Below are positions 1-64,000 of a stretch of 64,000 nucleotides of DNA, in pieces. This stretch comes from Lachnospiraceae bacterium (GTDB lineage: Bacteria; Bacillota; Clostridia; Lachnospirales; Lachnospiraceae), in NCBI GenBank assembly GCA_024690825.1, contig JAILOK010000056.1, positions 186,001-250,000 on the forward strand, written 5' to 3'. The notes beneath the pieces were generated by a model. It had not been told where the DNA came from. It worked only from the letters and a program-made list of their open reading frames with translations, and searched no databases. Position numbers and translations under genes: made by a program. Within the stretch, counting starts at the first letter, position 1; each line of letters begins with the position of its first letter.

Positions 1-713
1 CGGCCGAGGTATCTGAAAAGTTTACGAAGATGACCGGACTTACCGTCAGGGAAGGCTTCGGTCAGACTGAGACGGCTCTGCAGATCTGTACAGCCGTAGA
101 TGACACGGCAGTTCCCGGATCGATCGGAAAGGGTTCACCGTTATATAATCTTGATGTTGTTGATGTTGAGGGCCGTAGTGTGGGACCTGATGAAGAGGGT
201 GAGATTGTAATAAGGACAGAGGAAGGGAAAAGACCCATAGGGGTCCTTAAAGGATATCTCGATGATGATGAACTTTACAAAGAACTCTGGTACGGAGGCA
301 TCTATCATACAAATGATATCGCGACAAGAGATAAAAATGGGAATTTCTTCTACATCGGCAGGAACGACGATGTCATCAAGTCAAGCGGATACCGTATAGG
401 ACCTTCGGAGGTTGAAGATATACTGATGAAGCATCCGGCTGTTTTTGAATGTGCGGTGACGGCGTACCCTTCAAAGAGAAGAGGATATATCGTCAAGGCC
501 ACGGTAGTCCTCAATAAGGGTTTTTCCGATGACGGAAAGCTTGCGACCAAACTTCAGGAATTTGTAAAACAGAATGCGGCCATCTATAAATATCCAAGGA
601 TGATAGTTTTTGCGGACTCGATCCCGCACACCGTGAACGGAAAGATAAACCGGGCGGCAATAAGGGCGGCGGACCGGAAGGCGCTGAAGGAGAAGGAGTC
701 AGGCAGACCGTAA
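1..713 (+). CDS. AMP-forming acyl-CoA synthetase, C-terminal part (5' truncated by window)
   Basis: The frame is open from base 3, so the gene starts upstream of the window and only about 236 C-terminal residues are seen. Family: ANL superfamily of AMP-forming acyl-CoA ligases, which activate a carboxylate with ATP to an acyl-adenylate and then form the CoA thioester. Visible motifs are the A5 motif GFGQTE near the start, a hinge-region stretch YIGRNDDVIKSSGYRIGPSE, and the C-terminal PHTVNGKINR, whose Lys is the conserved adenylation lysine. The stretch resembles acetyl/medium-chain acyl-CoA synthetases, but the substrate pocket lies upstream and cannot be judged. The stop codon lies 15 bases inside the convergent acyltransferase gene. 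No terminator is visible between the two genes. Confidence 0.9.
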   Translation, partial: AEVSEKFTKMTGLTVREGFGQTETALQICTAVDDTAVPGSIGKGSPLYNLDVVDVEGRSVGPDEEGEIVIRTEEGKRPIGVLKGYLDDDELYKELWYGGIYHTNDIATRDKNGNFFYIGRNDDVIKSSGYRIGPSEVEDILMKHPAVFECAVTAYPSKRRGYIVKATVVLNKGFSDDGKLATKLQEFVKQNAAIYKYPRMIVFADSIPHTVNGKINRAAIRAADRKALKEKESGRP

Positions 714-1781
714 GGTCTTCGGAAGCTTCAGTATCAGGTCCGTCAGTTTAGAGAGAATAAATGCGATGAGAAGGATCGCGGCAAGTGTAACAAAGAAATA
801 ACCGATGCTTGCCGCGAAATTCATTTCACGGCCCGAAAACAGAGTGATCATCTTTTGTATCGTCACATGATGGACGAGAAATATCGGATAGGAATATCTG
901 CTCACAAAGCCGACGGTTTTATCATATGCTTTTCTTTTTTTAAGCTTTTTATCAAGGATCACCGACAGGAAGGAAAGGCAGATATAAAAACAGACAGCCA
1001 GCAGCGGCGAAAGTATCATTGTGGACACAGGCATCGGGAATATCATTATGACAAGACCCAAGACAAGACAGGGGATAGCCGTGAAAGATTTTATTATACT
1101 GCGTCCCGTCTTACCCAAGAGTATCCCTGTCCAGAAAGAGAGAAGACAGGTGATGATATTGATGTTGTCCGATATTTGGATCCATGCATTGTATCCTGAC
1201 ATGAATGGAAGATACTGTCTTGAAATGTTGAGAGCAAATAACAAGACAATGATGACGGTCGCTATGACAGGGATCTTTTTCATGCACCACTGAAGCAGCG
1301 GATAGAGGACATATAGCATGATGATGGCGCCTAAAAACCATTCACCGATGAGGTAGTAGTTAAGGCCTCTGTAGAGAAAGTAGCCGTCCACACCGAACAG
1401 AGTCAGAAAAAGTTTGCTGTACGGACCGCCCCAGTTTTTAAGGCCGTTAAATGAGATCACGGTCATGATATAGCAGATGACCCATCCGATGTAAAACATG
1501 GGAAAGATCGAAAGGAATCTTTTTTTGTAGAAGTCGAGAATTCCGCCTTTTCCGGTAAAGGAGGTCATCCTGTCGTTCCAGTTGTAATACAGGGAAGAGC
1601 CTGAGAGCATGAAGAAAAGTGAGACAAACAGTGCGCCCCAGGTGCCGTTGGCATGCATCATGAAATAAATGGGATCTCCGCCCACATCATACTGCACAAA
1701 GGCGTAGCTGTAGTGAAACAGTACTATCGCGAGCGTGGATACAGCTCTGATCAGATCAAATTCATTGCGTCGTTCTTTCAT
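699..1781 (-). CDS. Membrane acyltransferase family 3 (OafA/NolL type)
   Basis: About 360-residue polytopic protein of the acyltransferase_3 family, whose members O-acetylate or O-acylate surface sugars or other envelope molecules. The N-terminus has the family pattern NEFDLIRAVSTLAIVLFHYS with the conserved His in the first helix, followed by about ten hydrophobic segments and no periplasmic SGNH domain. I place the start at ATG 1781 (MKERRNEFD), because family members begin just before this motif. The frame stays open to a TTG at 1844, which would add another hydrophobic segment and is less likely. No Shine-Dalgarno sequence is visible before either start. The gene is convergent with the acyl-CoA synthetase and divergent from ilvN. 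The substrate is unknown. Confidence 0.8.
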   Translation of the reverse strand: MKERRNEFDLIRAVSTLAIVLFHYSYAFVQYDVGGDPIYFMMHANGTWGALFVSLFFMLSGSSLYYNWNDRMTSFTGKGGILDFYKKRFLSIFPMFYIGWVICYIMTVISFNGLKNWGGPYSKLFLTLFGVDGYFLYRGLNYYLIGEWFLGAIIMLYVLYPLLQWCMKKIPVIATVIIVLLFALNISRQYLPFMSGYNAWIQISDNINIITCLLSFWTGILLGKTGRSIIKSFTAIPCLVLGLVIMIFPMPVSTMILSPLLAVCFYICLSFLSVILDKKLKKRKAYDKTVGFVSRYSYPIFLVHHVTIQKMITLFSGREMNFAASIGYFFVTLAAILLIAFILSKLTDLILKLPKTLRSA

Positions 1782-1816
1782 AGCCAAATAATAGAATAAA
1801 GTGATGATAATTGCAA
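1782..1816 (-). promoter_or_regulatory. Possible promoter of the acyltransferase gene
   Basis: On the minus strand, TTGCAA (1811-1816) is followed after 17 bases by TATTAT (1788-1793). Six bases separate the -10 element from the ATG at 1781, so a transcript from it would start at or next to the start codon and be leaderless. The -35 has two mismatches to consensus. Confidence 0.35.
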
Positions 1817-1845
1817 TGATTGCTTCAATCCGGGGATCTGTCAAG

Positions 1846-1875
1846 TTGACAAAACAGCATGAAATAGCATATATT
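1846..1875 (+). promoter_or_regulatory. Likely sigma-A promoter of ilvN
   Basis: A perfect -35 TTGACA (1846-1851) and a -10 TATATT (1870-1875) are separated by 18 bases, 33 bases before the ilvN start codon. The leader is too short for a T-box or leucine attenuator. Confidence 0.6.
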
Positions 1876-1908
1876 TTACACGATGTGATTTAGAAGGAGA
1901 GGAAACGG

Positions 1909-2409
1909 ATGCAGAAGAAAGTCTTTCAGATCCTGGTAGACAATACATCGGGTGTTTTGAGCCGTATCGCGGGTCTTTTTTCCAGGAGAGGGTATAATAT
2001 AGAAAGCATCACGGCGGGAACGACGGCAGATCCCAAATATACGAGGATAACCATAGTTGCTTCCGGAGATGATGAGATACTTGAGCAGATAGAAAAGCAG
2101 GTCAGGAAACTGGCCGATGTCAGGGACATCAGAGAACTGGAACCTGAAGCTTCGGTATACAGGGAACTGTGCATGATAAAGGTTGAGGCCGATGCGGAAA
2201 GCAGGATAAAGATCATTGCCGTGGCAGATATCTTCAGGGCGAAGGTCATAGATGTGGATACGGATTCCCTGATCGTGGAACTGACCGGAAACCAGAGCAA
2301 GGTAGAAGCTTTTATAAATGTGGTAAAAGACTACAATATCCTGGAGATCGCGCGTACCGGCATAGCCGGACTTGCAAGAGGCAAAGACAGGGTTGTAAAT
2401 CTGCCCTGA
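1909..2409 (+). CDS. ilvN: Acetolactate synthase small (regulatory) subunit
   Basis: 166 residues, the usual length for the IlvN/IlvH family. The protein binds the catalytic IlvB subunit and gives valine feedback sensitivity to acetolactate/acetohydroxybutyrate synthesis, the first common step of branched-chain amino acid synthesis. An N-terminal ACT domain is seen (residues 4-78, starting FQILVDNTSGVLSRIAGLFS and RRGYNIES), then the C-terminal ALS_ss_C domain with ELCMIKV. A strong ribosome site AAGGAGAGG precedes ATG 1909. The catalytic subunit is not next to it, so ilvB must lie elsewhere. ilvC follows after 48 bases and is probably co-transcribed. Confidence 0.95.
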   Translation: MQKKVFQILVDNTSGVLSRIAGLFSRRGYNIESITAGTTADPKYTRITIVASGDDEILEQIEKQVRKLADVRDIRELEPEASVYRELCMIKVEADAESRIKIIAVADIFRAKVIDVDTDSLIVELTGNQSKVEAFINVVKDYNILEIARTGIAGLARGKDRVVNLP

Positions 2410-2442
2410 GAATACTCAAAAAATAATAAAAAATCACGATAA

Positions 2443-3483
<1,041 letters not shown>

Positions 3484-3498
3484 ACAGCAGGCGTTGTA

Positions 3499-3536
3499 CG
3501 GGCAGGGGCATAAAACCCCTGCCCGATTTGTTTTTA
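3499..3536 (+). terminator. Intrinsic terminator after ilvC
   Basis: A perfect 10-bp stem CGGGCAGGGG / CCCCTGCCCG (3499-3508 and 3516-3525) with a 7-base loop, followed by ATTTGTTTTT. The same GGCAGGGG core recurs in the terminator at 53790. Confidence 0.85.
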
Positions 3537-3556
3537 TGTGTGTTTTATGGTAAAAT
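3528..3556 (+). promoter_or_regulatory. Possible leuC promoter overlapping the ilvC terminator tail
   Basis: TTGTTT (3528-3533), 17 bases, TAAAAT (3551-3556). The -35 sits in the T-rich tail of the preceding terminator. Spacing is optimal; each hexamer deviates from consensus. Confidence 0.4.
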
Positions 3557-3591
3557 ACTCAAGTTAATTATGTTTTACGGAGGAATCGCGT

Positions 3592-4845
3592 ATGGGCATG
3601 ACAATGACGCAGAAGATCCTGGCAAAAAAAGCAGGACTTGACCGGGTGGAAGCCGGGCAGCTGATCGAGGCGAACCTTGATCTGGTGCTGGGTAACGATA
3701 TAACTTCGCCGGTAGCAATAGATGTGATGAAGGGTTTTAAAAAGAAGGGTGTCTTTGACAAAGAGAAGATCGCTCTGGTCATGGATCATTTCGTGCCCAA
3801 CAGAGATATCAAATCGGCTGAAAACTGCAAATGCTGCCGCGAATTTGCCCGTGATCATGAGATCACCAATTTCTTTGACACCGGAAATATGGGCATCGAG
3901 CATGCGCTGCTTCCTGAAAGCGGACTGACGGTGGCGGGAGACTGCATAATAGGCGCGGATTCGCATACCTGTACCTACGGAGCACTCGGAGCGTTTTCAA
4001 CGGGAGTGGGTTCCACCGATATGGCAGCCGGAATGGCAACCGGAAAAGCCTGGTTCAAGGTTCCGGGCGCGATAAAATTCAATCTGACCGGAAAGTCGTC
4101 GGAATGGGTGTCCGGAAAGGATGTCATCCTTCATATCATCGGAATGATCGGTGTTGACGGAGCGCTCTACAGATCAATGGAATTTACCGGAGACGGCTTG
4201 AAGAATCTTTCGATGGACGACCGTTTCACGATAGCAAATATGGCAATAGAGGCCGGAGGAAAGAACGGCATCTTCCCCGTGGACGAATTGACAAAGGAAT
4301 ATCTGGAAAAACACAGCAGCAGGCCTTATGAGATTTATGAGGCTGATCCCGATGCCGTATATGATGAGGAATATACGATCGATCTGTCAAAGTTAAAGAG
4401 CACGGTGGCATTTCCGCACCTGCCTTCAAATACAAAAACAGTCGACGAGATAGGAGAGAAGATAAGGATCGATCAGGCCGTGATAGGGTCTTGTACCAAC
4501 GGAAGGATAAGCGACTTAAGGGCTGCGGCGAAGCTTATGAAGGGAAAGAAGGTCGCGGACAATGTCAGGTGTATAGTCATCCCCGGAACGCAGAAGATAT
4601 ATCTTGAGGCTCTGAAGGAAGGACTGATCGAAACCTTCATAGAGGCCGGAGCTGCTGTTTCCACACCGACCTGCGGACCGTGCCTCGGAGGACACATGGG
4701 TATACTTGCTGCAGGCGAAAGATGCATATCCACGACCAACAGGAACTTCGTGGGCAGGATGGGTCATGTGGATTCGGAGGTTTATCTTGCAAGCCCTGCG
4801 GTTGCCGCATACTCTGCGGTTTGCGGTTATATCGCAGCACCCTGA
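3592..4845 (+). CDS. leuC: 3-isopropylmalate dehydratase large subunit
   Basis: 417 residues, the length of the short HacA/LeuC2-type subunit found in Clostridia and archaea rather than the roughly 470-residue enterobacterial form. With LeuD it isomerises 2-isopropylmalate to 3-isopropylmalate in leucine synthesis. Aconitase-family signatures are visible: [20 protein letters not shown], then [12 protein letters not shown], then [13 protein letters not shown], which supply the three Cys ligands of the [4Fe-4S] cluster. The ribosome site GGAGGA precedes ATG 3592. A second in-frame ATG two codons downstream is possible. leuD follows after 42 bases. Confidence 0.95.
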
Positions 4846-4887
4846 CATCAGGATTTTAAGGATTTATAAATATTTGCCAAAGGAGCC

Positions 4888-5379
4888 ATGAATATGGAAG
4901 CAAAAGGAAAAGTGCTCAGATACGGAGATAATGTCGATACGGATGTGATCATCCCGGCAAGATATCTTGCCATTCAGGACAGGAAGGAACTTGCATCCCA
5001 CTGCATGGAAGACATAGATAAAGAATTTACGAAGAAGGTAAGGCCCGGTGATATCATAGTTGCAGGAAAGAACTTCGGCTGCGGTTCATCGAGAGAACAC
5101 GCTCCCATCGTAATAAAGGAGAGCGGCATAAGCTGTGTCATAGCAGAGACTTTTGCGAGGATCTTTTACAGAAATGCCATAAACATAGGCCTTCCGATCA
5201 TCGAATGCAAAGAGGCTTCGGAAGAGATAAAAGACGGTGATGAACTTGAGATAGATTTTGAGACCGGTACGATAAGAGATGTTACGGGCGGCAGGACATA
5301 CAAGGGACAGCCGTTCCCGCCTTTCATGCAGAAGATAATGAAGGCACAGGGTCTTGTTAATTATATCAACGAGGGATAA
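4888..5379 (+). CDS. leuD: 3-isopropylmalate dehydratase small subunit
   Basis: 163 residues, the HacB/LeuD2-type swivel subunit. It pairs with LeuC to complete the isopropylmalate isomerase active site. The family motif [14 protein letters not shown] is seen about residues 60-73, and the N-terminus has [19 protein letters not shown] 4888 lies only 3 bases after AAGGAG, whereas ATG 4894 (third codon) has a better spacing of about 9 bases, so the true start may be 4894. leuA and leuB are not in the window. uppP begins 3 bases after the stop, which suggests read-through into the next genes. Confidence 0.95.
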
Positions 5380-5382
5380 GAT

Positions 5383-6225
5383 ATGAGCGTTCTTCAGGCC
5401 ATTTTCCTGGGCGTGATACAGGGACTTACGGAATTTCTGCCTGTTTCATCATCGGGACATCTGGTGATCTTTCAAAAACTGTTTCATATAGAGACGGATT
5501 TCGGAGTTCTTTTTGATGTGCTTCTGCATGTCGGAACCCTGGTCTCGGTTTTCCTGATATTCCGCAAGGATATCATGCTGCTCATAAAGGAGTTTATCGG
5601 GATGATCACGGATCTTTTTTACAAGATCAGGGATCCGTATGTCGTTGTCATCAATTCCGCATACAGGAAGTTTGTCCTGCTGATCATAGTCAGCACGATC
5701 CCGACCGGCATTCTCGGATTCGTTGCAAGAGACTTTGTGTCCTATGCTTCGGGTTCACTTCTTATAACCGGCATATGTCTGATAATCACTTCCGCTGCTC
5801 TTTTCTATGCGGATATGCAGCCTGAAGGCAGGAAGAGCGTAAAGAGCAGCACATATCTGAACGCATTTGAGATCGGGATCGCGCAGGGTATTGCTACGAT
5901 GCCGGGCCTTTCAAGGAGCGGACTGACCATTACGACCTGCCTGGCTTGCGGATTTAAAAGGGAGTTCGCGTTCAAGTATTCGTTCATCATGTCGATACCT
6001 GCGATCATAGGCGCAGTGATCCTTGAACTTAAGGATATAACAAAATCCGATATCACCGGCGGCGCGGTGCTTAACTGTCTGGCAGGCATGGTCGCTGCGG
6101 GTGTCGTGGGATTTGTGGCATTAAAGCTCATGATCGCGATAGTCAAGAACAAAAAGTATATTTTCTTTTCCATATACTGTTTCGTGGCCGGACTGGTCGC
6201 GGTGATAGCAAATTTCTTCATATAA
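5383..6225 (+). CDS. uppP: Undecaprenyl-diphosphatase (BacA/UppP family)
   Basis: 280-residue polytopic membrane protein that dephosphorylates undecaprenyl pyrophosphate, recycling the lipid carrier for peptidoglycan and other wall polymers. Both family signatures are visible: LTEFLPVSSSGHLVIF near residue 15 and GIATMPGLSRSGLTIT near residue 170, which form the active site between inverted repeats. About eight hydrophobic segments are seen. The gene starts 3 bases after leuD, and the ftsK-type gene follows 9 bases after its stop, so it is probably within a longer operon. Family members also give low-level bacitracin resistance. Confidence 0.95.
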   Translation: MSVLQAIFLGVIQGLTEFLPVSSSGHLVIFQKLFHIETDFGVLFDVLLHVGTLVSVFLIFRKDIMLLIKEFIGMITDLFYKIRDPYVVVINSAYRKFVLLIIVSTIPTGILGFVARDFVSYASGSLLITGICLIITSAALFYADMQPEGRKSVKSSTYLNAFEIGIAQGIATMPGLSRSGLTITTCLACGFKREFAFKYSFIMSIPAIIGAVILELKDITKSDITGGAVLNCLAGMVAAGVVGFVALKLMIAIVKNKKYIFFSIYCFVAGLVAVIANFFI

Positions 6226-6234
6226 GGATTTTTT

Positions 6235-6420
6235 ATGGCAGCAAAGAAGACAGGCACATCAAAAAGTGCCCCGGCAAATAAGAAGACATCCTCCGGAAGA
6301 ACGGTAAAAAAGACGGCTGCAAAAAAGACGGCTGCAAAAAAAACATCCTCCGGAAAGACAACTGAAAAGAAGACCACTGCAAAGAGAACATCTGCGAAAA
6401 AAAACGCTTCGGGAAAGAAA
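6235..6420 (+). repeat. Low-complexity Lys/Thr-coding repeat at the translocase 5' end
   Basis: A 15-base unit AAAAAAGACGGCTGC occurs twice in tandem (6306-6335). A flanking block ACATCCTCCGGAA recurs about 55 bases apart. In protein this gives (A)KKT(A/S) repeats resembling lysine-rich H1-like tails. Such poly-A/tandem tracts may be prone to slippage. Confidence 0.7.
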
Positions 6421-8904
6421 GATAAAGAAATTGAACTGATCGCGTCACGGCAGAGCACGCAGGGAAGAAGAGAAGACTTTAGGATGGGGCAGGAGATCAC
6501 GGTACTGCTTCTTTTTGCGTTTTCAGTGATTTTGATGATGGGATTTTTTGACCTGACCGGAAAATTCGGCGAGGTTTTAAGTGTGTTTTTGTACGGTTCC
6601 TTCGGGTCGGCCGCAGTGATCTTTCCTTTTGCATTTTTCTTTATGGCAGCCTTTGTCATTGTAAACCGTTACAGCCGTCCTTCCATAGTGAGGGCGGTTT
6701 CCATATTTCTGCTGTTCATCGATATCTCAATGTTTTTCCAGTTTGTCTGGAGTTCCGATTTCGAACTGAGAAAAGCAGGTCTTTCAAAAGATGTTTTCTG
6801 GAAATATGCCACGCAGATGAAAAAGGGAGGCGGCTTTGTAGGCGGGCATCTTTATTCTGTCATAGTAAATCTTGTCGGACCTATCGGTACAATAATCGTG
6901 CTTATTACGATAGCTGTCATATGTCTTGTGATCCTGACGGGAAGATCGATAGTCAGACTTGTGACCGAAGGATCAAAAGCCGCTGCGGAATCGGTAAGGG
7001 ATACAGCTTATGATGCCTACGAAGAGATCGAGGAAAGAAGATACAGAAGACAGTACCCCGAGGGAAGAGTTATTCCCGGAAGGAAGCAGATCAACAGCCG
7101 GTACATGGAAAACACCAGGATCCTTCCCGATGAGAATGAAAGCGATGACATGCATGAACTTCGGGAAGACAGCGATGAAGACATAAGGATGGTGGGCAGA
7201 AAACTTGAAGAAAGAGTGGAAGAAAAAACGGAAGAAAAACCGGCTTTCGACATGATGCCGGTACATGAAATAAAACCCGTGCAGGAGCCCATGCCCGAAC
7301 GTGAGCCGAAACCTGTATTTAAGCCTGATCCGGAACCGGCCGAAAAGCCCGTAAAAGAAGAAGGAAGAAGGAAAAGAAGCGTTGCATCCGCCGAAGAGCC
7401 CGAAGGATTTACCCTTGAAAGCAATGTGACGGGTGATTACCGCATCCCGCCCACATCCATGCTTGAAAAGGGTGAGGAGGGATCAAAAAAGAACACTGAA
7501 AACGAGATGGAGGTCGCGCGTAAGTTAAAGGCAACGCTTGAAAGCTTCGGGGTCAACATGACTTTACAGGATATCAGTGTCGGACCCACGGTCACCAGAT
7601 ATGAGCTTCTTCCCGAAGCCGGAGTGAAGGTGTCAAAGATAATAAGCCTGACTGATGATATAAAACTTGCGCTTGCAGCCGAGAACATACGTATAGAGGC
7701 GCCGATACCGGGAAAATCCGCCGTGGGCATTGAGGTCCCGAATAAGCATGTGAAGCCGGTCATGCTGCGCACGCTCCTTGAATCCGAGGAATTCAGGCAG
7801 TCATCTTCGAGGATATCCTTTGCCGTAGGAAAGGATATAGGCGGCAAGGCGGTCGTTTTTGATATCGCAAAGATGCCGCATGTTCTGATAGCCGGTGCTA
7901 CGGGCGCTGGTAAATCCGTGTGTATCAATACGATCATAATGAGCATCCTTTTCAAGGCAAGGCCTGATGAAGTAAAGCTTATCATGATCGATCCCAAGGT
8001 GGTCGAGCTGTCTGTGTATAACGGAATACCCCATCTTCTGACGCCTGTCGTCACCGATCCCCAGAAAGCCGCGGGAGCGCTCATGTGGGGAGTACAAGAG
8101 ATGGAAAAGAGATACCGCCTGTTTGCCGAATATGCCGTAAGGGACCTTGCGGGATATAACGCGAAAGCCGTTAAGGAAGGCAAGGATCCCATACCCAAGC
8201 TTGTGATCATAGTTGATGAGCTTGCGGATCTTATGATGAGCGCCAAGAATGATGTCGAAAACTCAATAGTGCGTCTTGCGCAGAAGGCAAGGGCTGCCGG
8301 GATCCATCTCATTATCGCGACGCAGCGTCCTTCCGTTGATGTTATCACGGGACTGATCAAGGCAAATATGCCGAGCCGTATAGCATTCACGGTGACAAGC
8401 GGCACCGATTCAAGGACGATCCTTGACATGGTGGGCGCCGAAAAGCTGCTCGGGAGAGGGGACATGCTCTTTCATCCGGTCGGCTATCCGAAACCTGCGA
8501 GGGTCCAGGGAGCCTTTGTTTCGGACGGTGATGTTGAAAAGGTTGCCGAATTCGTAAGAAACCAGAAGAAAGAAGGCGAGGCTTCCGAGGATATCAACGC
8601 CGAGATAGAACAGAACGCCGCCAATGCCTCCACAGCCACAACAAAGACCGCGGGAGGAGTTTCATCCGACGAAGACGGCGACGAATTGTTCATGCAGGTA
8701 GCCGATTTTGTCGTGAATCTTGATAAACCGAATGTTTCCATAGGACTCATTCAGAGAAAATTCAGGCTCGGGTTCAACAGGGCCGCAAGGATAATGGATG
8801 AACTTCATGATGCGGGTATCGTCGGTGATGAGGCCGGAACCAAGGGAAGGACCATCATCATGACAAAAGAAAAATTCGAGGAATATAAAGAGGAAAATCT
8901 ATGA
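6235..8904 (+). CDS. DNA translocase FtsK/SpoIIIE
   Basis: 889 residues. This hexameric ATPase pumps DNA through the division or sporulation septum. Order of parts: a Lys/Thr/Ser/Ala-rich tail with [15 protein letters not shown] repeats (residues 1-60); four membrane segments (about 85-235); a charged linker with a proline-rich part (about 245-400); the motor with Walker A GATGAGKS (about 554-561), Walker [13 protein letters not shown] (about 657) and the [20 protein letters not shown] segment; and a C-terminal winged-helix gamma domain (about 820-885) that in the family reads KOPS/SRS sequences. The lysine-rich tail before the first membrane helix is unusual. Whether this is SpoIIIE or the vegetative SftA/FtsK type cannot be told; the membrane anchor favours SpoIIIE-like. 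Confidence 0.95.
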
Positions 8905-10571
8905 AGAGTGATATCGAGATAGCAAGAGAAGCAAAAATGCTGCCGGTTAAGGAAATCGCGGAAAAACTCGGCATAGGCGAAGATGATATCGAACAGTACG
9001 GAAAGTACAAGGCAAAACTTTCCGAGGAACTGCTTGGCAGGATAAAGCAGAATAAAAACGGAAAGCTCATTCTTGTCACAGCCATCAATCCGACTCCGGC
9101 GGGAGAAGGCAAGACTACGACAACGATCGGCATAGGACAGGCTTTTGCGCGCCTCGGGAAAAAGGCAGTGATAGCCTTGAGAGAACCGTCGCTCGGACCG
9201 TGTTTCGGAGTCAAGGGCGGAGCCGCCGGAGGAGGGATGAGCCAGGTGGTTCCGATGGATGAACTCAACCTCCATTTTACGGGAGATTTTCACGCGATAA
9301 CCAGTGCCAACAATCTCTGCGCCGCGATGCTCGACAATCATATCCATCAGGGAAATGCGCTCAGAATAGATACAAGACAGATAGTGATAAAAAGATGCGT
9401 GGACTTAAATGACAGGGCGCTCAGAAATGTTGTCATCGGACTCGGTGAAAAATCCGACGGCTTTGTCAGAGAGGATCATTTCACGATCACTGTTGCAAGC
9501 GAAGTCATGGCAATATTCTGTCTGGCTGAAGACATGGCAGACCTTAAAAAAAGGCTTGAGAGAATGATAGTCGCCTATGATCTGGACGGAAACAGTGTTA
9601 CGGCAAAGGATATCGGCGCAGTCGGGGCGATGGCAGCGCTCTTAAAGGATGCCATAAGGCCCAACCTTATCCAGACGCTTGAGAATACGCCGGCCCTTGT
9701 ACATGGTGGACCGTTTGCAAATATAGCGCACGGATGCAATTCGGTCAGGGCAACAAAAGCAGCGTTAAAGCTTGCCGATTACTGTATAACAGAGGCAGGC
9801 TTCGGAGCGGATCTCGGAGCCGAAAAATTCTTTGATATCAAATGCAGACAGAGCGGGATCTCACCTGATGCCGTAGTGCTTGTGGCCACCGTAAGAGCCT
9901 TAAAGTATAACGGCGGAGTGAAGAAGGAGGATCTTGGAAAGGAAGATCTTGATGCTCTTAAAAGGGGAAGCAAAAATCTCACCGGTCATATCGAAAATCT
10001 GTTAAAGTACAAGGTTCCGGTCCATGTTGCCCTGAACGCTTTTACAGGCGATACGGAAGCGGAAACGGAATATATCAGAAAACTTGTCGCTGACATGGGC
10101 TGTTCTTTTTCGTTAAGCCGCGCATGGGAACTTGGCGGAGAAGGAACAGAGGATACGGCAAGAGCCCTCATCGACATACTGGATAATAAGAAAAGCAGTT
10201 TCAGGATGCTTTATGAGGATGAGCTTGACATTGTGTCAAAGATAGAATGCATTGCCAAAACGATATACGGTGCCGCAGGAGTCGATATTTCAAAAAAGGT
10301 TCTTGCAAAGATCGGGAAGCTCGAAAAATCAGGTTTTGGAACTCTTCCCGTATGTATAGCGAAAACCCAGTATTCCTTTTCCGATGACCCGTCGCTTCTG
10401 GGCAGACCCGAAGGCTTCAGGATCAGCGTGAAGGATGTGTACGTGTCAAGCGGCGCAGGATTTGTGGTAGTACTGACGGGAGATATCATGACTATGCCTG
10501 GACTTCCGAAGGTTCCCGCGGCAAACAGCATAGATGTGGATGAAAACGGTATGATCACAGGTCTTTTCTGA
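8901..10571 (+). CDS. fhs: Formate-tetrahydrofolate ligase
   Basis: 556 residues, the normal length for the family. It ligates formate to tetrahydrofolate with ATP to give 10-formyl-THF, feeding purine synthesis and, in acetogens, the methyl branch of the Wood-Ljungdahl pathway. The nucleotide-binding signature [18 protein letters not shown] is seen near residue 66, followed by [18 protein letters not shown]. The start codon overlaps the translocase stop (ATGA), indicating translational coupling. A folate-linked cyclo-ligase gene lies about 18 kb downstream. No other Wood-Ljungdahl gene is in the window. Confidence 0.97.
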
Positions 10572-10590
10572 GCTTAAGAGGAATTGTTGT

Positions 10591-12126
10591 ATGATCTGTC
10601 CGGATTGTAAACAGGAGATACCGGAAGGAAAGCTGTATTGCCCGGGCTGCGGGAAAGCCATACAGATCGTTCCGGATTTTGAACCGAATATAGAAGACAG
10701 ACTTGAACTTTCAAAGCGTGATATCCAGGTTGCAATGAAGCAGGATGCCGGGGAGCCTGATGCTGCCGCTCCCGAGGGAGAGACAAAAGAGATCCCGGAG
10801 GTTTCGCAGGAAACAAAGGAGATCCCGGATCCCGTATCCGAAATGCAGCAGAAGTCAGCCATGGATAATATCGCTTTGAGGCAGAAAATGCGGAGCAGAA
10901 AAAAGATCGGCACGGCGTTTAAGCTTATCACAGCGCTGGTCCTTGTGGCTACCGTGTTTTCGGTGATCCTTGCGCTGCGTTTAAGCAAGGACGACAGCTA
11001 TGAAGCCCACATGAAAAGAGCGGTGGAGCATATGACCTTTGATGAATTTACCCAGGCGGTGGATGAATATCTGACTGCCGCTTCAAAGGAGGGCATCGGA
11101 CCGGAAGAGATCGAAAATGCGAAGATCGGAGCGGCGAACGCGTATTATCATGCCGGTGAAAGTGAAAAGGCCAAGGAAATCCTGAACGGGATACTTGAAA
11201 AGGACCCGAAGAACAGGATCTGTTATGAACAGCTGCTGCAGATATACGAATCGGAGGAGGATATCATAGCCATCAATGAACTGATATCTTCCTGCCCGGT
11301 ATCGGAGATATATGAAGAATACAGGGATTATATAGCGATGCCTCCCGATTTTTCCACGCTGGGCGGAGAGTATGCCGAAGAGGTGGAGTTAAAGCTCACG
11401 GCCTTAGACGGAGTCTCTGACATATATTATACGATAGACGGAACGATACCGGATGAATCCTCGAAAAAGTACGAAGAACCCATCATTATGACGGAGGGAA
11501 GTTATATCATTTCCGCCGTATGCATAAATAAAAAGGGCTTTAAAAGCGCGGTGATCTCGGAAGAGTACACAGTTACCCATGAAGCGGTAAATCCTCCCGT
11601 TGTCGAACCGAAGGAGGGAAGAAAAACCGCTCCGGTAAATATCAGGGCGAAAGCCGATGAGGGTCTCGAGATCTATTATACAACGGACGGATCCGATCCC
11701 ACCCTGGAGTCAAAAAGGTATGAGGGCGAGATTCCCATGCCTTTAGGTGAGAGCACCTTTAATTTTGTGGCGGCGGACGGGAACGGAAACTTAAGCGAAA
11801 AGTTAAGTGTTTCCTACGATCTGCAGATGATGGCAGCATTCTCGCCTGCGGACGGCATAAACTATCTTCTGGCAAATCTTGTCAGCACGGGTAAACTTCT
11901 TGATGTTGAAGGACATGCGCCCGGAGTGAAGGGAAATTACAGGTATGAATGCGACAGCTGCTGTATGTCCGGAAGCCGCATTTATTACATGATATATGAA
12001 TTCCTGGAAAATGACGGCACGGCTGAAGAGACGGGAAATGTATATGCTCTTGATTTCGCAACGCTCGAGCTGTACAGGGCAGAGCGTGACAATGACGGGA
12101 ATTTTGCATTTGAGATGTTCTATTAG
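10591..12126 (+). CDS. Zinc-ribbon membrane protein with chitobiase-C-like repeats
   Basis: 511 residues. It starts with a two-CxxC zinc ribbon (ICPDCKQEIPEGKLYCPGCG), followed by an acidic linker. One membrane segment lies about residues 108-130 (KLITALVLVATVFSVILA). A helical TPR-like part spans roughly 135-250. Two copies of a beta-sandwich resembling the chitobiase/hexosaminidase C-terminal domain follow, marked by IYYTIDGTIPDESS and IYYTTDGSDPTLES (about 260-415), and the last 100 residues are unrecognised. The inferred topology is a cytoplasmic ribbon with an extracytoplasmic C-terminal part. No function is known to me. It follows fhs after 19 bases with ribosome site AAGAGG. Confidence 0.75.
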   Translation: MICPDCKQEIPEGKLYCPGCGKAIQIVPDFEPNIEDRLELSKRDIQVAMKQDAGEPDAAAPEGETKEIPEVSQETKEIPDPVSEMQQKSAMDNIALRQKMRSRKKIGTAFKLITALVLVATVFSVILALRLSKDDSYEAHMKRAVEHMTFDEFTQAVDEYLTAASKEGIGPEEIENAKIGAANAYYHAGESEKAKEILNGILEKDPKNRICYEQLLQIYESEEDIIAINELISSCPVSEIYEEYRDYIAMPPDFSTLGGEYAEEVELKLTALDGVSDIYYTIDGTIPDESSKKYEEPIIMTEGSYIISAVCINKKGFKSAVISEEYTVTHEAVNPPVVEPKEGRKTAPVNIRAKADEGLEIYYTTDGSDPTLESKRYEGEIPMPLGESTFNFVAADGNGNLSEKLSVSYDLQMMAAFSPADGINYLLANLVSTGKLLDVEGHAPGVKGNYRYECDSCCMSGSRIYYMIYEFLENDGTAEETGNVYALDFATLELYRAERDNDGNFAFEMFY

Positions 12127-12188
12127 ACCGTAAATTATGATATGATATCCTTCGGCTTAAAAACATCAGAAAATAAAAAGGAGTGCGT

Positions 12189-12761
12189 ATGCAGTTATTA
12201 AAAGACAGGATCCTCTCCGAGGGAAGGGCTTTGAATGATGACATTCTCAAGGTGGACAGTTTTATCAACCACCAGGTGGATACAAACCTCATGCAGGAGA
12301 TAGCGCGAGATTTTGCCGCGCATTTTGCGGATATGGGGATCACCAAAGTCGTGACAATAGAAAGCTCGGGCATAGCCCCTGCCGTATTTACAGCTCACGA
12401 GATGGGCGTCCCGATGGTCATATTAAAGAAACAGCCGTCGAAGGTTTTAAACGAGGATCTTTATCATACCATGATCACTTCCTATACGAAGGGAACCAAT
12501 TACGAACTTACGCTTTCTTCAAAGTTTGTGAATGAAAATGATCATGTGCTGATCATAGATGACTTCCTTGCCAACGGCGAGGCGGCTACAGGCGCGATAA
12601 GGCTTCTGCGCATGGCACACGCGACGGTTGCCGGAGTCGGAATACTCATAGAAAAATCCTTCCAGCCCGGTCATGACAAGCTTGAAAAGGCCGGTATCCA
12701 TGTATACAGTCTGGCAAGGATAGCATCACTTGAAAAAGACGGTATTGAATTTCTTGAATAA
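12189..12761 (+). CDS. xpt: Xanthine phosphoribosyltransferase
   Basis: 190 residues. It converts xanthine and PRPP to XMP in purine salvage. The PRPP-binding loop is [17 protein letters not shown] (about residue 120), and the PurR/Xpt-type N-terminus [20 protein letters not shown] is typical. I chose ATG 12189 because AAAAGGAG (12176-12183) gives good spacing; a GTG at 12183 overlaps the ribosome site and is unlikely. No purine riboswitch fits in the 62-base gap upstream, unlike xpt of Bacillus. Confidence 0.93.
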
Positions 12762-12780
12762 AGAAGTTTATGAATATAAT
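12754..12780 (+). promoter_or_regulatory. Weak promoter candidate before aspartate kinase
   Basis: A perfect -10 TATAAT (12775-12780) has TTGAAT (12754-12759) only 15 bases upstream, a short spacer. It lies 20 bases before the ATG. Confidence 0.3.
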
Positions 12781-12800
12781 CATCATATGAGGAGTTTATT

Positions 12801-14120
12801 ATGAAAAAAGTCGTGAAGTTCGGCGGAAGTTCGCTTGCAAGCGCCGAACAGTTCAAGAAGGTCCGGGCGGTGATCGATGCGGACAGTGACAGAAGGTATG
12901 TTGTTGTTTCCGCTCCCGGAAAGAGAAATGCAAAAGACAGGAAAGTCACCGATATGCTCTATGACTGCTACGCAGCAGCGGAAGCGGGCGAGGACTTCAT
13001 CAAGGCATTAAGAGACATAAGGGACCGTTTCCAGAAGATCATAGACGGCCTGCATCTGAAAACAGATCTGACCGATGAGTTCAGGATCATAGAGGAAAAC
13101 TTTAAGGCGAAGGCAGGAAGTGATTATGCGGCTTCAAGAGGAGAATTTCTTAACGGCATCATAATGGCCGATTACCTCGGAACAGCTTTTATTGATTCCG
13201 CAAAGGTCATATTTTTTGATGAAAACGGCGAGTTTGATCATGAAAAAACAAACGACGCGCTTTCCGCAGCTCTTAAAGATGTTGAAAGAGCAGTGATCCC
13301 CGGATTTTACGGCTCGACAAAGGACGGTAAGGTAAAGACTTTTTCCAGAGGCGGTTCCGATATAACGGGTTCGATAGTGGCAAGAGCCGTAAAGGCAGAT
13401 GTGTATGAAAACTGGACTGATGTTTCAGGGTGTCTTGTCGCGGATCCCCATATAATAAAGGATCCCGAGGTAATAGATATCATCACATACAAGGAACTTC
13501 GGGAGCTTTCATATATGGGGGCATCGGTCCTGCATGAAAACGCCATCTTTCCGGTGCGTATAGAGGGCATCCCGATCAATATCAGAAATACGAACGCACC
13601 TGAGGAAAAGGGCACATGGATCGTACAGAGCACCGGACAGAGAGCAAAGTTTACCATCACCGGCATAGCAGGCAAGAGGGGCTTCTGTTCGGTTAACATT
13701 GAAAAGGACAAGATGAACACGGAGGTTGGTTTCGGCCGGAGAGTTCTGCAGGCATTTGAGGATAACGACATATCCTTTGAACATATGCCTTCGGGTATTG
13801 ATACAATGACGATCCTTGTACATCAGGATGAATTCATGAACAAGGAGCAGAATGTTGTGTCACAGATAAACCGCACGACTCATCCTGACAGCATAGAGAT
13901 CGAATCCGATCTGGCGCTTATAGCAGTCGTTGGCAGGAGTATGAAGTCTTCGCGGGGCGTGGCAGGAAGGATCTTTTCCGCTCTGGCGCATGCGAATGTG
14001 AATGTCAAGATGATAGATCAGGGTTCATCGGAGCTGAACATAATCATAGGTGTTACAAATGATGATTTTGAAACAGCTATCAGGGCTATATATGATATTT
14101 TCGTTATCACCGAGATCTGA
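12801..14120 (+). CDS. lysC: Aspartate kinase
   Basis: 439 residues. It phosphorylates aspartate, the first step to lysine, threonine, methionine and diaminopimelate. The N-terminal kinase motif is KFGGSSLASAEQFKKV, with RGGSDITGSIVARAVKADVYENWTDV-type substrate-binding sequence near residue 185 (quoted only in part by family: RGGSDITGS). Two C-terminal ACT domains (about 305-435) are the sites of feedback control in the family. The length matches monofunctional class III-like enzymes with no internal beta start. AGGAG precedes ATG 12801. Which amino acid inhibits it cannot be read from sequence. Confidence 0.92.
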   Translation: MKKVVKFGGSSLASAEQFKKVRAVIDADSDRRYVVVSAPGKRNAKDRKVTDMLYDCYAAAEAGEDFIKALRDIRDRFQKIIDGLHLKTDLTDEFRIIEENFKAKAGSDYAASRGEFLNGIIMADYLGTAFIDSAKVIFFDENGEFDHEKTNDALSAALKDVERAVIPGFYGSTKDGKVKTFSRGGSDITGSIVARAVKADVYENWTDVSGCLVADPHIIKDPEVIDIITYKELRELSYMGASVLHENAIFPVRIEGIPINIRNTNAPEEKGTWIVQSTGQRAKFTITGIAGKRGFCSVNIEKDKMNTEVGFGRRVLQAFEDNDISFEHMPSGIDTMTILVHQDEFMNKEQNVVSQINRTTHPDSIEIESDLALIAVVGRSMKSSRGVAGRIFSALAHANVNVKMIDQGSSELNIIIGVTNDDFETAIRAIYDIFVITEI

Positions 14121-14181
14121 AAATATCATCCGGCCGGTGTAAGTCAAATATAAAACCGTGTTTTACACAAGGAGGAAATAA

Positions 14182-15057
14182 ATGTTTGAAATAGTTGAGG
14201 CACAGATGCTGACCGACAATATCAAAAGACTTGTCGTGAAAGCCGAAAATGTGGCGCACGCATGCAAACCGGGACAGTTTTTGATGGTGCGTACCGATGA
14301 AAACGGGGAAAGGATCGCGCTGACGATCTGCGATTATGACAGGAAGCAGGGCACGGTGACTTTGGTGCTGCAGGCAATAGGCGTATCCACAAAAAAGATG
14401 CTCGACCTTGGGAAGGGAGACTGTTTTGCGGATGTGGTAGGCCCGCTTGGCAGAGAATCGGAGTTTGTCAACGAGGACATAAACGAACTTAAAAAGAAGA
14501 GATACCTTTTTGTGGCAGGCGGTGTGGGAACGGCCCCGGTTTATCCCCAGGTGAAATGGCTCAAAGAACACGGCGTGGATTTTGATGTTATAGTCGGAAC
14601 AAAGAGCCATGATACTCTCATCCTCGAAAAGGAGATGGAGGAGGTTGCCGGAGAGCATCTGTTCATCACAACGGATGACGGTTCTTACAAAAGACACGGA
14701 ATGGTCACGACAGTCATTGAGGATCTTGTTAAAAATGAAGGCAGAAAATATGATGTCTGCGTAGCCATAGGGCCCATGATCATGATGAAATTCGTGGTAA
14801 AGCTCACAAAGGAACTGGGACTTCCCACTATAGTGTCCATGAATCCGATCATGGTTGACGGAACGGGAATGTGCGGAGCCTGCAGGATCATGGTTGGCGG
14901 CGAAGTGAAATTTGCCTGTGTTGACGGACCTGAATTTGACGGCTTCCTTGTGGATTTTGACCAGGCCATGAAGAGGATGGCTCTTTACAAAACCGAGGAA
15001 GGCAGAAAGCTTCTGGAGTATACGGAAGGAAAAACACATAAAGGGAACTGTTGTTGA
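14182..15057 (+). CDS. nfnA: NADH-dependent ferredoxin:NADP+ oxidoreductase subunit A (NfnA-like)
   Basis: 291 residues with a ferredoxin-NADP reductase fold: FAD domain with RIALTICDY near residue 50, NAD-binding VAGGVGTAPVYPQ near 112, and a C-terminal [2Fe-2S] site with DGTGMCGACRIMVGG followed by FACVDGPEFDG. These features match NfnA and the related sulfide dehydrogenase/dihydroorotate dehydrogenase electron-transfer subunits. With the next gene it forms the electron-bifurcating NfnAB complex, which couples NADH and reduced ferredoxin to NADPH formation in the cytoplasm of anaerobes. The ribosome site AAGGAGG precedes ATG 14182. Pairing with nfnB 13 bases downstream supports the call over a PyrK or SudB role. 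Confidence 0.88.
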   Translation: MFEIVEAQMLTDNIKRLVVKAENVAHACKPGQFLMVRTDENGERIALTICDYDRKQGTVTLVLQAIGVSTKKMLDLGKGDCFADVVGPLGRESEFVNEDINELKKKRYLFVAGGVGTAPVYPQVKWLKEHGVDFDVIVGTKSHDTLILEKEMEEVAGEHLFITTDDGSYKRHGMVTTVIEDLVKNEGRKYDVCVAIGPMIMMKFVVKLTKELGLPTIVSMNPIMVDGTGMCGACRIMVGGEVKFACVDGPEFDGFLVDFDQAMKRMALYKTEEGRKLLEYTEGKTHKGNCC

Positions 15058-15070
15058 GGAGAGAAAAAAC

Positions 15071-16465
15071 ATGTCAGATATCGATGTAAAGGTAAGGATA
15101 CCCGTAAGGGAACAGGATCCGAAAAAAAGAGCTGAAAATTTTGATGAGGTATGTCTCGGCTATAACGAGGAAGAGGCATTAAATGAGGCGTCCCGCTGTC
15201 TTAACTGCAAAAAACCGTTCTGCGTTGAGGGGTGTCCCGTCGGGATAAACATACCGGGATTTATTGAAAAGATAAAAGAACACGACTTTGCCGGCGCTTC
15301 CGAAGTGATAGCGAGTGATTCGGCGCTCCCGGCAGTATGCGGAAGGGTATGTCCCCAGGAATCGCAGTGCGAAGGAAAATGCGTCAGAGGAAAGATGGGT
15401 GATCCCGTGTCCATTGGAAAACTTGAAAGATTTGTTGCCGACTGGGCAAGAGAGAATAATGTAAAGCCTTCTTTCACGCCGGAAAAAAAGAATAAAAAGG
15501 TCGCGGTCATCGGGTCGGGACCGGCAGGTCTTACCTGCGCGGGAGATCTTGCGAAAAAGGGATATGATGTGACAGTGTTTGAAGCACTTCACAAAGCCGG
15601 AGGAGTGCTGGTTTACGGTATACCCGAATTCAGGCTTCCGAAGGATGCGGTCGTGCAGCCTGAGATAGATAATGTTAAGGAACTTGGAGTCGAGATCAGG
15701 ACGGATTATATAATCGGCAAATCATTTACAATTGATGAACTTCTGGATGATCAGGGGTTTGATGCGGTGTTCATCGGATCGGGAGCAGGACTTCCGATGT
15801 TTATGGGCATACCCGGAGAACAGGCGCTCGGAGTGTATTCGGCAAACGAATTTCTTACCAGAAACAATCTGATGAAAGCGTACCGCAGTGATTATGATAC
15901 TCCGATAAACTGCGGGAAAAAGACAGTTGTTGTCGGAGGAGGAAATGTGGCAATGGATGCCGCCAGAACCGCGCTGCGTTTGGGTTCGGAGGTCCATGTG
16001 GTATACAGGAGATCGGAAAAGGAGCTTCCTGCGAGGGCGGAAGAAGTGCATCATGCAAAGGAAGAAGGGATCATCTTTGATCTTCTGACAAATCCCAAGG
16101 AGATACTCTCTGACGATGAAGGAAATGTTACCGGTATCAGGGTGATCAGAATGGAACTTGGCGAGCCTGATGAATCGGGAAGAAGGAGGCCTGTTGAGGT
16201 ACAGGGATCCGAATTTGAGATAGAATGCGATACAGTCATCATGGCTCTCGGAACTTCTCCGAATCCGCTCATCTCTTCGACAACCAAAGGACTTGAAGTC
16301 AACAGGAAAAAGTGCATCGTCGCGGATGATGAGACGGGTGCCACATCAAGAGAGGGAGTTTTTGCGGGAGGAGACGCGGTTACCGGTGCAGCTACAGTTA
16401 TCCTTGCCATGGGCGCCGGAAAAAATGCGGCAAAGAGCATAGACGAATATCTCATGTCAAAGTAA
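15071..16465 (+). CDS. nfnB: NfnB / glutamate synthase small-subunit-like NADPH oxidoreductase
   Basis: 464 residues, GltD-like. The N-terminal ferredoxin-like region has two Cys clusters for [4Fe-4S] centres (CLNCKKPFCVEGCP and CGRVCPQESQCEGKC). An FAD dinucleotide fold follows (VIGSGPAGLTCAGDLAKKGY, about 145-165) and then an NADP-binding fold (VVVGGGNVAMDAARTALRLG, about 285). It is the bifurcating FAD subunit of NfnAB by context. gltA-type large subunits are absent nearby, arguing against a glutamate synthase. GAGGAGAG precedes ATG 15071. Confidence 0.9.
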   Translation: MSDIDVKVRIPVREQDPKKRAENFDEVCLGYNEEEALNEASRCLNCKKPFCVEGCPVGINIPGFIEKIKEHDFAGASEVIASDSALPAVCGRVCPQESQCEGKCVRGKMGDPVSIGKLERFVADWARENNVKPSFTPEKKNKKVAVIGSGPAGLTCAGDLAKKGYDVTVFEALHKAGGVLVYGIPEFRLPKDAVVQPEIDNVKELGVEIRTDYIIGKSFTIDELLDDQGFDAVFIGSGAGLPMFMGIPGEQALGVYSANEFLTRNNLMKAYRSDYDTPINCGKKTVVVGGGNVAMDAARTALRLGSEVHVVYRRSEKELPARAEEVHHAKEEGIIFDLLTNPKEILSDDEGNVTGIRVIRMELGEPDESGRRRPVEVQGSEFEIECDTVIMALGTSPNPLISSTTKGLEVNRKKCIVADDETGATSREGVFAGGDAVTGAATVILAMGAGKNAAKSIDEYLMSK

Positions 16466-16513
16466 TGACACTTTAAGAACATTTAGTCAGTTCATTTTTA
16501 TCGGGAGAAGCGT

Positions 16514-16999
16514 ATGGAAGAAAATGAAACCGGCGGAAGCCCCCGCGTTACTCTTTCACAGAAAGCATATGATCTGAAAACCTCCGGGTATACTCTTTTG
16601 ATAGTGGGCGTGATCGGAGCGGCCGCAATGATACTCTGGATCGCGGGAGTGATACCGATCCGTATGGGCGTTCCCATGAAATATATATCAATGGGCGTCA
16701 TGACCTGTCTTTTTGTGCTTTTCATAATATCGGGGGTAAAGGCCCTTTCGGGAGCCAAAAGGATCGCATCGGATGCTGTCCGTGAAAATGAGAAAAGAGA
16801 AGAGATAATAAACTGGTTTTTGGGGGAATATGACAAGGAAACCTTAGATTCGTCCTTTAATCCGGAGATCGATGAAAATGATCTCTATTTTGAAAGGACC
16901 GATCTGATGAAGGAAAAGATAATGGGCCGGTTTATGGAACTTGACGAGGCACTGCTTTCCGATATCATAGAAAGGCTCTATACAAAGCTTTACGGATGA
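16514..16999 (+). CDS. Small membrane protein of unknown function
   Basis: 161 residues. Two hydrophobic segments are seen (about 24-48, LLIVGVIGAAAMILWIAG, and 56-77, ISMGVMTCLFVLFIISGVKAL), followed by an acidic soluble tail ending in DIIERLYTKLYG. Ribosome site GGGAG precedes ATG 16514. The last codons overlap rlmH (ATGA), so the two are translationally coupled. I do not recognise the family. The position before rlmH suggests only shared expression, not shared function. Confidence 0.75.
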   Translation: MEENETGGSPRVTLSQKAYDLKTSGYTLLIVGVIGAAAMILWIAGVIPIRMGVPMKYISMGVMTCLFVLFIISGVKALSGAKRIASDAVRENEKREEIINWFLGEYDKETLDSSFNPEIDENDLYFERTDLMKEKIMGRFMELDEALLSDIIERLYTKLYG

Positions 17000-17439
17000 A
17001 ATGTACCATAATTTGCGCCGGCAGGCTTAAGGAAAGTTATTTTGCCGATGCCGTAAATGAATATGCAAAAAGGCTTTCAAGATACTGCACCTTAAAGATC
17101 GAGGAAGTAAATGACGGGCCGGATCCGGCATCCGAGGCCGCAAGGATCATAAAAAAGATACCCGGGGATGCATATATCATCACCTGCGAGATAAAGGGGG
17201 AAAGATATTCATCCGAAGAGTTTGCCGGGAAGCTTGAAAGCATCATGGTGAACGGTAACAACCATATCGTATTCATCATAGGGGGCTCGGACGGACTCGA
17301 TGAGAGCGTCATCAGTACAGCCCACCTACATCTGAGCTTTTCGGATCTTACCTTTCCGCATATGCTCATGCGGGTGATCCTTGTCGAGCAGATATACCGG
17401 GCTTTCAGGATACTGAATAACGAACCCTATCATAAATAA
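16996..17439 (+). CDS. rlmH: 23S rRNA (pseudouridine1915-N3)-methyltransferase RlmH
   Basis: 147 residues, slightly shorter than the usual 155-159. It is a SPOUT-fold enzyme that methylates pseudouridine 1915 in helix 69 of 23S rRNA within the assembled 70S ribosome. Family signatures are HIVFIIGGSDGLDESV (SAM-binding knot), LSFSDLTFPHMLMRVIL and the C-terminal EQIYRAFRILNNEPYHK with the terminal Tyr-His-Lys. The start overlaps the upstream gene by four bases. Confidence 0.96.
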   Translation: MKCTIICAGRLKESYFADAVNEYAKRLSRYCTLKIEEVNDGPDPASEAARIIKKIPGDAYIITCEIKGERYSSEEFAGKLESIMVNGNNHIVFIIGGSDGLDESVISTAHLHLSFSDLTFPHMLMRVILVEQIYRAFRILNNEPYHK

Positions 17440-17454
17440 AAAGGATACAGCCTT

Positions 17455-18759
17455 ATGAACATGCTTGACCTTATCATAAAAAAGAAGAAGGGTCTGTCTC
17501 TTTCAAAAGAAGAGATAGAATATATGATAAGCTCGTATACTGCCGGAAAGATCCCCGACTATCAGATGTCGGCCATGCTCATGGCGATCTGTTTTTCAGG
17601 TATGGATGACAGGGAAACGGCTGATCTTACCATGGCCATGACTGATTCCGGAGACAGGCTTGATCTTAAAAGAATAGACGGGATCAAGGTTGACAAGCAT
17701 TCAACCGGCGGAGTAGGAGACAAGGTCACATTGATAGCGGCCCCTGTTGCCGCATCGCTTGGCGTGCCGGTTGCCAAGATGAGCGGCAGAGGACTCGGAT
17801 TCACCGGCGGAACCATAGACAAGCTCGAAAGCATCCCGGGTTTCAGAACCGGTATTTCGGAAGAGGAATTCATACGCAATGTAAATACCGACGGGATATC
17901 CATAATGGCACAGACTGCCGAACTTGCGCCGGCTGATAAGGCTCTGTATGCCCTGAGGGATGTTACAGGGACTGTTGACAGCATCCCGCTGATAGCTTCA
18001 AGCATAATGAGCAAGAAGATCGCGTCCGGCTCGGATGCGATAGTTCTTGATGTGACTGTGGGAAGCGGAGCATTTATGAAAACAGAAGAAGAAGCCAGGA
18101 AACTTGCTTCCTGTATGGTCCGTATAGGAAAGCTGGCTGATCTTCCCACCAGGGCGCTTATTACGGATATGGACGAACCGCTCGGATCACTTATCGGGAA
18201 CAGCCTGGAAGTGATCGAAGCGATCGAAGTGCTCAAGGGTCAGGGCCATGAGGATACAAGGGAAGTGAGCTTTGAGATAGCTTCGCAGATGCTGATCGCA
18301 GGAGGAAAGGCATCGGACAGGGAGGAAGCCCTTCGGATGATAGGAGACTGTATCAGTGACGGACGCGCATTGAAGACCTTCAGACAGTTCATAGCAGACC
18401 AGGGCGGTGATCCTCATGTCACGGAAGATCTGTCACTGCTACCCAAAGCCCGGATCGAAGAGAAAATCAATTCCGAAAAAGACGGGTATGTGGAAAAGAT
18501 CCACTGCGATATGGTAGGCAACACGGTGAAGATCCTCGGAGGAGGCAGACAGGTCAAAGGTGAGGAGATAGATCCCGCGGTAGGCGTTAAGCTCCTTAAG
18601 AAAAAAGGTGAGCAGGTAAGAAAAGGGGAGGTTCTGGCGTATCTTTACGCAAATGATGAAAATAAACTTAAAGAAGCGCAGAAGCTCATTGCCGGCGCCT
18701 TTGTCATCGGAGAGGAACAACCTGAAAGAGGACCGCTTATCCTGGATATTATAGACTGA
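17455..18759 (+). CDS. pdp: Pyrimidine-nucleoside (thymidine) phosphorylase
   Basis: 434 residues. It cleaves uridine, thymidine or deoxyuridine with phosphate to base and pentose-1-phosphate in nucleoside salvage. The phosphate-binding motif KHSTGGVGDKVTL is near residue 80. SGRGLGFTGGTIDKLESIPG follows near 115, the signature of the thymidine phosphorylase family. A C-terminal PYNP alpha/beta domain (about 350-434) is present. Length fits Pdp of Firmicutes. AAAAAGGA lies upstream of ATG 17455. phoH begins 4 bases after the stop. Confidence 0.94.
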   Translation: MNMLDLIIKKKKGLSLSKEEIEYMISSYTAGKIPDYQMSAMLMAICFSGMDDRETADLTMAMTDSGDRLDLKRIDGIKVDKHSTGGVGDKVTLIAAPVAASLGVPVAKMSGRGLGFTGGTIDKLESIPGFRTGISEEEFIRNVNTDGISIMAQTAELAPADKALYALRDVTGTVDSIPLIASSIMSKKIASGSDAIVLDVTVGSGAFMKTEEEARKLASCMVRIGKLADLPTRALITDMDEPLGSLIGNSLEVIEAIEVLKGQGHEDTREVSFEIASQMLIAGGKASDREEALRMIGDCISDGRALKTFRQFIADQGGDPHVTEDLSLLPKARIEEKINSEKDGYVEKIHCDMVGNTVKILGGGRQVKGEEIDPAVGVKLLKKKGEQVRKGEVLAYLYANDENKLKEAQKLIAGAFVIGEEQPERGPLILDIID

Positions 18760-18763
18760 TCAT

Positions 18764-19759
18764 ATGACGGAAACGATAAATATAGATAATAATGACAATG
18801 TTCATATCCAGAGCGTGTTCGGAAATCTCGACAGAAACCTGAAACTCATTGAGGACCATTTCAGGGTGTCGGTTTATACAAGGAAGAGCGTTCTGTATAT
18901 AGAGGGCAGTGAAGCGGATACAAAAAAAGCAAAGAGGGTCATAGATGAGCTTCTTACGCTTTCAAGGTCCGGGTCTGCGATAGAGGAGCAGAAGGTCAGA
19001 TATACGATGGAACTTGCGGATGAAAGTTCAAAGGATTCACTTCTTGCGATAGACAAAGAAGTGATATGTCATACGGTCCTGGGAAAACCTGTAAAACCGA
19101 AGACGGCGGGGCAGAAAGCATATACCGATGCCATCGATGAAAAGATGATAGTATTCGGAATAGGGCCTGCAGGCACGGGAAAGACATATCTTGCCATGGC
19201 AAAAGCCATAACCGCATTCAAAAATGAGGAAGTCTCAAGGATAATCCTGACAAGACCCGCCATCGAAGCCGGTGAGAAACTCGGATTTCTGCCGGGAGAT
19301 CTTCAGAGCAAGGTGGATCCCTATTTAAGGCCTCTCTATGATGCTCTTTACCAGATAATGGGCGCAGAGAGCTTTCAGAAGAATATGGAGAAGGGAGCGA
19401 TCGAAGTGGCTCCCCTGGCATATATGAGGGGAAGGACTCTTGATAATGCATACATCATCCTGGATGAGGCCCAGAATACCACGCCGGCCCAGATGAAGAT
19501 GTTCTTAACAAGGATAGGTTTCGGGTCAAAGGTTGTGATAACGGGAGACAAGACGCAGAAGGATCTTGCGCCCGGGAGCGCTTCGGGCCTTGACATAGCA
19601 GAGACAGTATTAAAAAAGATCCCTGATATAGGATTCATATATCTTACCTCGAAGGATGTGGTAAGGCATCCTTTAGTCCAGCAGATAGTAAAGGCTTATG
19701 AAGAATTCGACAAGGAGAAGGAAAAAAAGATAAGGAATGGCAGAAAACAGCGTAAATAA
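18764..19759 (+). CDS. phoH: PhoH-family ATPase
   Basis: 331 residues. N-terminal KH-like RNA-binding part (about 15-90), then the PhoH P-loop ATPase with Walker A GIGPAGTGKTYLAMAKAI (about 128) and Walker B YIILDEAQNTTPAQMKMFL (about 230). The family is linked to RNA metabolism and ribosome maturation; PhoH and YbeY are neighbours in most Firmicutes, as here with one gene between. The last 23 bases overlap the next gene. Confidence 0.95.
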   Translation: MTETINIDNNDNVHIQSVFGNLDRNLKLIEDHFRVSVYTRKSVLYIEGSEADTKKAKRVIDELLTLSRSGSAIEEQKVRYTMELADESSKDSLLAIDKEVICHTVLGKPVKPKTAGQKAYTDAIDEKMIVFGIGPAGTGKTYLAMAKAITAFKNEEVSRIILTRPAIEAGEKLGFLPGDLQSKVDPYLRPLYDALYQIMGAESFQKNMEKGAIEVAPLAYMRGRTLDNAYIILDEAQNTTPAQMKMFLTRIGFGSKVVITGDKTQKDLAPGSASGLDIAETVLKKIPDIGFIYLTSKDVVRHPLVQQIVKAYEEFDKEKEKKIRNGRKQRK

Positions 19760-20966
19760 AACACAAAAGAAGAATAAGAAAAATTCGTTTTTTATATATG
19801 AGCTTGTGATAGTATGTGCCTGCCCGGTCTTTGGGACGGCCGTCATGCTGATAGAGGGATGTACTGCAACCACGCTCATAAAGGGCATTACAGGTGGGTT
19901 CGTGTTGTCAGCAGCTCTGTGTTTTGTACTGTACAGGGCGGTCAGATCAAAAGACCTTCTGTATGACAATCTTGTCAATATGAACAGGTTTATGATCTCA
20001 TATGCTGCCTGCGCTCTTATCGCCGCGCTTTCGGTATTCCTGCCGGAATTTATTGTGCCGGTTGCGGCGCTGGGCTTTATCTGCGCCGTTTTTTCCAATG
20101 CCTGTTCCGGGATATTCTGCAGCCTGATCTTTTGTTCCATGCCTCTTCTTGCAAGCGGCAAGAGCTTTGAATTTTTCCTTTTCAGTTTTTCGACCTGTCT
20201 TGCGGTTATCCTTCTTATTCTCATAGGCAGGGACATAAAGGAAAAAATAGTCGTGCCGGTAGTGATCTTTTCACTTGCCTATATTGTTCTTTACACGGCC
20301 CTGATCGTTTTGAAAAGGAACGACATAGTGCCGTCTGTTATAATCAATCCCATCGTCGGGCTCATACTCGATGATGCGGTGATCTGTCTTACGGTTTACG
20401 GGGTCAGAAAAAACATCATACTTGCGAATGAAGAAAAGTATGACAGGATAGTCGATCCGGAGCATCCGCTGCTTACGGAACTGAAGGAAAAGGACAAAAG
20501 GGAATATAAAAGATCCATTCATACAGCCTATATCTGTGACAGGCTGGCGGATAAGCTCGGTTTTGAACGGGCACTTATGAAGGGAGCGGGATTCTATCAC
20601 CGCATAGGAGTCCTTGCTAACAATAACATGAACATAGCTGATGCAACCGTACATATGGTAAAGAGGGAAAACTTCCCGTGGCCGCTCGTAAAGATACTTG
20701 AGCAGTACGGAAACGAGTCCATGGAAGAGATACCGCCCGAGGCTTCGCTTTTGTGCATTGCCGATACGGTGATCAACGAGATCCTTTTACGGATGGAAAA
20801 GGGAGAAGAAGATATAGATTACGAAAAGCTTATAGACAGGGTGATAAATTCCCTGATCGGCTCAAGAAACGGCAAGCTTCAGAAATCGGGCTTAAAGATC
20901 CAGCATCTCTACCGGATCAGAAAGTATCTGAAGGAGGAGAAGCTTTATTATGACTTTCTGCGTTGA
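19737..20966 (+). CDS. Membrane protein with degenerate HD domain (PgpH/YqfF-like remnant)
   Basis: 409 residues. Seven or eight hydrophobic segments occupy about residues 18-235. A C-terminal HD-like domain (about 250-395) follows, with SIHTAYICDRLADKLG and GAGFYHRIGVLA. In the usual place of PgpH/YqfF (between phoH and ybeY), the family has YYHDIGK; here the metal-binding Asp of the HD pair is Arg. The usual HHG motif is replaced by QYGN, though an Asp in IADTV is kept. The large extracytoplasmic 7TMR-HDED domain of PgpH (family length about 700 residues) is missing. I infer a derived, probably catalytically inactive relative of the cyclic-di-AMP phosphodiesterase. It overlaps phoH by 23 and ybeY by 17 bases. 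Confidence 0.8.
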   Translation: MAENSVNKTQKKNKKNSFFIYELVIVCACPVFGTAVMLIEGCTATTLIKGITGGFVLSAALCFVLYRAVRSKDLLYDNLVNMNRFMISYAACALIAALSVFLPEFIVPVAALGFICAVFSNACSGIFCSLIFCSMPLLASGKSFEFFLFSFSTCLAVILLILIGRDIKEKIVVPVVIFSLAYIVLYTALIVLKRNDIVPSVIINPIVGLILDDAVICLTVYGVRKNIILANEEKYDRIVDPEHPLLTELKEKDKREYKRSIHTAYICDRLADKLGFERALMKGAGFYHRIGVLANNNMNIADATVHMVKRENFPWPLVKILEQYGNESMEEIPPEASLLCIADTVINEILLRMEKGEEDIDYEKLIDRVINSLIGSRNGKLQKSGLKIQHLYRIRKYLKEEKLYYDFLR

Positions 20967-21474
20967 GGGCGGGGAAGCATTAAAGGAAAGCGGCATAGAT
21001 CCCGAAGATCTTTTTATGCTGTGCGCCAAAAAAGCGTTATCTTTTACGGGATGCCCTTATGACTGCCAGGCGGATCTTACCATCACGGATAATGAAGGCA
21101 TCAGGGAAGTGAACAGGCAGTTTCGGGGACTGGATGAACCGACGGATGTGTTGTCATTTCCCATGCTTGAATTTGAAGTCCCGGGAAAGTTTGACATACC
21201 GGATTCAGAAAGAGCGCAGTATTTTGATCAGGAGACGGGTGAACTGGTGCTGGGGAGTATCATGATAAGCCTTGAGAGGGCAAAGCAGCAGGCGGCGGAC
21301 TTCGGGCACAGTCTTAAAAGAGAAATGGCTTTTCTTATCGTGCATAGTATGTTACACTTACAGGGGTTTGACCATATCAGTGAAGGCGACAGGATCGTGA
21401 TGGAAAAAGCACAGGAGGAGATCCTGAACGATCTTAATATATTAAGGACCTGTAACGAGGGAGGAAGCTCTTGA
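20950..21474 (+). CDS. ybeY: Endoribonuclease YbeY (rRNA maturation factor)
   Basis: 174 residues. A metal-dependent RNase for 16S rRNA 3'-end maturation and 70S quality control. The zinc motif H-x3-H-x5-H appears as VHSMLHLQGFDH, with the usual first Gly replaced by Ser, and the upstream REVNRQFRGLDEPTDVLSFP segment is typical. A strong AAGGAGGAG ribosome site lies inside the upstream gene's 3' end. The stop overlaps the TTG start of the next gene. Confidence 0.95.
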   Translation: MTFCVEGGEALKESGIDPEDLFMLCAKKALSFTGCPYDCQADLTITDNEGIREVNRQFRGLDEPTDVLSFPMLEFEVPGKFDIPDSERAQYFDQETGELVLGSIMISLERAKQQAADFGHSLKREMAFLIVHSMLHLQGFDHISEGDRIVMEKAQEEILNDLNILRTCNEGGSS

Positions 21475-22655
21475 AGAATAAGTTTATCATAATCTTATGT
21501 GCGCTGTTCATGTGCACTTGTTTTTTTGCGTGTTCGGGAAATACCGGCACGGCAGAACCGGTGGATGTATCCGAGCCTGAGGCTGTTGATCCGGGCGCCT
21601 ACGAGCAGTTTGAAAGCACGGTGTCGGAAAACACAGAGGAGGTACCGGAGGAGGCTAAATCAGGCATCATAGATACCGAGTACGGCTATGTTTCGTCCTA
21701 TGACAGTGAAAGGGAAAGAGACGGAGATAATGTCAGAAGCTATCTGACCGGACGTTTCGTTCCTTCATCCATAGGAGACAGAAGACCGGTCGCAGTGATG
21801 TTAAACAACATCAAGGATGCGCAGCCCATGACGGGAGTAAGCCTTGCAGATGTCATCTATGAATGCGTGGTTGAGGGTTCGCTTACCCGTATGATGGGTA
21901 TCTTTGAAAACTACGACGATCTTGAAAAGATCGGATCTGTAAGAAGCTGCCGGAATTATTTCGTTTATTATGCTCTTGAATATGACGCGATATACTGTCA
22001 TTACGGTCAGTCAAGTTACGCGGTGCCGCTGTTGGAAGAACCGTTCGTGGACAACTTAAGCGGTCTTGCCGCGATAGGAAATACCGTGTATTACAGGACT
22101 ACGGACAGGCAGGCTCCCCATAATGCATATGCCAGCGCAAAGGGTATCAAGAAGGGCATTGAGACCATGGGTTACGACAATAAATACAGTCCGGACTACA
22201 AGGGCAAATTTACCTTCGCGCGTGATGACGATGAGATCATTCCGGATTCCGTGGATTCCTATGACGCTCTTAGGGTAGAGCCCGGATATCTTATCAATAA
22301 ACCCTGGTTTGAATACAACGAAAAAGATAAGAAGTATTACAGATTCCAGTATGGTGACAAACAGATAGATGATATGGACGACTCGCAGCTGGCTGTCGAC
22401 AATATCATACTTCAGTACTCCAAATGGACAAAGATCGATGATAACGGATATCTTGGATTTGACTGCCACATGGGCGGAAAGATGACCTATATCACCCGCG
22501 GAAAAGCCAGGGACGGAGCCTGGATCAGGTTTGACGGTGATACGGGTGCCACAAGGTATTTTGATAATGACGGAATGGAGATAGTCATCAATCAGGGAAA
22601 AACCTGGGTAGAGATAATCCAGGATACCGAAAGCGACAAGGTTAAGGTTAACTGA
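21471..22655 (+). CDS. DUF3048 (YerB-like) lipoprotein
   Basis: 394 residues, starting with TTG that overlaps the ybeY stop and is preceded by GAGGGAGGAAG. The N-terminus is a lipoprotein signal: KNK, a hydrophobic core, and a lipobox FFAC with acylated Cys near residue 21. Domain DUF3048 follows: RPVAVMLNNIKDAQPMTGVS and the SVRSCRNYFVYYALEYDAIY region, with a DUF3048 C-terminal half. It would be anchored on the outer face of the membrane. The biochemical role of the family is unknown to me; YerB of Bacillus is the best known relative. Confidence 0.88.
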   Translation: MKNKFIIILCALFMCTCFFACSGNTGTAEPVDVSEPEAVDPGAYEQFESTVSENTEEVPEEAKSGIIDTEYGYVSSYDSERERDGDNVRSYLTGRFVPSSIGDRRPVAVMLNNIKDAQPMTGVSLADVIYECVVEGSLTRMMGIFENYDDLEKIGSVRSCRNYFVYYALEYDAIYCHYGQSSYAVPLLEEPFVDNLSGLAAIGNTVYYRTTDRQAPHNAYASAKGIKKGIETMGYDNKYSPDYKGKFTFARDDDEIIPDSVDSYDALRVEPGYLINKPWFEYNEKDKKYYRFQYGDKQIDDMDDSQLAVDNIILQYSKWTKIDDNGYLGFDCHMGGKMTYITRGKARDGAWIRFDGDTGATRYFDNDGMEIVINQGKTWVEIIQDTESDKVKVN

Positions 22656-22660
22656 TAAAC

Positions 22661-24304
22661 ATGCCCGCAAAATCAGGGAAGAAGAGTTCGAATTTCATAG
22701 TTCAGGGCGGAATACTGGCTGCTGCAGGCATCGTTACCCGGCTGATAGGAATGATATACCGCATCCCGGTCACAAACATAATCGGGGATAAGGGCAACGG
22801 CTATTATTCCTCTGCTTACTATGTTTACAACATCATGCTGCTCATCTCTTCCTACAGCCTTCCATTAGCGGTTTCAAAGGTCGTTTCGGCCAGGCTTTCA
22901 AAAAACCAGTATAAAAATGCTGCCAGATATTTCAAAGGCGGTCTCATATTTGCTCTTATTTCCGGCGGCATCGTTTGCTCAGCGGTTTTCTTTTTCGCTG
23001 ATTTTTTTGCGTCCGTATTAAAGGAACCGTTGAGTGCGATCGCTTTAAGGATCTTTGCGCCGACACTTCTTGTGGTCGCGGTAATGGGAGTGTTCCGGGG
23101 TTATTTTCAGGGCATGGGCACCATGGTCCCTACAGCGGTATCCCAGATCATAGAGCAGATAATAAATGCCATTATCAGCATCATTGCTGCCAAGTCTCTT
23201 TTTGATTACGGCAAAAAAGCAGCCGCCCTGCTTCATAACGATAATCTTTCCTATGCCTACGGAGCAGCCGGCAGTACGCTGGGTACAAGCGTAGGCGCTT
23301 TTGCTGCCCTGCTGTTTCTTGTTGCTCTTTTCTTTCTGATAAGCGGAAGACTCAGGAAACACATGGATGAGGATGAAACAAGGTATGCGGAAGGGTATGG
23401 CGAAGTTTTAAGAGTGATATTCATGACAGTGTTTCCGGTCATCTTAAGCACAGCCATATATAATATCAACGACATTCTGGACAACTATATTTTCAACAGG
23501 ATAATGACCGCAAAGGGAATGGGAGTCGAAAAGACCGCCATCTGGGGTGTATATACCGGCAAGGCAAAGCTCCTTTTAAATGTTCCCATAGCGCTCTCAA
23601 ATTCGATCAGCGCCTCCACGGTTCCGGCGCTGGCTGCATGTGTGGCATCGGACAATATCAGGGGCGCAAGGAAAAGGGTATCGGCCGCAATGAGATTTAC
23701 GATGATACTTTCGTTTCCGTGCGCTGTGGGTCTTTTCATCCTTGCTGATCCGGTGATCTCCATTCTGTTTAAGGGTGATCCGGGCCAGGCTGCGGATCTT
23801 ATGAGGGCCGGAGCTTTGATGGTCATCTTTTATTCAGTCTCAACGCTTTCAAACGGAATGCTTCAGGGCGTCGGGAGAATGAGGATCCCGGTGGTCAATT
23901 CCGTGATAAGTCTCATCATTCATGTGATACTTCTTGTGATCCTTATGGACAGGTTTGATCTGGGCATCTATGCCGTTGTGATATCCTCAATAGTTTTTGC
24001 CGCATGCATGTGCGTATTAAACGGGCTGGGACTCAGACTTTCCATGAATTACAGGCAGGAGCTGTATACAACCTTCGGAGTTCCCGCCATTTCGGCAGGG
24101 ATCATGGGTGTGGTAATATTTCTCATCACTCTGTTTCTAAAGGATGTAAGCCAGATCGCCACAGTGCTGGTCTCTCTTTTCGTCGGTGCGCTGATATACT
24201 GTCTGCTTATACTCAAACTTAAGGGAGTCAGGGAAGCAGAACTTTATGATCTGCCTATGGGCGGAAAGATAGTAAGGATCGCAAAAAAGATTAATCTGAT
24301 GTAG
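22661..24304 (+). CDS. MurJ/SpoVB-like polysaccharide flippase (MOP superfamily)
   Basis: 547 residues with about 14 hydrophobic segments. The N-terminus (GGILAAAGIVTRLIGMIYRI, then NIIGDKGNGYYSSAYYVYN) is characteristic of the SpoVB/YtgP branch, which is thought to flip lipid-linked wall precursors. Conserved RGYFQGMGTMVPTAVSQIIEQ-type sequence is seen near residue 150. Functional alternatives are lipid II flippase (YtgP/MurJ) or the sporulation flippase SpoVB; sequence alone does not separate them. Only a weak AAGG ribosome site is seen, 5 bases after the lipoprotein gene. Confidence 0.88.
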   Translation: MPAKSGKKSSNFIVQGGILAAAGIVTRLIGMIYRIPVTNIIGDKGNGYYSSAYYVYNIMLLISSYSLPLAVSKVVSARLSKNQYKNAARYFKGGLIFALISGGIVCSAVFFFADFFASVLKEPLSAIALRIFAPTLLVVAVMGVFRGYFQGMGTMVPTAVSQIIEQIINAIISIIAAKSLFDYGKKAAALLHNDNLSYAYGAAGSTLGTSVGAFAALLFLVALFFLISGRLRKHMDEDETRYAEGYGEVLRVIFMTVFPVILSTAIYNINDILDNYIFNRIMTAKGMGVEKTAIWGVYTGKAKLLLNVPIALSNSISASTVPALAACVASDNIRGARKRVSAAMRFTMILSFPCAVGLFILADPVISILFKGDPGQAADLMRAGALMVIFYSVSTLSNGMLQGVGRMRIPVVNSVISLIIHVILLVILMDRFDLGIYAVVISSIVFAACMCVLNGLGLRLSMNYRQELYTTFGVPAISAGIMGVVIFLITLFLKDVSQIATVLVSLFVGALIYCLLILKLKGVREAELYDLPMGGKIVRIAKKINLM

Positions 24305-24313
24305 GAAAAAGAT

Positions 24314-25486
24314 ATGTTGAAAAAGACGGCCGTTGTCGGGGCCGGGGCATCAGGAATGATGGCTGCAGTAACTGCGGCGTCAAACGGAAATCCCGTCACG
24401 ATATTCGAACACACTCTTCAGCCCGGGAAAAAGCTTCTTCTGACCGGTAACGGCAAATGCAATTTTACAAACAGGGACATGAGTGAGGCGCATTTTCATT
24501 CATGCTCGGATGATGGGCATATCGGGAAGGTTCTGAAGAGTTTTTCTGCTGATGATACAATTGAATTTTTTTCACATGCCGGTCTTTTTACAAAAGAAAA
24601 AAACGGATGCGTATACCCTTATACTGACATGTCCGCGACGGTTCTTTCGGTATTAAGATCCGAGATGGACAGGCTTCGGATAAAGGTGGTCTGCGATCAT
24701 CATATTGATGAGATAAGTGATCCGTTCATTATAGACGGAGAGACCTTTGACTGCGTGATACTCGCGGCGGGAGGGAAGACTTTCCCGAAAACGGGGTCCG
24801 ACGGCTCGGGGTTTGACATTCTGAAGAAACTTGGCTGCAGGATCGTAAAAGTCCTTCCGGCGCTGACTTCCGTTTCGTTAAGCGAGGATCTTTCCATGCT
24901 GAAGGGTGTCAGATGCAGGGCGGCTTTGAGTCTTTTTATAAACGGGGAGAAAGTGCAGGATTCATCCGGTGAGCTCCAGCCCTATGACGGGGGTCTTTCC
25001 GGGATATGCGCAATGGATCTTTCGGGTCTTGCCATAAGAGCGCTTGATGAAGGAGCCGATGTTTATATTCTGTGCGACTTCATGCCGGACATGGATGAAG
25101 AAGAACTTAAGGCTTATATTAAGCGCATGAAGGAGGATTTCCCCGAAAGAAACGTAAACGGGTGGTTTGAGGGCATTTTTGCTCCCAAGCTTTTAAAATA
25201 TCTTCTGCATCCGCTTGATTCCAGGAAGGAGGATTTTGTAAGCAGTGTCGTTGACACTATAAAAAGACACCGGTTTTGTCCGGATACAAAGATGTGTGCC
25301 GATCTGTCGAGGGCACAGACGGTTAGCGGAGGGCTTTCGTTTTCCCAGGTAACACCTGACCTGATGTTGAAGGACCATCCGGGTATCTATGTCTGCGGTG
25401 AACTGCTTGATGTTTACGGTGACTGCGGGGGATACAATCTTCAGTGGGCTTTCAGCAGCGGTCACACCGCGGGTAGATTAAGATGA
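24314..25486 (+). CDS. HI0933/YhiN-family flavoprotein
   Basis: 390 residues. The N-terminal FAD-binding Rossmann motif is VVGAGASGMMAAVTAASNG, followed by the family signature KLLLTGNGKCNFTNRD. The C-terminal CGELLDVYGDCGGYNLQWAFSSG contacts FAD in the family (shown here in full at 23 residues is avoided; key residues G, D, G-G-Y-N-L-Q-W-A). The physiological substrate of this widespread family is not established. The stop overlaps the start of another flavoprotein by 4 bases, so they are co-translated. Confidence 0.88.
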   Translation: MLKKTAVVGAGASGMMAAVTAASNGNPVTIFEHTLQPGKKLLLTGNGKCNFTNRDMSEAHFHSCSDDGHIGKVLKSFSADDTIEFFSHAGLFTKEKNGCVYPYTDMSATVLSVLRSEMDRLRIKVVCDHHIDEISDPFIIDGETFDCVILAAGGKTFPKTGSDGSGFDILKKLGCRIVKVLPALTSVSLSEDLSMLKGVRCRAALSLFINGEKVQDSSGELQPYDGGLSGICAMDLSGLAIRALDEGADVYILCDFMPDMDEEELKAYIKRMKEDFPERNVNGWFEGIFAPKLLKYLLHPLDSRKEDFVSSVVDTIKRHRFCPDTKMCADLSRAQTVSGGLSFSQVTPDLMLKDHPGIYVCGELLDVYGDCGGYNLQWAFSSGHTAGRLR

Positions 25487-27090
25487 TCCGATTAAACCAG
25501 CTTAAGGTCGAAAAGGGCGCACATGATGACAGGATACTTGAAAAGACGGCAAAGAAACTGCATCTTGCGCCGGAAAAGATAAAGGAAATACGGGTAATAA
25601 AAAGATCGCTTGATGCCAGGAACAAAGGAAATATCCTGGATGTTTACTGTCTGGAAGTAACGACCTGTCTTTCGGGCGCAAAGGAAAAAGAACTTGTCTC
25701 AAAGGCGGGAAGCCGCGATGTCTGTCTGTATGAAAGACAGGAGTATGACCCGGTTTTCAAAATCAAAAACAGACCGGAAAAGAGACCGGTCATAGCGGGC
25801 TTCGGACCGGCAGGGATCTTTCTGGCCTATGTCCTTTCACTGAACGGCCTTGCGCCTCTTGTTGTCGAAAGAGGAAAGAGCGCCGGTGAGCGGAGAAAGG
25901 ATGTTGAGGACTTCTTCAGGACCGGAAGACTTGATCCGGATTCAAATGTGCAGTTTGGAGAAGGCGGAGCGGGAACATTTTCCGACGGAAAGCTGAACAC
26001 CCTCATAAAGGATGAAAAAGGCAGGGGAAGATTTGTTCTGGAAACCTTTGTAAAATTCGGAGCGGATCCGGAAATCCTCATTGATTCAAAGCCTCATATC
26101 GGTACGGATATCCTCATGAAGATAATTCCTGCCATGAGGGAAGAGATAATAAAAAACGGCGGAGAAGTCAGGTTTGACTCCACTCTTACCGGGTATGAAA
26201 CGGATTCCGGAAAAGTGAGTGCCGTGATCATAAACGGAAAAGACAGGATAGAAACGGACGATCTTTTCCTCTGCATCGGACACAGCGCCAGGGATACCTT
26301 CAGGATGCTTTATGAAAAGGGTGTAAAGATGGAACCCAAGGCGTTTGCCGTGGGGGTAAGGGTGGAGCATGAAAGAAAGAACATTGATGAAGCTTTACAC
26401 CGCGACAGGGCAGCCTATAAACTGACTCATAAATGCAGGGACGGCAGGGGAGTATATACCTTCTGCATGTGTCCCGGGGGTCAGGTCATAAACGCTTCAA
26501 GCGAGGACGGAGGACTTTGCGTAAACGGCATGAGTTTTTCGGGACGGGACGGGAAAAATTCAAATTCCGCGGTGGTCGTTACAGTGAAACAAGAAGATTT
26601 TCCGGGTGATGAGGATGATCCATTAAGAGGCATTCTGTTTCAGAGAGAACTTGAAAAGAAAGCATATGAACTGGGAGGAGGAAGCATCCCTTACGAAAGA
26701 TACAAAGACTTTAAGGAGGGATCGCCAAAACCCGGTGCCGGCAGGATCAGTCCTTCATGCGCATGTCCTTATGTATTTGCGGATTTAAGAAGTATACTTC
26801 CTGAGGTTGTTGCACATGATATCATTGAGGGAATCGATGATTTCGGAAAAAAGATAAGAGGCTTTGATGATCCCGAGACACTGCTTGCGGGTATCGAAAG
26901 CAGGACTTCAAGTCCGGTCCGGATCACAAGAAACGGGGATTTTGAATCGGACATCCGGGGCCTTTTTCCAGTGGGTGAAGGAGCGGGGTATGCCGGCGGG
27001 ATCATGAGCGCGGCCATCGATGCCCTTAAATGCGCAGAACATTATTATTTCAATATATCCGGAGAGAGACAAAATGAGAGAGAATATTAA
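25483..27090 (+). CDS. FAD-dependent dehydrogenase (YtfP-unrelated 'FAD-utilizing dehydrogenase' family)
   Basis: 535 residues. An N-terminal about 95-residue extra domain precedes an FAD fold VIAGFGPAGIFLAYVLSLNG (about 105). Further family motifs are NVQFGEGGAGTFSDGKLNT (about 160) and near the C-terminus FPVGEGAGYAGGIMSAAIDA. This family of uncharacterised NAD(FAD)-utilizing dehydrogenases is common in Firmicutes and Bacteroidetes. Substrate unknown. It overlaps the preceding flavoprotein by 4 bases and the proB start by 17 bases. Confidence 0.85.
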   Translation: MIRLNQLKVEKGAHDDRILEKTAKKLHLAPEKIKEIRVIKRSLDARNKGNILDVYCLEVTTCLSGAKEKELVSKAGSRDVCLYERQEYDPVFKIKNRPEKRPVIAGFGPAGIFLAYVLSLNGLAPLVVERGKSAGERRKDVEDFFRTGRLDPDSNVQFGEGGAGTFSDGKLNTLIKDEKGRGRFVLETFVKFGADPEILIDSKPHIGTDILMKIIPAMREEIIKNGGEVRFDSTLTGYETDSGKVSAVIINGKDRIETDDLFLCIGHSARDTFRMLYEKGVKMEPKAFAVGVRVEHERKNIDEALHRDRAAYKLTHKCRDGRGVYTFCMCPGGQVINASSEDGGLCVNGMSFSGRDGKNSNSAVVVTVKQEDFPGDEDDPLRGILFQRELEKKAYELGGGSIPYERYKDFKEGSPKPGAGRISPSCACPYVFADLRSILPEVVAHDIIEGIDDFGKKIRGFDDPETLLAGIESRTSSPVRITRNGDFESDIRGLFPVGEGAGYAGGIMSAAIDALKCAEHYYFNISGERQNEREY

Positions 27091-27949
27091 GAACTGCAAA
27101 AAGATAGTCGTAAAGATCGGCTCATCATCCATCACACATAAGGAGACGGGGGGAGCGGATCTTATAAGGCTCGAAAAACTTGTCCGCGAGCTGACGGATC
27201 TTCACAGCGCCGGACATGATGTGATCCTTGTGTCCTCAGGCGCAATATCCGTCGGAGTAAAGGCTGCGAACATCAAGGACATCTATTACGACGGAAGGAG
27301 CAAGAGCGAGGGCGAAGGCCCGGATGAAAAATTAAAGATCAAACAGGCGTGCGCGGCCATTGGCCAGGCAAGGCTCATGATGATATATCAGAAACTCTTT
27401 TCGGAGTACAATCAGCTGACCGCACAGGTTTTGATGACAAAGAGAACCGTTGTTGACGATCTGAACAGGTTCAATGCGAAAAACACCTTTGACGAGCTGA
27501 TGAACCTCGGTGTCATCCCGGTAGTGAACGAAAATGATACGCTGTCCACCTACGAGATCGAATTCGGAGACAATGATACGCTTTCCGCAATTGTTGCCGC
27601 CATAACCGAGGCTGATCTTCTGATCCTTCTTTCGGATATTGACGGTCTTTATACCGATGATCCGAAAAGAAATCCCAAAGCAGAGTTCATATCCGAGATC
27701 GGGCATCTCGGAAAGACTGTTGAGGGATATGCAAAGGATTCCGTGGGAAGCATGGTGGGTACAGGCGGGATGAGCACAAAGATCAGCGCGGCAAAGATCG
27801 CGTCAGCTGCCGGAGTGGAGATGGTCATAGCAAATGCTGAAGATCTCGGAAATATACACAGGATAGTTTCGGGGGAGGAGATCGGAACATATATTCACGC
27901 ATGCCGTGACAAGGATTTTTTCATAGGAGATCATCTGAAAGATGACTAA
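27074..27949 (+). CDS. proB: Glutamate 5-kinase
   Basis: 291 residues from ATG 27074, chosen because GGAGAGAG lies 8-13 bases upstream and the protein then begins MRENIKNCKKIVVKIGSSSI, as in the family. It phosphorylates glutamate for proline synthesis. Motifs: VVKIGSSSIT, VLVSSGAISVG (as ILVSSGAISVG), VIPVVNENDTLS, and GTGGMSTKISAAKIA. There is no C-terminal PUA domain, so it is the short form. proA, its usual partner, is not adjacent. The frame is open upstream to 27020, but that part overlaps the flavoprotein and lacks a ribosome site. Confidence 0.95.
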   Translation: MRENIKNCKKIVVKIGSSSITHKETGGADLIRLEKLVRELTDLHSAGHDVILVSSGAISVGVKAANIKDIYYDGRSKSEGEGPDEKLKIKQACAAIGQARLMMIYQKLFSEYNQLTAQVLMTKRTVVDDLNRFNAKNTFDELMNLGVIPVVNENDTLSTYEIEFGDNDTLSAIVAAITEADLLILLSDIDGLYTDDPKRNPKAEFISEIGHLGKTVEGYAKDSVGSMVGTGGMSTKISAAKIASAAGVEMVIANAEDLGNIHRIVSGEEIGTYIHACRDKDFFIGDHLKDD

Positions 27950-28499
27950 AAATGAGATACGTTTTGAGATGATACAAAAAAGGGATGCTATAGATCCGGA
28001 TGAGGCAAGAAGAGCTTCCGCCCTGATCACGGAAAGGATAATCTCGCTTCCGGAGTACGAGAAGGCAGAGGATGTCTTTCTGTATGCCAGCTTCAGGAGC
28101 GAGGCGGCGACTAGGGAACTTATCCTGAAAACGCTTGAAAAAAAGGGAAAGGCATATCTGCCGAAAGTTGTGAGCATGACAAAAATGATCTTTGTGAAGG
28201 TTACATCCCTTGAAGAGGTCAGAAAAGGCTTCCGGGGTATCTTTGAACCGATAAGGGAGGAGGCTGCAAAAGTCATACCGCCGGTCATAATAGTTCCTCT
28301 CGTTGCGTTTGATGATAAGGGGACGAGGCTGGGATACGGCGGAGGTTATTATGACAGGACGCTGCCGGCTTATAAAGGAAAAAGCCTGATTGCCGCCGCG
28401 GCATTTTCCGTGCAGTATCACGGGGACATACCCTGTGAAGAAAATGATGTCAGGATGGATGCCGTCATAACCGAAAAAGAAGTGATAAGGATACCATGA
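27942..28499 (+). CDS. 5-formyltetrahydrofolate cyclo-ligase
   Basis: 185 residues. It converts 5-formyl-THF to 5,10-methenyl-THF with ATP, returning the stored folate form to the active pool. The family signature LGYGGGYYDRTLP is near residue 128, with the N-terminal KNEIRFEMIQKRDAI helix. It overlaps proB by 8 bases and miaB by 4 bases, so the three are tightly coupled. The fhs gene upstream in the window acts in the same folate pool. Confidence 0.93.
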   Translation: MTKNEIRFEMIQKRDAIDPDEARRASALITERIISLPEYEKAEDVFLYASFRSEAATRELILKTLEKKGKAYLPKVVSMTKMIFVKVTSLEEVRKGFRGIFEPIREEAAKVIPPVIIVPLVAFDDKGTRLGYGGGYYDRTLPAYKGKSLIAAAAFSVQYHGDIPCEENDVRMDAVITEKEVIRIP

Positions 28500-29887
28500 A
28501 CGACAGTTTCGAAAGCGAAAGACAACTTGAATATATTGAAAAGATAAGAAAGCAGAATTCCGGCAGGACGCTTAAATACTGCTCCGTCGTATTCGGATGC
28601 CAGATGAATGAAAAAGATTCCGAAAAGCTCTGCGGCATGCTTGAATGTATGGGCTATATAAAGACGGAGTACGAAAAGGATGCGGATCTGATAATCTATA
28701 ATACCTGCACCGTGAGGGAAAATGCCGATAAAAGGCTGTACGGGAGACTGGGTGTTGCAAAACAGTACAAAAGAGACAACCCGGATCTTATCATCTGTCT
28801 GTGCGGCTGTATGATGCAGGAGGAACATGTTGTTCAAAAGATCAACACATCCTACCCTTATGTGAATCTGATCTTCGGCACCCACAATATCTTTAAATTT
28901 GCGGAACTGCTTTATGCCGTAATAGAAACGGGTGACCGTGTTACGGATATCTGGAAGGAAACGGATCTTATAGTCGAGGATCTGCCCTCAAGGAGAAAGT
29001 ATCCCTTCAAGAGCGGCGTGAACATCATGTTCGGCTGCGACAATTTCTGCTCCTACTGCATAGTGCCCTATGTCAGGGGAAGAGAAAGGAGCAGGAAAAG
29101 GGAGGATATAATAAACGAGATCCGGGCTCTGGCTTCGGACGGAGTCGTGGAAGTGATGCTTCTGGGACAGAATGTTAATTCTTACGGAAAGGGTCTTTCC
29201 GAAAGCGTATCCTTTGCAGAGCTTCTTGACGAGGCGGCAAATATCGACGGAATAAAAAGAGTACGGTTTATGACATCGCATCCCAAGGATCTGTCGGATG
29301 AACTTATAGATACGATAAGGGATAATCCTGTTATAGCGCGTCATATCCATCTGCCGCTTCAGAGCGGATCGGACAGGATACTCTCTTTAATGAACAGACA
29401 CTATACCAAAGAGGATTATTTAAGACTTGCGGATCAGCTCAGGACAAAGATACCGGATATCTCCATAACCACGGATATCATCACCGGTTTTCCGACCGAA
29501 GAAGAAAAGGATGTGGAAGATACGCTGGATGTGATCGATAAGGTTTGTTTTGACGGAGCCTTTACATTCGAGTATTCAAAGAGGACAGGGACTGCGGCGG
29601 CTGTCATGGACGGGCAGCTTTCAAAGGAAAAGATGCAGGAATTCTTTGACAGGGTCTTAAAAAAGGTTCAGGAAACATCAAAAAAGCAGGCTATGAGATT
29701 TGAAGGAAGCGAAATGGATGTCCTGGTCGAGGGGATCAATGAAAAAGATCCTTCGATGCTCACCGGAAGGATATCCCAGAACAATGTTGTACACTTCAAA
29801 AACTGCGGTGTTTCAGTGGGTTCGTTCGTTAAAGTAAGGCTTGATGAATGTCAGGGATTTTATTATAATGGAACACAGGTATTTTAA
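28496..29887 (+). CDS. miaB: tRNA-2-methylthio-N6-dimethylallyladenosine synthase
   Basis: 463 residues. Radical-SAM methylthiotransferase that adds the 2-methylthio group to i6A37 of tRNAs. Parts: UPF0004 domain with cluster Cys in FGCQMNEKDSEKL, NTCTVRENADKRLYG and LCGCMMQE; the radical-SAM CxxxCxxC site CDNFCSYCIVPYVRGRERSR (about 180); and a C-terminal TRAM domain ending in FYYNGTQVF. MiaA, which makes its i6A substrate, is encoded 6.4 kb downstream. The stop is followed by a 79-base gap. Confidence 0.96.
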   Translation: MNDSFESERQLEYIEKIRKQNSGRTLKYCSVVFGCQMNEKDSEKLCGMLECMGYIKTEYEKDADLIIYNTCTVRENADKRLYGRLGVAKQYKRDNPDLIICLCGCMMQEEHVVQKINTSYPYVNLIFGTHNIFKFAELLYAVIETGDRVTDIWKETDLIVEDLPSRRKYPFKSGVNIMFGCDNFCSYCIVPYVRGRERSRKREDIINEIRALASDGVVEVMLLGQNVNSYGKGLSESVSFAELLDEAANIDGIKRVRFMTSHPKDLSDELIDTIRDNPVIARHIHLPLQSGSDRILSLMNRHYTKEDYLRLADQLRTKIPDISITTDIITGFPTEEEKDVEDTLDVIDKVCFDGAFTFEYSKRTGTAAAVMDGQLSKEKMQEFFDRVLKKVQETSKKQAMRFEGSEMDVLVEGINEKDPSMLTGRISQNNVVHFKNCGVSVGSFVKVRLDECQGFYYNGTQVF

Positions 29888-29889
29888 GG

Positions 29890-29926
29890 TTCGGATGCTG
29901 TTACGGTAATGCAAACAGCAGCGGAA
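29890..29926. promoter_or_regulatory. Imperfect dyad upstream of the chemoreceptor gene
   Basis: TTCGGATGCTGTT (29890-29902) and AACAGCAGCGGAA (29914-29926) match as inverted repeats at 11 of 13 positions across an 11-base loop. No T-run follows, so it is more like an operator or weak RNA hairpin than a terminator. Confidence 0.3.
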
Positions 29927-29966
29927 CGATTCGTGTTCTAATAAAGTATAGGGGGTAAGATCTATT

Positions 29967-31682
29967 ATGGCAAAGAAGAAAGAAACGCAAAAAGGGCCGA
30001 AACTTAAAGGCTTTAAGTCCTTGGGAACACTTGTAGTCATTGCTGTTTTTATCTGCGTGGTAGTAACGGGACTTGCCGCTGACATTGTTTTTGTTACCGA
30101 GTTTAAGGCAAACTACAAACAGACCGTGCAGGATGACCTTCTTTCCATGGTGAAGATCACGGGTAAGCAGATGGACGGAAGAGTGATCCAGGCTATCGCG
30201 AATCCCTCGATAGTAAAGAGCGAGCTTGAGGATGTCAAGATCATTTCATTCCCTTCAAGCTATGCTTATCTGGTAAACAAGGACGGTATCATGCTCTATC
30301 ATCCCACGCCCGAAAAGATCAACCAGCCTGTGGAAAATGCGGCGGTAAAACAGCTTCTGGCACAGATAGAGCAGGGCGTAAGGCCTGAACCCGGCATCAT
30401 CGAATATGAATTCAAGGGCAAGATGAAGTATGCCGCTTATTATATCCAGCTTTACAATGACAATATCATCATAATAACGATGGATGAGGAAGAGATAGAT
30501 GCACAGATCAATGCCGTGACCATCAAATCCACCATAATCATGTCCATTGTCGTGATCATTCTGCTTGCCATCATGATCGTTCTTACAAAGATATTCTTAA
30601 AGCCGATCGGCGATATTGTGGAGCTTGTGGAGCAGACGGGAAGACTGGATTTCTCGCACAACAAAGCATCCGAGAAGTTTGTGCAAAGAGCCGATGAACT
30701 CGGAAAGATAGCAAGGACGATAGGAGACATGAGACATTCTCTCCGTACTACGGTCCAGCAGATAGACCATGTTGCGGATGAGCTTGACGGCAATGCAAAG
30801 CAGCTGAAGGAATACACCATCAGGCTCAACGGTAATTCCGCGGACAACTCTGCAACCTCCGAAGAGCTTGCTGCCAACATGCAGGAGACTTCGGCTACGA
30901 CGGAAACAATTAACGGAACCGTCGATACCATGGTGGACAACACCGACAAGATCAACGACCTTTCAAATAAGGGAGAACAGCTTGCTTCCGATGTAAAGAA
31001 GAAGGCTGCCGATATCAAAAAGCAGGTTAATGAAGCATCATCCCGTACGACCCAGATCTTTGCCGATGTGAAGGCTCAGTCCGATGCGGCAATAGAACAG
31101 AGCAAGGCCGTCGACAAGATAAACGAACTTACAGAGACCATAAAGAGTATAGCAGGACAGACCAATCTCCTTGCGCTTAACGCTTCCATAGAAGCCGCAA
31201 GAGCGGGAGAGGCAGGACGCGGTTTTGCCGTGGTCGCCGAGGAGATAGGACATCTTGCAAACCAGTCATCAGATACGGTCAGCGGCATCAACGAGATCGT
31301 GGAAGAAGTTCACAGATCTGTCGACAATATGTCTGCATGTCTCGAGCGGGCCATCGCCTTTGTTGACAAGGATGTTACAGCTGATTACGGATCTTTTGCA
31401 GAGCTTGCCCAGAATTATTCGGATGATGCAAGCTCCTTTGAGGAGAGTATGTTAGGGATCAATACGGCAGTACACGGTCTTTCCGAATCGATCGACGGTG
31501 TCTCATCCTCCATTAACGGCATCAACAGGACTATAGGCGAAGCAGCACACGGAGTTACCGATATAGCACAGAGGACGACCGATATCGTGTCCGTTACATC
31601 GGAAACGGATACGATAGCGAATAACACAGTGGAGTATGTGGCTGAGATGAAGGAGATAGTATCAAGGTTCGTTCTGGAATGA
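29967..31682 (+). CDS. Methyl-accepting chemotaxis protein
   Basis: 571 residues. A first membrane helix (about 20-42) and a second (about 188-210) flank a 145-residue extracytoplasmic Cache-type sensor. A HAMP domain follows (about 211-265). The long cytoplasmic coiled coil has the signalling hairpin tip [20 protein letters not shown] near residue 398, the site for CheA/CheW. No C-terminal CheR-binding pentapeptide is seen. The ligand is unknown. No other chemotaxis or flagellar gene is in the window. A likely terminator follows. Confidence 0.95.
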
Positions 31683-31707
31683 GGACATGATAATTCATGT
31701 TTTTTGG

Positions 31708-31744
31708 GAGGGGAGATGTGCTTGTCACATCTCCCTCGTTTTGA
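31708..31744 (+). terminator. Intrinsic terminator after the chemoreceptor gene
   Basis: A 10-bp perfect stem GGGAGATGTG / CACATCTCCC (31711-31720 and 31726-31735) with loop CTTGT is followed by TCGTTTTG. It separates the chemoreceptor from mutS. Confidence 0.75.
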
Positions 31745-31765
31745 AAGAAACAGCCAAGAGGTTTT

Positions 31766-34462
31766 ATGGAAAAACTTGCGGAATTTGACAGTGAAACGAT
31801 GAAAAATGTTTCCCCGATGATGCAGCATTACCTTCAGATGAAGGAGGAATATCCTGACTGCATACTTTTTTACAGACTCGGAGATTTTTACGAGATGTTC
31901 TTTGAAGACGCGGTATTTGTGTCAAAGACCCTTAAGCTGACACTGACGGGAAAAAGCTGCGGGCTTCCCGAAAGGGCGCCCATGTGCGGAGTGCCGTTTC
32001 ATGCAGCCGATACCTACATCGACAGACTTGTGGCAGAAGGATGCAATGTGGCAGTCTGCGAACAGCTGGAGGATCCGAAGGATGCAAAGGGCATAGTCAA
32101 AAGAGATGTCATCAGAGTCGTTACCCCCGGAACAAATACCAATATATATGACATGGATTCGGGCTCAAACAGTTACATCATGTGCATTGCCTATATCTGC
32201 GAAAACTATGGCATTGCCACATCCGATGTCACTACCGGAGATCTTCTTGTCACGCAGATCGGCAATGCGGGATCACTCATCGATGAGATACATAAATTTG
32301 CCCCCAAAGAGATCATATGCAATCAGTCCTTCTTCATGAGCGGAGTGGATATCAAAGCCATAAAGGACAGATTCAATATTCCGGTAAATTCCTTAAAAGA
32401 TCATGTCTTTGACGAGAACAATACAAAAGAGATCCTGAAGGATCACTTTAAGGTGAAAAGCACGGCCGGTCTCGGGCTGGATGATATTCCCGCTGCACTT
32501 ATCGCATCCGGGGCCCTTCTTTCATTTTTAAGGGATACTCAGAAATGTGATCCGCAAAATATCACGGACATCAGTGTTTATAACGGCGAAAGCTTCATGA
32601 CGATAGATTCGTCAAGCCGGAGGAATCTTGAACTTACCGAAACGATGCGGGAAAAAGAAAAGAAGGGATCTCTTTTCTGGGTCATTGACAAAACAAAGAC
32701 CGCCATGGGATCAAGGACATTAAAATCGTTTCTTGCCCAGCCGTTGATAGACAGGTCCCTCATCGAAGAAAGGCTGGATGCCGTCTCGGAGCTGACGGAA
32801 AAACTCATGGACCGGGATGAGATAAGAGAGTATCTGGGGGCCGTATATGATATCGAAAGACTGATGTGCAGGGTAAGCTACGGTAATGCCAATCCCAGAG
32901 ACATCATAGCGCTTAAAGGATCTCTTTCAATGCTCGGACCAGTAAAAAAAGTACTTTCGGGATTTGACAGTGCTCTGCTAAAACGGCTTTGTGACAGGAT
33001 AGATGATTTTGAGGACCTTTTGGGCCTGATCGAACGGGCCATTGTCGAGGAGCCTCCGCTTGCCGTAAAGGAAGGCGGGATAATAAAACAGGGCTACAAT
33101 GAGGAAGCTGACAGGCTGCGTCTGGCAAAAACGGAGGGGAAGGCGTGGCTTTTAAATCTGGAGAATGAACAGAAGGAAAAGACAGGGATAAAGAATTTAA
33201 GGATCCGTTTCAATAAGGTTTTCGGTTATTACTTTGAGGTGACCAATTCCTATCTGGATCTTGTGCCCGAAAATTATATCCGGAAACAGACACTTACGAA
33301 TGCCGAAAGGTTTACCACGGAAGAACTCAAAAAAATAGAGGATACCATCCTTAATTCCGAAGAACGGCTTTTTGCCCTCGAATATGAACTCTTTGATGAG
33401 ATCAGACGGACCATAGCGGAGAATGTATCAAAGATCAGGGAGAGCGCGAAGGCTGTTTCTTATCTTGATGCCTTCTGTTCGCTGTCATATGTTGCGGAAC
33501 ATGAAGGATATGTCAGGCCGTCCATAAATACCAAAGGGTTATTAAACATAAAAGACGGAAGACATCCCGTGGTTGAAAAGATGATCCCCAGGGGATCCTT
33601 TGTATCAAATGATGTTTATCTGGATAACGAAAACAACAGGATACTGATCATCACGGGACCCAATATGGCCGGAAAATCCACTTATATGAGATTTACGGCG
33701 CTTATAGTCCTGCTTGCTTCCATCGGATCTTTCGTGCCCGCCAAAAGCGCAGACGTATGTGTGACCGACAGGATATTTACGAGGGTGGGCGCTTCCGATG
33801 ATCTTGCTTCCGGACAGTCGACCTTCATGGTCGAGATGACGGAAGTGGCAAACATACTGAGAAATGCCACAAAAAACAGTCTGCTGATCCTTGATGAGAT
33901 CGGAAGGGGAACATCAACATATGACGGCCTTGCCATAGCGTGGGCTGTTGTCGAGCATATCAGCAATGTGAAGCTGTGCGGAGGAAAAGCGCTCTTTGCG
34001 ACTCATTATCACGAGCTGACCACCCTTGAGGGAAAGCTTCCCTGCGTGAACAATTACTGCTTTGCCGTAAAAGAAAGAGGCGATGAGGTTGTGTTCTTAA
34101 GAAAGATCACAAGAGGAGGAGCAGACAGATCGTACGGCATAGAGGTCGCAAAGCTTGCCGGGGTTCCGATGCCGGTGATCGAGAGGGCGAAGGTCATAGT
34201 AGATGAACTTTCCGACAACGACATAACCGAAAAGATCGGAAGGTTGAAAAATGTTTCCGAACACAGACAGTCCGGAAAACGAAAGAACTATGATCTTGAG
34301 AACCAGATGACTCTGTTTGATTTCCTCGGATATGATGTCGTGATAGATGAGATAAAGAAACTTGATCTGTCCAATATGACGCCGATGGAGGCGATCAATA
34401 CTCTTTACAAACTTCAGTCAGAGGTAAATGAAAGAAATGAGAAAAAGGATACATCTTCTTGA
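31766..34462 (+). CDS. mutS: DNA mismatch repair protein MutS
   Basis: 898 residues, slightly long for MutS. It recognises mismatches and small loops as a dimer. The N-terminal mismatch-reading motif appears as YRLGDFYEMFFEDA (the family F-x-E is FYE). The ATPase has Walker A GPNMAGKSTYMR (about 631), the ASDDLASGQSTFMVEMTEV segment and Walker B LLILDEIGRGTSTYDG. The C-terminus keeps a short MutL/beta-clamp linker with QMTLFDFL. AAGAGG precedes ATG 31766. It overlaps mutL by 35 bases. Confidence 0.97.
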   Translation: MEKLAEFDSETMKNVSPMMQHYLQMKEEYPDCILFYRLGDFYEMFFEDAVFVSKTLKLTLTGKSCGLPERAPMCGVPFHAADTYIDRLVAEGCNVAVCEQLEDPKDAKGIVKRDVIRVVTPGTNTNIYDMDSGSNSYIMCIAYICENYGIATSDVTTGDLLVTQIGNAGSLIDEIHKFAPKEIICNQSFFMSGVDIKAIKDRFNIPVNSLKDHVFDENNTKEILKDHFKVKSTAGLGLDDIPAALIASGALLSFLRDTQKCDPQNITDISVYNGESFMTIDSSSRRNLELTETMREKEKKGSLFWVIDKTKTAMGSRTLKSFLAQPLIDRSLIEERLDAVSELTEKLMDRDEIREYLGAVYDIERLMCRVSYGNANPRDIIALKGSLSMLGPVKKVLSGFDSALLKRLCDRIDDFEDLLGLIERAIVEEPPLAVKEGGIIKQGYNEEADRLRLAKTEGKAWLLNLENEQKEKTGIKNLRIRFNKVFGYYFEVTNSYLDLVPENYIRKQTLTNAERFTTEELKKIEDTILNSEERLFALEYELFDEIRRTIAENVSKIRESAKAVSYLDAFCSLSYVAEHEGYVRPSINTKGLLNIKDGRHPVVEKMIPRGSFVSNDVYLDNENNRILIITGPNMAGKSTYMRFTALIVLLASIGSFVPAKSADVCVTDRIFTRVGASDDLASGQSTFMVEMTEVANILRNATKNSLLILDEIGRGTSTYDGLAIAWAVVEHISNVKLCGGKALFATHYHELTTLEGKLPCVNNYCFAVKERGDEVVFLRKITRGGADRSYGIEVAKLAGVPMPVIERAKVIVDELSDNDITEKIGRLKNVSEHRQSGKRKNYDLENQMTLFDFLGYDVVIDEIKKLDLSNMTPMEAINTLYKLQSEVNERNEKKDTSS

Positions 34463-36272
34463 TGAGGATACGGTAAACAGGATAGCGGCCGGAGAGGTTG
34501 TGGAAAGACCTCTGTCCATTGTCAAGGAACTGGTTGAAAACGCGATAGACGCGGGGGCCGATGCGCTGACCATAGAGATTAAGGGAGGGGGCATCGATCT
34601 GATAAGAGTTACCGACAACGGCTCAGGCATCGCCCCATCCGATGTAAGGGCCGCTTTTATGGCTCACGCTACCAGCAAGATCGAAACCTCGGAGGATCTC
34701 TATACAATAAAAAGCCTGGGATTCCGCGGTGAAGCACTGTCGTCGATCGCAGCCGTATGCCAGGTGGAGATCATAACAAAAATAAGGGAAGAGATGACAG
34801 CGGTAAGATACAGGGCAGACGGAGGAGAAGAGGTATCCTTTGAAGAGATAGGGGCGCCTGACGGGACTACCTTTGTGGCCAGAAACCTCTTTTTTCATAC
34901 ACCCGCAAGAAGGAAGTTTTTGCGGACCGCTGTCACGGAAGCCGGGTACATCACGGAATTTGTGGAGCATCTTTGCATATCATATCCGGAAATCTCCGTC
35001 AAATATGTGGTAAACGGCACAAACAGGCTTGTGACGACTGGAAACGGAAACAGGGTAGAGAATATCTATAAGGTGTTCGGGAGAGATACCGCGGATAACC
35101 TGCTTGAGGTAAAAAGCGAAGAAGGCCATGCAAGGATCCTTGGCTATGCCGCAAAACCTCTGGTCGTAAAGAACAACAGGGATCATGAGATATTTTTCGT
35201 AAACGGTCATGAGATAAAAGACAAAATACTGCAGAAGGCGGTCGAGGAAGCCTACAGACCTTACCTCATGCAGCACAAGTTCCCGTTCGTCATTCTGATG
35301 ATCGAGATGGACCCTTCGCTCCTTGATGTCAATGTACATCCGAGGAAGACCGAGGTCAGATTCGTTGAAAGAAATACTTTGTTTGAATTTGTGAGAAGAT
35401 CTGTCATTTCGGTCCTTTCCGGAACGGAGCTGATAAACCGGGCTGAATATGAGCCGGCGCCCGTATCAAAACCGCAGATGCCGGTATCCGCTCCGGAACC
35501 CTTTGAGACAAGACGACGGGATGAATATGTATATGCCGGCGGACAAAATACGCATTTTGTTTCGGAGGATGATATATATTTTGCTTCATCCGCGCCGGTG
35601 TCGGAACATGCGCCCGAACCCGTAAAAGATACCGTGAAAGAGCCTGTGCCGGTTCAGCAGCGCCTTGACATGAAGATCATGGTCCCTGACAATAAACCGT
35701 ATTTCAGGCTTGTCGGGCAGGTCTTTGATACTTACTGGATCATTGAATATGAAGATAAAATGTATATCATCGATCAGCATGCGGCTCATGAAAAGGTGAT
35801 GTACGAAAAGTTTGTAAAGGATTTCAAAGAGCGCCGCGTGGCATCACAGTTTTTAAACCCTGCGCTCATCGTGACCTTAAGCGGCAGACAGGAGGTTACG
35901 CTCTCAACATATATGGATGCCTTTAATTCGATGGGATTTGAGATAGAACATTTTGAAGGCTCCGATTATGCGCTCCGTGCCGTGCCGTCAGGTTTTATGA
36001 GTCTTGAGAATAAGGACATTTTTACCGGACTGATCGATGAACTCGGTGAAGAGACCGGGACGGAGGATGTCAGCATAATCCACGACAGACTCGCCCAGAT
36101 GTCCTGCAAAGCCGCAGTCAAGGGAAATAACCGGCTGTCGGAAATTGAGGCGGACGCGCTGCTTACACAGCTTTTAAGTCTTGAGAATCCGTATAACTGT
36201 CCCCACGGGAGACCTACGATGATAGAGTACACAAAAAAAGATCTCGAGAAAAAATTCAAGAGGATCGTATGA
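34428..36272 (+). CDS. mutL: DNA mismatch repair protein MutL
   Basis: 614 residues. GHKL ATPase with VERPLSIVKELVENAIDAGA, the DNGSGI motif and GFRGEALSSIAAV. After a proline-rich linker (about 345-405), the C-terminal domain has the endonuclease metal motif DQHAAHEKVMYEKF and CPHGRPT near the end, so this is the nicking type of MutL found where MutH is absent. Two starts are possible: ATG 34428 (3 bases after GAGG) or ATG 34437 (12 bases). The longer is listed. miaA overlaps the stop by 4 bases. Confidence 0.96.
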   Translation: MKEMRKRIHLLDEDTVNRIAAGEVVERPLSIVKELVENAIDAGADALTIEIKGGGIDLIRVTDNGSGIAPSDVRAAFMAHATSKIETSEDLYTIKSLGFRGEALSSIAAVCQVEIITKIREEMTAVRYRADGGEEVSFEEIGAPDGTTFVARNLFFHTPARRKFLRTAVTEAGYITEFVEHLCISYPEISVKYVVNGTNRLVTTGNGNRVENIYKVFGRDTADNLLEVKSEEGHARILGYAAKPLVVKNNRDHEIFFVNGHEIKDKILQKAVEEAYRPYLMQHKFPFVILMIEMDPSLLDVNVHPRKTEVRFVERNTLFEFVRRSVISVLSGTELINRAEYEPAPVSKPQMPVSAPEPFETRRRDEYVYAGGQNTHFVSEDDIYFASSAPVSEHAPEPVKDTVKEPVPVQQRLDMKIMVPDNKPYFRLVGQVFDTYWIIEYEDKMYIIDQHAAHEKVMYEKFVKDFKERRVASQFLNPALIVTLSGRQEVTLSTYMDAFNSMGFEIEHFEGSDYALRAVPSGFMSLENKDIFTGLIDELGEETGTEDVSIIHDRLAQMSCKAAVKGNNRLSEIEADALLTQLLSLENPYNCPHGRPTMIEYTKKDLEKKFKRIV

Positions 36273-37219
36273 AGGAGATCGTCATAATATCGGGACCGAC
36301 CGCCTCGGGAAAGAGCGATCTGGCAATAGCCCTTTCAAAAAGGATGAACGGAGCCGTAATATCGGCGGATTCCATGCAGGTATATAAGGGCATGGATATA
36401 GGCACCGCAAAACTCAAAAAATCCCAGATGCAGGGTGTAGAGCATTATCTGATCGATATCCTTGATCCGGCAGAGGAATTCAATGCTGCGATCTTTTGTC
36501 AGATGGCGGGCACCTGTATCGAAGATCTTAAAAAAAGATCATATCTTCCCATCATCGTCGGAGGAACCGGATTTTACATCAAGGCGCTACTTTACGGAGC
36601 TCCTTTTAAGGAGGGCGAAACGGATCCGAAGGTCCGCGCACGATACGAAGAAGAGGGAAGATCATACGGAACCTCATACCTTGAGGAAAAGCTTAAAAAA
36701 ATTGACCCCGTAAGCGCCGAAAAGTATACAGGAAACAGAAAACGCATAATAAGGGCATTGGAATACCACGAGCTTACGGGCAGGACTCTTTCCGAAAAAA
36801 ACGAGGAGGAGAACAGGATGCCGCCTGAATATGATGCGGCGCATTTCTGCATAACCTTCCCCCGCGATATTCTTTATGAAAGGATAAACGAAAGAGTCGA
36901 CAGAATGTTTGAGAACGGGCTTTGCGAGGAGGCGGGACTTTTGTATGAAAATATCGGGAAGATGAGCATCACATCCAGACAGGCGATCGGATACAAACAG
37001 CTTTTCGAATATTTTGACGGGAAGATCACTTTGGAAGAAGCAAAGGAAAAAATAAAAAAGGAAACCCGTCACTTTGCCAAAAGACAGTTGACATGGTTTC
37101 GAAATCAGAAAGACATAATAATGATAGAAAGGAACGGTGCCGAAGGGGACGAAGAGACAGTTGAAAAAATGTCCCGGATCATCGGCTTAAAGGATCATGC
37201 AGGAAAGATCGGTTTATGA
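36269..37219 (+). CDS. miaA: tRNA dimethylallyltransferase
   Basis: 316 residues. It transfers dimethylallyl from DMAPP to A37 of tRNAs reading UNN codons, giving i6A, which MiaB then methylthiolates. The P-loop GPTASGKSDLAIAL is at residue 8, followed by ISADSMQVYKGMDIGTAKL and VGGTGFYIKALLYG, all family signatures. The mutS-mutL-miaA order is common in Firmicutes. It overlaps the following PLP-enzyme gene by 23 bases. Confidence 0.97.
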   Translation: MKEIVIISGPTASGKSDLAIALSKRMNGAVISADSMQVYKGMDIGTAKLKKSQMQGVEHYLIDILDPAEEFNAAIFCQMAGTCIEDLKKRSYLPIIVGGTGFYIKALLYGAPFKEGETDPKVRARYEEEGRSYGTSYLEEKLKKIDPVSAEKYTGNRKRIIRALEYHELTGRTLSEKNEEENRMPPEYDAAHFCITFPRDILYERINERVDRMFENGLCEEAGLLYENIGKMSITSRQAIGYKQLFEYFDGKITLEEAKEKIKKETRHFAKRQLTWFRNQKDIIMIERNGAEGDEETVEKMSRIIGLKDHAGKIGL

Positions 37220-38498
37220 AATGTATGAAAAACTCGGGATAGAGAAGGATGTATATGAATACGCATCCGATATCCTTAAGGGTCTTAAAGAACGCTTTGA
37301 AGAAATTGATGAAATTGCCCGATATAATCAGTTAAAGGTACTTGCGGCCATGCAGAAAAACAGGGTCAGCGAGGCCGACCTTAAGGGCAGCTCGGGCTAC
37401 GGATATGATGATCTCGGAAGAGACAGGCTTGAAAAGGTTTATGCCGACACTTTCGGATGCGAGGATGCGCTTGTCAGGCCGCAGATCACCTGCGGAACTC
37501 ATGCCATAACGCTTGCCCTTTTTTCAAATTTAAGACCGGATGATGAACTGCTCTATATCACGGGAAAACCATATGATACCCTCGAATCGGTGATAGGAAT
37601 AAGGAAGGCTTCAGGCTCTTTTGCCGAATACGGGATCACATATGCTCAGGCAGACCTTACCGATGACGGGCATATAGATGAGGATGCGGTAAGAAAAAAG
37701 ATAAATGAAAGAACGAAGATAGCCGCGATACAGCGCTCAAAGGGTTACGATACCAGGCGGTCGATCCCGGTAAAGGATATAGAAAAGGCCGTTCGTCTCA
37801 TAAAAAGCATAAACAAAGACATCCTCATTTTTGTGGATAACTGTTACGGTGAATTCGTGGAAAGATATGAACCTGTCGAAGCAGGCGCCGACATGATGGC
37901 GGGATCTTTAATAAAAAATCCCGGAGGAGGTCTGGCGGCTGTGGGAGGATATATAGCCGGCAGAAAGGAATGCGTGGAAAACGCCGCGAACAGACTCACC
38001 TCTCCCGGACTCGGAAAGGAGGTCGGAGCTTCCCTTTCCCTTTTGCCGTCATTTTATCAGGGCTTTTTTCTGGCTCCGCATGTCACTGCCTCGGCTCTCA
38101 AGGGGGCGGTGTTTGCCGCGCATCTGTATGACAGGCTTGGATTTGAAGTATCTCCGGGTATCAGTGATGAGAGAACGGATATCATACAGGCAGTGACGCT
38201 TCGTTCCAAAGAGGCGCTGATTTCATTCTGCAAGGGGATCCAGAGTTCGTCGGCCGTTGACAGTTTTGTCAGTCCCGATCCGTCACCTATGCCGGGTTAC
38301 GAACATGAAGTGGTCATGGCGGCCGGAGATTTTATTTCGGGTTCCTCGATCGAACTTTCGGCTGATGCGCCCTTAAAGAGCCCTTATACTGTTTTCTTTC
38401 AGGGGGGTCTGACTTCGTCTCATGCCGAAGCCGGTATCATTAAAACACTGCAGCAACTTGTAAATGACAAAATCATTGACCGAAGTGCCCTGAAATGA
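37197..38498 (+). CDS. YnbB-like PLP-dependent enzyme (methionine gamma-lyase family)
   Basis: 433 residues. Family of 'aluminium resistance protein' homologues with the Cys/Met-metabolism PLP fold. Conserved segments are SGYGYDDLGRDRLEKVYAD, the cofactor-region VRPQITCGTHAITLALF, IFVDNCYGEFVE with the PLP-ring Asp, and MAGSLIKNPGGGLA with the likely Schiff-base Lys. The true substrate of the family is not settled. Its position directly after miaA is shared with many Clostridia. Start ATG 37197 lies inside miaA. Confidence 0.85.
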   Translation: MQERSVYEMYEKLGIEKDVYEYASDILKGLKERFEEIDEIARYNQLKVLAAMQKNRVSEADLKGSSGYGYDDLGRDRLEKVYADTFGCEDALVRPQITCGTHAITLALFSNLRPDDELLYITGKPYDTLESVIGIRKASGSFAEYGITYAQADLTDDGHIDEDAVRKKINERTKIAAIQRSKGYDTRRSIPVKDIEKAVRLIKSINKDILIFVDNCYGEFVERYEPVEAGADMMAGSLIKNPGGGLAAVGGYIAGRKECVENAANRLTSPGLGKEVGASLSLLPSFYQGFFLAPHVTASALKGAVFAAHLYDRLGFEVSPGISDERTDIIQAVTLRSKEALISFCKGIQSSSAVDSFVSPDPSPMPGYEHEVVMAAGDFISGSSIELSADAPLKSPYTVFFQGGLTSSHAEAGIIKTLQQLVNDKIIDRSALK

Positions 38499-38575
38499 TA
38501 CGATAACCTTCGGGGATTTTTTACGAATAAGACAGTATGGCTGCTCTTTTTTATGCTGCGATGAAAGGAGCGGAC

Positions 38576-39268
38576 ATGACATATAATCTGATAAGACAGA
38601 CACCTGTTAATGAAAGGCCCTATGAGAGGTGCGAAAGGTTCGGACCGGAGGTTTTAAGCGACAGCGAACTTCTGGCAGTTCTTTTAAGGTCCGGTACGGA
38701 TTCTAAGGGAGTAAAGGACCTGGCATCCGATGTTTTAAGGCTTTGCCCCGATGAAAATATCGGACATCTGATGAAGCTTTCGGCAGAGGATCTTAAAAAG
38801 ATCAGGGGAATAGGCAGGGTCAAGGCTGCAGAGCTTTTATGCGTGTGCGAGCTGTCAAAAAGGATATGGAGACAGTCGCATTACCGCTCAAGGACAAAGA
38901 TTAGATCTTCTTCAGAGGCGGCGGGATACTATATGGAAGAATTAAGGTATCTTGACCGGGAAAGAGTATATATAATGCTTCTCGATGCCGCCCAATATCT
39001 GATAGGCGATGTAAAAATGACGGAAGGAACCGTCGACATGTCGCTTGTCTCGGTCCGTGAGATCGTCAAAAAGGCTCTTGCCATGGATGCGTCAAAACTG
39101 ATACTTATCCACAATCATCCAAGCGGTGATCCTGCCGCGAGCAAAAAAGATATGGAGGCGGCGCAGTGTCTTAAAAGGGCATGTGACTTCATGGGGATAA
39201 AGATGCTTGATTCGATCATCATCGGTGATGGTGAATACCTGAGTTTTTCTGAAAAGGGGATCCTGTAA
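38576..39268 (+). CDS. radC: RadC / JAB-domain protein
   Basis: 230 residues from ATG 38576, chosen because AAAGGAG lies 6-9 bases upstream and the protein begins in the family manner (NERPYERCERFGPEVLSDSE). Two helix-hairpin-helix motifs precede a JAB/MPN metalloprotease-like domain. Metal ligands are seen in HNHPSGDPAASKKD. The family was once called a DNA repair protein, but its role is unclear. It heads the mreBCD operon, as in Bacillus relatives, and ends directly at the TTG of mreB. Confidence 0.93.
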   Translation: MTYNLIRQTPVNERPYERCERFGPEVLSDSELLAVLLRSGTDSKGVKDLASDVLRLCPDENIGHLMKLSAEDLKKIRGIGRVKAAELLCVCELSKRIWRQSHYRSRTKIRSSSEAAGYYMEELRYLDRERVYIMLLDAAQYLIGDVKMTEGTVDMSLVSVREIVKKALAMDASKLILIHNHPSGDPAASKKDMEAAQCLKRACDFMGIKMLDSIIIGDGEYLSFSEKGIL

Positions 39269-40279
39269 TTGAACAATTTCAGCTTCGGTATCGATCTTGG
39301 TACCGGAAATATCAAAATATACAATAATATAGATGACACGATCTTAAGTGAAAAGAACATGGTCGCGGTGATGAAGAGATCAAATATCATTGCCTACGGC
39401 GATGCTGCTTTTGAGATGTTTGAAAAAGCCCCTGCAAACATCAGGGTATCACACCCGCTGAATAACGGCGTTATAGCGGATATAAACAATATGCAGGCGG
39501 TCTTGAAGAATTTCATCACGGAGATCACCGGTTCAAGATACGGAGGCGCCGACTTTTATGTGGCGGTTCCCACGGATATCACCGAGGTTGAAAAAAGAGC
39601 TTTCTTTGATCTGATAAAGGATGCGAATGTAAAGGCAAAAAAGATACTGATCGTCGAAAAATCGATAGCGGACGGACTGGGTCTTGATATAGATGTCAAG
39701 AATTCCCAGGGTATCCTCATTGTCGATGTGGGTTATGAAACCACGGAGATCTCGGTGCTGTCTTTGGGAGGTATAGTGCTTTCGAAGCTGTTAAAGATCG
39801 GAGGCAGGAAATTTGATGAGACCATCAGGACAGTGATCAGAAGGGAGTTCGGACTTCTCATCGGAGAAAAGACTGCGGAGATGGTCAAGGTTTCTCTTTC
39901 CGAACTTGAAGAGGATGAGGAGGATTCCATCGTATACGGCAGGGATATCGTCACAGGACTTCCGGTGGAGAGAGCCATACCTACCGATCTGATCGACGTG
40001 GCGTTAAGAGAGGCTTCCACGACGATAGTTGACAATATAAAGGTGATCCTTGAAAGGACTCCGCCGGAGCTCGGAGCCGATATATACAGACACGGCATCT
40101 ATCTGACCGGAGGCTCCGCGCAGCTGGCTCATCTTGATGAGCATATAGTCAAGGGAACAAACCTCAAGGTGAACAAGGCGCTTGATTCACAGGATTCGGT
40201 GGCGCTGGGACTTGCGAGAGTCATTACTGACGGCAATTACAGATCTGTGGCATATTCGCTTGGTGAAGAAGAGAAATAA
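39269..40279 (+). CDS. mreB: Rod-shape determining protein MreB
   Basis: 336 residues. Bacterial actin that guides the elongation machinery on the inner membrane face. Nucleotide-binding motifs: phosphate 1 FGIDLGTGNIKIY, phosphate 2 ILIVDVGYETTEISVLSLGG, adenosine motif GIYLTGGSAQLAHLDEHI. The start is TTG at 39269, directly after the radC stop, with AAGGGG nine bases upstream. No in-frame ATG lies before the phosphate-1 motif. Glu in the catalytic EKSIADGLG segment is kept. mreC follows after 3 bases. Confidence 0.94.
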   Translation: MNNFSFGIDLGTGNIKIYNNIDDTILSEKNMVAVMKRSNIIAYGDAAFEMFEKAPANIRVSHPLNNGVIADINNMQAVLKNFITEITGSRYGGADFYVAVPTDITEVEKRAFFDLIKDANVKAKKILIVEKSIADGLGLDIDVKNSQGILIVDVGYETTEISVLSLGGIVLSKLLKIGGRKFDETIRTVIRREFGLLIGEKTAEMVKVSLSELEEDEEDSIVYGRDIVTGLPVERAIPTDLIDVALREASTTIVDNIKVILERTPPELGADIYRHGIYLTGGSAQLAHLDEHIVKGTNLKVNKALDSQDSVALGLARVITDGNYRSVAYSLGEEEK

Positions 40280-40282
40280 GTT

Positions 40283-41158
40283 ATGGCACGTGTCAGGCTT
40301 AAGAGAAAAAGATATGTCATCCCGGAAAAATATGTCCTGGTCATTCTGACGGTGCTCTGCGTAGGGTTTATGGTGCTTACCTATACAACGGATATTGTGA
40401 GCAGTCTCCTGTCGGGGATTGCCGGCTATACCATAATCCCCTTTCAGAACGGTCTGACCGAGATAGGCTCCGGCATCAACGGAAGGATGGAGGACCTAAA
40501 GGAAGTAAAGACCGTCCTTTCCGAGAATGAAGCCTTAAAGTCAAAGGTCGCGGAACTTGAACAGAAAAACAATGAACTTACCGCTGACAGATACGAACTG
40601 TCGGGACTTCGGGAACTTTTCCAGCTGAACATGGAATATCCTGATTATGAAAAGATCGGAGCACGCGTTACCGGAAAGGATCCCGGTAACTGGTACTCCG
40701 TTTTTGTGGTTGATAAGGGTACTTCCGACGGAGTCGGCGTGGATATGAATGTTATCGCCGGAGCGGGACTTGTCGGCATAGTGACCAAAGTGGGCCCGAA
40801 CTGGGCACAGGTAAGGTCCATAATAGATGACAGCAGCAATGTGAGCGGAATGGTCCTGTCGACGGCTGATAATCTGATGGTGATGGGAAATCTCCAAAGC
40901 ATGCAGAAAGGAGATATTGATTTTTCACAGCTTTCCGACAGCGACGGTAATGTTGCCGTAGGCGACAAGGTAGTGACATCCGACATTTCCGACAGATATC
41001 TGCCCGGTATTTCGATCGGATATATCAGTTCCATCAAAACCGATCCGAACAATCTGACAAAATCAGGAAAGATAACACCTTTAGTGGATTTTGAGCATCT
41101 TGATGTTGTGCTCATAATCACGAGGACAAAGGAGACGGCTGATGAGACGGATAATTGA
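40283..41158 (+). CDS. mreC: Rod-shape determining protein MreC
   Basis: 291 residues. A single membrane helix (about 16-36) is followed by a coiled coil (about 65-110) and the two-barrel extracytoplasmic domain. The conserved ARVTGKDPGNWYSVFVVDKG segment is seen. It activates PBP2-RodA and links them to MreB in the family. It overlaps mreD by 17 bases. Confidence 0.95.
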   Translation: MARVRLKRKRYVIPEKYVLVILTVLCVGFMVLTYTTDIVSSLLSGIAGYTIIPFQNGLTEIGSGINGRMEDLKEVKTVLSENEALKSKVAELEQKNNELTADRYELSGLRELFQLNMEYPDYEKIGARVTGKDPGNWYSVFVVDKGTSDGVGVDMNVIAGAGLVGIVTKVGPNWAQVRSIIDDSSNVSGMVLSTADNLMVMGNLQSMQKGDIDFSQLSDSDGNVAVGDKVVTSDISDRYLPGISIGYISSIKTDPNNLTKSGKITPLVDFEHLDVVLIITRTKETADETDN

Positions 41159-41645
41159 GATAGCTGCAGTCGTCATATGTTTTGTGCTTCAATGCACCTT
41201 TTTCCAGGCTGTATCCTTTGCGGGCATAGTTCCGAACCTCCTGATAATAATAACAAGCTGCGCCGGGTTTATAGGAGGAAAACGGGACGGCATGATCACC
41301 GGTTTCTGCGGCGGGATCCTGGTGGATATTTTTTACGGAAGCCTGATAGGACCCAATGCTCTGATCTTTATGTATATCGGGTATATAAACGGTTTCGGAA
41401 ACAGGGTGTTTTATCCCGAAGATGTTAAATTCCCCATGGTTTTTATCGCATTAAGCGATATATCCTGTCTTTTTCTGCAGTACTTTTTCGGGTTTCTCTT
41501 CAGGGCCAGACTTGATCTGGGCTTTTATTTCACGCATATCATGATCCCCGAGATAATATATACGATGGTGGTGACCATCATCATATACATGCCGGTAAGG
41601 AGTCTGGTCAACAGGATCTATGTCAAGAGGAGGGAAGTGCAATGA
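41142..41645 (+). CDS. mreD: Rod-shape determining protein MreD
   Basis: 167 residues, highly hydrophobic with five or six membrane segments. Identified by length, topology, the GFCGGILVDIFYGSLIGPNA region and position between mreC and PBP2. It is the integral membrane component of the elongasome. The stop overlaps the PBP2 start (ATGA). Confidence 0.92.
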   Translation: MRRIIEIAAVVICFVLQCTFFQAVSFAGIVPNLLIIITSCAGFIGGKRDGMITGFCGGILVDIFYGSLIGPNALIFMYIGYINGFGNRVFYPEDVKFPMVFIALSDISCLFLQYFFGFLFRARLDLGFYFTHIMIPEIIYTMVVTIIIYMPVRSLVNRIYVKRREVQ

Positions 41646-44539
41646 ATACAGGCTTCCTGAAAAATGTCCGCGACAAGCTCATAGGTCTCATAACATCCAG
41701 ACTTTTTATTATGGGGGCCATTCTGATAGTTCTTATGATACTGCTCATCCGCAGGCTTTTCGTGCTTCAGATAGTCAACGGCCAGTCTTATCAGGATAAT
41801 TTCACTCTCAAGATAGAAAGGGAGAGAAATATCCAGGCAACAAGGGGCGCCATATATGACAGGAACGGAGAGAAACTTGCATGGGACAAGCTGGCTTATT
41901 CCGTGACCATAGAGGATAATTATGATTCGACCTCCACAAGGGACATGGAGATCAATTCCACGATAGTCCGCGTTATAGACATAATAGAAAGAAACGGGGA
42001 CACGCTGGACAACGACTTCAATATAACACTTGACGATACCGGAACATATCAGTTCACCGTTTCCAGATCTTCGCTGATGAGATTTCTCGCGGATATTTAC
42101 GGCAGGTCTTCCACTGATGACCTCCTTATAAAGGAAAGGAACGCAACGGCCGAGGAGGTCATGGAATATCTGTGCGGGAAGAAGATGTTCGGAGTCGGAA
42201 AGTATGTGGCCAACGGAAACAATTCCTATGATTTTTATCCGATGGAGGGATATTCGAAGGATCTGATCCTTAAGATAATAAGGATCAGATATGCCATGTT
42301 CTCCAACAGTTACCAGAAGTATATAGCTTCCAACATCGCAACCGGAGTAAATGAAAAAACGGTCGCCGAGATAATGGAAAATCTGGACAGCCTTCAGGGA
42401 GTGAACATTGCGGAAGATACCATACGCGAATATATAGATGATCCGAGCATGTCGCATATCCTGGGATACACCGGAAAGATATCCGAGGAGGAATTAAACG
42501 ACTTAAATTCCACGGACAACATGAACTATCATCATGTGTACGAGCTGAATGACAAGGTCGGAAAATCGGGTATCGAACAGGTTATGGAAAGGCAGCTTCA
42601 GGGAACAAAAGGCAGGCAGACTATTTTCGTGGACAACCTGGGGCGTGTTACCGAGGCGGGAGACCAGACAGAACCCGTCGCGGGAAATGATCTGTATCTT
42701 ACGATAGATTATGAACTTCAGAGCGCCATATACAAGATCCTCGAACAGAAGATCGCAGGTATCGTAGTTTCAAAGATAAGGAATGTCACGAATTATGATC
42801 CTTCCGAAGAAAAGAGCGCTTCGGATATCATCATTCCCATAGACAGTGTTTATTATGCGTTGTTTGACAACAATGTGATCTCGTTCACCCACCTTTCTCT
42901 GCCTGAAGCGGGAGAGAACGAAAAGGCCGTATACAACGCATTCCGCGGCAAGCTTGATGAGGTGGTGGGGACGATAGATTATGAACTGCGCACCGGAGGC
43001 ACGGTTTATAATGACTTAAATGATGAATATAAGGTTTATGAGAGCTATATCTATAATATGCTCGGCCAGTCCGGACTTGATATATTAAAGAGTGAAGAGA
43101 TCGATGAAAAATCGGAGATCTCAAAGGGCTGGACTGCAGGCACCATATCGCTTTCACAGTATCTTAAGGGGGCGATCGCCGAAGGCTGGGTGAATGTTGA
43201 CAAACTCCATGCCGGTTCCGGTTATTCCGATACGGAAGAGATCTACGGGTATCTGGTTGAAAGCATAGAGATGGGTCTTCGTACCGACAACGGATTCTTT
43301 AAAAAGATCTACAGATATATGCTTTCCGATGAGAGCATTACGGGCTATCAGGTGTGCATGGTCCTTTATGAACAGGGTATAGTCAGCGATGCCGATAACT
43401 TAAAACCCCAGCTTGAAGCGGGGATAATCCTGCCCTATGATTTCATGGTACAGAAGATCAGAAGCCTTGAGATCACTCCTGCGCAGCTTGCGCTTGATCC
43501 CTGCTCGGGTTCCTGCGTTGTGACCGATCCCAATACAGGAGAAGTGCTGGCTTTGGTCACTTATCCCAGTTATGATGACAACATGCTGGCAAATTCCGTC
43601 AATGCGGACTACTATAATGCGCTTGCGCAGGACAAATCTCTGCCGTTATATGATTATGCCACGCAGCAGAAGACTGCGCCGGGCTCGACTTTCAAGCCCA
43701 TATCAACGACAGCCGGACTTGAGGAGAGAGTTATAAATCTGGGAGAAAGGATTGAGTGCATAGGTGTATTTGACAAGGATGCCTTAAGCCCCAGATGCTG
43801 GATCTATCCGGGACATCACGGTGAACTCGATGTCATAGGCGGTATCAAAAATTCCTGCAACTATTTCTTTTATGAAGTGGGATACAGGCTTGGATGCGGG
43901 ACCAGAGGCATATATAACAGCCAGGACGGAGTCGCAAAGATACAGAAATACTGTGATCTCTTCGGACTGACGGAAAAAAGCGGGGTTGAGATCACGGAAT
44001 CCGAACCGCAGGTCACGGATCAGGACGCAGTGCGTTCGGCGATAGGACAGGCAACACACTCCTATACGACCGTTCAGCTTGCAAGGTATGTTTCAACTGT
44101 TGCCAATAAGGGAATATGTTATAATCTGAGTGTGATAGACAGACTTAATGACTCCAACGGCATCCTGTTGGAGGATTATGTTCCTTCGGTCAGGAATAAT
44201 ATTGATATTTCATCATCAACATGGAACGCGATCCACGAGGGCATGAGACAGGCTGTCACGACCTATAAGGCATTTGAGGATTTCCCCGTCATAGTCGCGG
44301 GAAAGACCGGTACCGCACAGCAGGTTACCGTACGTCCGAACCATGCGCTCTTTATCGGATTTGCACCGTTTTCCTCACCGAGGATATCCGTGGCGACCAG
44401 GATTGCGTACGGTTATACTTCGGCAAATGCGGCCGAGGTTACAAGGGATGTTCTCAAGTATTATTTCAGGCTTGAAGATGTGGATGATATCATAACGGGA
44501 CATGCTGAGGTTCCGGACAGCGGAGTGATCGGAGACTGA
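41642..44539 (+). CDS. mrdA: Class B penicillin-binding protein 2 (elongation transpeptidase)
   Basis: 965 residues, long for PBP2. One membrane helix (about 22-40), a dimerisation/pedestal part with ATRGAIYDRNGEKLAWDKL (about 60), then the transpeptidase domain. Active-site motifs are STFK in TAPGSTFKPIST (about 682), SCN in NSCNYFFYE (about 739) and KTGTAQ (about 891). Between LTIDYELQSAIYKIL (about 357) and GSCVVTDPNTGEVLA (about 623) lies an insertion of roughly 240 residues absent from enterobacterial PBP2. It crosslinks side-wall peptidoglycan with RodA, encoded next door with a one-base overlap. Confidence 0.95.
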   Translation: MNTGFLKNVRDKLIGLITSRLFIMGAILIVLMILLIRRLFVLQIVNGQSYQDNFTLKIERERNIQATRGAIYDRNGEKLAWDKLAYSVTIEDNYDSTSTRDMEINSTIVRVIDIIERNGDTLDNDFNITLDDTGTYQFTVSRSSLMRFLADIYGRSSTDDLLIKERNATAEEVMEYLCGKKMFGVGKYVANGNNSYDFYPMEGYSKDLILKIIRIRYAMFSNSYQKYIASNIATGVNEKTVAEIMENLDSLQGVNIAEDTIREYIDDPSMSHILGYTGKISEEELNDLNSTDNMNYHHVYELNDKVGKSGIEQVMERQLQGTKGRQTIFVDNLGRVTEAGDQTEPVAGNDLYLTIDYELQSAIYKILEQKIAGIVVSKIRNVTNYDPSEEKSASDIIIPIDSVYYALFDNNVISFTHLSLPEAGENEKAVYNAFRGKLDEVVGTIDYELRTGGTVYNDLNDEYKVYESYIYNMLGQSGLDILKSEEIDEKSEISKGWTAGTISLSQYLKGAIAEGWVNVDKLHAGSGYSDTEEIYGYLVESIEMGLRTDNGFFKKIYRYMLSDESITGYQVCMVLYEQGIVSDADNLKPQLEAGIILPYDFMVQKIRSLEITPAQLALDPCSGSCVVTDPNTGEVLALVTYPSYDDNMLANSVNADYYNALAQDKSLPLYDYATQQKTAPGSTFKPISTTAGLEERVINLGERIECIGVFDKDALSPRCWIYPGHHGELDVIGGIKNSCNYFFYEVGYRLGCGTRGIYNSQDGVAKIQKYCDLFGLTEKSGVEITESEPQVTDQDAVRSAIGQATHSYTTVQLARYVSTVANKGICYNLSVIDRLNDSNGILLEDYVPSVRNNIDISSSTWNAIHEGMRQAVTTYKAFEDFPVIVAGKTGTAQQVTVRPNHALFIGFAPFSSPRISVATRIAYGYTSANAAEVTRDVLKYYFRLEDVDDIITGHAEVPDSGVIGD

Positions 44540-45675
44540 TGTTTAAAAAATACAATCTTAAAAATTACAATTTTCTGCTTCTGTTCTTTACACTTGTCCA
44601 GGCGGTATACGGGATAGTCATCATAGGTTCGGCAAAGGAGAGCGTGCAGAGCAGGCAGATACAGGGACTGATCCTCGGAATCGTAGTCATGACGGTCGTA
44701 TCCTTTATCGACTATTCCTTTATCCTGAAGTTCTACTGGATATACTATTTTGTGTGTATAGCCCTTCTGCTGGCGGTCAAGATATTCGGACGAAGCGTCA
44801 ACAATGCCAAGCGGTGGCTCATGATAGGCGGATTCCAGTTCCAGCCTTCGGAGGCGGCCAAGATCCTATTGATTTTATTCTTTTCCGCGTTTATTATGAA
44901 ACACAGGGAAAAGATCAACAAACCGTCGATATTGCTGTATTCGATAGTGCTGATAGCGGTGCCGTGGTACCTCATCCAGGATGAACCGGATCTTTCAACA
45001 TCTTTAGTCATCCTCGTGATCTTTGCCGCAATGCTTTATGTTGGGGGGCTTTCGTCAAAGATCATCATAGGGGTTTTAGCCATAGCGGTTCCGGCGCTGG
45101 TCATAACGCTGTTTTTGATCCTCCAGCCTGATCAGGAGATCATAAAACCTTATCAGCAGCTGAGGATACTTGCGTGGCTTCAGCCTGACAAATACACCAA
45201 TACCGAAGGGTATCAGCAGCAAAACTCCATAACCGCCATCGGTTCCGGAAAACTTATGGGAAAAGGGTACAAAAACAATGAAGTAGGTTCCGTGAAAAAC
45301 GGAAACTTCATTTCGGAGCCTCAGACGGATTTCATCCTCGCGGTGGCAGGCGAGGAACTTGGATTTGTGGGGTGTACTGCGATCGTTGTCATATTCGCGA
45401 TCCTGACCATCATTGTCATACACACGGGTATGAGGGCCCCTGATCTTGCGGGGACACTCATTTGTGCCGGTGTGGCTGCCCACATCGGCTTCCAGAGTTT
45501 TGCGAATATCGGCGTCGCGACGGGGCTGCTCCCTAACACGGGTCTTCCTCTTCCTTTCATCAGCTACGGTTCCACATCCCTGGTCTCGATCATGGCAGAG
45601 ATCGGACTGGTACAGAATGTGGGGCTTTCGGTCATCACCGAAAAAAGGATGCAGGGACTCGAACTGGATTTCTAA
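44539..45675 (+). CDS. rodA: SEDS peptidoglycan glycosyltransferase RodA
   Basis: 378 residues with about ten membrane segments. SEDS family: lipid II polymerase partner of PBP2. Signatures include WLMIGGFQFQPSEAAKILLI, QDEPDLSTSLV (catalytic-loop Asp region) and GLLPNTGLPLPFISYGSTSL. Context with mreBCD and PBP2 favours RodA over the division homologue FtsW. mgsA follows after 29 bases. Confidence 0.94.
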   Translation: MFKKYNLKNYNFLLLFFTLVQAVYGIVIIGSAKESVQSRQIQGLILGIVVMTVVSFIDYSFILKFYWIYYFVCIALLLAVKIFGRSVNNAKRWLMIGGFQFQPSEAAKILLILFFSAFIMKHREKINKPSILLYSIVLIAVPWYLIQDEPDLSTSLVILVIFAAMLYVGGLSSKIIIGVLAIAVPALVITLFLILQPDQEIIKPYQQLRILAWLQPDKYTNTEGYQQQNSITAIGSGKLMGKGYKNNEVGSVKNGNFISEPQTDFILAVAGEELGFVGCTAIVVIFAILTIIVIHTGMRAPDLAGTLICAGVAAHIGFQSFANIGVATGLLPNTGLPLPFISYGSTSLVSIMAEIGLVQNVGLSVITEKRMQGLELDF

Positions 45676-45704
45676 ACTGCCGGATGTTAATGGAGAAGGT
45701 ACAG

Positions 45705-46100
45705 ATGAATATCGGACTTGTTGCGGATGACGCAAAAAAGAAGCTTATGCAGAATTTCTGCATAGCTTACAGAAGTATCTTAAGTCTGCACACCCTTTAT
45801 GCGACCGGTACGACGGGCAGACTTATTGAGGAAGTATCAAATCTTTCGGTAAAGAAATATCTGTCGGGCAATCTGGGTGGAGAGCAGCAGCTTGGCGTGC
45901 AGATAGAACAGAATGAGATCGACCTGGTTATCTTTATGAAGGATCCGGACACACCGGGGGTGCATGAAACCGATCTCGGCGATATCGGCAGGCTCTGCGA
46001 TATGCATAATATCCCTCTTGCCACAAATCTGGCAACAGCCGAACTGCTCATTAAATCACTTGACAGAGGGGATCTTGAGTGGCGTGAGATATATAAATAG
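45705..46100 (+). CDS. mgsA: Methylglyoxal synthase
   Basis: 131 residues from ATG 45705, chosen for GGAGAAGG 6-13 bases upstream and because the protein then starts MNIGLVADDAKKKLMQNF as in the family. It converts dihydroxyacetone phosphate to methylglyoxal and phosphate, a bypass under phosphate limitation. Motifs: LYATGTTGRLIEE phosphate loop, GGEQQLGVQI, FMKDPDTPGVHETD. Its presence next to cell-shape genes is common in Clostridia. Confidence 0.93.
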   Translation: MNIGLVADDAKKKLMQNFCIAYRSILSLHTLYATGTTGRLIEEVSNLSVKKYLSGNLGGEQQLGVQIEQNEIDLVIFMKDPDTPGVHETDLGDIGRLCDMHNIPLATNLATAELLIKSLDRGDLEWREIYK

Positions 46101-47082
46101 TTCCTGTTCAAAAAAAACACTGGCGGTCATCATGGCATTTCTGTGCGCTGCATCGTTTTGCGGATGCGGCGGGAAGGAGATAGTTCTTCCTTATGACGGA
46201 AATACCACAAACAGTTCATTCAGGTTTGAATCAAATGATGCCGGCAACATAGCGGCTTCGTTTGCGGAAAGCCTCTGTATCCCCGAGGGAGATATCACGG
46301 CAGGTGATGAGATCGCCGAAGGTGCGGATGCATACGGAAGCGCGGGCTTTTTTGACATCAAGAACAGAAAGACCATGTACAGCAGAAATGTATATACAAG
46401 GATGTATCCCGCAAGCCTGACAAAAGTCATGACGGCGCTTGTCGCAATAGAAAACTGCGACATGGACAAGGTGCTCAGAGCTGACGAGAGCTGTGTCGTA
46501 AATGAAGCAGATGCCACCAAGATAGGTCTGAAAGCCGGCGATTCCATGACGCTTGACCAGGCGCTTCATATGCTGCTTATCTACTCGGCCAATGATGTGG
46601 CCAATCTTATCGCCGTCAATATCGGGGGTTCCGTTGACGGTTTTTCAAGACTCATGAATGAAAGAGCTGCAAGACTCGGCGCCACGAATACCCATTTTGT
46701 AAATCCCAACGGTCTCCACGATGATAATCACTATACAACAGCCTATGACATGTATCTTATCTTCAATGAGGCTGTCAAATACGGGAAATTCATAGAGATA
46801 ATATCGATGACCGAATACTCGACCGTATACAAGGATCAAAACGGCGATCCGGTTGATTACAGCTGTGTCACGACGAACAGATATCTGAAAGGCCAGGTCA
46901 CTGCGCCGCTGCGTGCCACTGTGACCGGAGGCAAGACCGGGACTACGATGCTTGCGGGTTCAAATCTGATACTGCTGTCCAAGGATTCCTCCGGAAATTC
47001 ATATATTTCCATAGTGATGAGGGCGCAGAGCGCGGACATCCTGTATGAAAAGACAAATAAGATGCTCGAGCTGCTGACATGA
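46075..47082 (+). CDS. D-alanyl-D-alanine carboxypeptidase (serine-type, DacA family)
   Basis: About 335 residues. The start is not certain: TTG 46075, four bases after GAGGGG, or GTG 46084, both inside mgsA; no ATG precedes the signal sequence. The N-terminus has a Lys-rich start, a hydrophobic core and FCGC, a possible lipobox. Active-site motifs of S11 peptidases: SLTK in YPASLTKVMTALVAIE, SAN in YSANDVANLIA, and KTG in VTGGKTGTTM. There is no clear C-terminal amphipathic anchor, which fits a lipoprotein. It trims pentapeptides in the wall. Confidence 0.9.
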   Translation: MSGVRYINSSCSKKTLAVIMAFLCAASFCGCGGKEIVLPYDGNTTNSSFRFESNDAGNIAASFAESLCIPEGDITAGDEIAEGADAYGSAGFFDIKNRKTMYSRNVYTRMYPASLTKVMTALVAIENCDMDKVLRADESCVVNEADATKIGLKAGDSMTLDQALHMLLIYSANDVANLIAVNIGGSVDGFSRLMNERAARLGATNTHFVNPNGLHDDNHYTTAYDMYLIFNEAVKYGKFIEIISMTEYSTVYKDQNGDPVDYSCVTTNRYLKGQVTAPLRATVTGGKTGTTMLAGSNLILLSKDSSGNSYISIVMRAQSADILYEKTNKMLELLT

Positions 47083-47107
47083 TCATTTTCGCATTCAGAC
47101 TTACGGA

Positions 47108-47136
47108 TTGTCTTTTGTCGTATTTTATCGTATAAT
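47108..47136 (+). promoter_or_regulatory. Strong promoter candidate before the P-loop gene
   Basis: TTGTCT (47108-47113), 17 bases, perfect TATAAT (47131-47136), 55 bases before the ATG. It marks the start of a new transcription unit after the carboxypeptidase gene. Confidence 0.65.
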
Positions 47137-47190
47137 TTACATTAATACAGCCCTCCCGGGCAAAAAAGAGATTAAGGAGGAAGAGCTGAC

Positions 47191-47610
47191 ATGATACAGC
47201 TTATCGTAGGAGAAAAGGGAAAAGGAAAGACAAAGATCCTGTTAGACAAAGTAAATGAGGCCGCAAAGAGCGCGAAGGGAAATCTTGTCTTTATAGATAA
47301 GGATTCATCCCATATGTTTGAACTTAAGAATTCAATAAGGCTTGTGAATGTCGGCGAGTACAGGATCAGATCTTCCGAAGAGTTTTCGGGTTTTGTCAGC
47401 GGTATCATTTCAGCCGATCATGATCTGGAGCAGTTGTTCATAGATACCTTCCTCATCAGCGCGGCTGTAAAAGGAGCTGATTATGTGGAAGCTTTAAGAA
47501 AGATCGACGAGATAAGCGCCAAATTCAATGTTTCCGTCACGGTCAGCATTTCGGTCACAAAAGACGATCTTCCGGAGGACTTAAAGAACAAGGTTGTCGT
47601 AGCATTATAA
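47191..47610 (+). CDS. Small P-loop ATP-binding protein of unknown function
   Basis: 139 residues. The N-terminus is a clear Walker A GEKGKGKTKILLDKV at residue 7. LVFIDKDSSHMFELK follows, then an acidic segment and a C-terminal VTVSISVTKDDLPEDLKNK strand-helix part. There is no obvious Walker B DE. It has its own promoter, a strong AAGGAGGAAGAG ribosome site, and is followed by a hairpin terminator, so it is probably a one-gene unit. I do not recognise a characterised family; similar short proteins occur in Lachnospiraceae near cell-envelope genes. Confidence 0.75.
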   Translation: MIQLIVGEKGKGKTKILLDKVNEAAKSAKGNLVFIDKDSSHMFELKNSIRLVNVGEYRIRSSEEFSGFVSGIISADHDLEQLFIDTFLISAAVKGADYVEALRKIDEISAKFNVSVTVSISVTKDDLPEDLKNKVVVAL

Positions 47611-47626
47611 GATAAAAGACCGTTAT

Positions 47627-47673
47627 AAGGGGGTGGGCATGCCGATACCCGGCATGGCAGCCCCCTTTTGTAT
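47627..47673 (+). terminator. Intrinsic terminator after the P-loop gene
   Basis: Outer stem AAGGGGG / CCCCCTT (47627-47633 and 47661-47667) and inner stem CATGCCG / CGGCATG enclose a short loop, with a small internal bulge, followed by TTTTGTATTTG. Confidence 0.75.
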
Positions 47674-47688
47674 TTGAATGGTGAAAAA

Positions 47689-49101
47689 ATGGGATCTCCT
47701 GAAAGAAAACAGATAAAATATAAAAAACATTTCCATATAAACGCGGGAGTATTGATCTTCGGAGCGATCTTTGTATATATCCTGTTTGTTCTCTATGCTT
47801 ATCAGCACACGACGCATCTGACCGGATACGAGGTCACGATGGGATCGCTCGCCGTGGACTCGGCCTTCAGGGGAGTCGCCGTAAGGAAGGAAGAAGTAGT
47901 AAGCGTAAACGACGCGGGTTATATCAATTATTACGCAAAGGAAAATGAGCACACGGGCAAGGGAGGACTTGTATATTCCGTTGATGAGAGCGGAACGCTT
48001 TCGCGGATGATAGAGGATGGCCGTATGGTGAGCGGAGTCCTTTCGGATGAGGATCTTAAAGAACTCAAGAATCAACTCATAAATGACGGTTTCACTTATG
48101 ATGACAGAAATTTCAGGCATGTATATACGATGAAGGAGGCTGTTTCGGGAACAGCTCATAAACTTGCCGGAGTAAGCGCTTTGGCAAGCTTAAAGAGCCT
48201 TTCGGGAAACGAGGCGGCAAATCATATAAATATGGGGTACTCACCCGATCCCGGGATCGTCATATATTCGACGGACGGTCTGGAAGACTTAAAATCAGGC
48301 GAGGTGGGAAAAGACACCTTTGATGAGGAAAAACACACAACGGAAGTTTTGACGGACGGAAGACTTGTGGGAGGCGGAGATCCGGCATTTAAGCTCGTTA
48401 CGGAAGAAAACTGGTCGGTCGTGGTACCGGCGGATGATGATCTGAAACAGGCCATCGGAGATGATTCCTATGTAAAGGTGAGGTTTGTGGAAAACGACTA
48501 CGAATCATGGGGAAAGGTAAACTTTCTTGATAATGCGGACGGGATGTATCTTGAACTGTCATTTACCAATTCAATGATCACTTTTGCTTCGGAAAGATAT
48601 CTGGACATAGAACTTGAGCTGTCCGAATCAAAAGGCTTAAAAGTCCCTAATTCCGCCATAGTCAAAATGGAATTCTATCTTATTCCCGAAGAATATCTGA
48701 CGGCAGGAACAAACGAATCCGAGGGATTTATCAGAAGAACCTATTTAGAGGACGGCAGCGACTCGACGGAATTTGTTGCCGCCGATATCTATAATAATAT
48801 CGACGGCATGCTTTACATCGATACATCGGTATTCAACTCGGGAGATGTGATAATAAAACCGGATTCCGCAGACACCTACACGGTACAGGACAGGGACACA
48901 CTGACGGGTGTATATAACATGAACAAAGGATATGCGGATTTTACCAATATTGAAATAATAAAATCAAATACCGAGTATTCTATTGTCAGTTCCAAATCGA
49001 AGTATGATCTTCAGGTCTATGATTATATCGTTCTTGACGGTGACGGTGTCAATGACAATGACTTCGTAACGGACACCGATACGGGAATAAATATCAGATA
49101 G
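47689..49101 (+). CDS. HlyD-like single-pass membrane protein
   Basis: About 470 residues from ATG 47689; in-frame TTG codons upstream lie in the terminator tail and are unlikely. A basic N-terminus (GSPERKQIKYKKHFH) precedes one membrane helix (about 16-38, GVLIFGAIFVYILFVLYAYQ). The extracytoplasmic part has barrel-sandwich features of HlyD/RND adaptor proteins: AFRGVAVRKEEVVSVNDAGY and GGLVYSVDESG. No cognate transporter gene is adjacent. The gene sits before yggS and sepF, a location typical of Clostridia, so a role around division or envelope is possible. This is inference. Confidence 0.75.
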   Translation: MGSPERKQIKYKKHFHINAGVLIFGAIFVYILFVLYAYQHTTHLTGYEVTMGSLAVDSAFRGVAVRKEEVVSVNDAGYINYYAKENEHTGKGGLVYSVDESGTLSRMIEDGRMVSGVLSDEDLKELKNQLINDGFTYDDRNFRHVYTMKEAVSGTAHKLAGVSALASLKSLSGNEAANHINMGYSPDPGIVIYSTDGLEDLKSGEVGKDTFDEEKHTTEVLTDGRLVGGGDPAFKLVTEENWSVVVPADDDLKQAIGDDSYVKVRFVENDYESWGKVNFLDNADGMYLELSFTNSMITFASERYLDIELELSESKGLKVPNSAIVKMEFYLIPEEYLTAGTNESEGFIRRTYLEDGSDSTEFVAADIYNNIDGMLYIDTSVFNSGDVIIKPDSADTYTVQDRDTLTGVYNMNKGYADFTNIEIIKSNTEYSIVSSKSKYDLQVYDYIVLDGDGVNDNDFVTDTDTGINIR

Positions 49102-49116
49102 AAAAGGGGAATGTTC

Positions 49117-49815
49117 ATGATCAAAGAGAATCTCAAAGCCGTGGAGGCAAACATCTGCGCGGCCTGCGAAAGAGCCGGGAGAAGGAGAGAGGAAGTGACC
49201 CTGATAGCGGTCAGCAAGACGAAGCCGGTGGAGGACATCATGGAAGCGTATTCCGCAGGGATAAGGGATTTCGGTGAGAACAAGGTCCAGGAGCTCTGCG
49301 ACAAATATGAGCAGCTTCCGAAGGACATCCGCTGGCATATGATAGGCCATCTGCAGAAGAACAAGGTGAAGTACCTGATAGGGAAGACTGTACTCATTCA
49401 CGGTGTTGATTCTTTTGAACTGGCGCAGGAGATCAACAAAAGATCCGAACAGAAAAATGTCGTTTCCGACATCCTTATAGAGGTTAACATCGCAAATGAG
49501 GATTCAAAATTCGGAATCCGCTCTGAGAGCGCGTTTTCGTTGATCGAGCAGATTATGGAACTTTCTTATGTGAACATAAAAGGGCTCATGTGCATAGCAC
49601 CATATGTTGTGGTTCCAGATGAAAATCGCGATTATTTTAAAAAAATGTTGAAATTAGATGTTGACATAAATAAACTTTTGAGTAATAATAGTCCCATGGA
49701 TGTTATGTCAATGGGGATGACCTGTGATTATGAGACGGCTATTGAAGAGGGAGCCACGATGGTCAGGGTCGGAACCGGAATATTCGGAGAGAGGGATTAC
49801 GGTATAAAGACATGA
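49117..49815 (+). CDS. yggS: YggS-family PLP homeostasis protein
   Basis: 232 residues from ATG 49117 (an ATG at 49111 has too short a spacing from GGGGA). Single-domain PLP-binding TIM barrel. The PLP Lys lies in IAVSKTKPVEDI, and FGENKVQEL, WHMIGHLQKNKVKYL and MGMTCDYETAIEEGATMVRVG are family motifs. The family buffers pyridoxal phosphate and affects amino-acid pools. It is encoded just before sepF, as in most Firmicutes. Confidence 0.95.
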   Translation: MIKENLKAVEANICAACERAGRRREEVTLIAVSKTKPVEDIMEAYSAGIRDFGENKVQELCDKYEQLPKDIRWHMIGHLQKNKVKYLIGKTVLIHGVDSFELAQEINKRSEQKNVVSDILIEVNIANEDSKFGIRSESAFSLIEQIMELSYVNIKGLMCIAPYVVVPDENRDYFKKMLKLDVDINKLLSNNSPMDVMSMGMTCDYETAIEEGATMVRVGTGIFGERDYGIKT

Positions 49816-49844
49816 TCCCTTAAAGATCAGGAGGATATATTAAC

Positions 49845-50351
49845 ATGGGAGTTTTAGACAAGTTCCTCAGCACGCTTACTTTGGACAATGATATCGATGA
49901 CGATATCTATGAAGAGGACGATGATGATGTGGTAGTATCGAGGAGGAGATTCGGGAGAAACCGCGATATGGACGATGACATGGAAGAAGATATCCGCCCC
50001 TCATCGAAAGCAAAGATCACACCGATGCCTCGTTCAAAGAAGTCATCTCTGGCGGCAGGAATGGAAGTCTGTGTGATAAAGCCGGCGTCGGTGGAGGACA
50101 GCAGAGCCATAGTCGACACATTGCTTGAAAACAGGACAGTAGTGATCAATCTCGAGGGCATCACGGTCGAGGCAGCGCAGAGGATCATGGATTATACATC
50201 CGGTGCCAATGCGGCGCTTAACGGCCACCTGCAGAAGATATCAAGGAATATCTTCATAGTTACACCCAGAAGTGTTGATATCTCGGGAGATTTCCAGGAT
50301 GTACTGAGCGGCTCGATAGATATGTACGATAATAACAGCCGCAGGATGTAA
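49845..50351 (+). CDS. sepF: Cell division protein SepF
   Basis: 168 residues. An N-terminal membrane-binding amphipathic helix (MGVLDKFLSTLTL) is followed by a very acidic linker (DNDIDDDIYEEDDDDV) with a basic patch. The C-terminal SepF domain (about 75-160) includes VEDSRAIVDTLLENRTVVIN and GANAALNGHLQKISRNIFIV. It bundles FtsZ filaments and tethers them to the membrane. The ribosome site AGGAGG precedes ATG 49845. A terminator follows. Confidence 0.95.
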   Translation: MGVLDKFLSTLTLDNDIDDDIYEEDDDDVVVSRRRFGRNRDMDDDMEEDIRPSSKAKITPMPRSKKSSLAAGMEVCVIKPASVEDSRAIVDTLLENRTVVINLEGITVEAAQRIMDYTSGANAALNGHLQKISRNIFIVTPRSVDISGDFQDVLSGSIDMYDNNSRRM

Positions 50352-50390
50352 GCGATTAATTTTCCTTAAGTGTGGATTTCCCTTAAAAAA

Positions 50391-50424
50391 AGGACGGACG
50401 ATCGAAAGATCGTCTGTTCTTTTA
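50391..50424 (+). terminator. Intrinsic terminator after sepF
   Basis: A 13-bp stem AGGACGGACGATC / GATCGTCTGTTCT, with two G-U pairs and a GAAA tetraloop, is followed by TTTTATG. An A-run lies on the 5' side. Confidence 0.85.
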
Positions 50425-50465
50425 TGTTCATGTCACGCCTGTGACAAAAGCCGCGCATCATACCC

Positions 50466-50494
50466 TTGCAAGGGCAGTGGCAGTAATGTAAAAT
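50466..50494 (+). promoter_or_regulatory. Likely promoter of aroB
   Basis: TTGCAA (50466-50471), 17 bases, TAAAAT (50489-50494), 19 bases before ATG 50514. It follows the sepF terminator, consistent with a new transcription unit aroB-lspA-rluD. Confidence 0.55.
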
Positions 50495-50513
50495 ATGATT
50501 TTAAGAGGTTTTT

Positions 50514-51620
50514 ATGTCAGAGCATTTATTTGTTAAAACAGGAGAAAACAAAGGCTATTTCATTTTTCTTGAAAACAGTTTTTCATCTCTTTCGGCTTAT
50601 ATGAAGGAGCAGGGATTCTGTGACAAAAAAATGTGTATAGTTACGGATTCCGTGGTAAACGGCCTTTATTCCGCCGATCTGAAAGACGCGATAGCGGATG
50701 TAAGCATCCGGACGGATATTTTTGTCTTTGAGGCAGGAGAGGAGCATAAAAATCTTGACACCGTAAAAGATCTTTACAGATTCCTGACTGAAAGAAAATA
50801 TGACAGAAAAGACCTGATAATTGCTCTGGGAGGGGGAGTTACGGGTGATCTGGCCGGCTTTGCGGCAGCAACATACCTTCGCGGGATTTCCTTTATTCAG
50901 GTACCTACGACACTTCTTTCCTGCACCGATTCTTCCATAGGAGGAAAGACCGGTGTGGATCTTGATGATTACAAGAATATGGTCGGGGCTTTTCATATGC
51001 CGTCTCTTGTGTATATGAACCTTTCTACCTTGAAGACGCTTTCCGCGAGGCAGTTTGCTTCGGGAATGGCGGAGGTCATAAAGCACGGACTGATAAAGGA
51101 TGAGGCGTATTATTCATATCTTGTGAATCACTTTTCGGAAATCAATGACAGGGAGGAAGATGTTCTTTTATATGTGATAAAAAGATCGCTTGAGATAAAG
51201 CGTGATGTGGTGGAAAAGGATCCGACGGAGCAGGGAGACAGGGCGCTTTTAAATTTCGGGCATACGATCGGCCATGCCATAGAAAAATATTCGGGGCTTA
51301 AACTGTTTCACGGTGAATGCGTGGCTTTAGGTTCCATTGCCGCGGCCTATATATCATATCAGAGAGGAAATCTTTCGACAGAGGAATTTTATGAGATAAG
51401 GGATATGTTTCTTCCGTTTTTTCTGCCGATCACGCTGGAGTCGGAGGCAGAACCGGAAGAGATCTTAAAGCTTACAAAATCCGACAAAAAAATGCAGTCC
51501 GGGAAAATACGTTTTATCCTGCTCAAAAAAGTCGGAAAAGCCGTCATTGATACAACGGTCACGGATGAAGAGATATTAAACGGCATCAGGCAGCTGATAC
51601 TTTCGGATGAATGGGATTAG
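50514..51620 (+). CDS. aroB: 3-dehydroquinate synthase
   Basis: 368 residues. NAD- and divalent-metal-dependent enzyme that makes 3-dehydroquinate from DAHP, the second shikimate step. Motifs: LIALGGGVTGDLAGFAAATY, FIQVPTTLLSCTDSSIGGKT, and metal ligand regions FGHTIGHAIEKYSG and LFHGECVALG. AAGAGG precedes ATG 50514. lspA follows after 12 bases. No other shikimate gene is present here. Confidence 0.95.
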   Translation: MSEHLFVKTGENKGYFIFLENSFSSLSAYMKEQGFCDKKMCIVTDSVVNGLYSADLKDAIADVSIRTDIFVFEAGEEHKNLDTVKDLYRFLTERKYDRKDLIIALGGGVTGDLAGFAAATYLRGISFIQVPTTLLSCTDSSIGGKTGVDLDDYKNMVGAFHMPSLVYMNLSTLKTLSARQFASGMAEVIKHGLIKDEAYYSYLVNHFSEINDREEDVLLYVIKRSLEIKRDVVEKDPTEQGDRALLNFGHTIGHAIEKYSGLKLFHGECVALGSIAAAYISYQRGNLSTEEFYEIRDMFLPFFLPITLESEAEPEEILKLTKSDKKMQSGKIRFILLKKVGKAVIDTTVTDEEILNGIRQLILSDEWD

Positions 51621-51632
51621 AGGAAAGAGACA

Positions 51633-52205
51633 ATGGAGAGAAAGAAGGGGATCATATATTTTTGCATAGATATTGCGGGAGCGGTGCTTCTTTTTTTTAT
51701 TGACCGGCTTTCAAAGATCTGGGCCTGCGATACTCTCAGGGGGAAGGATGCGTTTGTGCTCGTCCCGGGAGTGTTTGAATTTTCGTATCTTGAAAATTAC
51801 GGTGCGGCTTTCGGCATCCTTCAGAATTTCAGGATATTTTTCATTGTGATGGGCGTGGCTTTCCTTTTGATCATGATGTTTTTCCTGCTTAAGCTGCCAC
51901 CGACAAAAAAATACAGGCTTTTACGCATCTGCTTCGTCTTTATGGCAGCCGGAGCTGCCGGTAATCTTTATGACAGGATCTTTTTTAATTATGTGATCGA
52001 CTTTATATATTTTTCCTATATAAATTTCCCGGTCTTCAATGTTGCGGATTGTTATGTGACAGTTTCAACCGCGGTCCTCATCATACTCCTGCTCTTTGTT
52101 TTCAGGGAGGAAGACCTTGATCTTAAAAAGATAAACGCCCGTAACGGAAGCGGGAATACAAAAGAGAGCGTACAGGAGAAAAAAGAGGACGCCGATGGCC
52201 GATAA
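51633..52205 (+). CDS. lspA: Lipoprotein signal peptidase (signal peptidase II)
   Basis: 190 residues. Membrane aspartic protease that removes prolipoprotein signal peptides. Four membrane segments are seen. Conserved FFIDRLSKIWA, ENYGAAFGIL, FNYVIDFIYF with one catalytic Asp, and FNVADCYVTVSTAVLI with the other. About 30 charged C-terminal residues after the last helix are longer than usual. The last bases overlap rluD by 11. Lipoproteins likely processed by it are encoded at 21.5 and perhaps 46.1 kb. Confidence 0.94.
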   Translation: MERKKGIIYFCIDIAGAVLLFFIDRLSKIWACDTLRGKDAFVLVPGVFEFSYLENYGAAFGILQNFRIFFIVMGVAFLLIMMFFLLKLPPTKKYRLLRICFVFMAAGAAGNLYDRIFFNYVIDFIYFSYINFPVFNVADCYVTVSTAVLIILLLFVFREEDLDLKKINARNGSGNTKESVQEKKEDADGR

Positions 52206-53118
52206 CCAACTTAAGTTCCTTGTACCGGAAGAACTTGAGGGACAACGAGCCGACAAGGGCATAAGCGAATATCTGGACGACTTCAGCCGGAGCAGGATTC
52301 ATTCGATAATAAAAGAGGGAAGGGTTTTCGTTAACGGCAAAAATGCCGAGGCGGACTTAAGACTTAAAACCCTCGATGAGGTCGTGATAGATGTTCCCGA
52401 CATCGTCATACCGGATATACTGCCCGAAGATATACCGCTTGATATCCTTTATGAGGACGAGGAACTGCTTGTCGTCAATAAACCCAAAGGTATGGTCGTG
52501 CATCCTGCTGCGGGACACTACAGCGGCACGCTTGTAAATGCCCTGATGTATCATTGCACGGATCTTTCGGGAATAAACGGAGTGCTCCGTCCGGGGATCG
52601 TTCACAGGATCGACAGGGATACCACGGGCGCACTCATCGTCTGCAAGACTGATGAGGCTCATAGAAATATTGCTGCACAGCTTAAGGAACACAGCATCAA
52701 ACGGCTTTACAGGGCGGTGGTAACGGGAGTGATAAAGGATGATGAAGGCACTGTGGATGCGCCGATAGGAAGACACCCGTCAGACCGCAAAAAGATGGCG
52801 GCGAATGTACCAAACGGGAAAAGGGCCGTTACTCATTACAGAGTTCTGGAAAGATTTAAGGCGCATACCTATATAGAATGCAGACTTGAGACCGGAAGGA
52901 CACATCAGATAAGGGTGCACATGGCACTGATACATCATCCGGTCCTGGGAGATGAAGTATACTCTGCGGCAAAGAGCCGCTACCGGACTTCGGGCCAGAC
53001 GCTGCATGCGTATCTGTCCGGTTTTGATAAGCCGTCCGACGGCAGTTACATTGAGGTTACAGCACCGCTTCCGGACTATTTTGAGGATCTCTTAAAAAAA
53101 CTGAGAAATGAAAAATGA
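52195..53118 (+). CDS. rluD: RluD-family 23S rRNA pseudouridine synthase
   Basis: 307 residues. An N-terminal S4 RNA-binding domain (about 15-75, RADKGISEYLDDFSRSRIHS) is followed by the RluA/RluD catalytic domain with the catalytic Asp in GIVHRIDRDTTGALIV and the RTHQIRVHMALIHHPVLGD motif. It makes pseudouridines in helix 69 of 23S rRNA in the family; RlmH encoded at 17 kb methylates one of these. The lspA-rluD pairing is typical of Firmicutes. Confidence 0.93.
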   Translation: MADNQLKFLVPEELEGQRADKGISEYLDDFSRSRIHSIIKEGRVFVNGKNAEADLRLKTLDEVVIDVPDIVIPDILPEDIPLDILYEDEELLVVNKPKGMVVHPAAGHYSGTLVNALMYHCTDLSGINGVLRPGIVHRIDRDTTGALIVCKTDEAHRNIAAQLKEHSIKRLYRAVVTGVIKDDEGTVDAPIGRHPSDRKKMAANVPNGKRAVTHYRVLERFKAHTYIECRLETGRTHQIRVHMALIHHPVLGDEVYSAAKSRYRTSGQTLHAYLSGFDKPSDGSYIEVTAPLPDYFEDLLKKLRNEK

Positions 53119-53146
53119 GAAATGACAAAAAAGGGAGGCATTTGTT

Positions 53147-53773
53147 ATGGAATCTGTTATAACGATAGGCAGGCAGTTCGGATCGGGAGGAAGAGAGATC
53201 GCGCAGAAACTGGCTGATGAGTTCGGGATAAAATTTTATGACAGGGAGCTGCTTGCCAGAGCGGCAAAGGATTCCGGACTGTGCGAGGAGGTCCTGCAGA
53301 ATCATGATGAGATGCCTACGAGTTCATTCCTGTACAACCTTGTCATGGATACCTACTCGTTTGGATATAATTCTTCAGCGTATGTGGACATGCCTGTAAG
53401 CCACAGGGTATTTCTGGCCCAGTTTGATACGATCAAAAAGATCGCGGACGAAGGCCCCTGCGTTATAGTCGGAAGATGCGCCGATTACGCGCTTTCGGAC
53501 AGAAAAAATCTGATAAGCGTCTTTATTGCGGCAAATCAGGAGGCCAAGCTCAAAAGAGTCATGGAAAAATATGACCTGACCGAAAGCAAGGCCAGAGAGA
53601 TGCTCATAAAGAAGGATAAGCAGAGAAAGAGTTATTATGATTATTATTCTTCAAAACGATGGGGACATGTTGATACATATGATATCTCGATTAATTCATC
53701 CGTGCTCGGCATTGACGGGACCGTGAAGCTTTTGTGTCAGTACATCAGTGATGTCGAAGAGGCAAGAAAATAA
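53147..53773 (+). CDS. Cytidylate-kinase-like protein
   Basis: 208 residues. P-loop variant ITIGRQFGSGGREIAQKLAD at the N-terminus, followed by FYDRELLARAAKDSG, as in the cytidylate-kinase-like family common in Firmicutes. VIVGRCADYALSD and KDKQRKSYYDYYSSKRWG resemble the NMP-binding and lid regions. It is not the canonical Cmk, so the substrate is uncertain. AAGGGAGG precedes ATG 53147. A bidirectional-looking hairpin follows. Confidence 0.85.
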   Translation: MESVITIGRQFGSGGREIAQKLADEFGIKFYDRELLARAAKDSGLCEEVLQNHDEMPTSSFLYNLVMDTYSFGYNSSAYVDMPVSHRVFLAQFDTIKKIADEGPCVIVGRCADYALSDRKNLISVFIAANQEAKLKRVMEKYDLTESKAREMLIKKDKQRKSYYDYYSSKRWGHVDTYDISINSSVLGIDGTVKLLCQYISDVEEARK

Positions 53774-53789
53774 CAGCAGGATACTGTTT

Positions 53790-53817
53790 AAGGCAGGGGC
53801 GCATCCCCTGCCTTATT
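53790..53817. terminator. Shared terminator between convergent genes
   Basis: A perfect 10-bp stem AAGGCAGGGG / CCCCTGCCTT (53790-53799 and 53805-53814) with loop CGCAT, followed by ATTTG on the plus strand and AAACAG on the minus. It lies between the convergent kinase-like and DUF1294 genes; it is best as a plus-strand terminator. Confidence 0.75.
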
Positions 53818-53823
53818 TGATGT

Positions 53824-54123
53824 TCAGTACAGTATACTGATCTTTATGTTTGAAAAAAAGATATACCAGACCGCGAGAACTATGTGTACGAGCAATATGA
53901 GAGGAACACAGATGAGAAATTTTTTCTTCTTGGTCTTGTGGTGAAAGATAAACATCCCGGAAAGCGCGCCGACAGATCCTCCCAAAGCGGCAAGCCACAG
54001 AAGGGCGGCCTCGCTGATGCGGAATTTTCCGGCCTTTGCAAGGGCTTTGTCTGTTCCGTATACGGCAAAAGTGATGAGAGTGACAGATGCGAGATATATA
54101 AAGAAGATCCGTTCTATGGTCAT
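53824..54123 (-). CDS. DUF1294 small membrane protein
   Basis: 99 residues with three or four hydrophobic segments. The family pattern GTDKALAKAGKFRISEAALL, then GGSVGALSGMFIFHHKTKKKKF, identifies DUF1294, where the HKT/K segment is conserved. Function unknown. It starts 5 bases after the stop of the upstream recombinase gene, so the two are likely co-transcribed. Confidence 0.88.
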   Translation of the reverse strand: MTIERIFFIYLASVTLITFAVYGTDKALAKAGKFRISEAALLWLAALGGSVGALSGMFIFHHKTKKKKFLICVPLILLVHIVLAVWYIFFSNIKISILY

Positions 54124-54128
54124 ATCGG

Positions 54129-55172
54129 TTAATCCTGGCTTAAGTTTCTGACAGCCTCAATGGAGGCTTCCGTACTTGTTACATAGTGCATGGTGCTTGA
54201 GATGGAAGAGTGGCCCATGAGTTTCTGGACCTTTTCGACATCGCCGGTCTTTATAAGCATCGTTTCGGCAAAGGTTGTGCGCAGTTTATGAGGAGTGATC
54301 CTTTCGGCCTTGTCCGGTACGCACCCATACATATATTTTTTTACGAGCTTCTCGACAGATCTGACGCTGATGCGTTCTCCCGATCTGTTTAAGAAGACAG
54401 CCGTTTCGTTTTTATCGGGTTTATATAATCCCCTGCCGTTTTCAATGTAATCGGAAAGGATCATTTCGGCATTGTCCGACATGTAAACGGTATCGAAATT
54501 ACCACCCTTGCGATGGACATTTATACCGTGTTTTGAGAAATTAATATCATTTAAGTTCATGCCCACAAGCTCGGATACACGGATGCCGGTATCAAGAAAG
54601 ATGGTACATATGGCGGCGTCCCGCTTTGAAGCTTTGATGTCGTGGAATTTCAGCTGGTTTTTTGTCAGTCCGTCGCCGGTCGATACGGTATTGATGAGAT
54701 CCTGCTTTTCTTCGTGTTCGAGATAGACTATCTCTTTCTTTTTGACCCGGCCGCGTTTTATCATTTCAACAGGATTGGTGTTTATGTATCCGTGAGCTGT
54801 CAGGTATGAAAACAGACGGTTCAGGCTTACCATATAGTGCATAATGGTGGTCTCGCTGCAGACCGAAAGACCCTTATTGCTCTTTCTTTCCTTAGGCATC
54901 CGAAGATCGTGTAGGAATTCGGCTATATCCTCATCGGTAAGCTCTGCCATATCATCCACAGATATTTCTTTTATTCCTTTCCTTGCAAAGCACGGATTGT
55001 TTTCGATCAGAAAATCAAAAAAGGTTTTCAGCTGGCTTGCATAGGAGTATAAAGTCATGCCGGAGAGGTGATTTTCCTCAGACATGAAAAAACTCCGCAC
55101 AAACCGCGGCATTTCTTTATTTATTGCTTCAGCCCTGAACCGGGCTTCGTTTTCTTTTTCTTCCTTGTACAC
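54129..55172 (-). CDS. Tyrosine recombinase, XerS/XerD-like
   Basis: 347 residues. An N-terminal SAM-like DNA-binding domain with TLYSYASQLKTFFDFLIENN is followed by the catalytic domain. Visible catalytic residues: Arg in DTGIRVSELVG, HKLR in ITPHKLRTTFAETML, His in LMGHSSISSTMHYVT and the nucleophilic Tyr in the same segment. The length and the N-terminus (MPRFVRSFFMSEE) resemble the single-recombinase XerS of streptococci more than XerC or XerD, which are about 300 residues. Start is GTG 55172 with CAGGATAAG upstream. It stands alone with no phage or integron genes, which favours a chromosome dimer-resolution role. That role is inference. Confidence 0.82.
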   Translation of the reverse strand: MYKEEKENEARFRAEAINKEMPRFVRSFFMSEENHLSGMTLYSYASQLKTFFDFLIENNPCFARKGIKEISVDDMAELTDEDIAEFLHDLRMPKERKSNKGLSVCSETTIMHYMVSLNRLFSYLTAHGYINTNPVEMIKRGRVKKKEIVYLEHEEKQDLINTVSTGDGLTKNQLKFHDIKASKRDAAICTIFLDTGIRVSELVGMNLNDINFSKHGINVHRKGGNFDTVYMSDNAEMILSDYIENGRGLYKPDKNETAVFLNRSGERISVRSVEKLVKKYMYGCVPDKAERITPHKLRTTFAETMLIKTGDVEKVQKLMGHSSISSTMHYVTSTEASIEAVRNLSQD

Positions 55173-55271
55173 GACTTATCCTGCCCTGAAATTTACCGAT
55201 CCGGTGATATGGTTTTGAGACGGTCCGGCCTTCATAGTTATGTAACCTAATTAATAATAACAAAAATATGG

Positions 55272-55281
55272 ATACATGTAT
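55272..55281. promoter_or_regulatory. 10-base palindrome ATACATGTAT
   Basis: Perfect palindrome 11 bases upstream of the kinase -35 element. A possible operator for the kinase operon or the recombinase. No known binding motif is assigned. Confidence 0.3.
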
Positions 55282-55291
55282 ATAGTTAAAA

Positions 55292-55321
55292 TTGAAAATA
55301 TGGAATTGTATGATATATAAT
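55292..55321 (+). promoter_or_regulatory. Likely promoter of the three-kinase operon
   Basis: TTGAAA (55292-55297), 18 bases, perfect TATAAT (55316-55321), about 29 bases before the first kinase start. No comparable promoter is seen in the 14- and 8-base gaps between the kinases. Confidence 0.6.
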
Positions 55322-55349
55322 TATTGAAAATGTAAATGTTTAAGGAGCA

Positions 55350-57896
55350 ATGATGACAGACGAAAAACAAACCAATGAACTTCACGGTATCGTTAATATG
55401 GCGCTTGTCATCACCATCATACTGTTTTCAGTGGTAATCGTGATCTTAAACCTCGCGCTTGGGTGGGAGAGATGGACGATCCCCATCTGTCTTTGTACCA
55501 TTCCGGTAAGTCTTATCATGCATATCAGAAACAGACCCGAAGAGAGTGTCAGGATCCACATATATGCGGCGATCCTTCTGCTGGAAATGTTTTATTACTG
55601 TGCAAATGTGGACAAAATATACGATGCTTCGCCGGTGATAGTGCTTCTGTTATTCCTGATGGCCATGACTCAGGAAAAAGTACTGAACTGGCTTTGTCTC
55701 ATCACGGGATATGCAGGCATGACGCTTCATATTCTTATCGCAAAGGAGACGGGAAACCTGCCAGGCCGGTTTTCAAACATTGTCCGTACGGTATGGGTAT
55801 TTGTCATAGTATTTATCGCTTTCATCGTCGCGAACTGGCTTGCGGATATTTTAGTGCACAGCCGGAGGGATTATTCCGAAAGGATATCGGAACTGGAGGA
55901 GGTCAACAAAAGCGCGGGAGACTTTCTTGCCAATGTATCTCATGAAATAAGGACTCCGATAAACGCCGTAATGGGCATCACGGATATATGCATGGAAAAG
56001 GAATCCGATCCGGAAATAAAAAAGGATATGAAACTGGTGGCCGAGGCCGGCCGCAGGGTTTCCATGCAGATCAGCGATATACTGGATTATTCCGAAGTCG
56101 ACATGAAAAAACTGGCTGTTAATTCCGAAGATTACATGCTTTCTTCCGTGCTGCACGATCTCGTGTCGCAGATCAAAATCATAAAACCCAGAGAACTGGA
56201 ACTGGTCATCGATGTGGATCCCGGGATCCCTTCAGTGATGCGCACGGATGTCGGCAAACTTAAAAAGATCCTCTGGCATCTGATCATAAACGGATTGAAA
56301 TATACGAAAGAGGGCGGTGTGTATGTTCACATATATCCGCTTAAAGAAGAATACGGGATCAATCTGTGCATAGAGGTGGCAGATACCGGTATCGGAATGA
56401 ATGATGAACAGCTGGAGCGCGTAACCGAGCGGTTTTATCAGGCAAATTCCGGAAGATCGAGGTCGAGCAACGGACTTGGCCTTGGAATGCCGATAGTTTC
56501 CGGTTTCGTCTCATCGCTGAAAGGATTCATGACGATGAAGTCCGTGCCTGAATGTGGGACAAAAGTCAGCATCTCCATTCCGCAAAAGGTCATTTCCGCA
56601 GAAGAGTGCATGTCGGTAGCTGACAGGGAAAGGCTTTGTCTTGGAGCGTTTCTGCATTTTGAAAAATTCCCGAACCCGGATGTCAGAGATTTTTACAACG
56701 CAATGCTCAAAGACCTCGTCTCCGGACTGAAGGTGCAGATGCACAAGGTGGAGACCGTTGAGAACCTGAAGAAACTTAACAGCAACATCAAACTGACTCA
56801 TCTGTTTGTGGGGCTGGAGGAATATCTGTCAGATGTTTCCTACATGGAAGAACTCACAAAAAAGATGGTAGTCGTGGTTGTCGCGGAAGAGGATTTTACC
56901 CCCGGTGACGGTTCGGGGGTCATTGTCATGACAAAGCCGTTTTACTGTTTTCCTGTCATCAGCATCCTGAATATGGACTTAAACGATCTGCATCCCGCCG
57001 AAGAAAAAATGCTGTGTGAGGGAGTCAGAGCTCTTGTCGTGGATGATGAGCCCATGAATCTCAATGTGGCCACGGGAATCTTTAAGCGTTACGGAATGGT
57101 TGTTCAGACCGCTTCTTCCGGCGCCGAAGCATTAAAGCTGTGTGAAGATAATAAATACGATATCATTTTCATGGATCATATGATGCCGGGAATGGACGGT
57201 GTGGAAGCCATGAAAAAGATCCGGAGCGGTTCGGGTGTCAGCTGCGGTGATATTCCCATAGTTGCGCTGACAGCAAATGCAGTCAGTTCCGCAAGACAGA
57301 TGTTTATGAGGGAAGGATTTGACGGCTTTGTAAGCAAGCCGGTGGAGATGATCGAACTGGAGAGGGTCTTAAAGGCAGTCCTGCCAAAGAATATGGTCCG
57401 TATGGTCGCTGTCACAAAAGACGAACCTTCCGACGGACCAAAAAAAGAGCAGGAACAGACAAGGGATGCCGGCAAAGATTACCCTGTCCTGGTTAAATAC
57501 GGCGTTGATATAAAAACAGGTCTGCACTATAGTCAGGATGATGAGGACCTTTACAGGGAACTTCTCAGGGAATACGCGGCCGGCTATGATGAAAAAAAGA
57601 ATGATTCGGAAAAGTATCTTGATATGTCAGATCTTAAAAATTACGGGATCATCGTGCATGCGCTGAAGAGTACATCAAAGATGATAGGCGCAATGTCTTT
57701 GTCGGATGATGCAAAAGCCTTAGAGGAGGCTGCCGGAAAAGATGATGCGGGATATATCAGACAGAATCACGAACATGTTTTTGAAAGTTACAGGAACCTT
57801 ACGGATGCGATCCGCGAATGCCTGTCAGATGAAAGCGGATCTTCGGAAAGTGATGATGACGGAGATATTCTGGAATTTCTGCCTGATGCGGATTAA
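55350..57896 (+). CDS. Hybrid histidine kinase with pseudoreceiver, receiver and HPt domain
   Basis: 848 residues. Six membrane segments (about 16-170) with almost no extracytoplasmic domain, then HisKA with His198 in FLANVSHEIRTPINAV, HATPase with ADTGIGMND and GLGLGMPIVSG (about 230-405), a receiver-like segment (about 425-560) without a phospho-acceptor Asp, a true receiver (about 565-690; VVDDEPMNL, Asp609 in FMDHMMPGMDGVEAM, SKPVEMIELE), and a C-terminal HPt domain with His770 in IIVHALKSTSKMIG. All parts of a His-Asp-His relay are present. AAGGAG lies 2 bases before ATG 55350 and 5 before ATG 55353, so the second Met may be the start. The signal is unknown; output must pass to another receiver. 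Confidence 0.92.
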   Translation: MMTDEKQTNELHGIVNMALVITIILFSVVIVILNLALGWERWTIPICLCTIPVSLIMHIRNRPEESVRIHIYAAILLLEMFYYCANVDKIYDASPVIVLLLFLMAMTQEKVLNWLCLITGYAGMTLHILIAKETGNLPGRFSNIVRTVWVFVIVFIAFIVANWLADILVHSRRDYSERISELEEVNKSAGDFLANVSHEIRTPINAVMGITDICMEKESDPEIKKDMKLVAEAGRRVSMQISDILDYSEVDMKKLAVNSEDYMLSSVLHDLVSQIKIIKPRELELVIDVDPGIPSVMRTDVGKLKKILWHLIINGLKYTKEGGVYVHIYPLKEEYGINLCIEVADTGIGMNDEQLERVTERFYQANSGRSRSSNGLGLGMPIVSGFVSSLKGFMTMKSVPECGTKVSISIPQKVISAEECMSVADRERLCLGAFLHFEKFPNPDVRDFYNAMLKDLVSGLKVQMHKVETVENLKKLNSNIKLTHLFVGLEEYLSDVSYMEELTKKMVVVVVAEEDFTPGDGSGVIVMTKPFYCFPVISILNMDLNDLHPAEEKMLCEGVRALVVDDEPMNLNVATGIFKRYGMVVQTASSGAEALKLCEDNKYDIIFMDHMMPGMDGVEAMKKIRSGSGVSCGDIPIVALTANAVSSARQMFMREGFDGFVSKPVEMIELERVLKAVLPKNMVRMVAVTKDEPSDGPKKEQEQTRDAGKDYPVLVKYGVDIKTGLHYSQDDEDLYRELLREYAAGYDEKKNDSEKYLDMSDLKNYGIIVHALKSTSKMIGAMSLSDDAKALEEAAGKDDAGYIRQNHEHVFESYRNLTDAIRECLSDESGSSESDDDGDILEFLPDAD

Positions 57897-57910
57897 GAGG
57901 GAATGAGATT

Positions 57911-60064
57911 ATGAATCTGAAAAGATTATTTGGCGGCGGTGAAGAAGAGGCTTTAAGGGAACATCAAAAAGAGATAGAAGAACTGTATGCTGCCCGGAAC
58001 AGTTTTTTTTCAAACTTAAGCCATGAGATACGTACGCCCATCAATACGATCATCGGCATGAATGAGATGAATCTGAGGGAGGACGTATCCGATGAAGTGA
58101 GAGAAAATTCGCTCTGCATAGAGTCTGCCGGAAAGATGCTTCTTCATCTTGTGAATGATATCCTTGACATGTCAAAGATCGAGTCGGGACAGATGAAACT
58201 TTTACCGGCGGAATACCAGACCGGCCGCATGCTCTCTGATATAGTCAACATGTTCTGGAAGACGGCAAAAGATAAAAATCTGGAGTTTTCCGTTGCGGTT
58301 GCCGATGATCTGCCATCCGCGCTTATCGGGGATGAGGTCAGGATAAAACAGATATTGATCAATATCCTGAATAATGCGGTCAAATATACGGATTCCGGGT
58401 CTGTTACCCTTTCGATAAGGGCAAGACGGGATGGAGAAGGAAATGCCGTGATGTCCTATACCGTAAGTGATACGGGTATAGGAATAAAAAAAGAAAACCT
58501 GCCATATCTGTTTACCGCATTTAGCCGGATGGATGAGGAAAAAACAAAGAATATCGAGGGTACGGGATTAGGACTTTCCATCGTAAAAAGCCTTGTGGAC
58601 ATGATGGGCGGAAAGATCACAGTAAACAGTGTTTATACCAAGGGAACCACATTTGTGATCGAGATACCGCAGCGTGTGGCAGATGATGCGTATTTAGGCG
58701 AGGTAGACCTTGAGATGCGCAGCAGGAATATACACAGATCCGATTATCATCAGTCATTCGAGGCTCCTGACGCCAATGTACTGATCGTGGATGATACACC
58801 CGAAAACATGCTTGCAGCCGAAAAACTGCTCAGAGCAACGAAGGTGAATGTTTTCTGTGCAGCCAACGGCAGGGAAGCCCTTGCCATGACACTTGAAAAG
58901 CACTTTCATGTGATATTCATGGATCATTTCATGCCCGATATGGACGGAATAGAGTGCGCCCGTAAGATACGTAACCAGACCGGGGGATTTTGCAGGGATT
59001 CAAAGATAGTAGCGCTGACCGTAAACGCCGGAAATGAGGCTGCCGCCCTGTATATGAGGGAGGGCTTTGACGGATATATCGAAAAACCGGTAACCGGGAT
59101 CAGGCTTGAAAGAGAACTCAGGAGAAATCTTCCGCATGATCTTCTGAAGATAACAGGATCTTCGGATGAAATCCTTGAAGACAGCATGTCCTGGATCAAA
59201 GATCATGAAAAAAAGAGCATGACGGTCGTCACGACAGAAAGTGTCGCGGATCTGCCGGATGCCCTGATCGCAAAATTCGGCATACTGGTGATACCGCACA
59301 TGGTAAGAACACCTGACGGAGTGTTCAGAGACGGAAACGAGATAGATCAGAACGGTGTTCTGTCATATATGGCAGATGAAAATGCGGTAGTTCTGACAGA
59401 GGTTCCGGATGTCGAGATGCACGAGGTTTTTTTTGCAGATGCGCTCAAGCATGCCGATAATGTTGTGCATATATCGGTTTCGGGAAAGGTGGCGCACAGC
59501 GGATATCATGCCGCAATGGAAGCGTCAAAGGCTTTTGATAATGTTACTGTCGTTGATTCCGGACATTTATCAAGCGGGCAGGGCCTTTTGGTGCTTTCTG
59601 CATGCAAAATGGCTTTAGAGGGAGCCGGGCCGTCAGAGATCGCGGAAAATCTTGAAAAGATGAGAGATCATATCAATACGGGTTTTATCGTGGACGGTCT
59701 TGAATACATGGCAAGGAACAGACAGGTCAGTTACAGAGTAGCAGCCATAACAAGGGCATTTATGATACGGCCGGTACTTGTGCTTAAAAAGGGAATCATC
59801 GGAGTCGGAGGAGTGTTTTTGGGCTCCAGGGAAACGGCATGGAAAAGATATATCAATTCCACATTAAAAAATCCCGAATCAATTGACAGGACCATACTTT
59901 TAGTGACATATGTCGGACTGAACCAGAACGACATTGAAAAGATCAGGAAAATGGTAGAAAAAAGAATGAAATTCGAAGAAATATTCTTTCAAAAGGCTTC
60001 GCCTTCGGTCGCGGTCAATTGCGGCCCGGGTACATTCGGACTTCTGTTTGCGAGAAAGGATTGA
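57911..60064 (+). CDS. Soluble hybrid histidine kinase fused to a DegV (fatty-acid-binding family) domain
   Basis: 717 residues, no membrane segment. A short coiled-coil start (about 10-30), HisKA with His38 in FFSNLSHEIRTPINTI, HATPase (about 130-265; SDTGIGIKK, GTGLGLSIVKSL), receiver (about 290-410; VLIVDDTPENM, Asp338 in FMDHFMPDMDGIEC, EKPVTGIRLE), then from about 436 to the end a DegV-family domain: VTTESVADLPDALIAKFGI, VVDSGHLSSGQGLLVLSACK, FIVDGLEYMARNRQVSYR, and terminal NCGPGTFGLLFA. DegV/FakB proteins bind a fatty acid and, with FakA, present it for phosphorylation. Here the His of the usual HxGPG motif is Asn. The likely role is a lipid-responsive cytoplasmic kinase; this is inference. 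AAGAGGG precedes the ATG. Confidence 0.88.
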   Translation: MNLKRLFGGGEEEALREHQKEIEELYAARNSFFSNLSHEIRTPINTIIGMNEMNLREDVSDEVRENSLCIESAGKMLLHLVNDILDMSKIESGQMKLLPAEYQTGRMLSDIVNMFWKTAKDKNLEFSVAVADDLPSALIGDEVRIKQILINILNNAVKYTDSGSVTLSIRARRDGEGNAVMSYTVSDTGIGIKKENLPYLFTAFSRMDEEKTKNIEGTGLGLSIVKSLVDMMGGKITVNSVYTKGTTFVIEIPQRVADDAYLGEVDLEMRSRNIHRSDYHQSFEAPDANVLIVDDTPENMLAAEKLLRATKVNVFCAANGREALAMTLEKHFHVIFMDHFMPDMDGIECARKIRNQTGGFCRDSKIVALTVNAGNEAAALYMREGFDGYIEKPVTGIRLERELRRNLPHDLLKITGSSDEILEDSMSWIKDHEKKSMTVVTTESVADLPDALIAKFGILVIPHMVRTPDGVFRDGNEIDQNGVLSYMADENAVVLTEVPDVEMHEVFFADALKHADNVVHISVSGKVAHSGYHAAMEASKAFDNVTVVDSGHLSSGQGLLVLSACKMALEGAGPSEIAENLEKMRDHINTGFIVDGLEYMARNRQVSYRVAAITRAFMIRPVLVLKKGIIGVGGVFLGSRETAWKRYINSTLKNPESIDRTILLVTYVGLNQNDIEKIRKMVEKRMKFEEIFFQKASPSVAVNCGPGTFGLLFARKD

Positions 60065-60072
60065 TCGGACCT

Positions 60073-63000
60073 ATGAATGAGATCATATTGGAGATATCGG
60101 CGCTGGGAATAGGCATATTCTGTCTGGTTGAATGCCTGCATACCAGGAAGGATGTCTTTCTGGCCGAAAAAAAAGAATGGATTGAAAAACTGAAGGACAG
60201 ACATTTCGTCTATTTTATCCTGCTGGTCCTTCTCATAGTTTCATCTTTCTTTTCGGTGCTTGAGGTGTGCGTAGAGCATTATGCTCCGATCAGAAGTGCC
60301 TTTATGCTAGACTTCTGTAATTACATGTATTTTATATTCCACACCGTTCTGGGATATGTATTCATTCTTTATATCATCAATCTTACAGGTGCATTCAGAA
60401 GGAGAGGAAAGGTTTTTTATTTCGTCTTTTCGATCCCGATAATACTGGCGGAGACCTTCATACTGTTAAATCCCTTCACGGGACTTGCCTATTTTATCGA
60501 TGAAAACTGTACATATAACCGCGGACCGCATATATGGGTGGTCTACGCTGTCGGCTTTTTCTATGTGATCGCAGGCATCATAGTTTTTATGACGAACATG
60601 AAGCTTATACCCAAGCTTGACCGTTCGGCTGTGTTTATACTTGTTTTCATCACGATTCTCGGCATCTGTATCCAGGGCCTTTTCTCCATAATGGTTGAGC
60701 TTTTCTTTGAATCTGTCGGTATGTTCGGTTTTCTCCTCCTTTTGGAGAACAGGCGCACGGACAGGAGGCAGGGCAGACACAGGAAGATGAACAGAAGGTA
60801 TATCCTGGTCATAGCGTTTCTTTTTCTTTCCGTCGTCACAATGAATATCAATCTCATTTATTATGCCGGAATGGAACAGGCCGGAAAGATAAGCGAGATA
60901 CAGATGAACAGCCTGAAGGGCGAGCTGCAGCAGACACTGTCGGATTCGGAGGGGTATCTCTTAAAGTATGCCATGGGGCTTGAGCAGCTTATAACCGAAT
61001 CTGCGGATATGGATGAGCTTGAAAGATATATTACGGAACAGAACGATTATTATTCGGGATTAAGATCAGCAAACTGCATCAGCGCCTATGCAGCATCTCC
61101 GGAATGGCTCATCAACCCGGGCTTTGATCTTCCGGAGGATTTTGATCCCACGGAAAGGATCTGGTATCTCGGCGCGAAGGAGCACCCGGGAGAGATCTGC
61201 ATTTCCGAACCATACATTGACATGAATACGGGAGAACTCTGCTATACCTTTTCATATCTTCTTTCTGACAGAAAAACAGTCGCGGGCATGGATTATTCTC
61301 TTACAAAGGTTCAGGATGTCGTGAAGAAGATGGCGGGCAAAAAGGATCAGTTTTCAATTATAGTTACTGATTCGGGCACCATAGTAGGATGTTCCCTGGA
61401 TGTAAATCAGGGAAAAGAACTGAGTGAAGTCATGCCTTCATATACAGACGCTTTTGAAAGGGTAAAGGCGTCAAGTGAGCATAAGAGCTTTAAGACCAAC
61501 ATAGGCGGAAACAAAAAGATCGTTTTCGGGAGCAATACGAGCAACGGCTGGCTGCTCATCCTTGTGGTTGATTACGGATCCTTCTATCAGGATATATTTG
61601 AGCGGATGATAATGGTCGGCGCCGTGGATATCCTGATGGTGACGGTCATCATAGTTTTTTATCTGGTAAGCGTCATAAATCAGGAGAAAGCCGAAAATAC
61701 TCTTGAAAATACGGAAGACTTTATCGCTTCTCTTTCCGGGGAACTCAGCGCTCCGCTTGGAGAGATATTGAGGATCAGCGAGGCTGAGACCGGTCAGGGT
61801 GCGGCATCTGAGGCGATGATGGGGATCAATATCGCCGGAAAAAAGTTAAAGGACAGGATCAACGATCTCTTTGCCTATTCCAATATCCTGAAGACGGATA
61901 CATCATCCGACGCTAAGAAACTGAAGAAAAAAAAGGCCGTGAAGACGGACATGAGCAGGCTTATCAGAAACGGCATTCTGGTGATCATCGGTACGGCAAT
62001 GATCATCGGGCTTGCGATGTGCGTTGCCATGACTGTGAGATGGGGAAAAGCAAGGATAACAAATCAGGCGGACAGATTCGGGAGCGATGTCGCTTTATGG
62101 ATGGAACAGAAGAAGAGCATGCTGATGATGTTCTCTGATGTGATCGCGGCTGATCCGTCGGTACTCGATGATTATGACTCTGCCGTAAAATGGCTGGATG
62201 ATATATCCAGAAACTACAGCGAGATCACCTTTGCCTATATGGCCAATCCTCATAATAAGGAACATCCTGTCATAATGAACAACGGCTGGGTGCCCGATGC
62301 CGATTATAAAGTGGAGGAAAGACAGTGGTATATAGATACAAAACATGCCAAAGGAGGCTTCAATATTTCAGCTCCGTATTTTGATGCGCAGACCGGATTA
62401 TACTGCATTACCTTTTCAAGAGTCGTATATTCAACGGAAGGGAAATTTCTGGGTGTATTTGCGATAGACTGTCTTATGGACAAGCTGATCGATGTGCTGG
62501 ATAACAGTTATACCGATGGAAACTACGCATTCATGGTAGATCAGGACGGAACTATCATAAACCATCCCAACAAAGAATATGAGATCAGTCCGCAGAATTC
62601 GGTCAATATAGAGGATACGGAGTATGCAGATGCCTATCACAGGGGAAGCACCTTTGAAATGCATGATTATGACGGAAAGCGGGTGTCCTGTTATACGGAA
62701 AACAGTCTGTTGTCAGGTTTTACCGTGGTGGTCGTACAGGACTGGTGGAGTATATACGGACCGCTGTTTATAGTCAGCGTGGTGTTCTTTTTGATGATCG
62801 TGGTATCGATTGCCTCCGTGATCATAATGATCAACCGGTTTACGGGATGGCAGGAAGAAACAAATGCCAGACTCGTTGAAGCGGCAGAGTCTGCCGTTGC
62901 CGCAAAGAAGGCAAAGTCAAGATTCCTTGCCCAGATGTCTCACGAGATCAGGACACCGATCAATGCGGTCCTCGGCATGAATGAGATGATCTTAAGGGAA

Positions 63001-64000
63001 TCCGGGGACGGATCCATAAGAGAGTACGCGGGAAATATAAGGGCGTCCGGAAAGAACCTGCTGGGACTCATTAATTCCATACTCGACTTTTCAAAAATAG
63101 AGGAAGGAAAAATGGAGATCATACCGGTCAGGTATGATACTTCGGTGATGATAGAAAATATAATCAATTCCGTATCAAAGAGGGCAAAAGACAAAGGGAT
63201 TGTCTTTGAGACGCATATAGACAGCAATCTGCCGTCCACTCTTTACGGTGACGATATGAGGATCACCCAGGTGGTTGTCAATCTGCTTACAAATGCCATC
63301 AAATATACCAGAGAAGGCAGAGTCGATCTTTATATGGAAGGCTTAAGAAATGACACTGATACGGTAAGCTTAAGGGTCAGCGTGAATGACACCGGCATAG
63401 GTATAAAAGAGGAGGATATCGGAAGACTCTTTGAATCCTTTACCAGACTTGAAGAAACCAAAAACAGGAGCATAGAAGGAACAGGACTTGGAATGGCCAT
63501 AGTGAACGGACTCCTTGAAATGATGGACTCTTCCTTAAATGTTGAAAGTGTTTACGGCAAGGGCTCCAGGTTCTCCTTTGAGGTATCACAGAAGATAATC
63601 GATGACTCACCGATAGGTGATTATGAAGCAAAAGCAAGGCAGATCCTTGAAAAGGATGATGAAGAAAGATACCTGTATGCTCCCGAAGCAAAGCTTCTCG
63701 TAGTGGATGATATCGAGATGAACATCAAGGTGATCTCAAATCTCCTTAAGCTGAACGGCATCATCCCGGATACGGCAAATTCCGGAAAGGAAACTCTTGA
63801 AAAGCTTAAAACCGGGAATTATGATGTGGTGCTTTTGGATCATATGATGCCTGAGATGGACGGAATAGAGACATTGCAGGCGGCAAAGGATGAAGGACTC
63901 ATTCCCGAAGGCTGCACGGTGATCGCGCTGACAGCCAATGCCGTATCGGGTGCCAGGGAAATCTATCTTAAGGCCGGATTTGAGGATTATCTGACAAAGC
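60073..64000 (+). CDS. Giant hybrid histidine kinase with tandem sensor units (3' truncated by window)
   Basis: Open without stop from ATG 60073 to the window end, at least 1,309 residues. Order: seven hydrophobic segments resembling a 7TM input module (about 3-225); membrane helix (about 243-262); Cache-type extracytoplasmic domain (about 263-510); helix (about 512-536); a degenerate HisKA-like segment (about 549-605) with Gly556 where His is expected, FIASLSGELSAPLGEIL, and no ATPase; helix (about 635-655); a second Cache-type domain (about 660-890; RQWYIDTKHAKGGFNIS); helix (about 897-920); functional HisKA with His957 in FLAQMSHEIRTPINAV; HATPase (NLLTNAIKYT, NDTGIGI, GTGLGMAIV); and a receiver with Asp1256 in LLDHMMPEMDGIE, cut at its KP motif. 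More domains may follow. The start lies 8 bases after the previous kinase; GGACC is only a weak ribosome site. Confidence 0.9.
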   Translation, partial: MNEIILEISALGIGIFCLVECLHTRKDVFLAEKKEWIEKLKDRHFVYFILLVLLIVSSFFSVLEVCVEHYAPIRSAFMLDFCNYMYFIFHTVLGYVFILYIINLTGAFRRRGKVFYFVFSIPIILAETFILLNPFTGLAYFIDENCTYNRGPHIWVVYAVGFFYVIAGIIVFMTNMKLIPKLDRSAVFILVFITILGICIQGLFSIMVELFFESVGMFGFLLLLENRRTDRRQGRHRKMNRRYILVIAFLFLSVVTMNINLIYYAGMEQAGKISEIQMNSLKGELQQTLSDSEGYLLKYAMGLEQLITESADMDELERYITEQNDYYSGLRSANCISAYAASPEWLINPGFDLPEDFDPTERIWYLGAKEHPGEICISEPYIDMNTGELCYTFSYLLSDRKTVAGMDYSLTKVQDVVKKMAGKKDQFSIIVTDSGTIVGCSLDVNQGKELSEVMPSYTDAFERVKASSEHKSFKTNIGGNKKIVFGSNTSNGWLLILVVDYGSFYQDIFERMIMVGAVDILMVTVIIVFYLVSVINQEKAENTLENTEDFIASLSGELSAPLGEILRISEAETGQGAASEAMMGINIAGKKLKDRINDLFAYSNILKTDTSSDAKKLKKKKAVKTDMSRLIRNGILVIIGTAMIIGLAMCVAMTVRWGKARITNQADRFGSDVALWMEQKKSMLMMFSDVIAADPSVLDDYDSAVKWLDDISRNYSEITFAYMANPHNKEHPVIMNNGWVPDADYKVEERQWYIDTKHAKGGFNISAPYFDAQTGLYCITFSRVVYSTEGKFLGVFAIDCLMDKLIDVLDNSYTDGNYAFMVDQDGTIINHPNKEYEISPQNSVNIEDTEYADAYHRGSTFEMHDYDGKRVSCYTENSLLSGFTVVVVQDWWSIYGPLFIVSVVFFLMIVVSIASVIIMINRFTGWQEETNARLVEAAESAVAAKKAKSRFLAQMSHEIRTPINAVLGMNEMILRESGDGSIREYAGNIRASGKNLLGLINSILDFSKIEEGKMEIIPVRYDTSVMIENIINSVSKRAKDKGIVFETHIDSNLPSTLYGDDMRITQVVVNLLTNAIKYTREGRVDLYMEGLRNDTDTVSLRVSVNDTGIGIKEEDIGRLFESFTRLEETKNRSIEGTGLGMAIVNGLLEMMDSSLNVESVYGKGSRFSFEVSQKIIDDSPIGDYEAKARQILEKDDEERYLYAPEAKLLVVDDIEMNIKVISNLLKLNGIIPDTANSGKETLEKLKTGNYDVVLLDHMMPEMDGIETLQAAKDEGLIPEGCTVIALTANAVSGAREIYLKAGFEDYLTK

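Follow-up and report, generated by a model that had tools for sequence, protein, structure and literature searches.

A DegV domain fused to a hybrid histidine kinase in a Lachnospiraceae bacterium: a candidate FakB-derived ligand sensor within a two-kinase phosphorelay

FakB proteins are carriers that hand fatty acids to a kinase, and DegV domains of their kind mostly stand alone in the genomes searched, as the initial annotation of this locus had assumed. A complete DegV domain placed behind the receiver of a histidine kinase raises the question of what such a domain does in a signalling protein and whether it is still a carrier. The gene lies in a window of 64,000 nucleotides from a Lachnospiraceae bacterium (assembly GCA_024690825.1, contig JAILOK010000056.1, positions 186,001 to 250,000), where nucleotides 57911-60064 of the forward strand form one stop-free frame that translates into 717 amino acids. 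The initial annotation had read HisKA, HATPase, receiver and a full-length DegV domain in this single frame, and the Pfam search bears this out, all four matches exceeding the curated cut-offs. The protein and its parts are the following:

57911..60064, + strand: HisKA-HATPase_c-receiver-DegV fusion protein, 717 aa, without a membrane part (frame and Pfam; no hydrophobic segment ahead of HisKA in a simple hydropathy count)
57992..58189, + strand: HisKA, residues 28-93, with the phospho-acceptor His38 (Pfam E 9.3e-18; His38 invariant in 88/88 fusions)
58328..58672, + strand: HATPase_c, residues 140-254 (Pfam E 2.7e-29; Asn155 and Asp187 invariant in 88/88)
58778..59113, + strand: receiver (Response_reg), residues 290-401, with Asp338 (Pfam E 7.9e-21; Asp294, Asp295, Asp338, Thr370 and Lys392 invariant in 88/88)
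59114..59224, + strand: linker between receiver and DegV, residues 402-438, of near-constant length across fusions (span measured in 88 fusions)
59225..60055, + strand: DegV domain of the fusion type, residues 439-715 (Pfam E 2.8e-39, NCBIfam and PDB sequence matches)

The histidine and the aspartate of the phosphorelay had been correctly located as His38 and Asp338. Invariance was counted over the 88 fusion genes of at least 680 aa with their start in view, and alignment columns were used since a strict motif count of the kinase boxes proved too narrow (all five motifs in 60/88). With the HisKA histidine, the ATP-binding boxes and the receiver aspartate in one chain, the protein is a hybrid histidine kinase. 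The distance from receiver Lys392 to the column of residue 450 is 56-58 residues in 84 of the 88 fusions, within a range of 55-61. The DegV part covers profile positions 3-279 of the 280 in PF02645 (135.6 bits against a cut-off of 27) and also matches the NCBIfam model TIGR00762 (151.1 bits, cut-off 99.7), which places it in the DegV family over its full length. When residues 434-717 were compared with the PDB, 20 distinct sequences were retrieved, annotated as DegV, FakB, fatty-acid-binding or uncharacterised, with 2dt8 as the best (9.7e-25). A profile built from 17 fusion DegV domains gave 25 PDB matches, including 4x9x (4.1e-32), the Staphylococcus aureus DegV-domain protein MW1315, which we take to be FakB2. 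Single-sequence structure predictions (mean pLDDT 36 and 40) were too poor for a comparison of pocket or fold.

Could the fusion be an artefact of sequencing or assembly in which a degV gene and a kinase gene were joined? The source genome (2.95 Mb, 99% complete) contains eight DegV domains, two of them in frames of ordinary size, about 300 aa, and the other six in long frames that span 725 to 1149 aa according to a genome-wide frame listing (the window product itself has 717 aa). Besides the window gene there are thus five paralogues that share its order of HisKA, HATPase_c, receiver and DegV, and a C-terminal Hpt domain is added in three of them; in pairwise comparison of five of the six copies the DegV parts are only 31-49% identical. 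Within the genus, fusion-type matches at E<=1e-60 are present in 36 of 48 genomes (14 of the 22 of high quality) and absent at this threshold from the other 12, eight of which belong to the high-quality set. These matches number 86, six of them from the source genome itself, and they include two short frames (G015:C233, G018:C322) and three partial matches (G023:C149, G018:C21, G012:C18). An error as the source of the fusion is refuted by the six in-genome copies and the congeners, as well as by three genomes from another order of the class that carry the fusion too. Nothing was found in support of a merging error, which can be regarded as practically impossible; what is seen at a few draft-genome loci is a split frame. 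At these loci (L120, L136 and L166 in G018, G008 and G052) the fusion gene appears as two adjoining frames, with the DegV or the membrane part apart, which is either a real split or a sequencing error.

In a sample of the order (295 genomes, with up to eight candidates scored in each) at least 11 genomes carry the fusion type in frames of more than 700 aa, namely the source genome, nine more of the family and one of another family, and in a sample of the class (391 genomes) it was detected in the aforementioned three genomes, which belong to one genus (E about 1e-119). The same gene pair, described below, is present in one of these three (L176), and the presence of the fusion in another order may be due to transfer. 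In the phylum sample (398 genomes) no fusion was found outside the family at E<=1e-60 among the best-scoring candidates, at most six per genome. A plasmid collection gave 15 records matching the DegV part, all below 60% identity, and no annotated feature names a kinase there (two records are unannotated and several matches have no listed feature); among viral contigs no relative of the fusion was found. A 580-aa frame with a DegV domain in G375, considered as a second kind of fusion, was rejected on inspection by eye as a stand-alone DegV with a spurious upstream frame. One further family of the order has DegV matches in frames of 596-604 aa (G208:C1:4779172, G147:C1:2805026, G060:C111:91735), which may be another fusion or a stand-alone domain behind a spurious upstream frame.

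In a tree of 155 DegV domains one branch (SH-aLRT 100) separates the 95 fusion rows from the 60 stand-alone rows, with one change of state; the tree was built by a quick method, with SH-aLRT support but without bootstrap, and four long-branched rows, two of them fusions, are unsurely placed. This is consistent with the fusion-type DegV domains being one group of single origin. As regards selection, dN/dS of the DegV part is 0.07-0.16 in 11 of the 14 fusion-gene pairs computed (those with unsaturated dS) and that of the kinase part 0.02-0.09 in 12 unsaturated pairs. The 14 pairs come from 22 disjoint ones and stand for relatives of the window gene, which has no relative close enough for such a calculation. 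The DegV part evolves faster than the kinase part in each of the 14 pairs, and the ratios indicate that in the related pairs tested the domain is under purifying selection and is not decaying.

What is conserved in the domain differs from what is conserved in FakB. In 2016 Broussard and colleagues are said to have assigned to Thr61, Ser93, Arg170, Arg202 and His266 of FakB2 roles in carboxylate binding, FakA activity and FakA binding, Arg202 reportedly being needed for binding of FakA and Arg170 for activity with it. These residues were placed in the window protein by alignment to 4x9x (an offset of 20 fits all five letters) and by conserved columns:

59396..59398, + strand: Thr496, at the place of FakB2 Thr61, kept
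59495..59497, + strand: His529, at the place of Ser93, changed; the column lies beside a gap and is the least certain
59723..59725, + strand: Gln605, at the place of Arg170, changed; Arg in 91/91 stand-alone proteins
59819..59821, + strand: Leu637, at the place of Arg202, changed; Arg or Lys in 91/91 stand-alone proteins
60017..60019, + strand: Asn703, at the place of His266; Asn in 80/92 fusions, and one stand-alone subgroup also lacks His

With Thr, His, Gln, Leu and Asn at the five places, the window protein keeps one of them and falls outside the FakB kinase-substrate subgroup that the five residues mark. The GPGxxG end seen in the initial annotation is present, but the histidine that stands two residues ahead of it in typical DegV proteins is Asn703 here. 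The same erosion is seen throughout the 92 fusions that could be compared (96 fusion-type rows minus the split, cut or partial L120, L153, L156 and L157; L169 counts as stand-alone, and the partial match G023:C149 lies outside the fetched loci and these counts): 28 keep none of the five residues, 42 keep one and 22 keep two, which is the maximum. The 51 best-scoring stand-alone proteins among the loci, a choice that leans towards typical DegV, retain all five in 47 cases and four in the other 4; as a counterweight 40 more, mostly lower-scoring, were picked by hand, and of these 11 keep five, 10 keep four and 19 keep three. The rows are interrelated, so that none of these counts is independent.

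The two arginines separate the groups completely, also after the addition of the 40 rows. All 91 stand-alone proteins have Arg at the place of Arg170, and all have Arg or, in two cases, Lys at that of Arg202, whereas both arginines are kept in 0/92 fusions. Among fusions the Arg170 column contains Gln (30), Arg (21), Leu (21), Lys (9) and others, and the Arg202 column is mostly hydrophobic, with Arg in a single protein. The His266 column is occupied by Asn in 80, Thr in 5, Ser in 3, His in 2 and Val and Leu in one each, and 62 of the 92 retain a residue with a hydroxyl in the Thr61 column. Since Ser replaces Thr61 and Tyr replaces His266 in 19 of the 40 added stand-alone proteins, most of them from the same genus, changes at these two places are not special to the fusions and say little when taken alone. 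The Ser/Tyr subgroup includes L188-L203, L205, L206, L208 and similar rows. Among the stand-alone relatives examined, the closest ones (L179, L181-L187) have all five residues, as do the source genome's own two. In view of these positions, it is unlikely that the fusion DegV domain serves as a FakA substrate.

The fusion gene is accompanied by a second kinase gene, which, like the five paralogues, goes beyond the initial annotation:

55350..57896, + strand: partner, a membrane hybrid kinase with hydrophobic N-terminus, HisKA-HATPase_c-receiver-Hpt, 848 aa, ending 14 nt ahead of the fusion gene (Pfam)
57561..57746, + strand: Hpt of the partner, residues 738-799, with His770 (Pfam Hpt E 1.8e-4, 22.1 bits, just under the curated cut-off of 24.6)

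A recognisable upstream neighbour is found in 88 fusions, eight of the 96 fusion rows being left out; one of the 88 (L136) has as its neighbour the split-off front of the fusion itself. It lies on the same strand at a gap of -50 to 175 nt, with an overlap of exactly 4 nt in 45 cases. In the 76 partners of at least 600 aa the HisKA histidine is present in 71 and the receiver aspartate in 72, and the column of His770 contains His in 46, a gap in 29 and Arg in one. The position of the Hpt domain follows a rule: by motif, 32 pairs have it only in the fusion and 50 only in the partner, no pair has it in both genes, and six have it in neither. Three of these six (L147, L148, L164) have a partner Hpt detectable by BLAST, L152 has an Hpt match one gene downstream, L136 is the split gene and L160 has a partner fragment. 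There is at most one Hpt per gene pair across the 88 loci. The shift of Hpt between the two genes is one change on the DegV tree and should therefore be read as one natural experiment, not as 82. Distances between partners correlate with those between DegV domains (r 0.91 over 75 pairs, a value reached in 0 of 1000 permutations), but the nearest neighbours of partner and fusion agree in only 38 of the 75 pairs.

By a simple hydropathy count, 85 of the 89 fusions with their start in view have 4-7 hydrophobic segments ahead of HisKA. Four differ: the window protein has none, L136 and L166, both with split frames, have none either, and L146 has two. On this count most of the family are membrane proteins, among which the window copy is a soluble form; being without a membrane part, the window copy should be cytoplasmic and dependent on its membrane partner.

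The genes around the pair give some indication of the output. Next upstream of the pair (88 loci, by BLAST) an HD-GYP gene is found in 13 cases, a GGDEF gene in 6 and another gene on the same strand in 47, the remaining 22 being out of view or on the other strand. In the source genome two of the other five pairs (L040, L041) directly follow a REC-HD-GYP gene, against a whole-genome background of 22 HD_5 and 24 GGDEF matches in 2.95 Mb. At the window locus no REC-HD-GYP gene is adjacent, and the nearest HD_5 matches begin some 11 kb and 15 kb downstream of the fusion. Judging from gene order, part of the fusion family is likely to be linked to cyclic-di-GMP; as 47 of the 88 upstream genes are neither HD-GYP nor GGDEF, such an output is not general. 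Several fusions are followed by a gene for a protein some 250 aa long that ends in a receiver and has an N-terminal part matching nothing in Pfam. The gene lies directly downstream in 7 of 88 cases (L043 8792-9547; in L042 one gene further on, 12367-13131; also L161, L099 and others), and its product is a candidate output regulator of the module.

What function, then, does the DegV domain perform? The adjoining kinase and the altered carrier residues suggest that a lipid carrier has been turned into a sensor, and the best reading of the locus, on which we would place an even bet, is a FakB-derived ligand sensor within a two-kinase phosphorelay. The fusion protein would be one half of this relay. 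We infer the binding of a ligand by the DegV domain, the nature of this ligand and the direction of control alike. Phosphate would move among the two HisKA histidines, the two receiver aspartates and the one Hpt that the two genes share, before passing to a separate response regulator as the presumed output, at some loci probably a REC-HD-GYP phosphodiesterase or a diguanylate cyclase. A regulatory, ligand-sensing role is preferred over fatty-acid delivery because kinase and receiver are intact, because the DegV domain is conserved without the arginines related to FakA, and because the genome encodes a YloV/FakA-type kinase separately (its match to the FakA equivalog model is below the cut-off) together with two intact stand-alone DegV proteins. 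It is plausible that the fusion DegV domain senses a ligand, be it a fatty acid or something else. A fatty acid is still a candidate, considering the hydroxyl frequently retained at the Thr61 place and the Asn that could substitute for His266 in hydrogen bonding.

The initial annotation had suggested that the binding of a fatty acid or acyl phosphate controls, or is controlled by, phosphorylation of the receiver. In one form of this idea acyl-phosphate chemistry would be coupled to the receiver: the domain would be a working FakB serving FakA, and phosphorylation would gate the delivery of its fatty acid to FakA. On the one hand, the full-length DegV domain occupies a C-terminal, output-like position after the receiver, and a YloV/FakA-type kinase is available in the same genome. 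On the other hand, Arg is found at the Arg202 place in 1, Arg at the Arg170 place in 21 and His at the His266 place in 2 of the 92 fusions, the two FakA-related arginines are never kept together, and the genome has its own two stand-alone DegV proteins with all five residues. This proposal is therefore weakened, and we consider it highly improbable. That the domain senses something other than a fatty acid, e.g. another carboxylate or an amphipathic signal, is less far-fetched but still rather unlikely: the residues that reportedly hold the fatty-acid carboxylate in FakB2 are largely changed, a new set is conserved in the fusions (Asn703 in 80/92), and the divergence among the DegV parts of the five compared in-genome copies suggests different signals, but the solved relatives found are of DegV/FakB type or uncharacterised, and the hydroxyl at the Thr61 place persists in two thirds of the fusions (62/92). 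The domain might also bind nothing and act as a scaffold for the pairing with the partner kinase or for dimer geometry, which would agree with the lost ligand-site residues, the near-constant spacing to the receiver and the co-evolution with the partner; however, a DegV part that changes faster than the kinase part in 14/14 pairs and is nevertheless under purifying selection fits ligand specificity at least as well, and we regard a scaffold as unlikely.

A broader proposal builds on the preferred reading of a ligand-sensing phosphorelay, and it is a tentative one that we would not expect to hold in full. It supposes an intracellular lipid-sensing phosphorelay family in which one captured FakB gene was disarmed as a kinase substrate and spread into six copies with their own partner kinases, which would respond to several different fatty acids or acyl signals by adjusting cyclic-di-GMP or gene expression, as a Gram-positive answer to RpfC/RpfG. 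RpfG is an HD-GYP regulator, and the resemblance is a functional analogy only, in that a REC-HD-GYP gene adjoins some fusion loci, though not the window locus. In PMC5391125, RpfC is presented as a membrane hybrid kinase with a fatty acid (DSF) as its allosteric activator, bound via an N-terminal sensor region of 22 residues. The fusion has a DegV domain instead of such an N-terminal region, and no homology between the two sensors is claimed. In another comparable system, SaeRS, we know of no DegV domain in the SaeS kinase. The activity of this Staphylococcus two-component system depends on the Fak system, according to PMC5539427. It is likewise a two-component system tied to Fak, but kinase and Fak are separate proteins there.

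Compared with the families that its parts resemble, the fusion is distinct in both halves. The domain is the same full-length one as in the FakB/DegV family (PF02645, TIGR00762; subunits of fatty acid kinase) by profile and PDB matches, but here it is fused to a hybrid kinase and has at most two of the five FakB residues left. The kinase half shares the HisKA-HATPase_c-receiver order and residues with hybrid kinases of the TorS/BarA/LuxQ type, which give the best NCBIfam matches, all far below the equivalog cut-offs; it differs from them in the DegV domain after the receiver and in the single Hpt, at most, that is shared between two adjoining kinases. The initial annotation knew of no described system of this kind, and the partial literature coverage available (titles, the starts of abstracts, and the DegV passages of PMC3146951 and PMC12288450) likewise contains no paper on a fusion of DegV with a histidine kinase or receiver. 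PMC12288450 presents a similarity network of DegV domains, and its main text uses neither the word fusion nor the word histidine. Domain databases may show the architecture even if no paper describes it.

A known carrier domain appears here to be recast as a signalling part, with a residue-level signature of the change in role. If fatty acids are bound, the fusion offers a ready domain for asking how such bacteria sense free fatty acids, and this would explain why six divergent copies are kept in one genome. With purified proteins the sensor idea can be tested directly, starting from the residue signature and from the limit of one Hpt per pair.

Other signalling and mobile genes are found close to the pair, one of them directly behind the fusion:

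60073..63999, + strand: third hybrid kinase, equipped with Cache sensor domains, cut by the window's edge and continuing in L047; it adjoins the fusion gene and may or may not belong to the module

In this third kinase two Cache-matching stretches are present in one chain, apparently separated by a HisKA-like stretch that lacks the usual histidine (by eye). In L176, from the other order, the product of the gene upstream of the pair (nucleotides 21-1622) looks like a receiver, a GGDEF part and a second receiver in one chain (by eye). Just upstream of the two-kinase pair in the window, a tyrosine recombinase gene (Pfam Phage_integrase) is located on the opposite strand at 54129-55172 (-).
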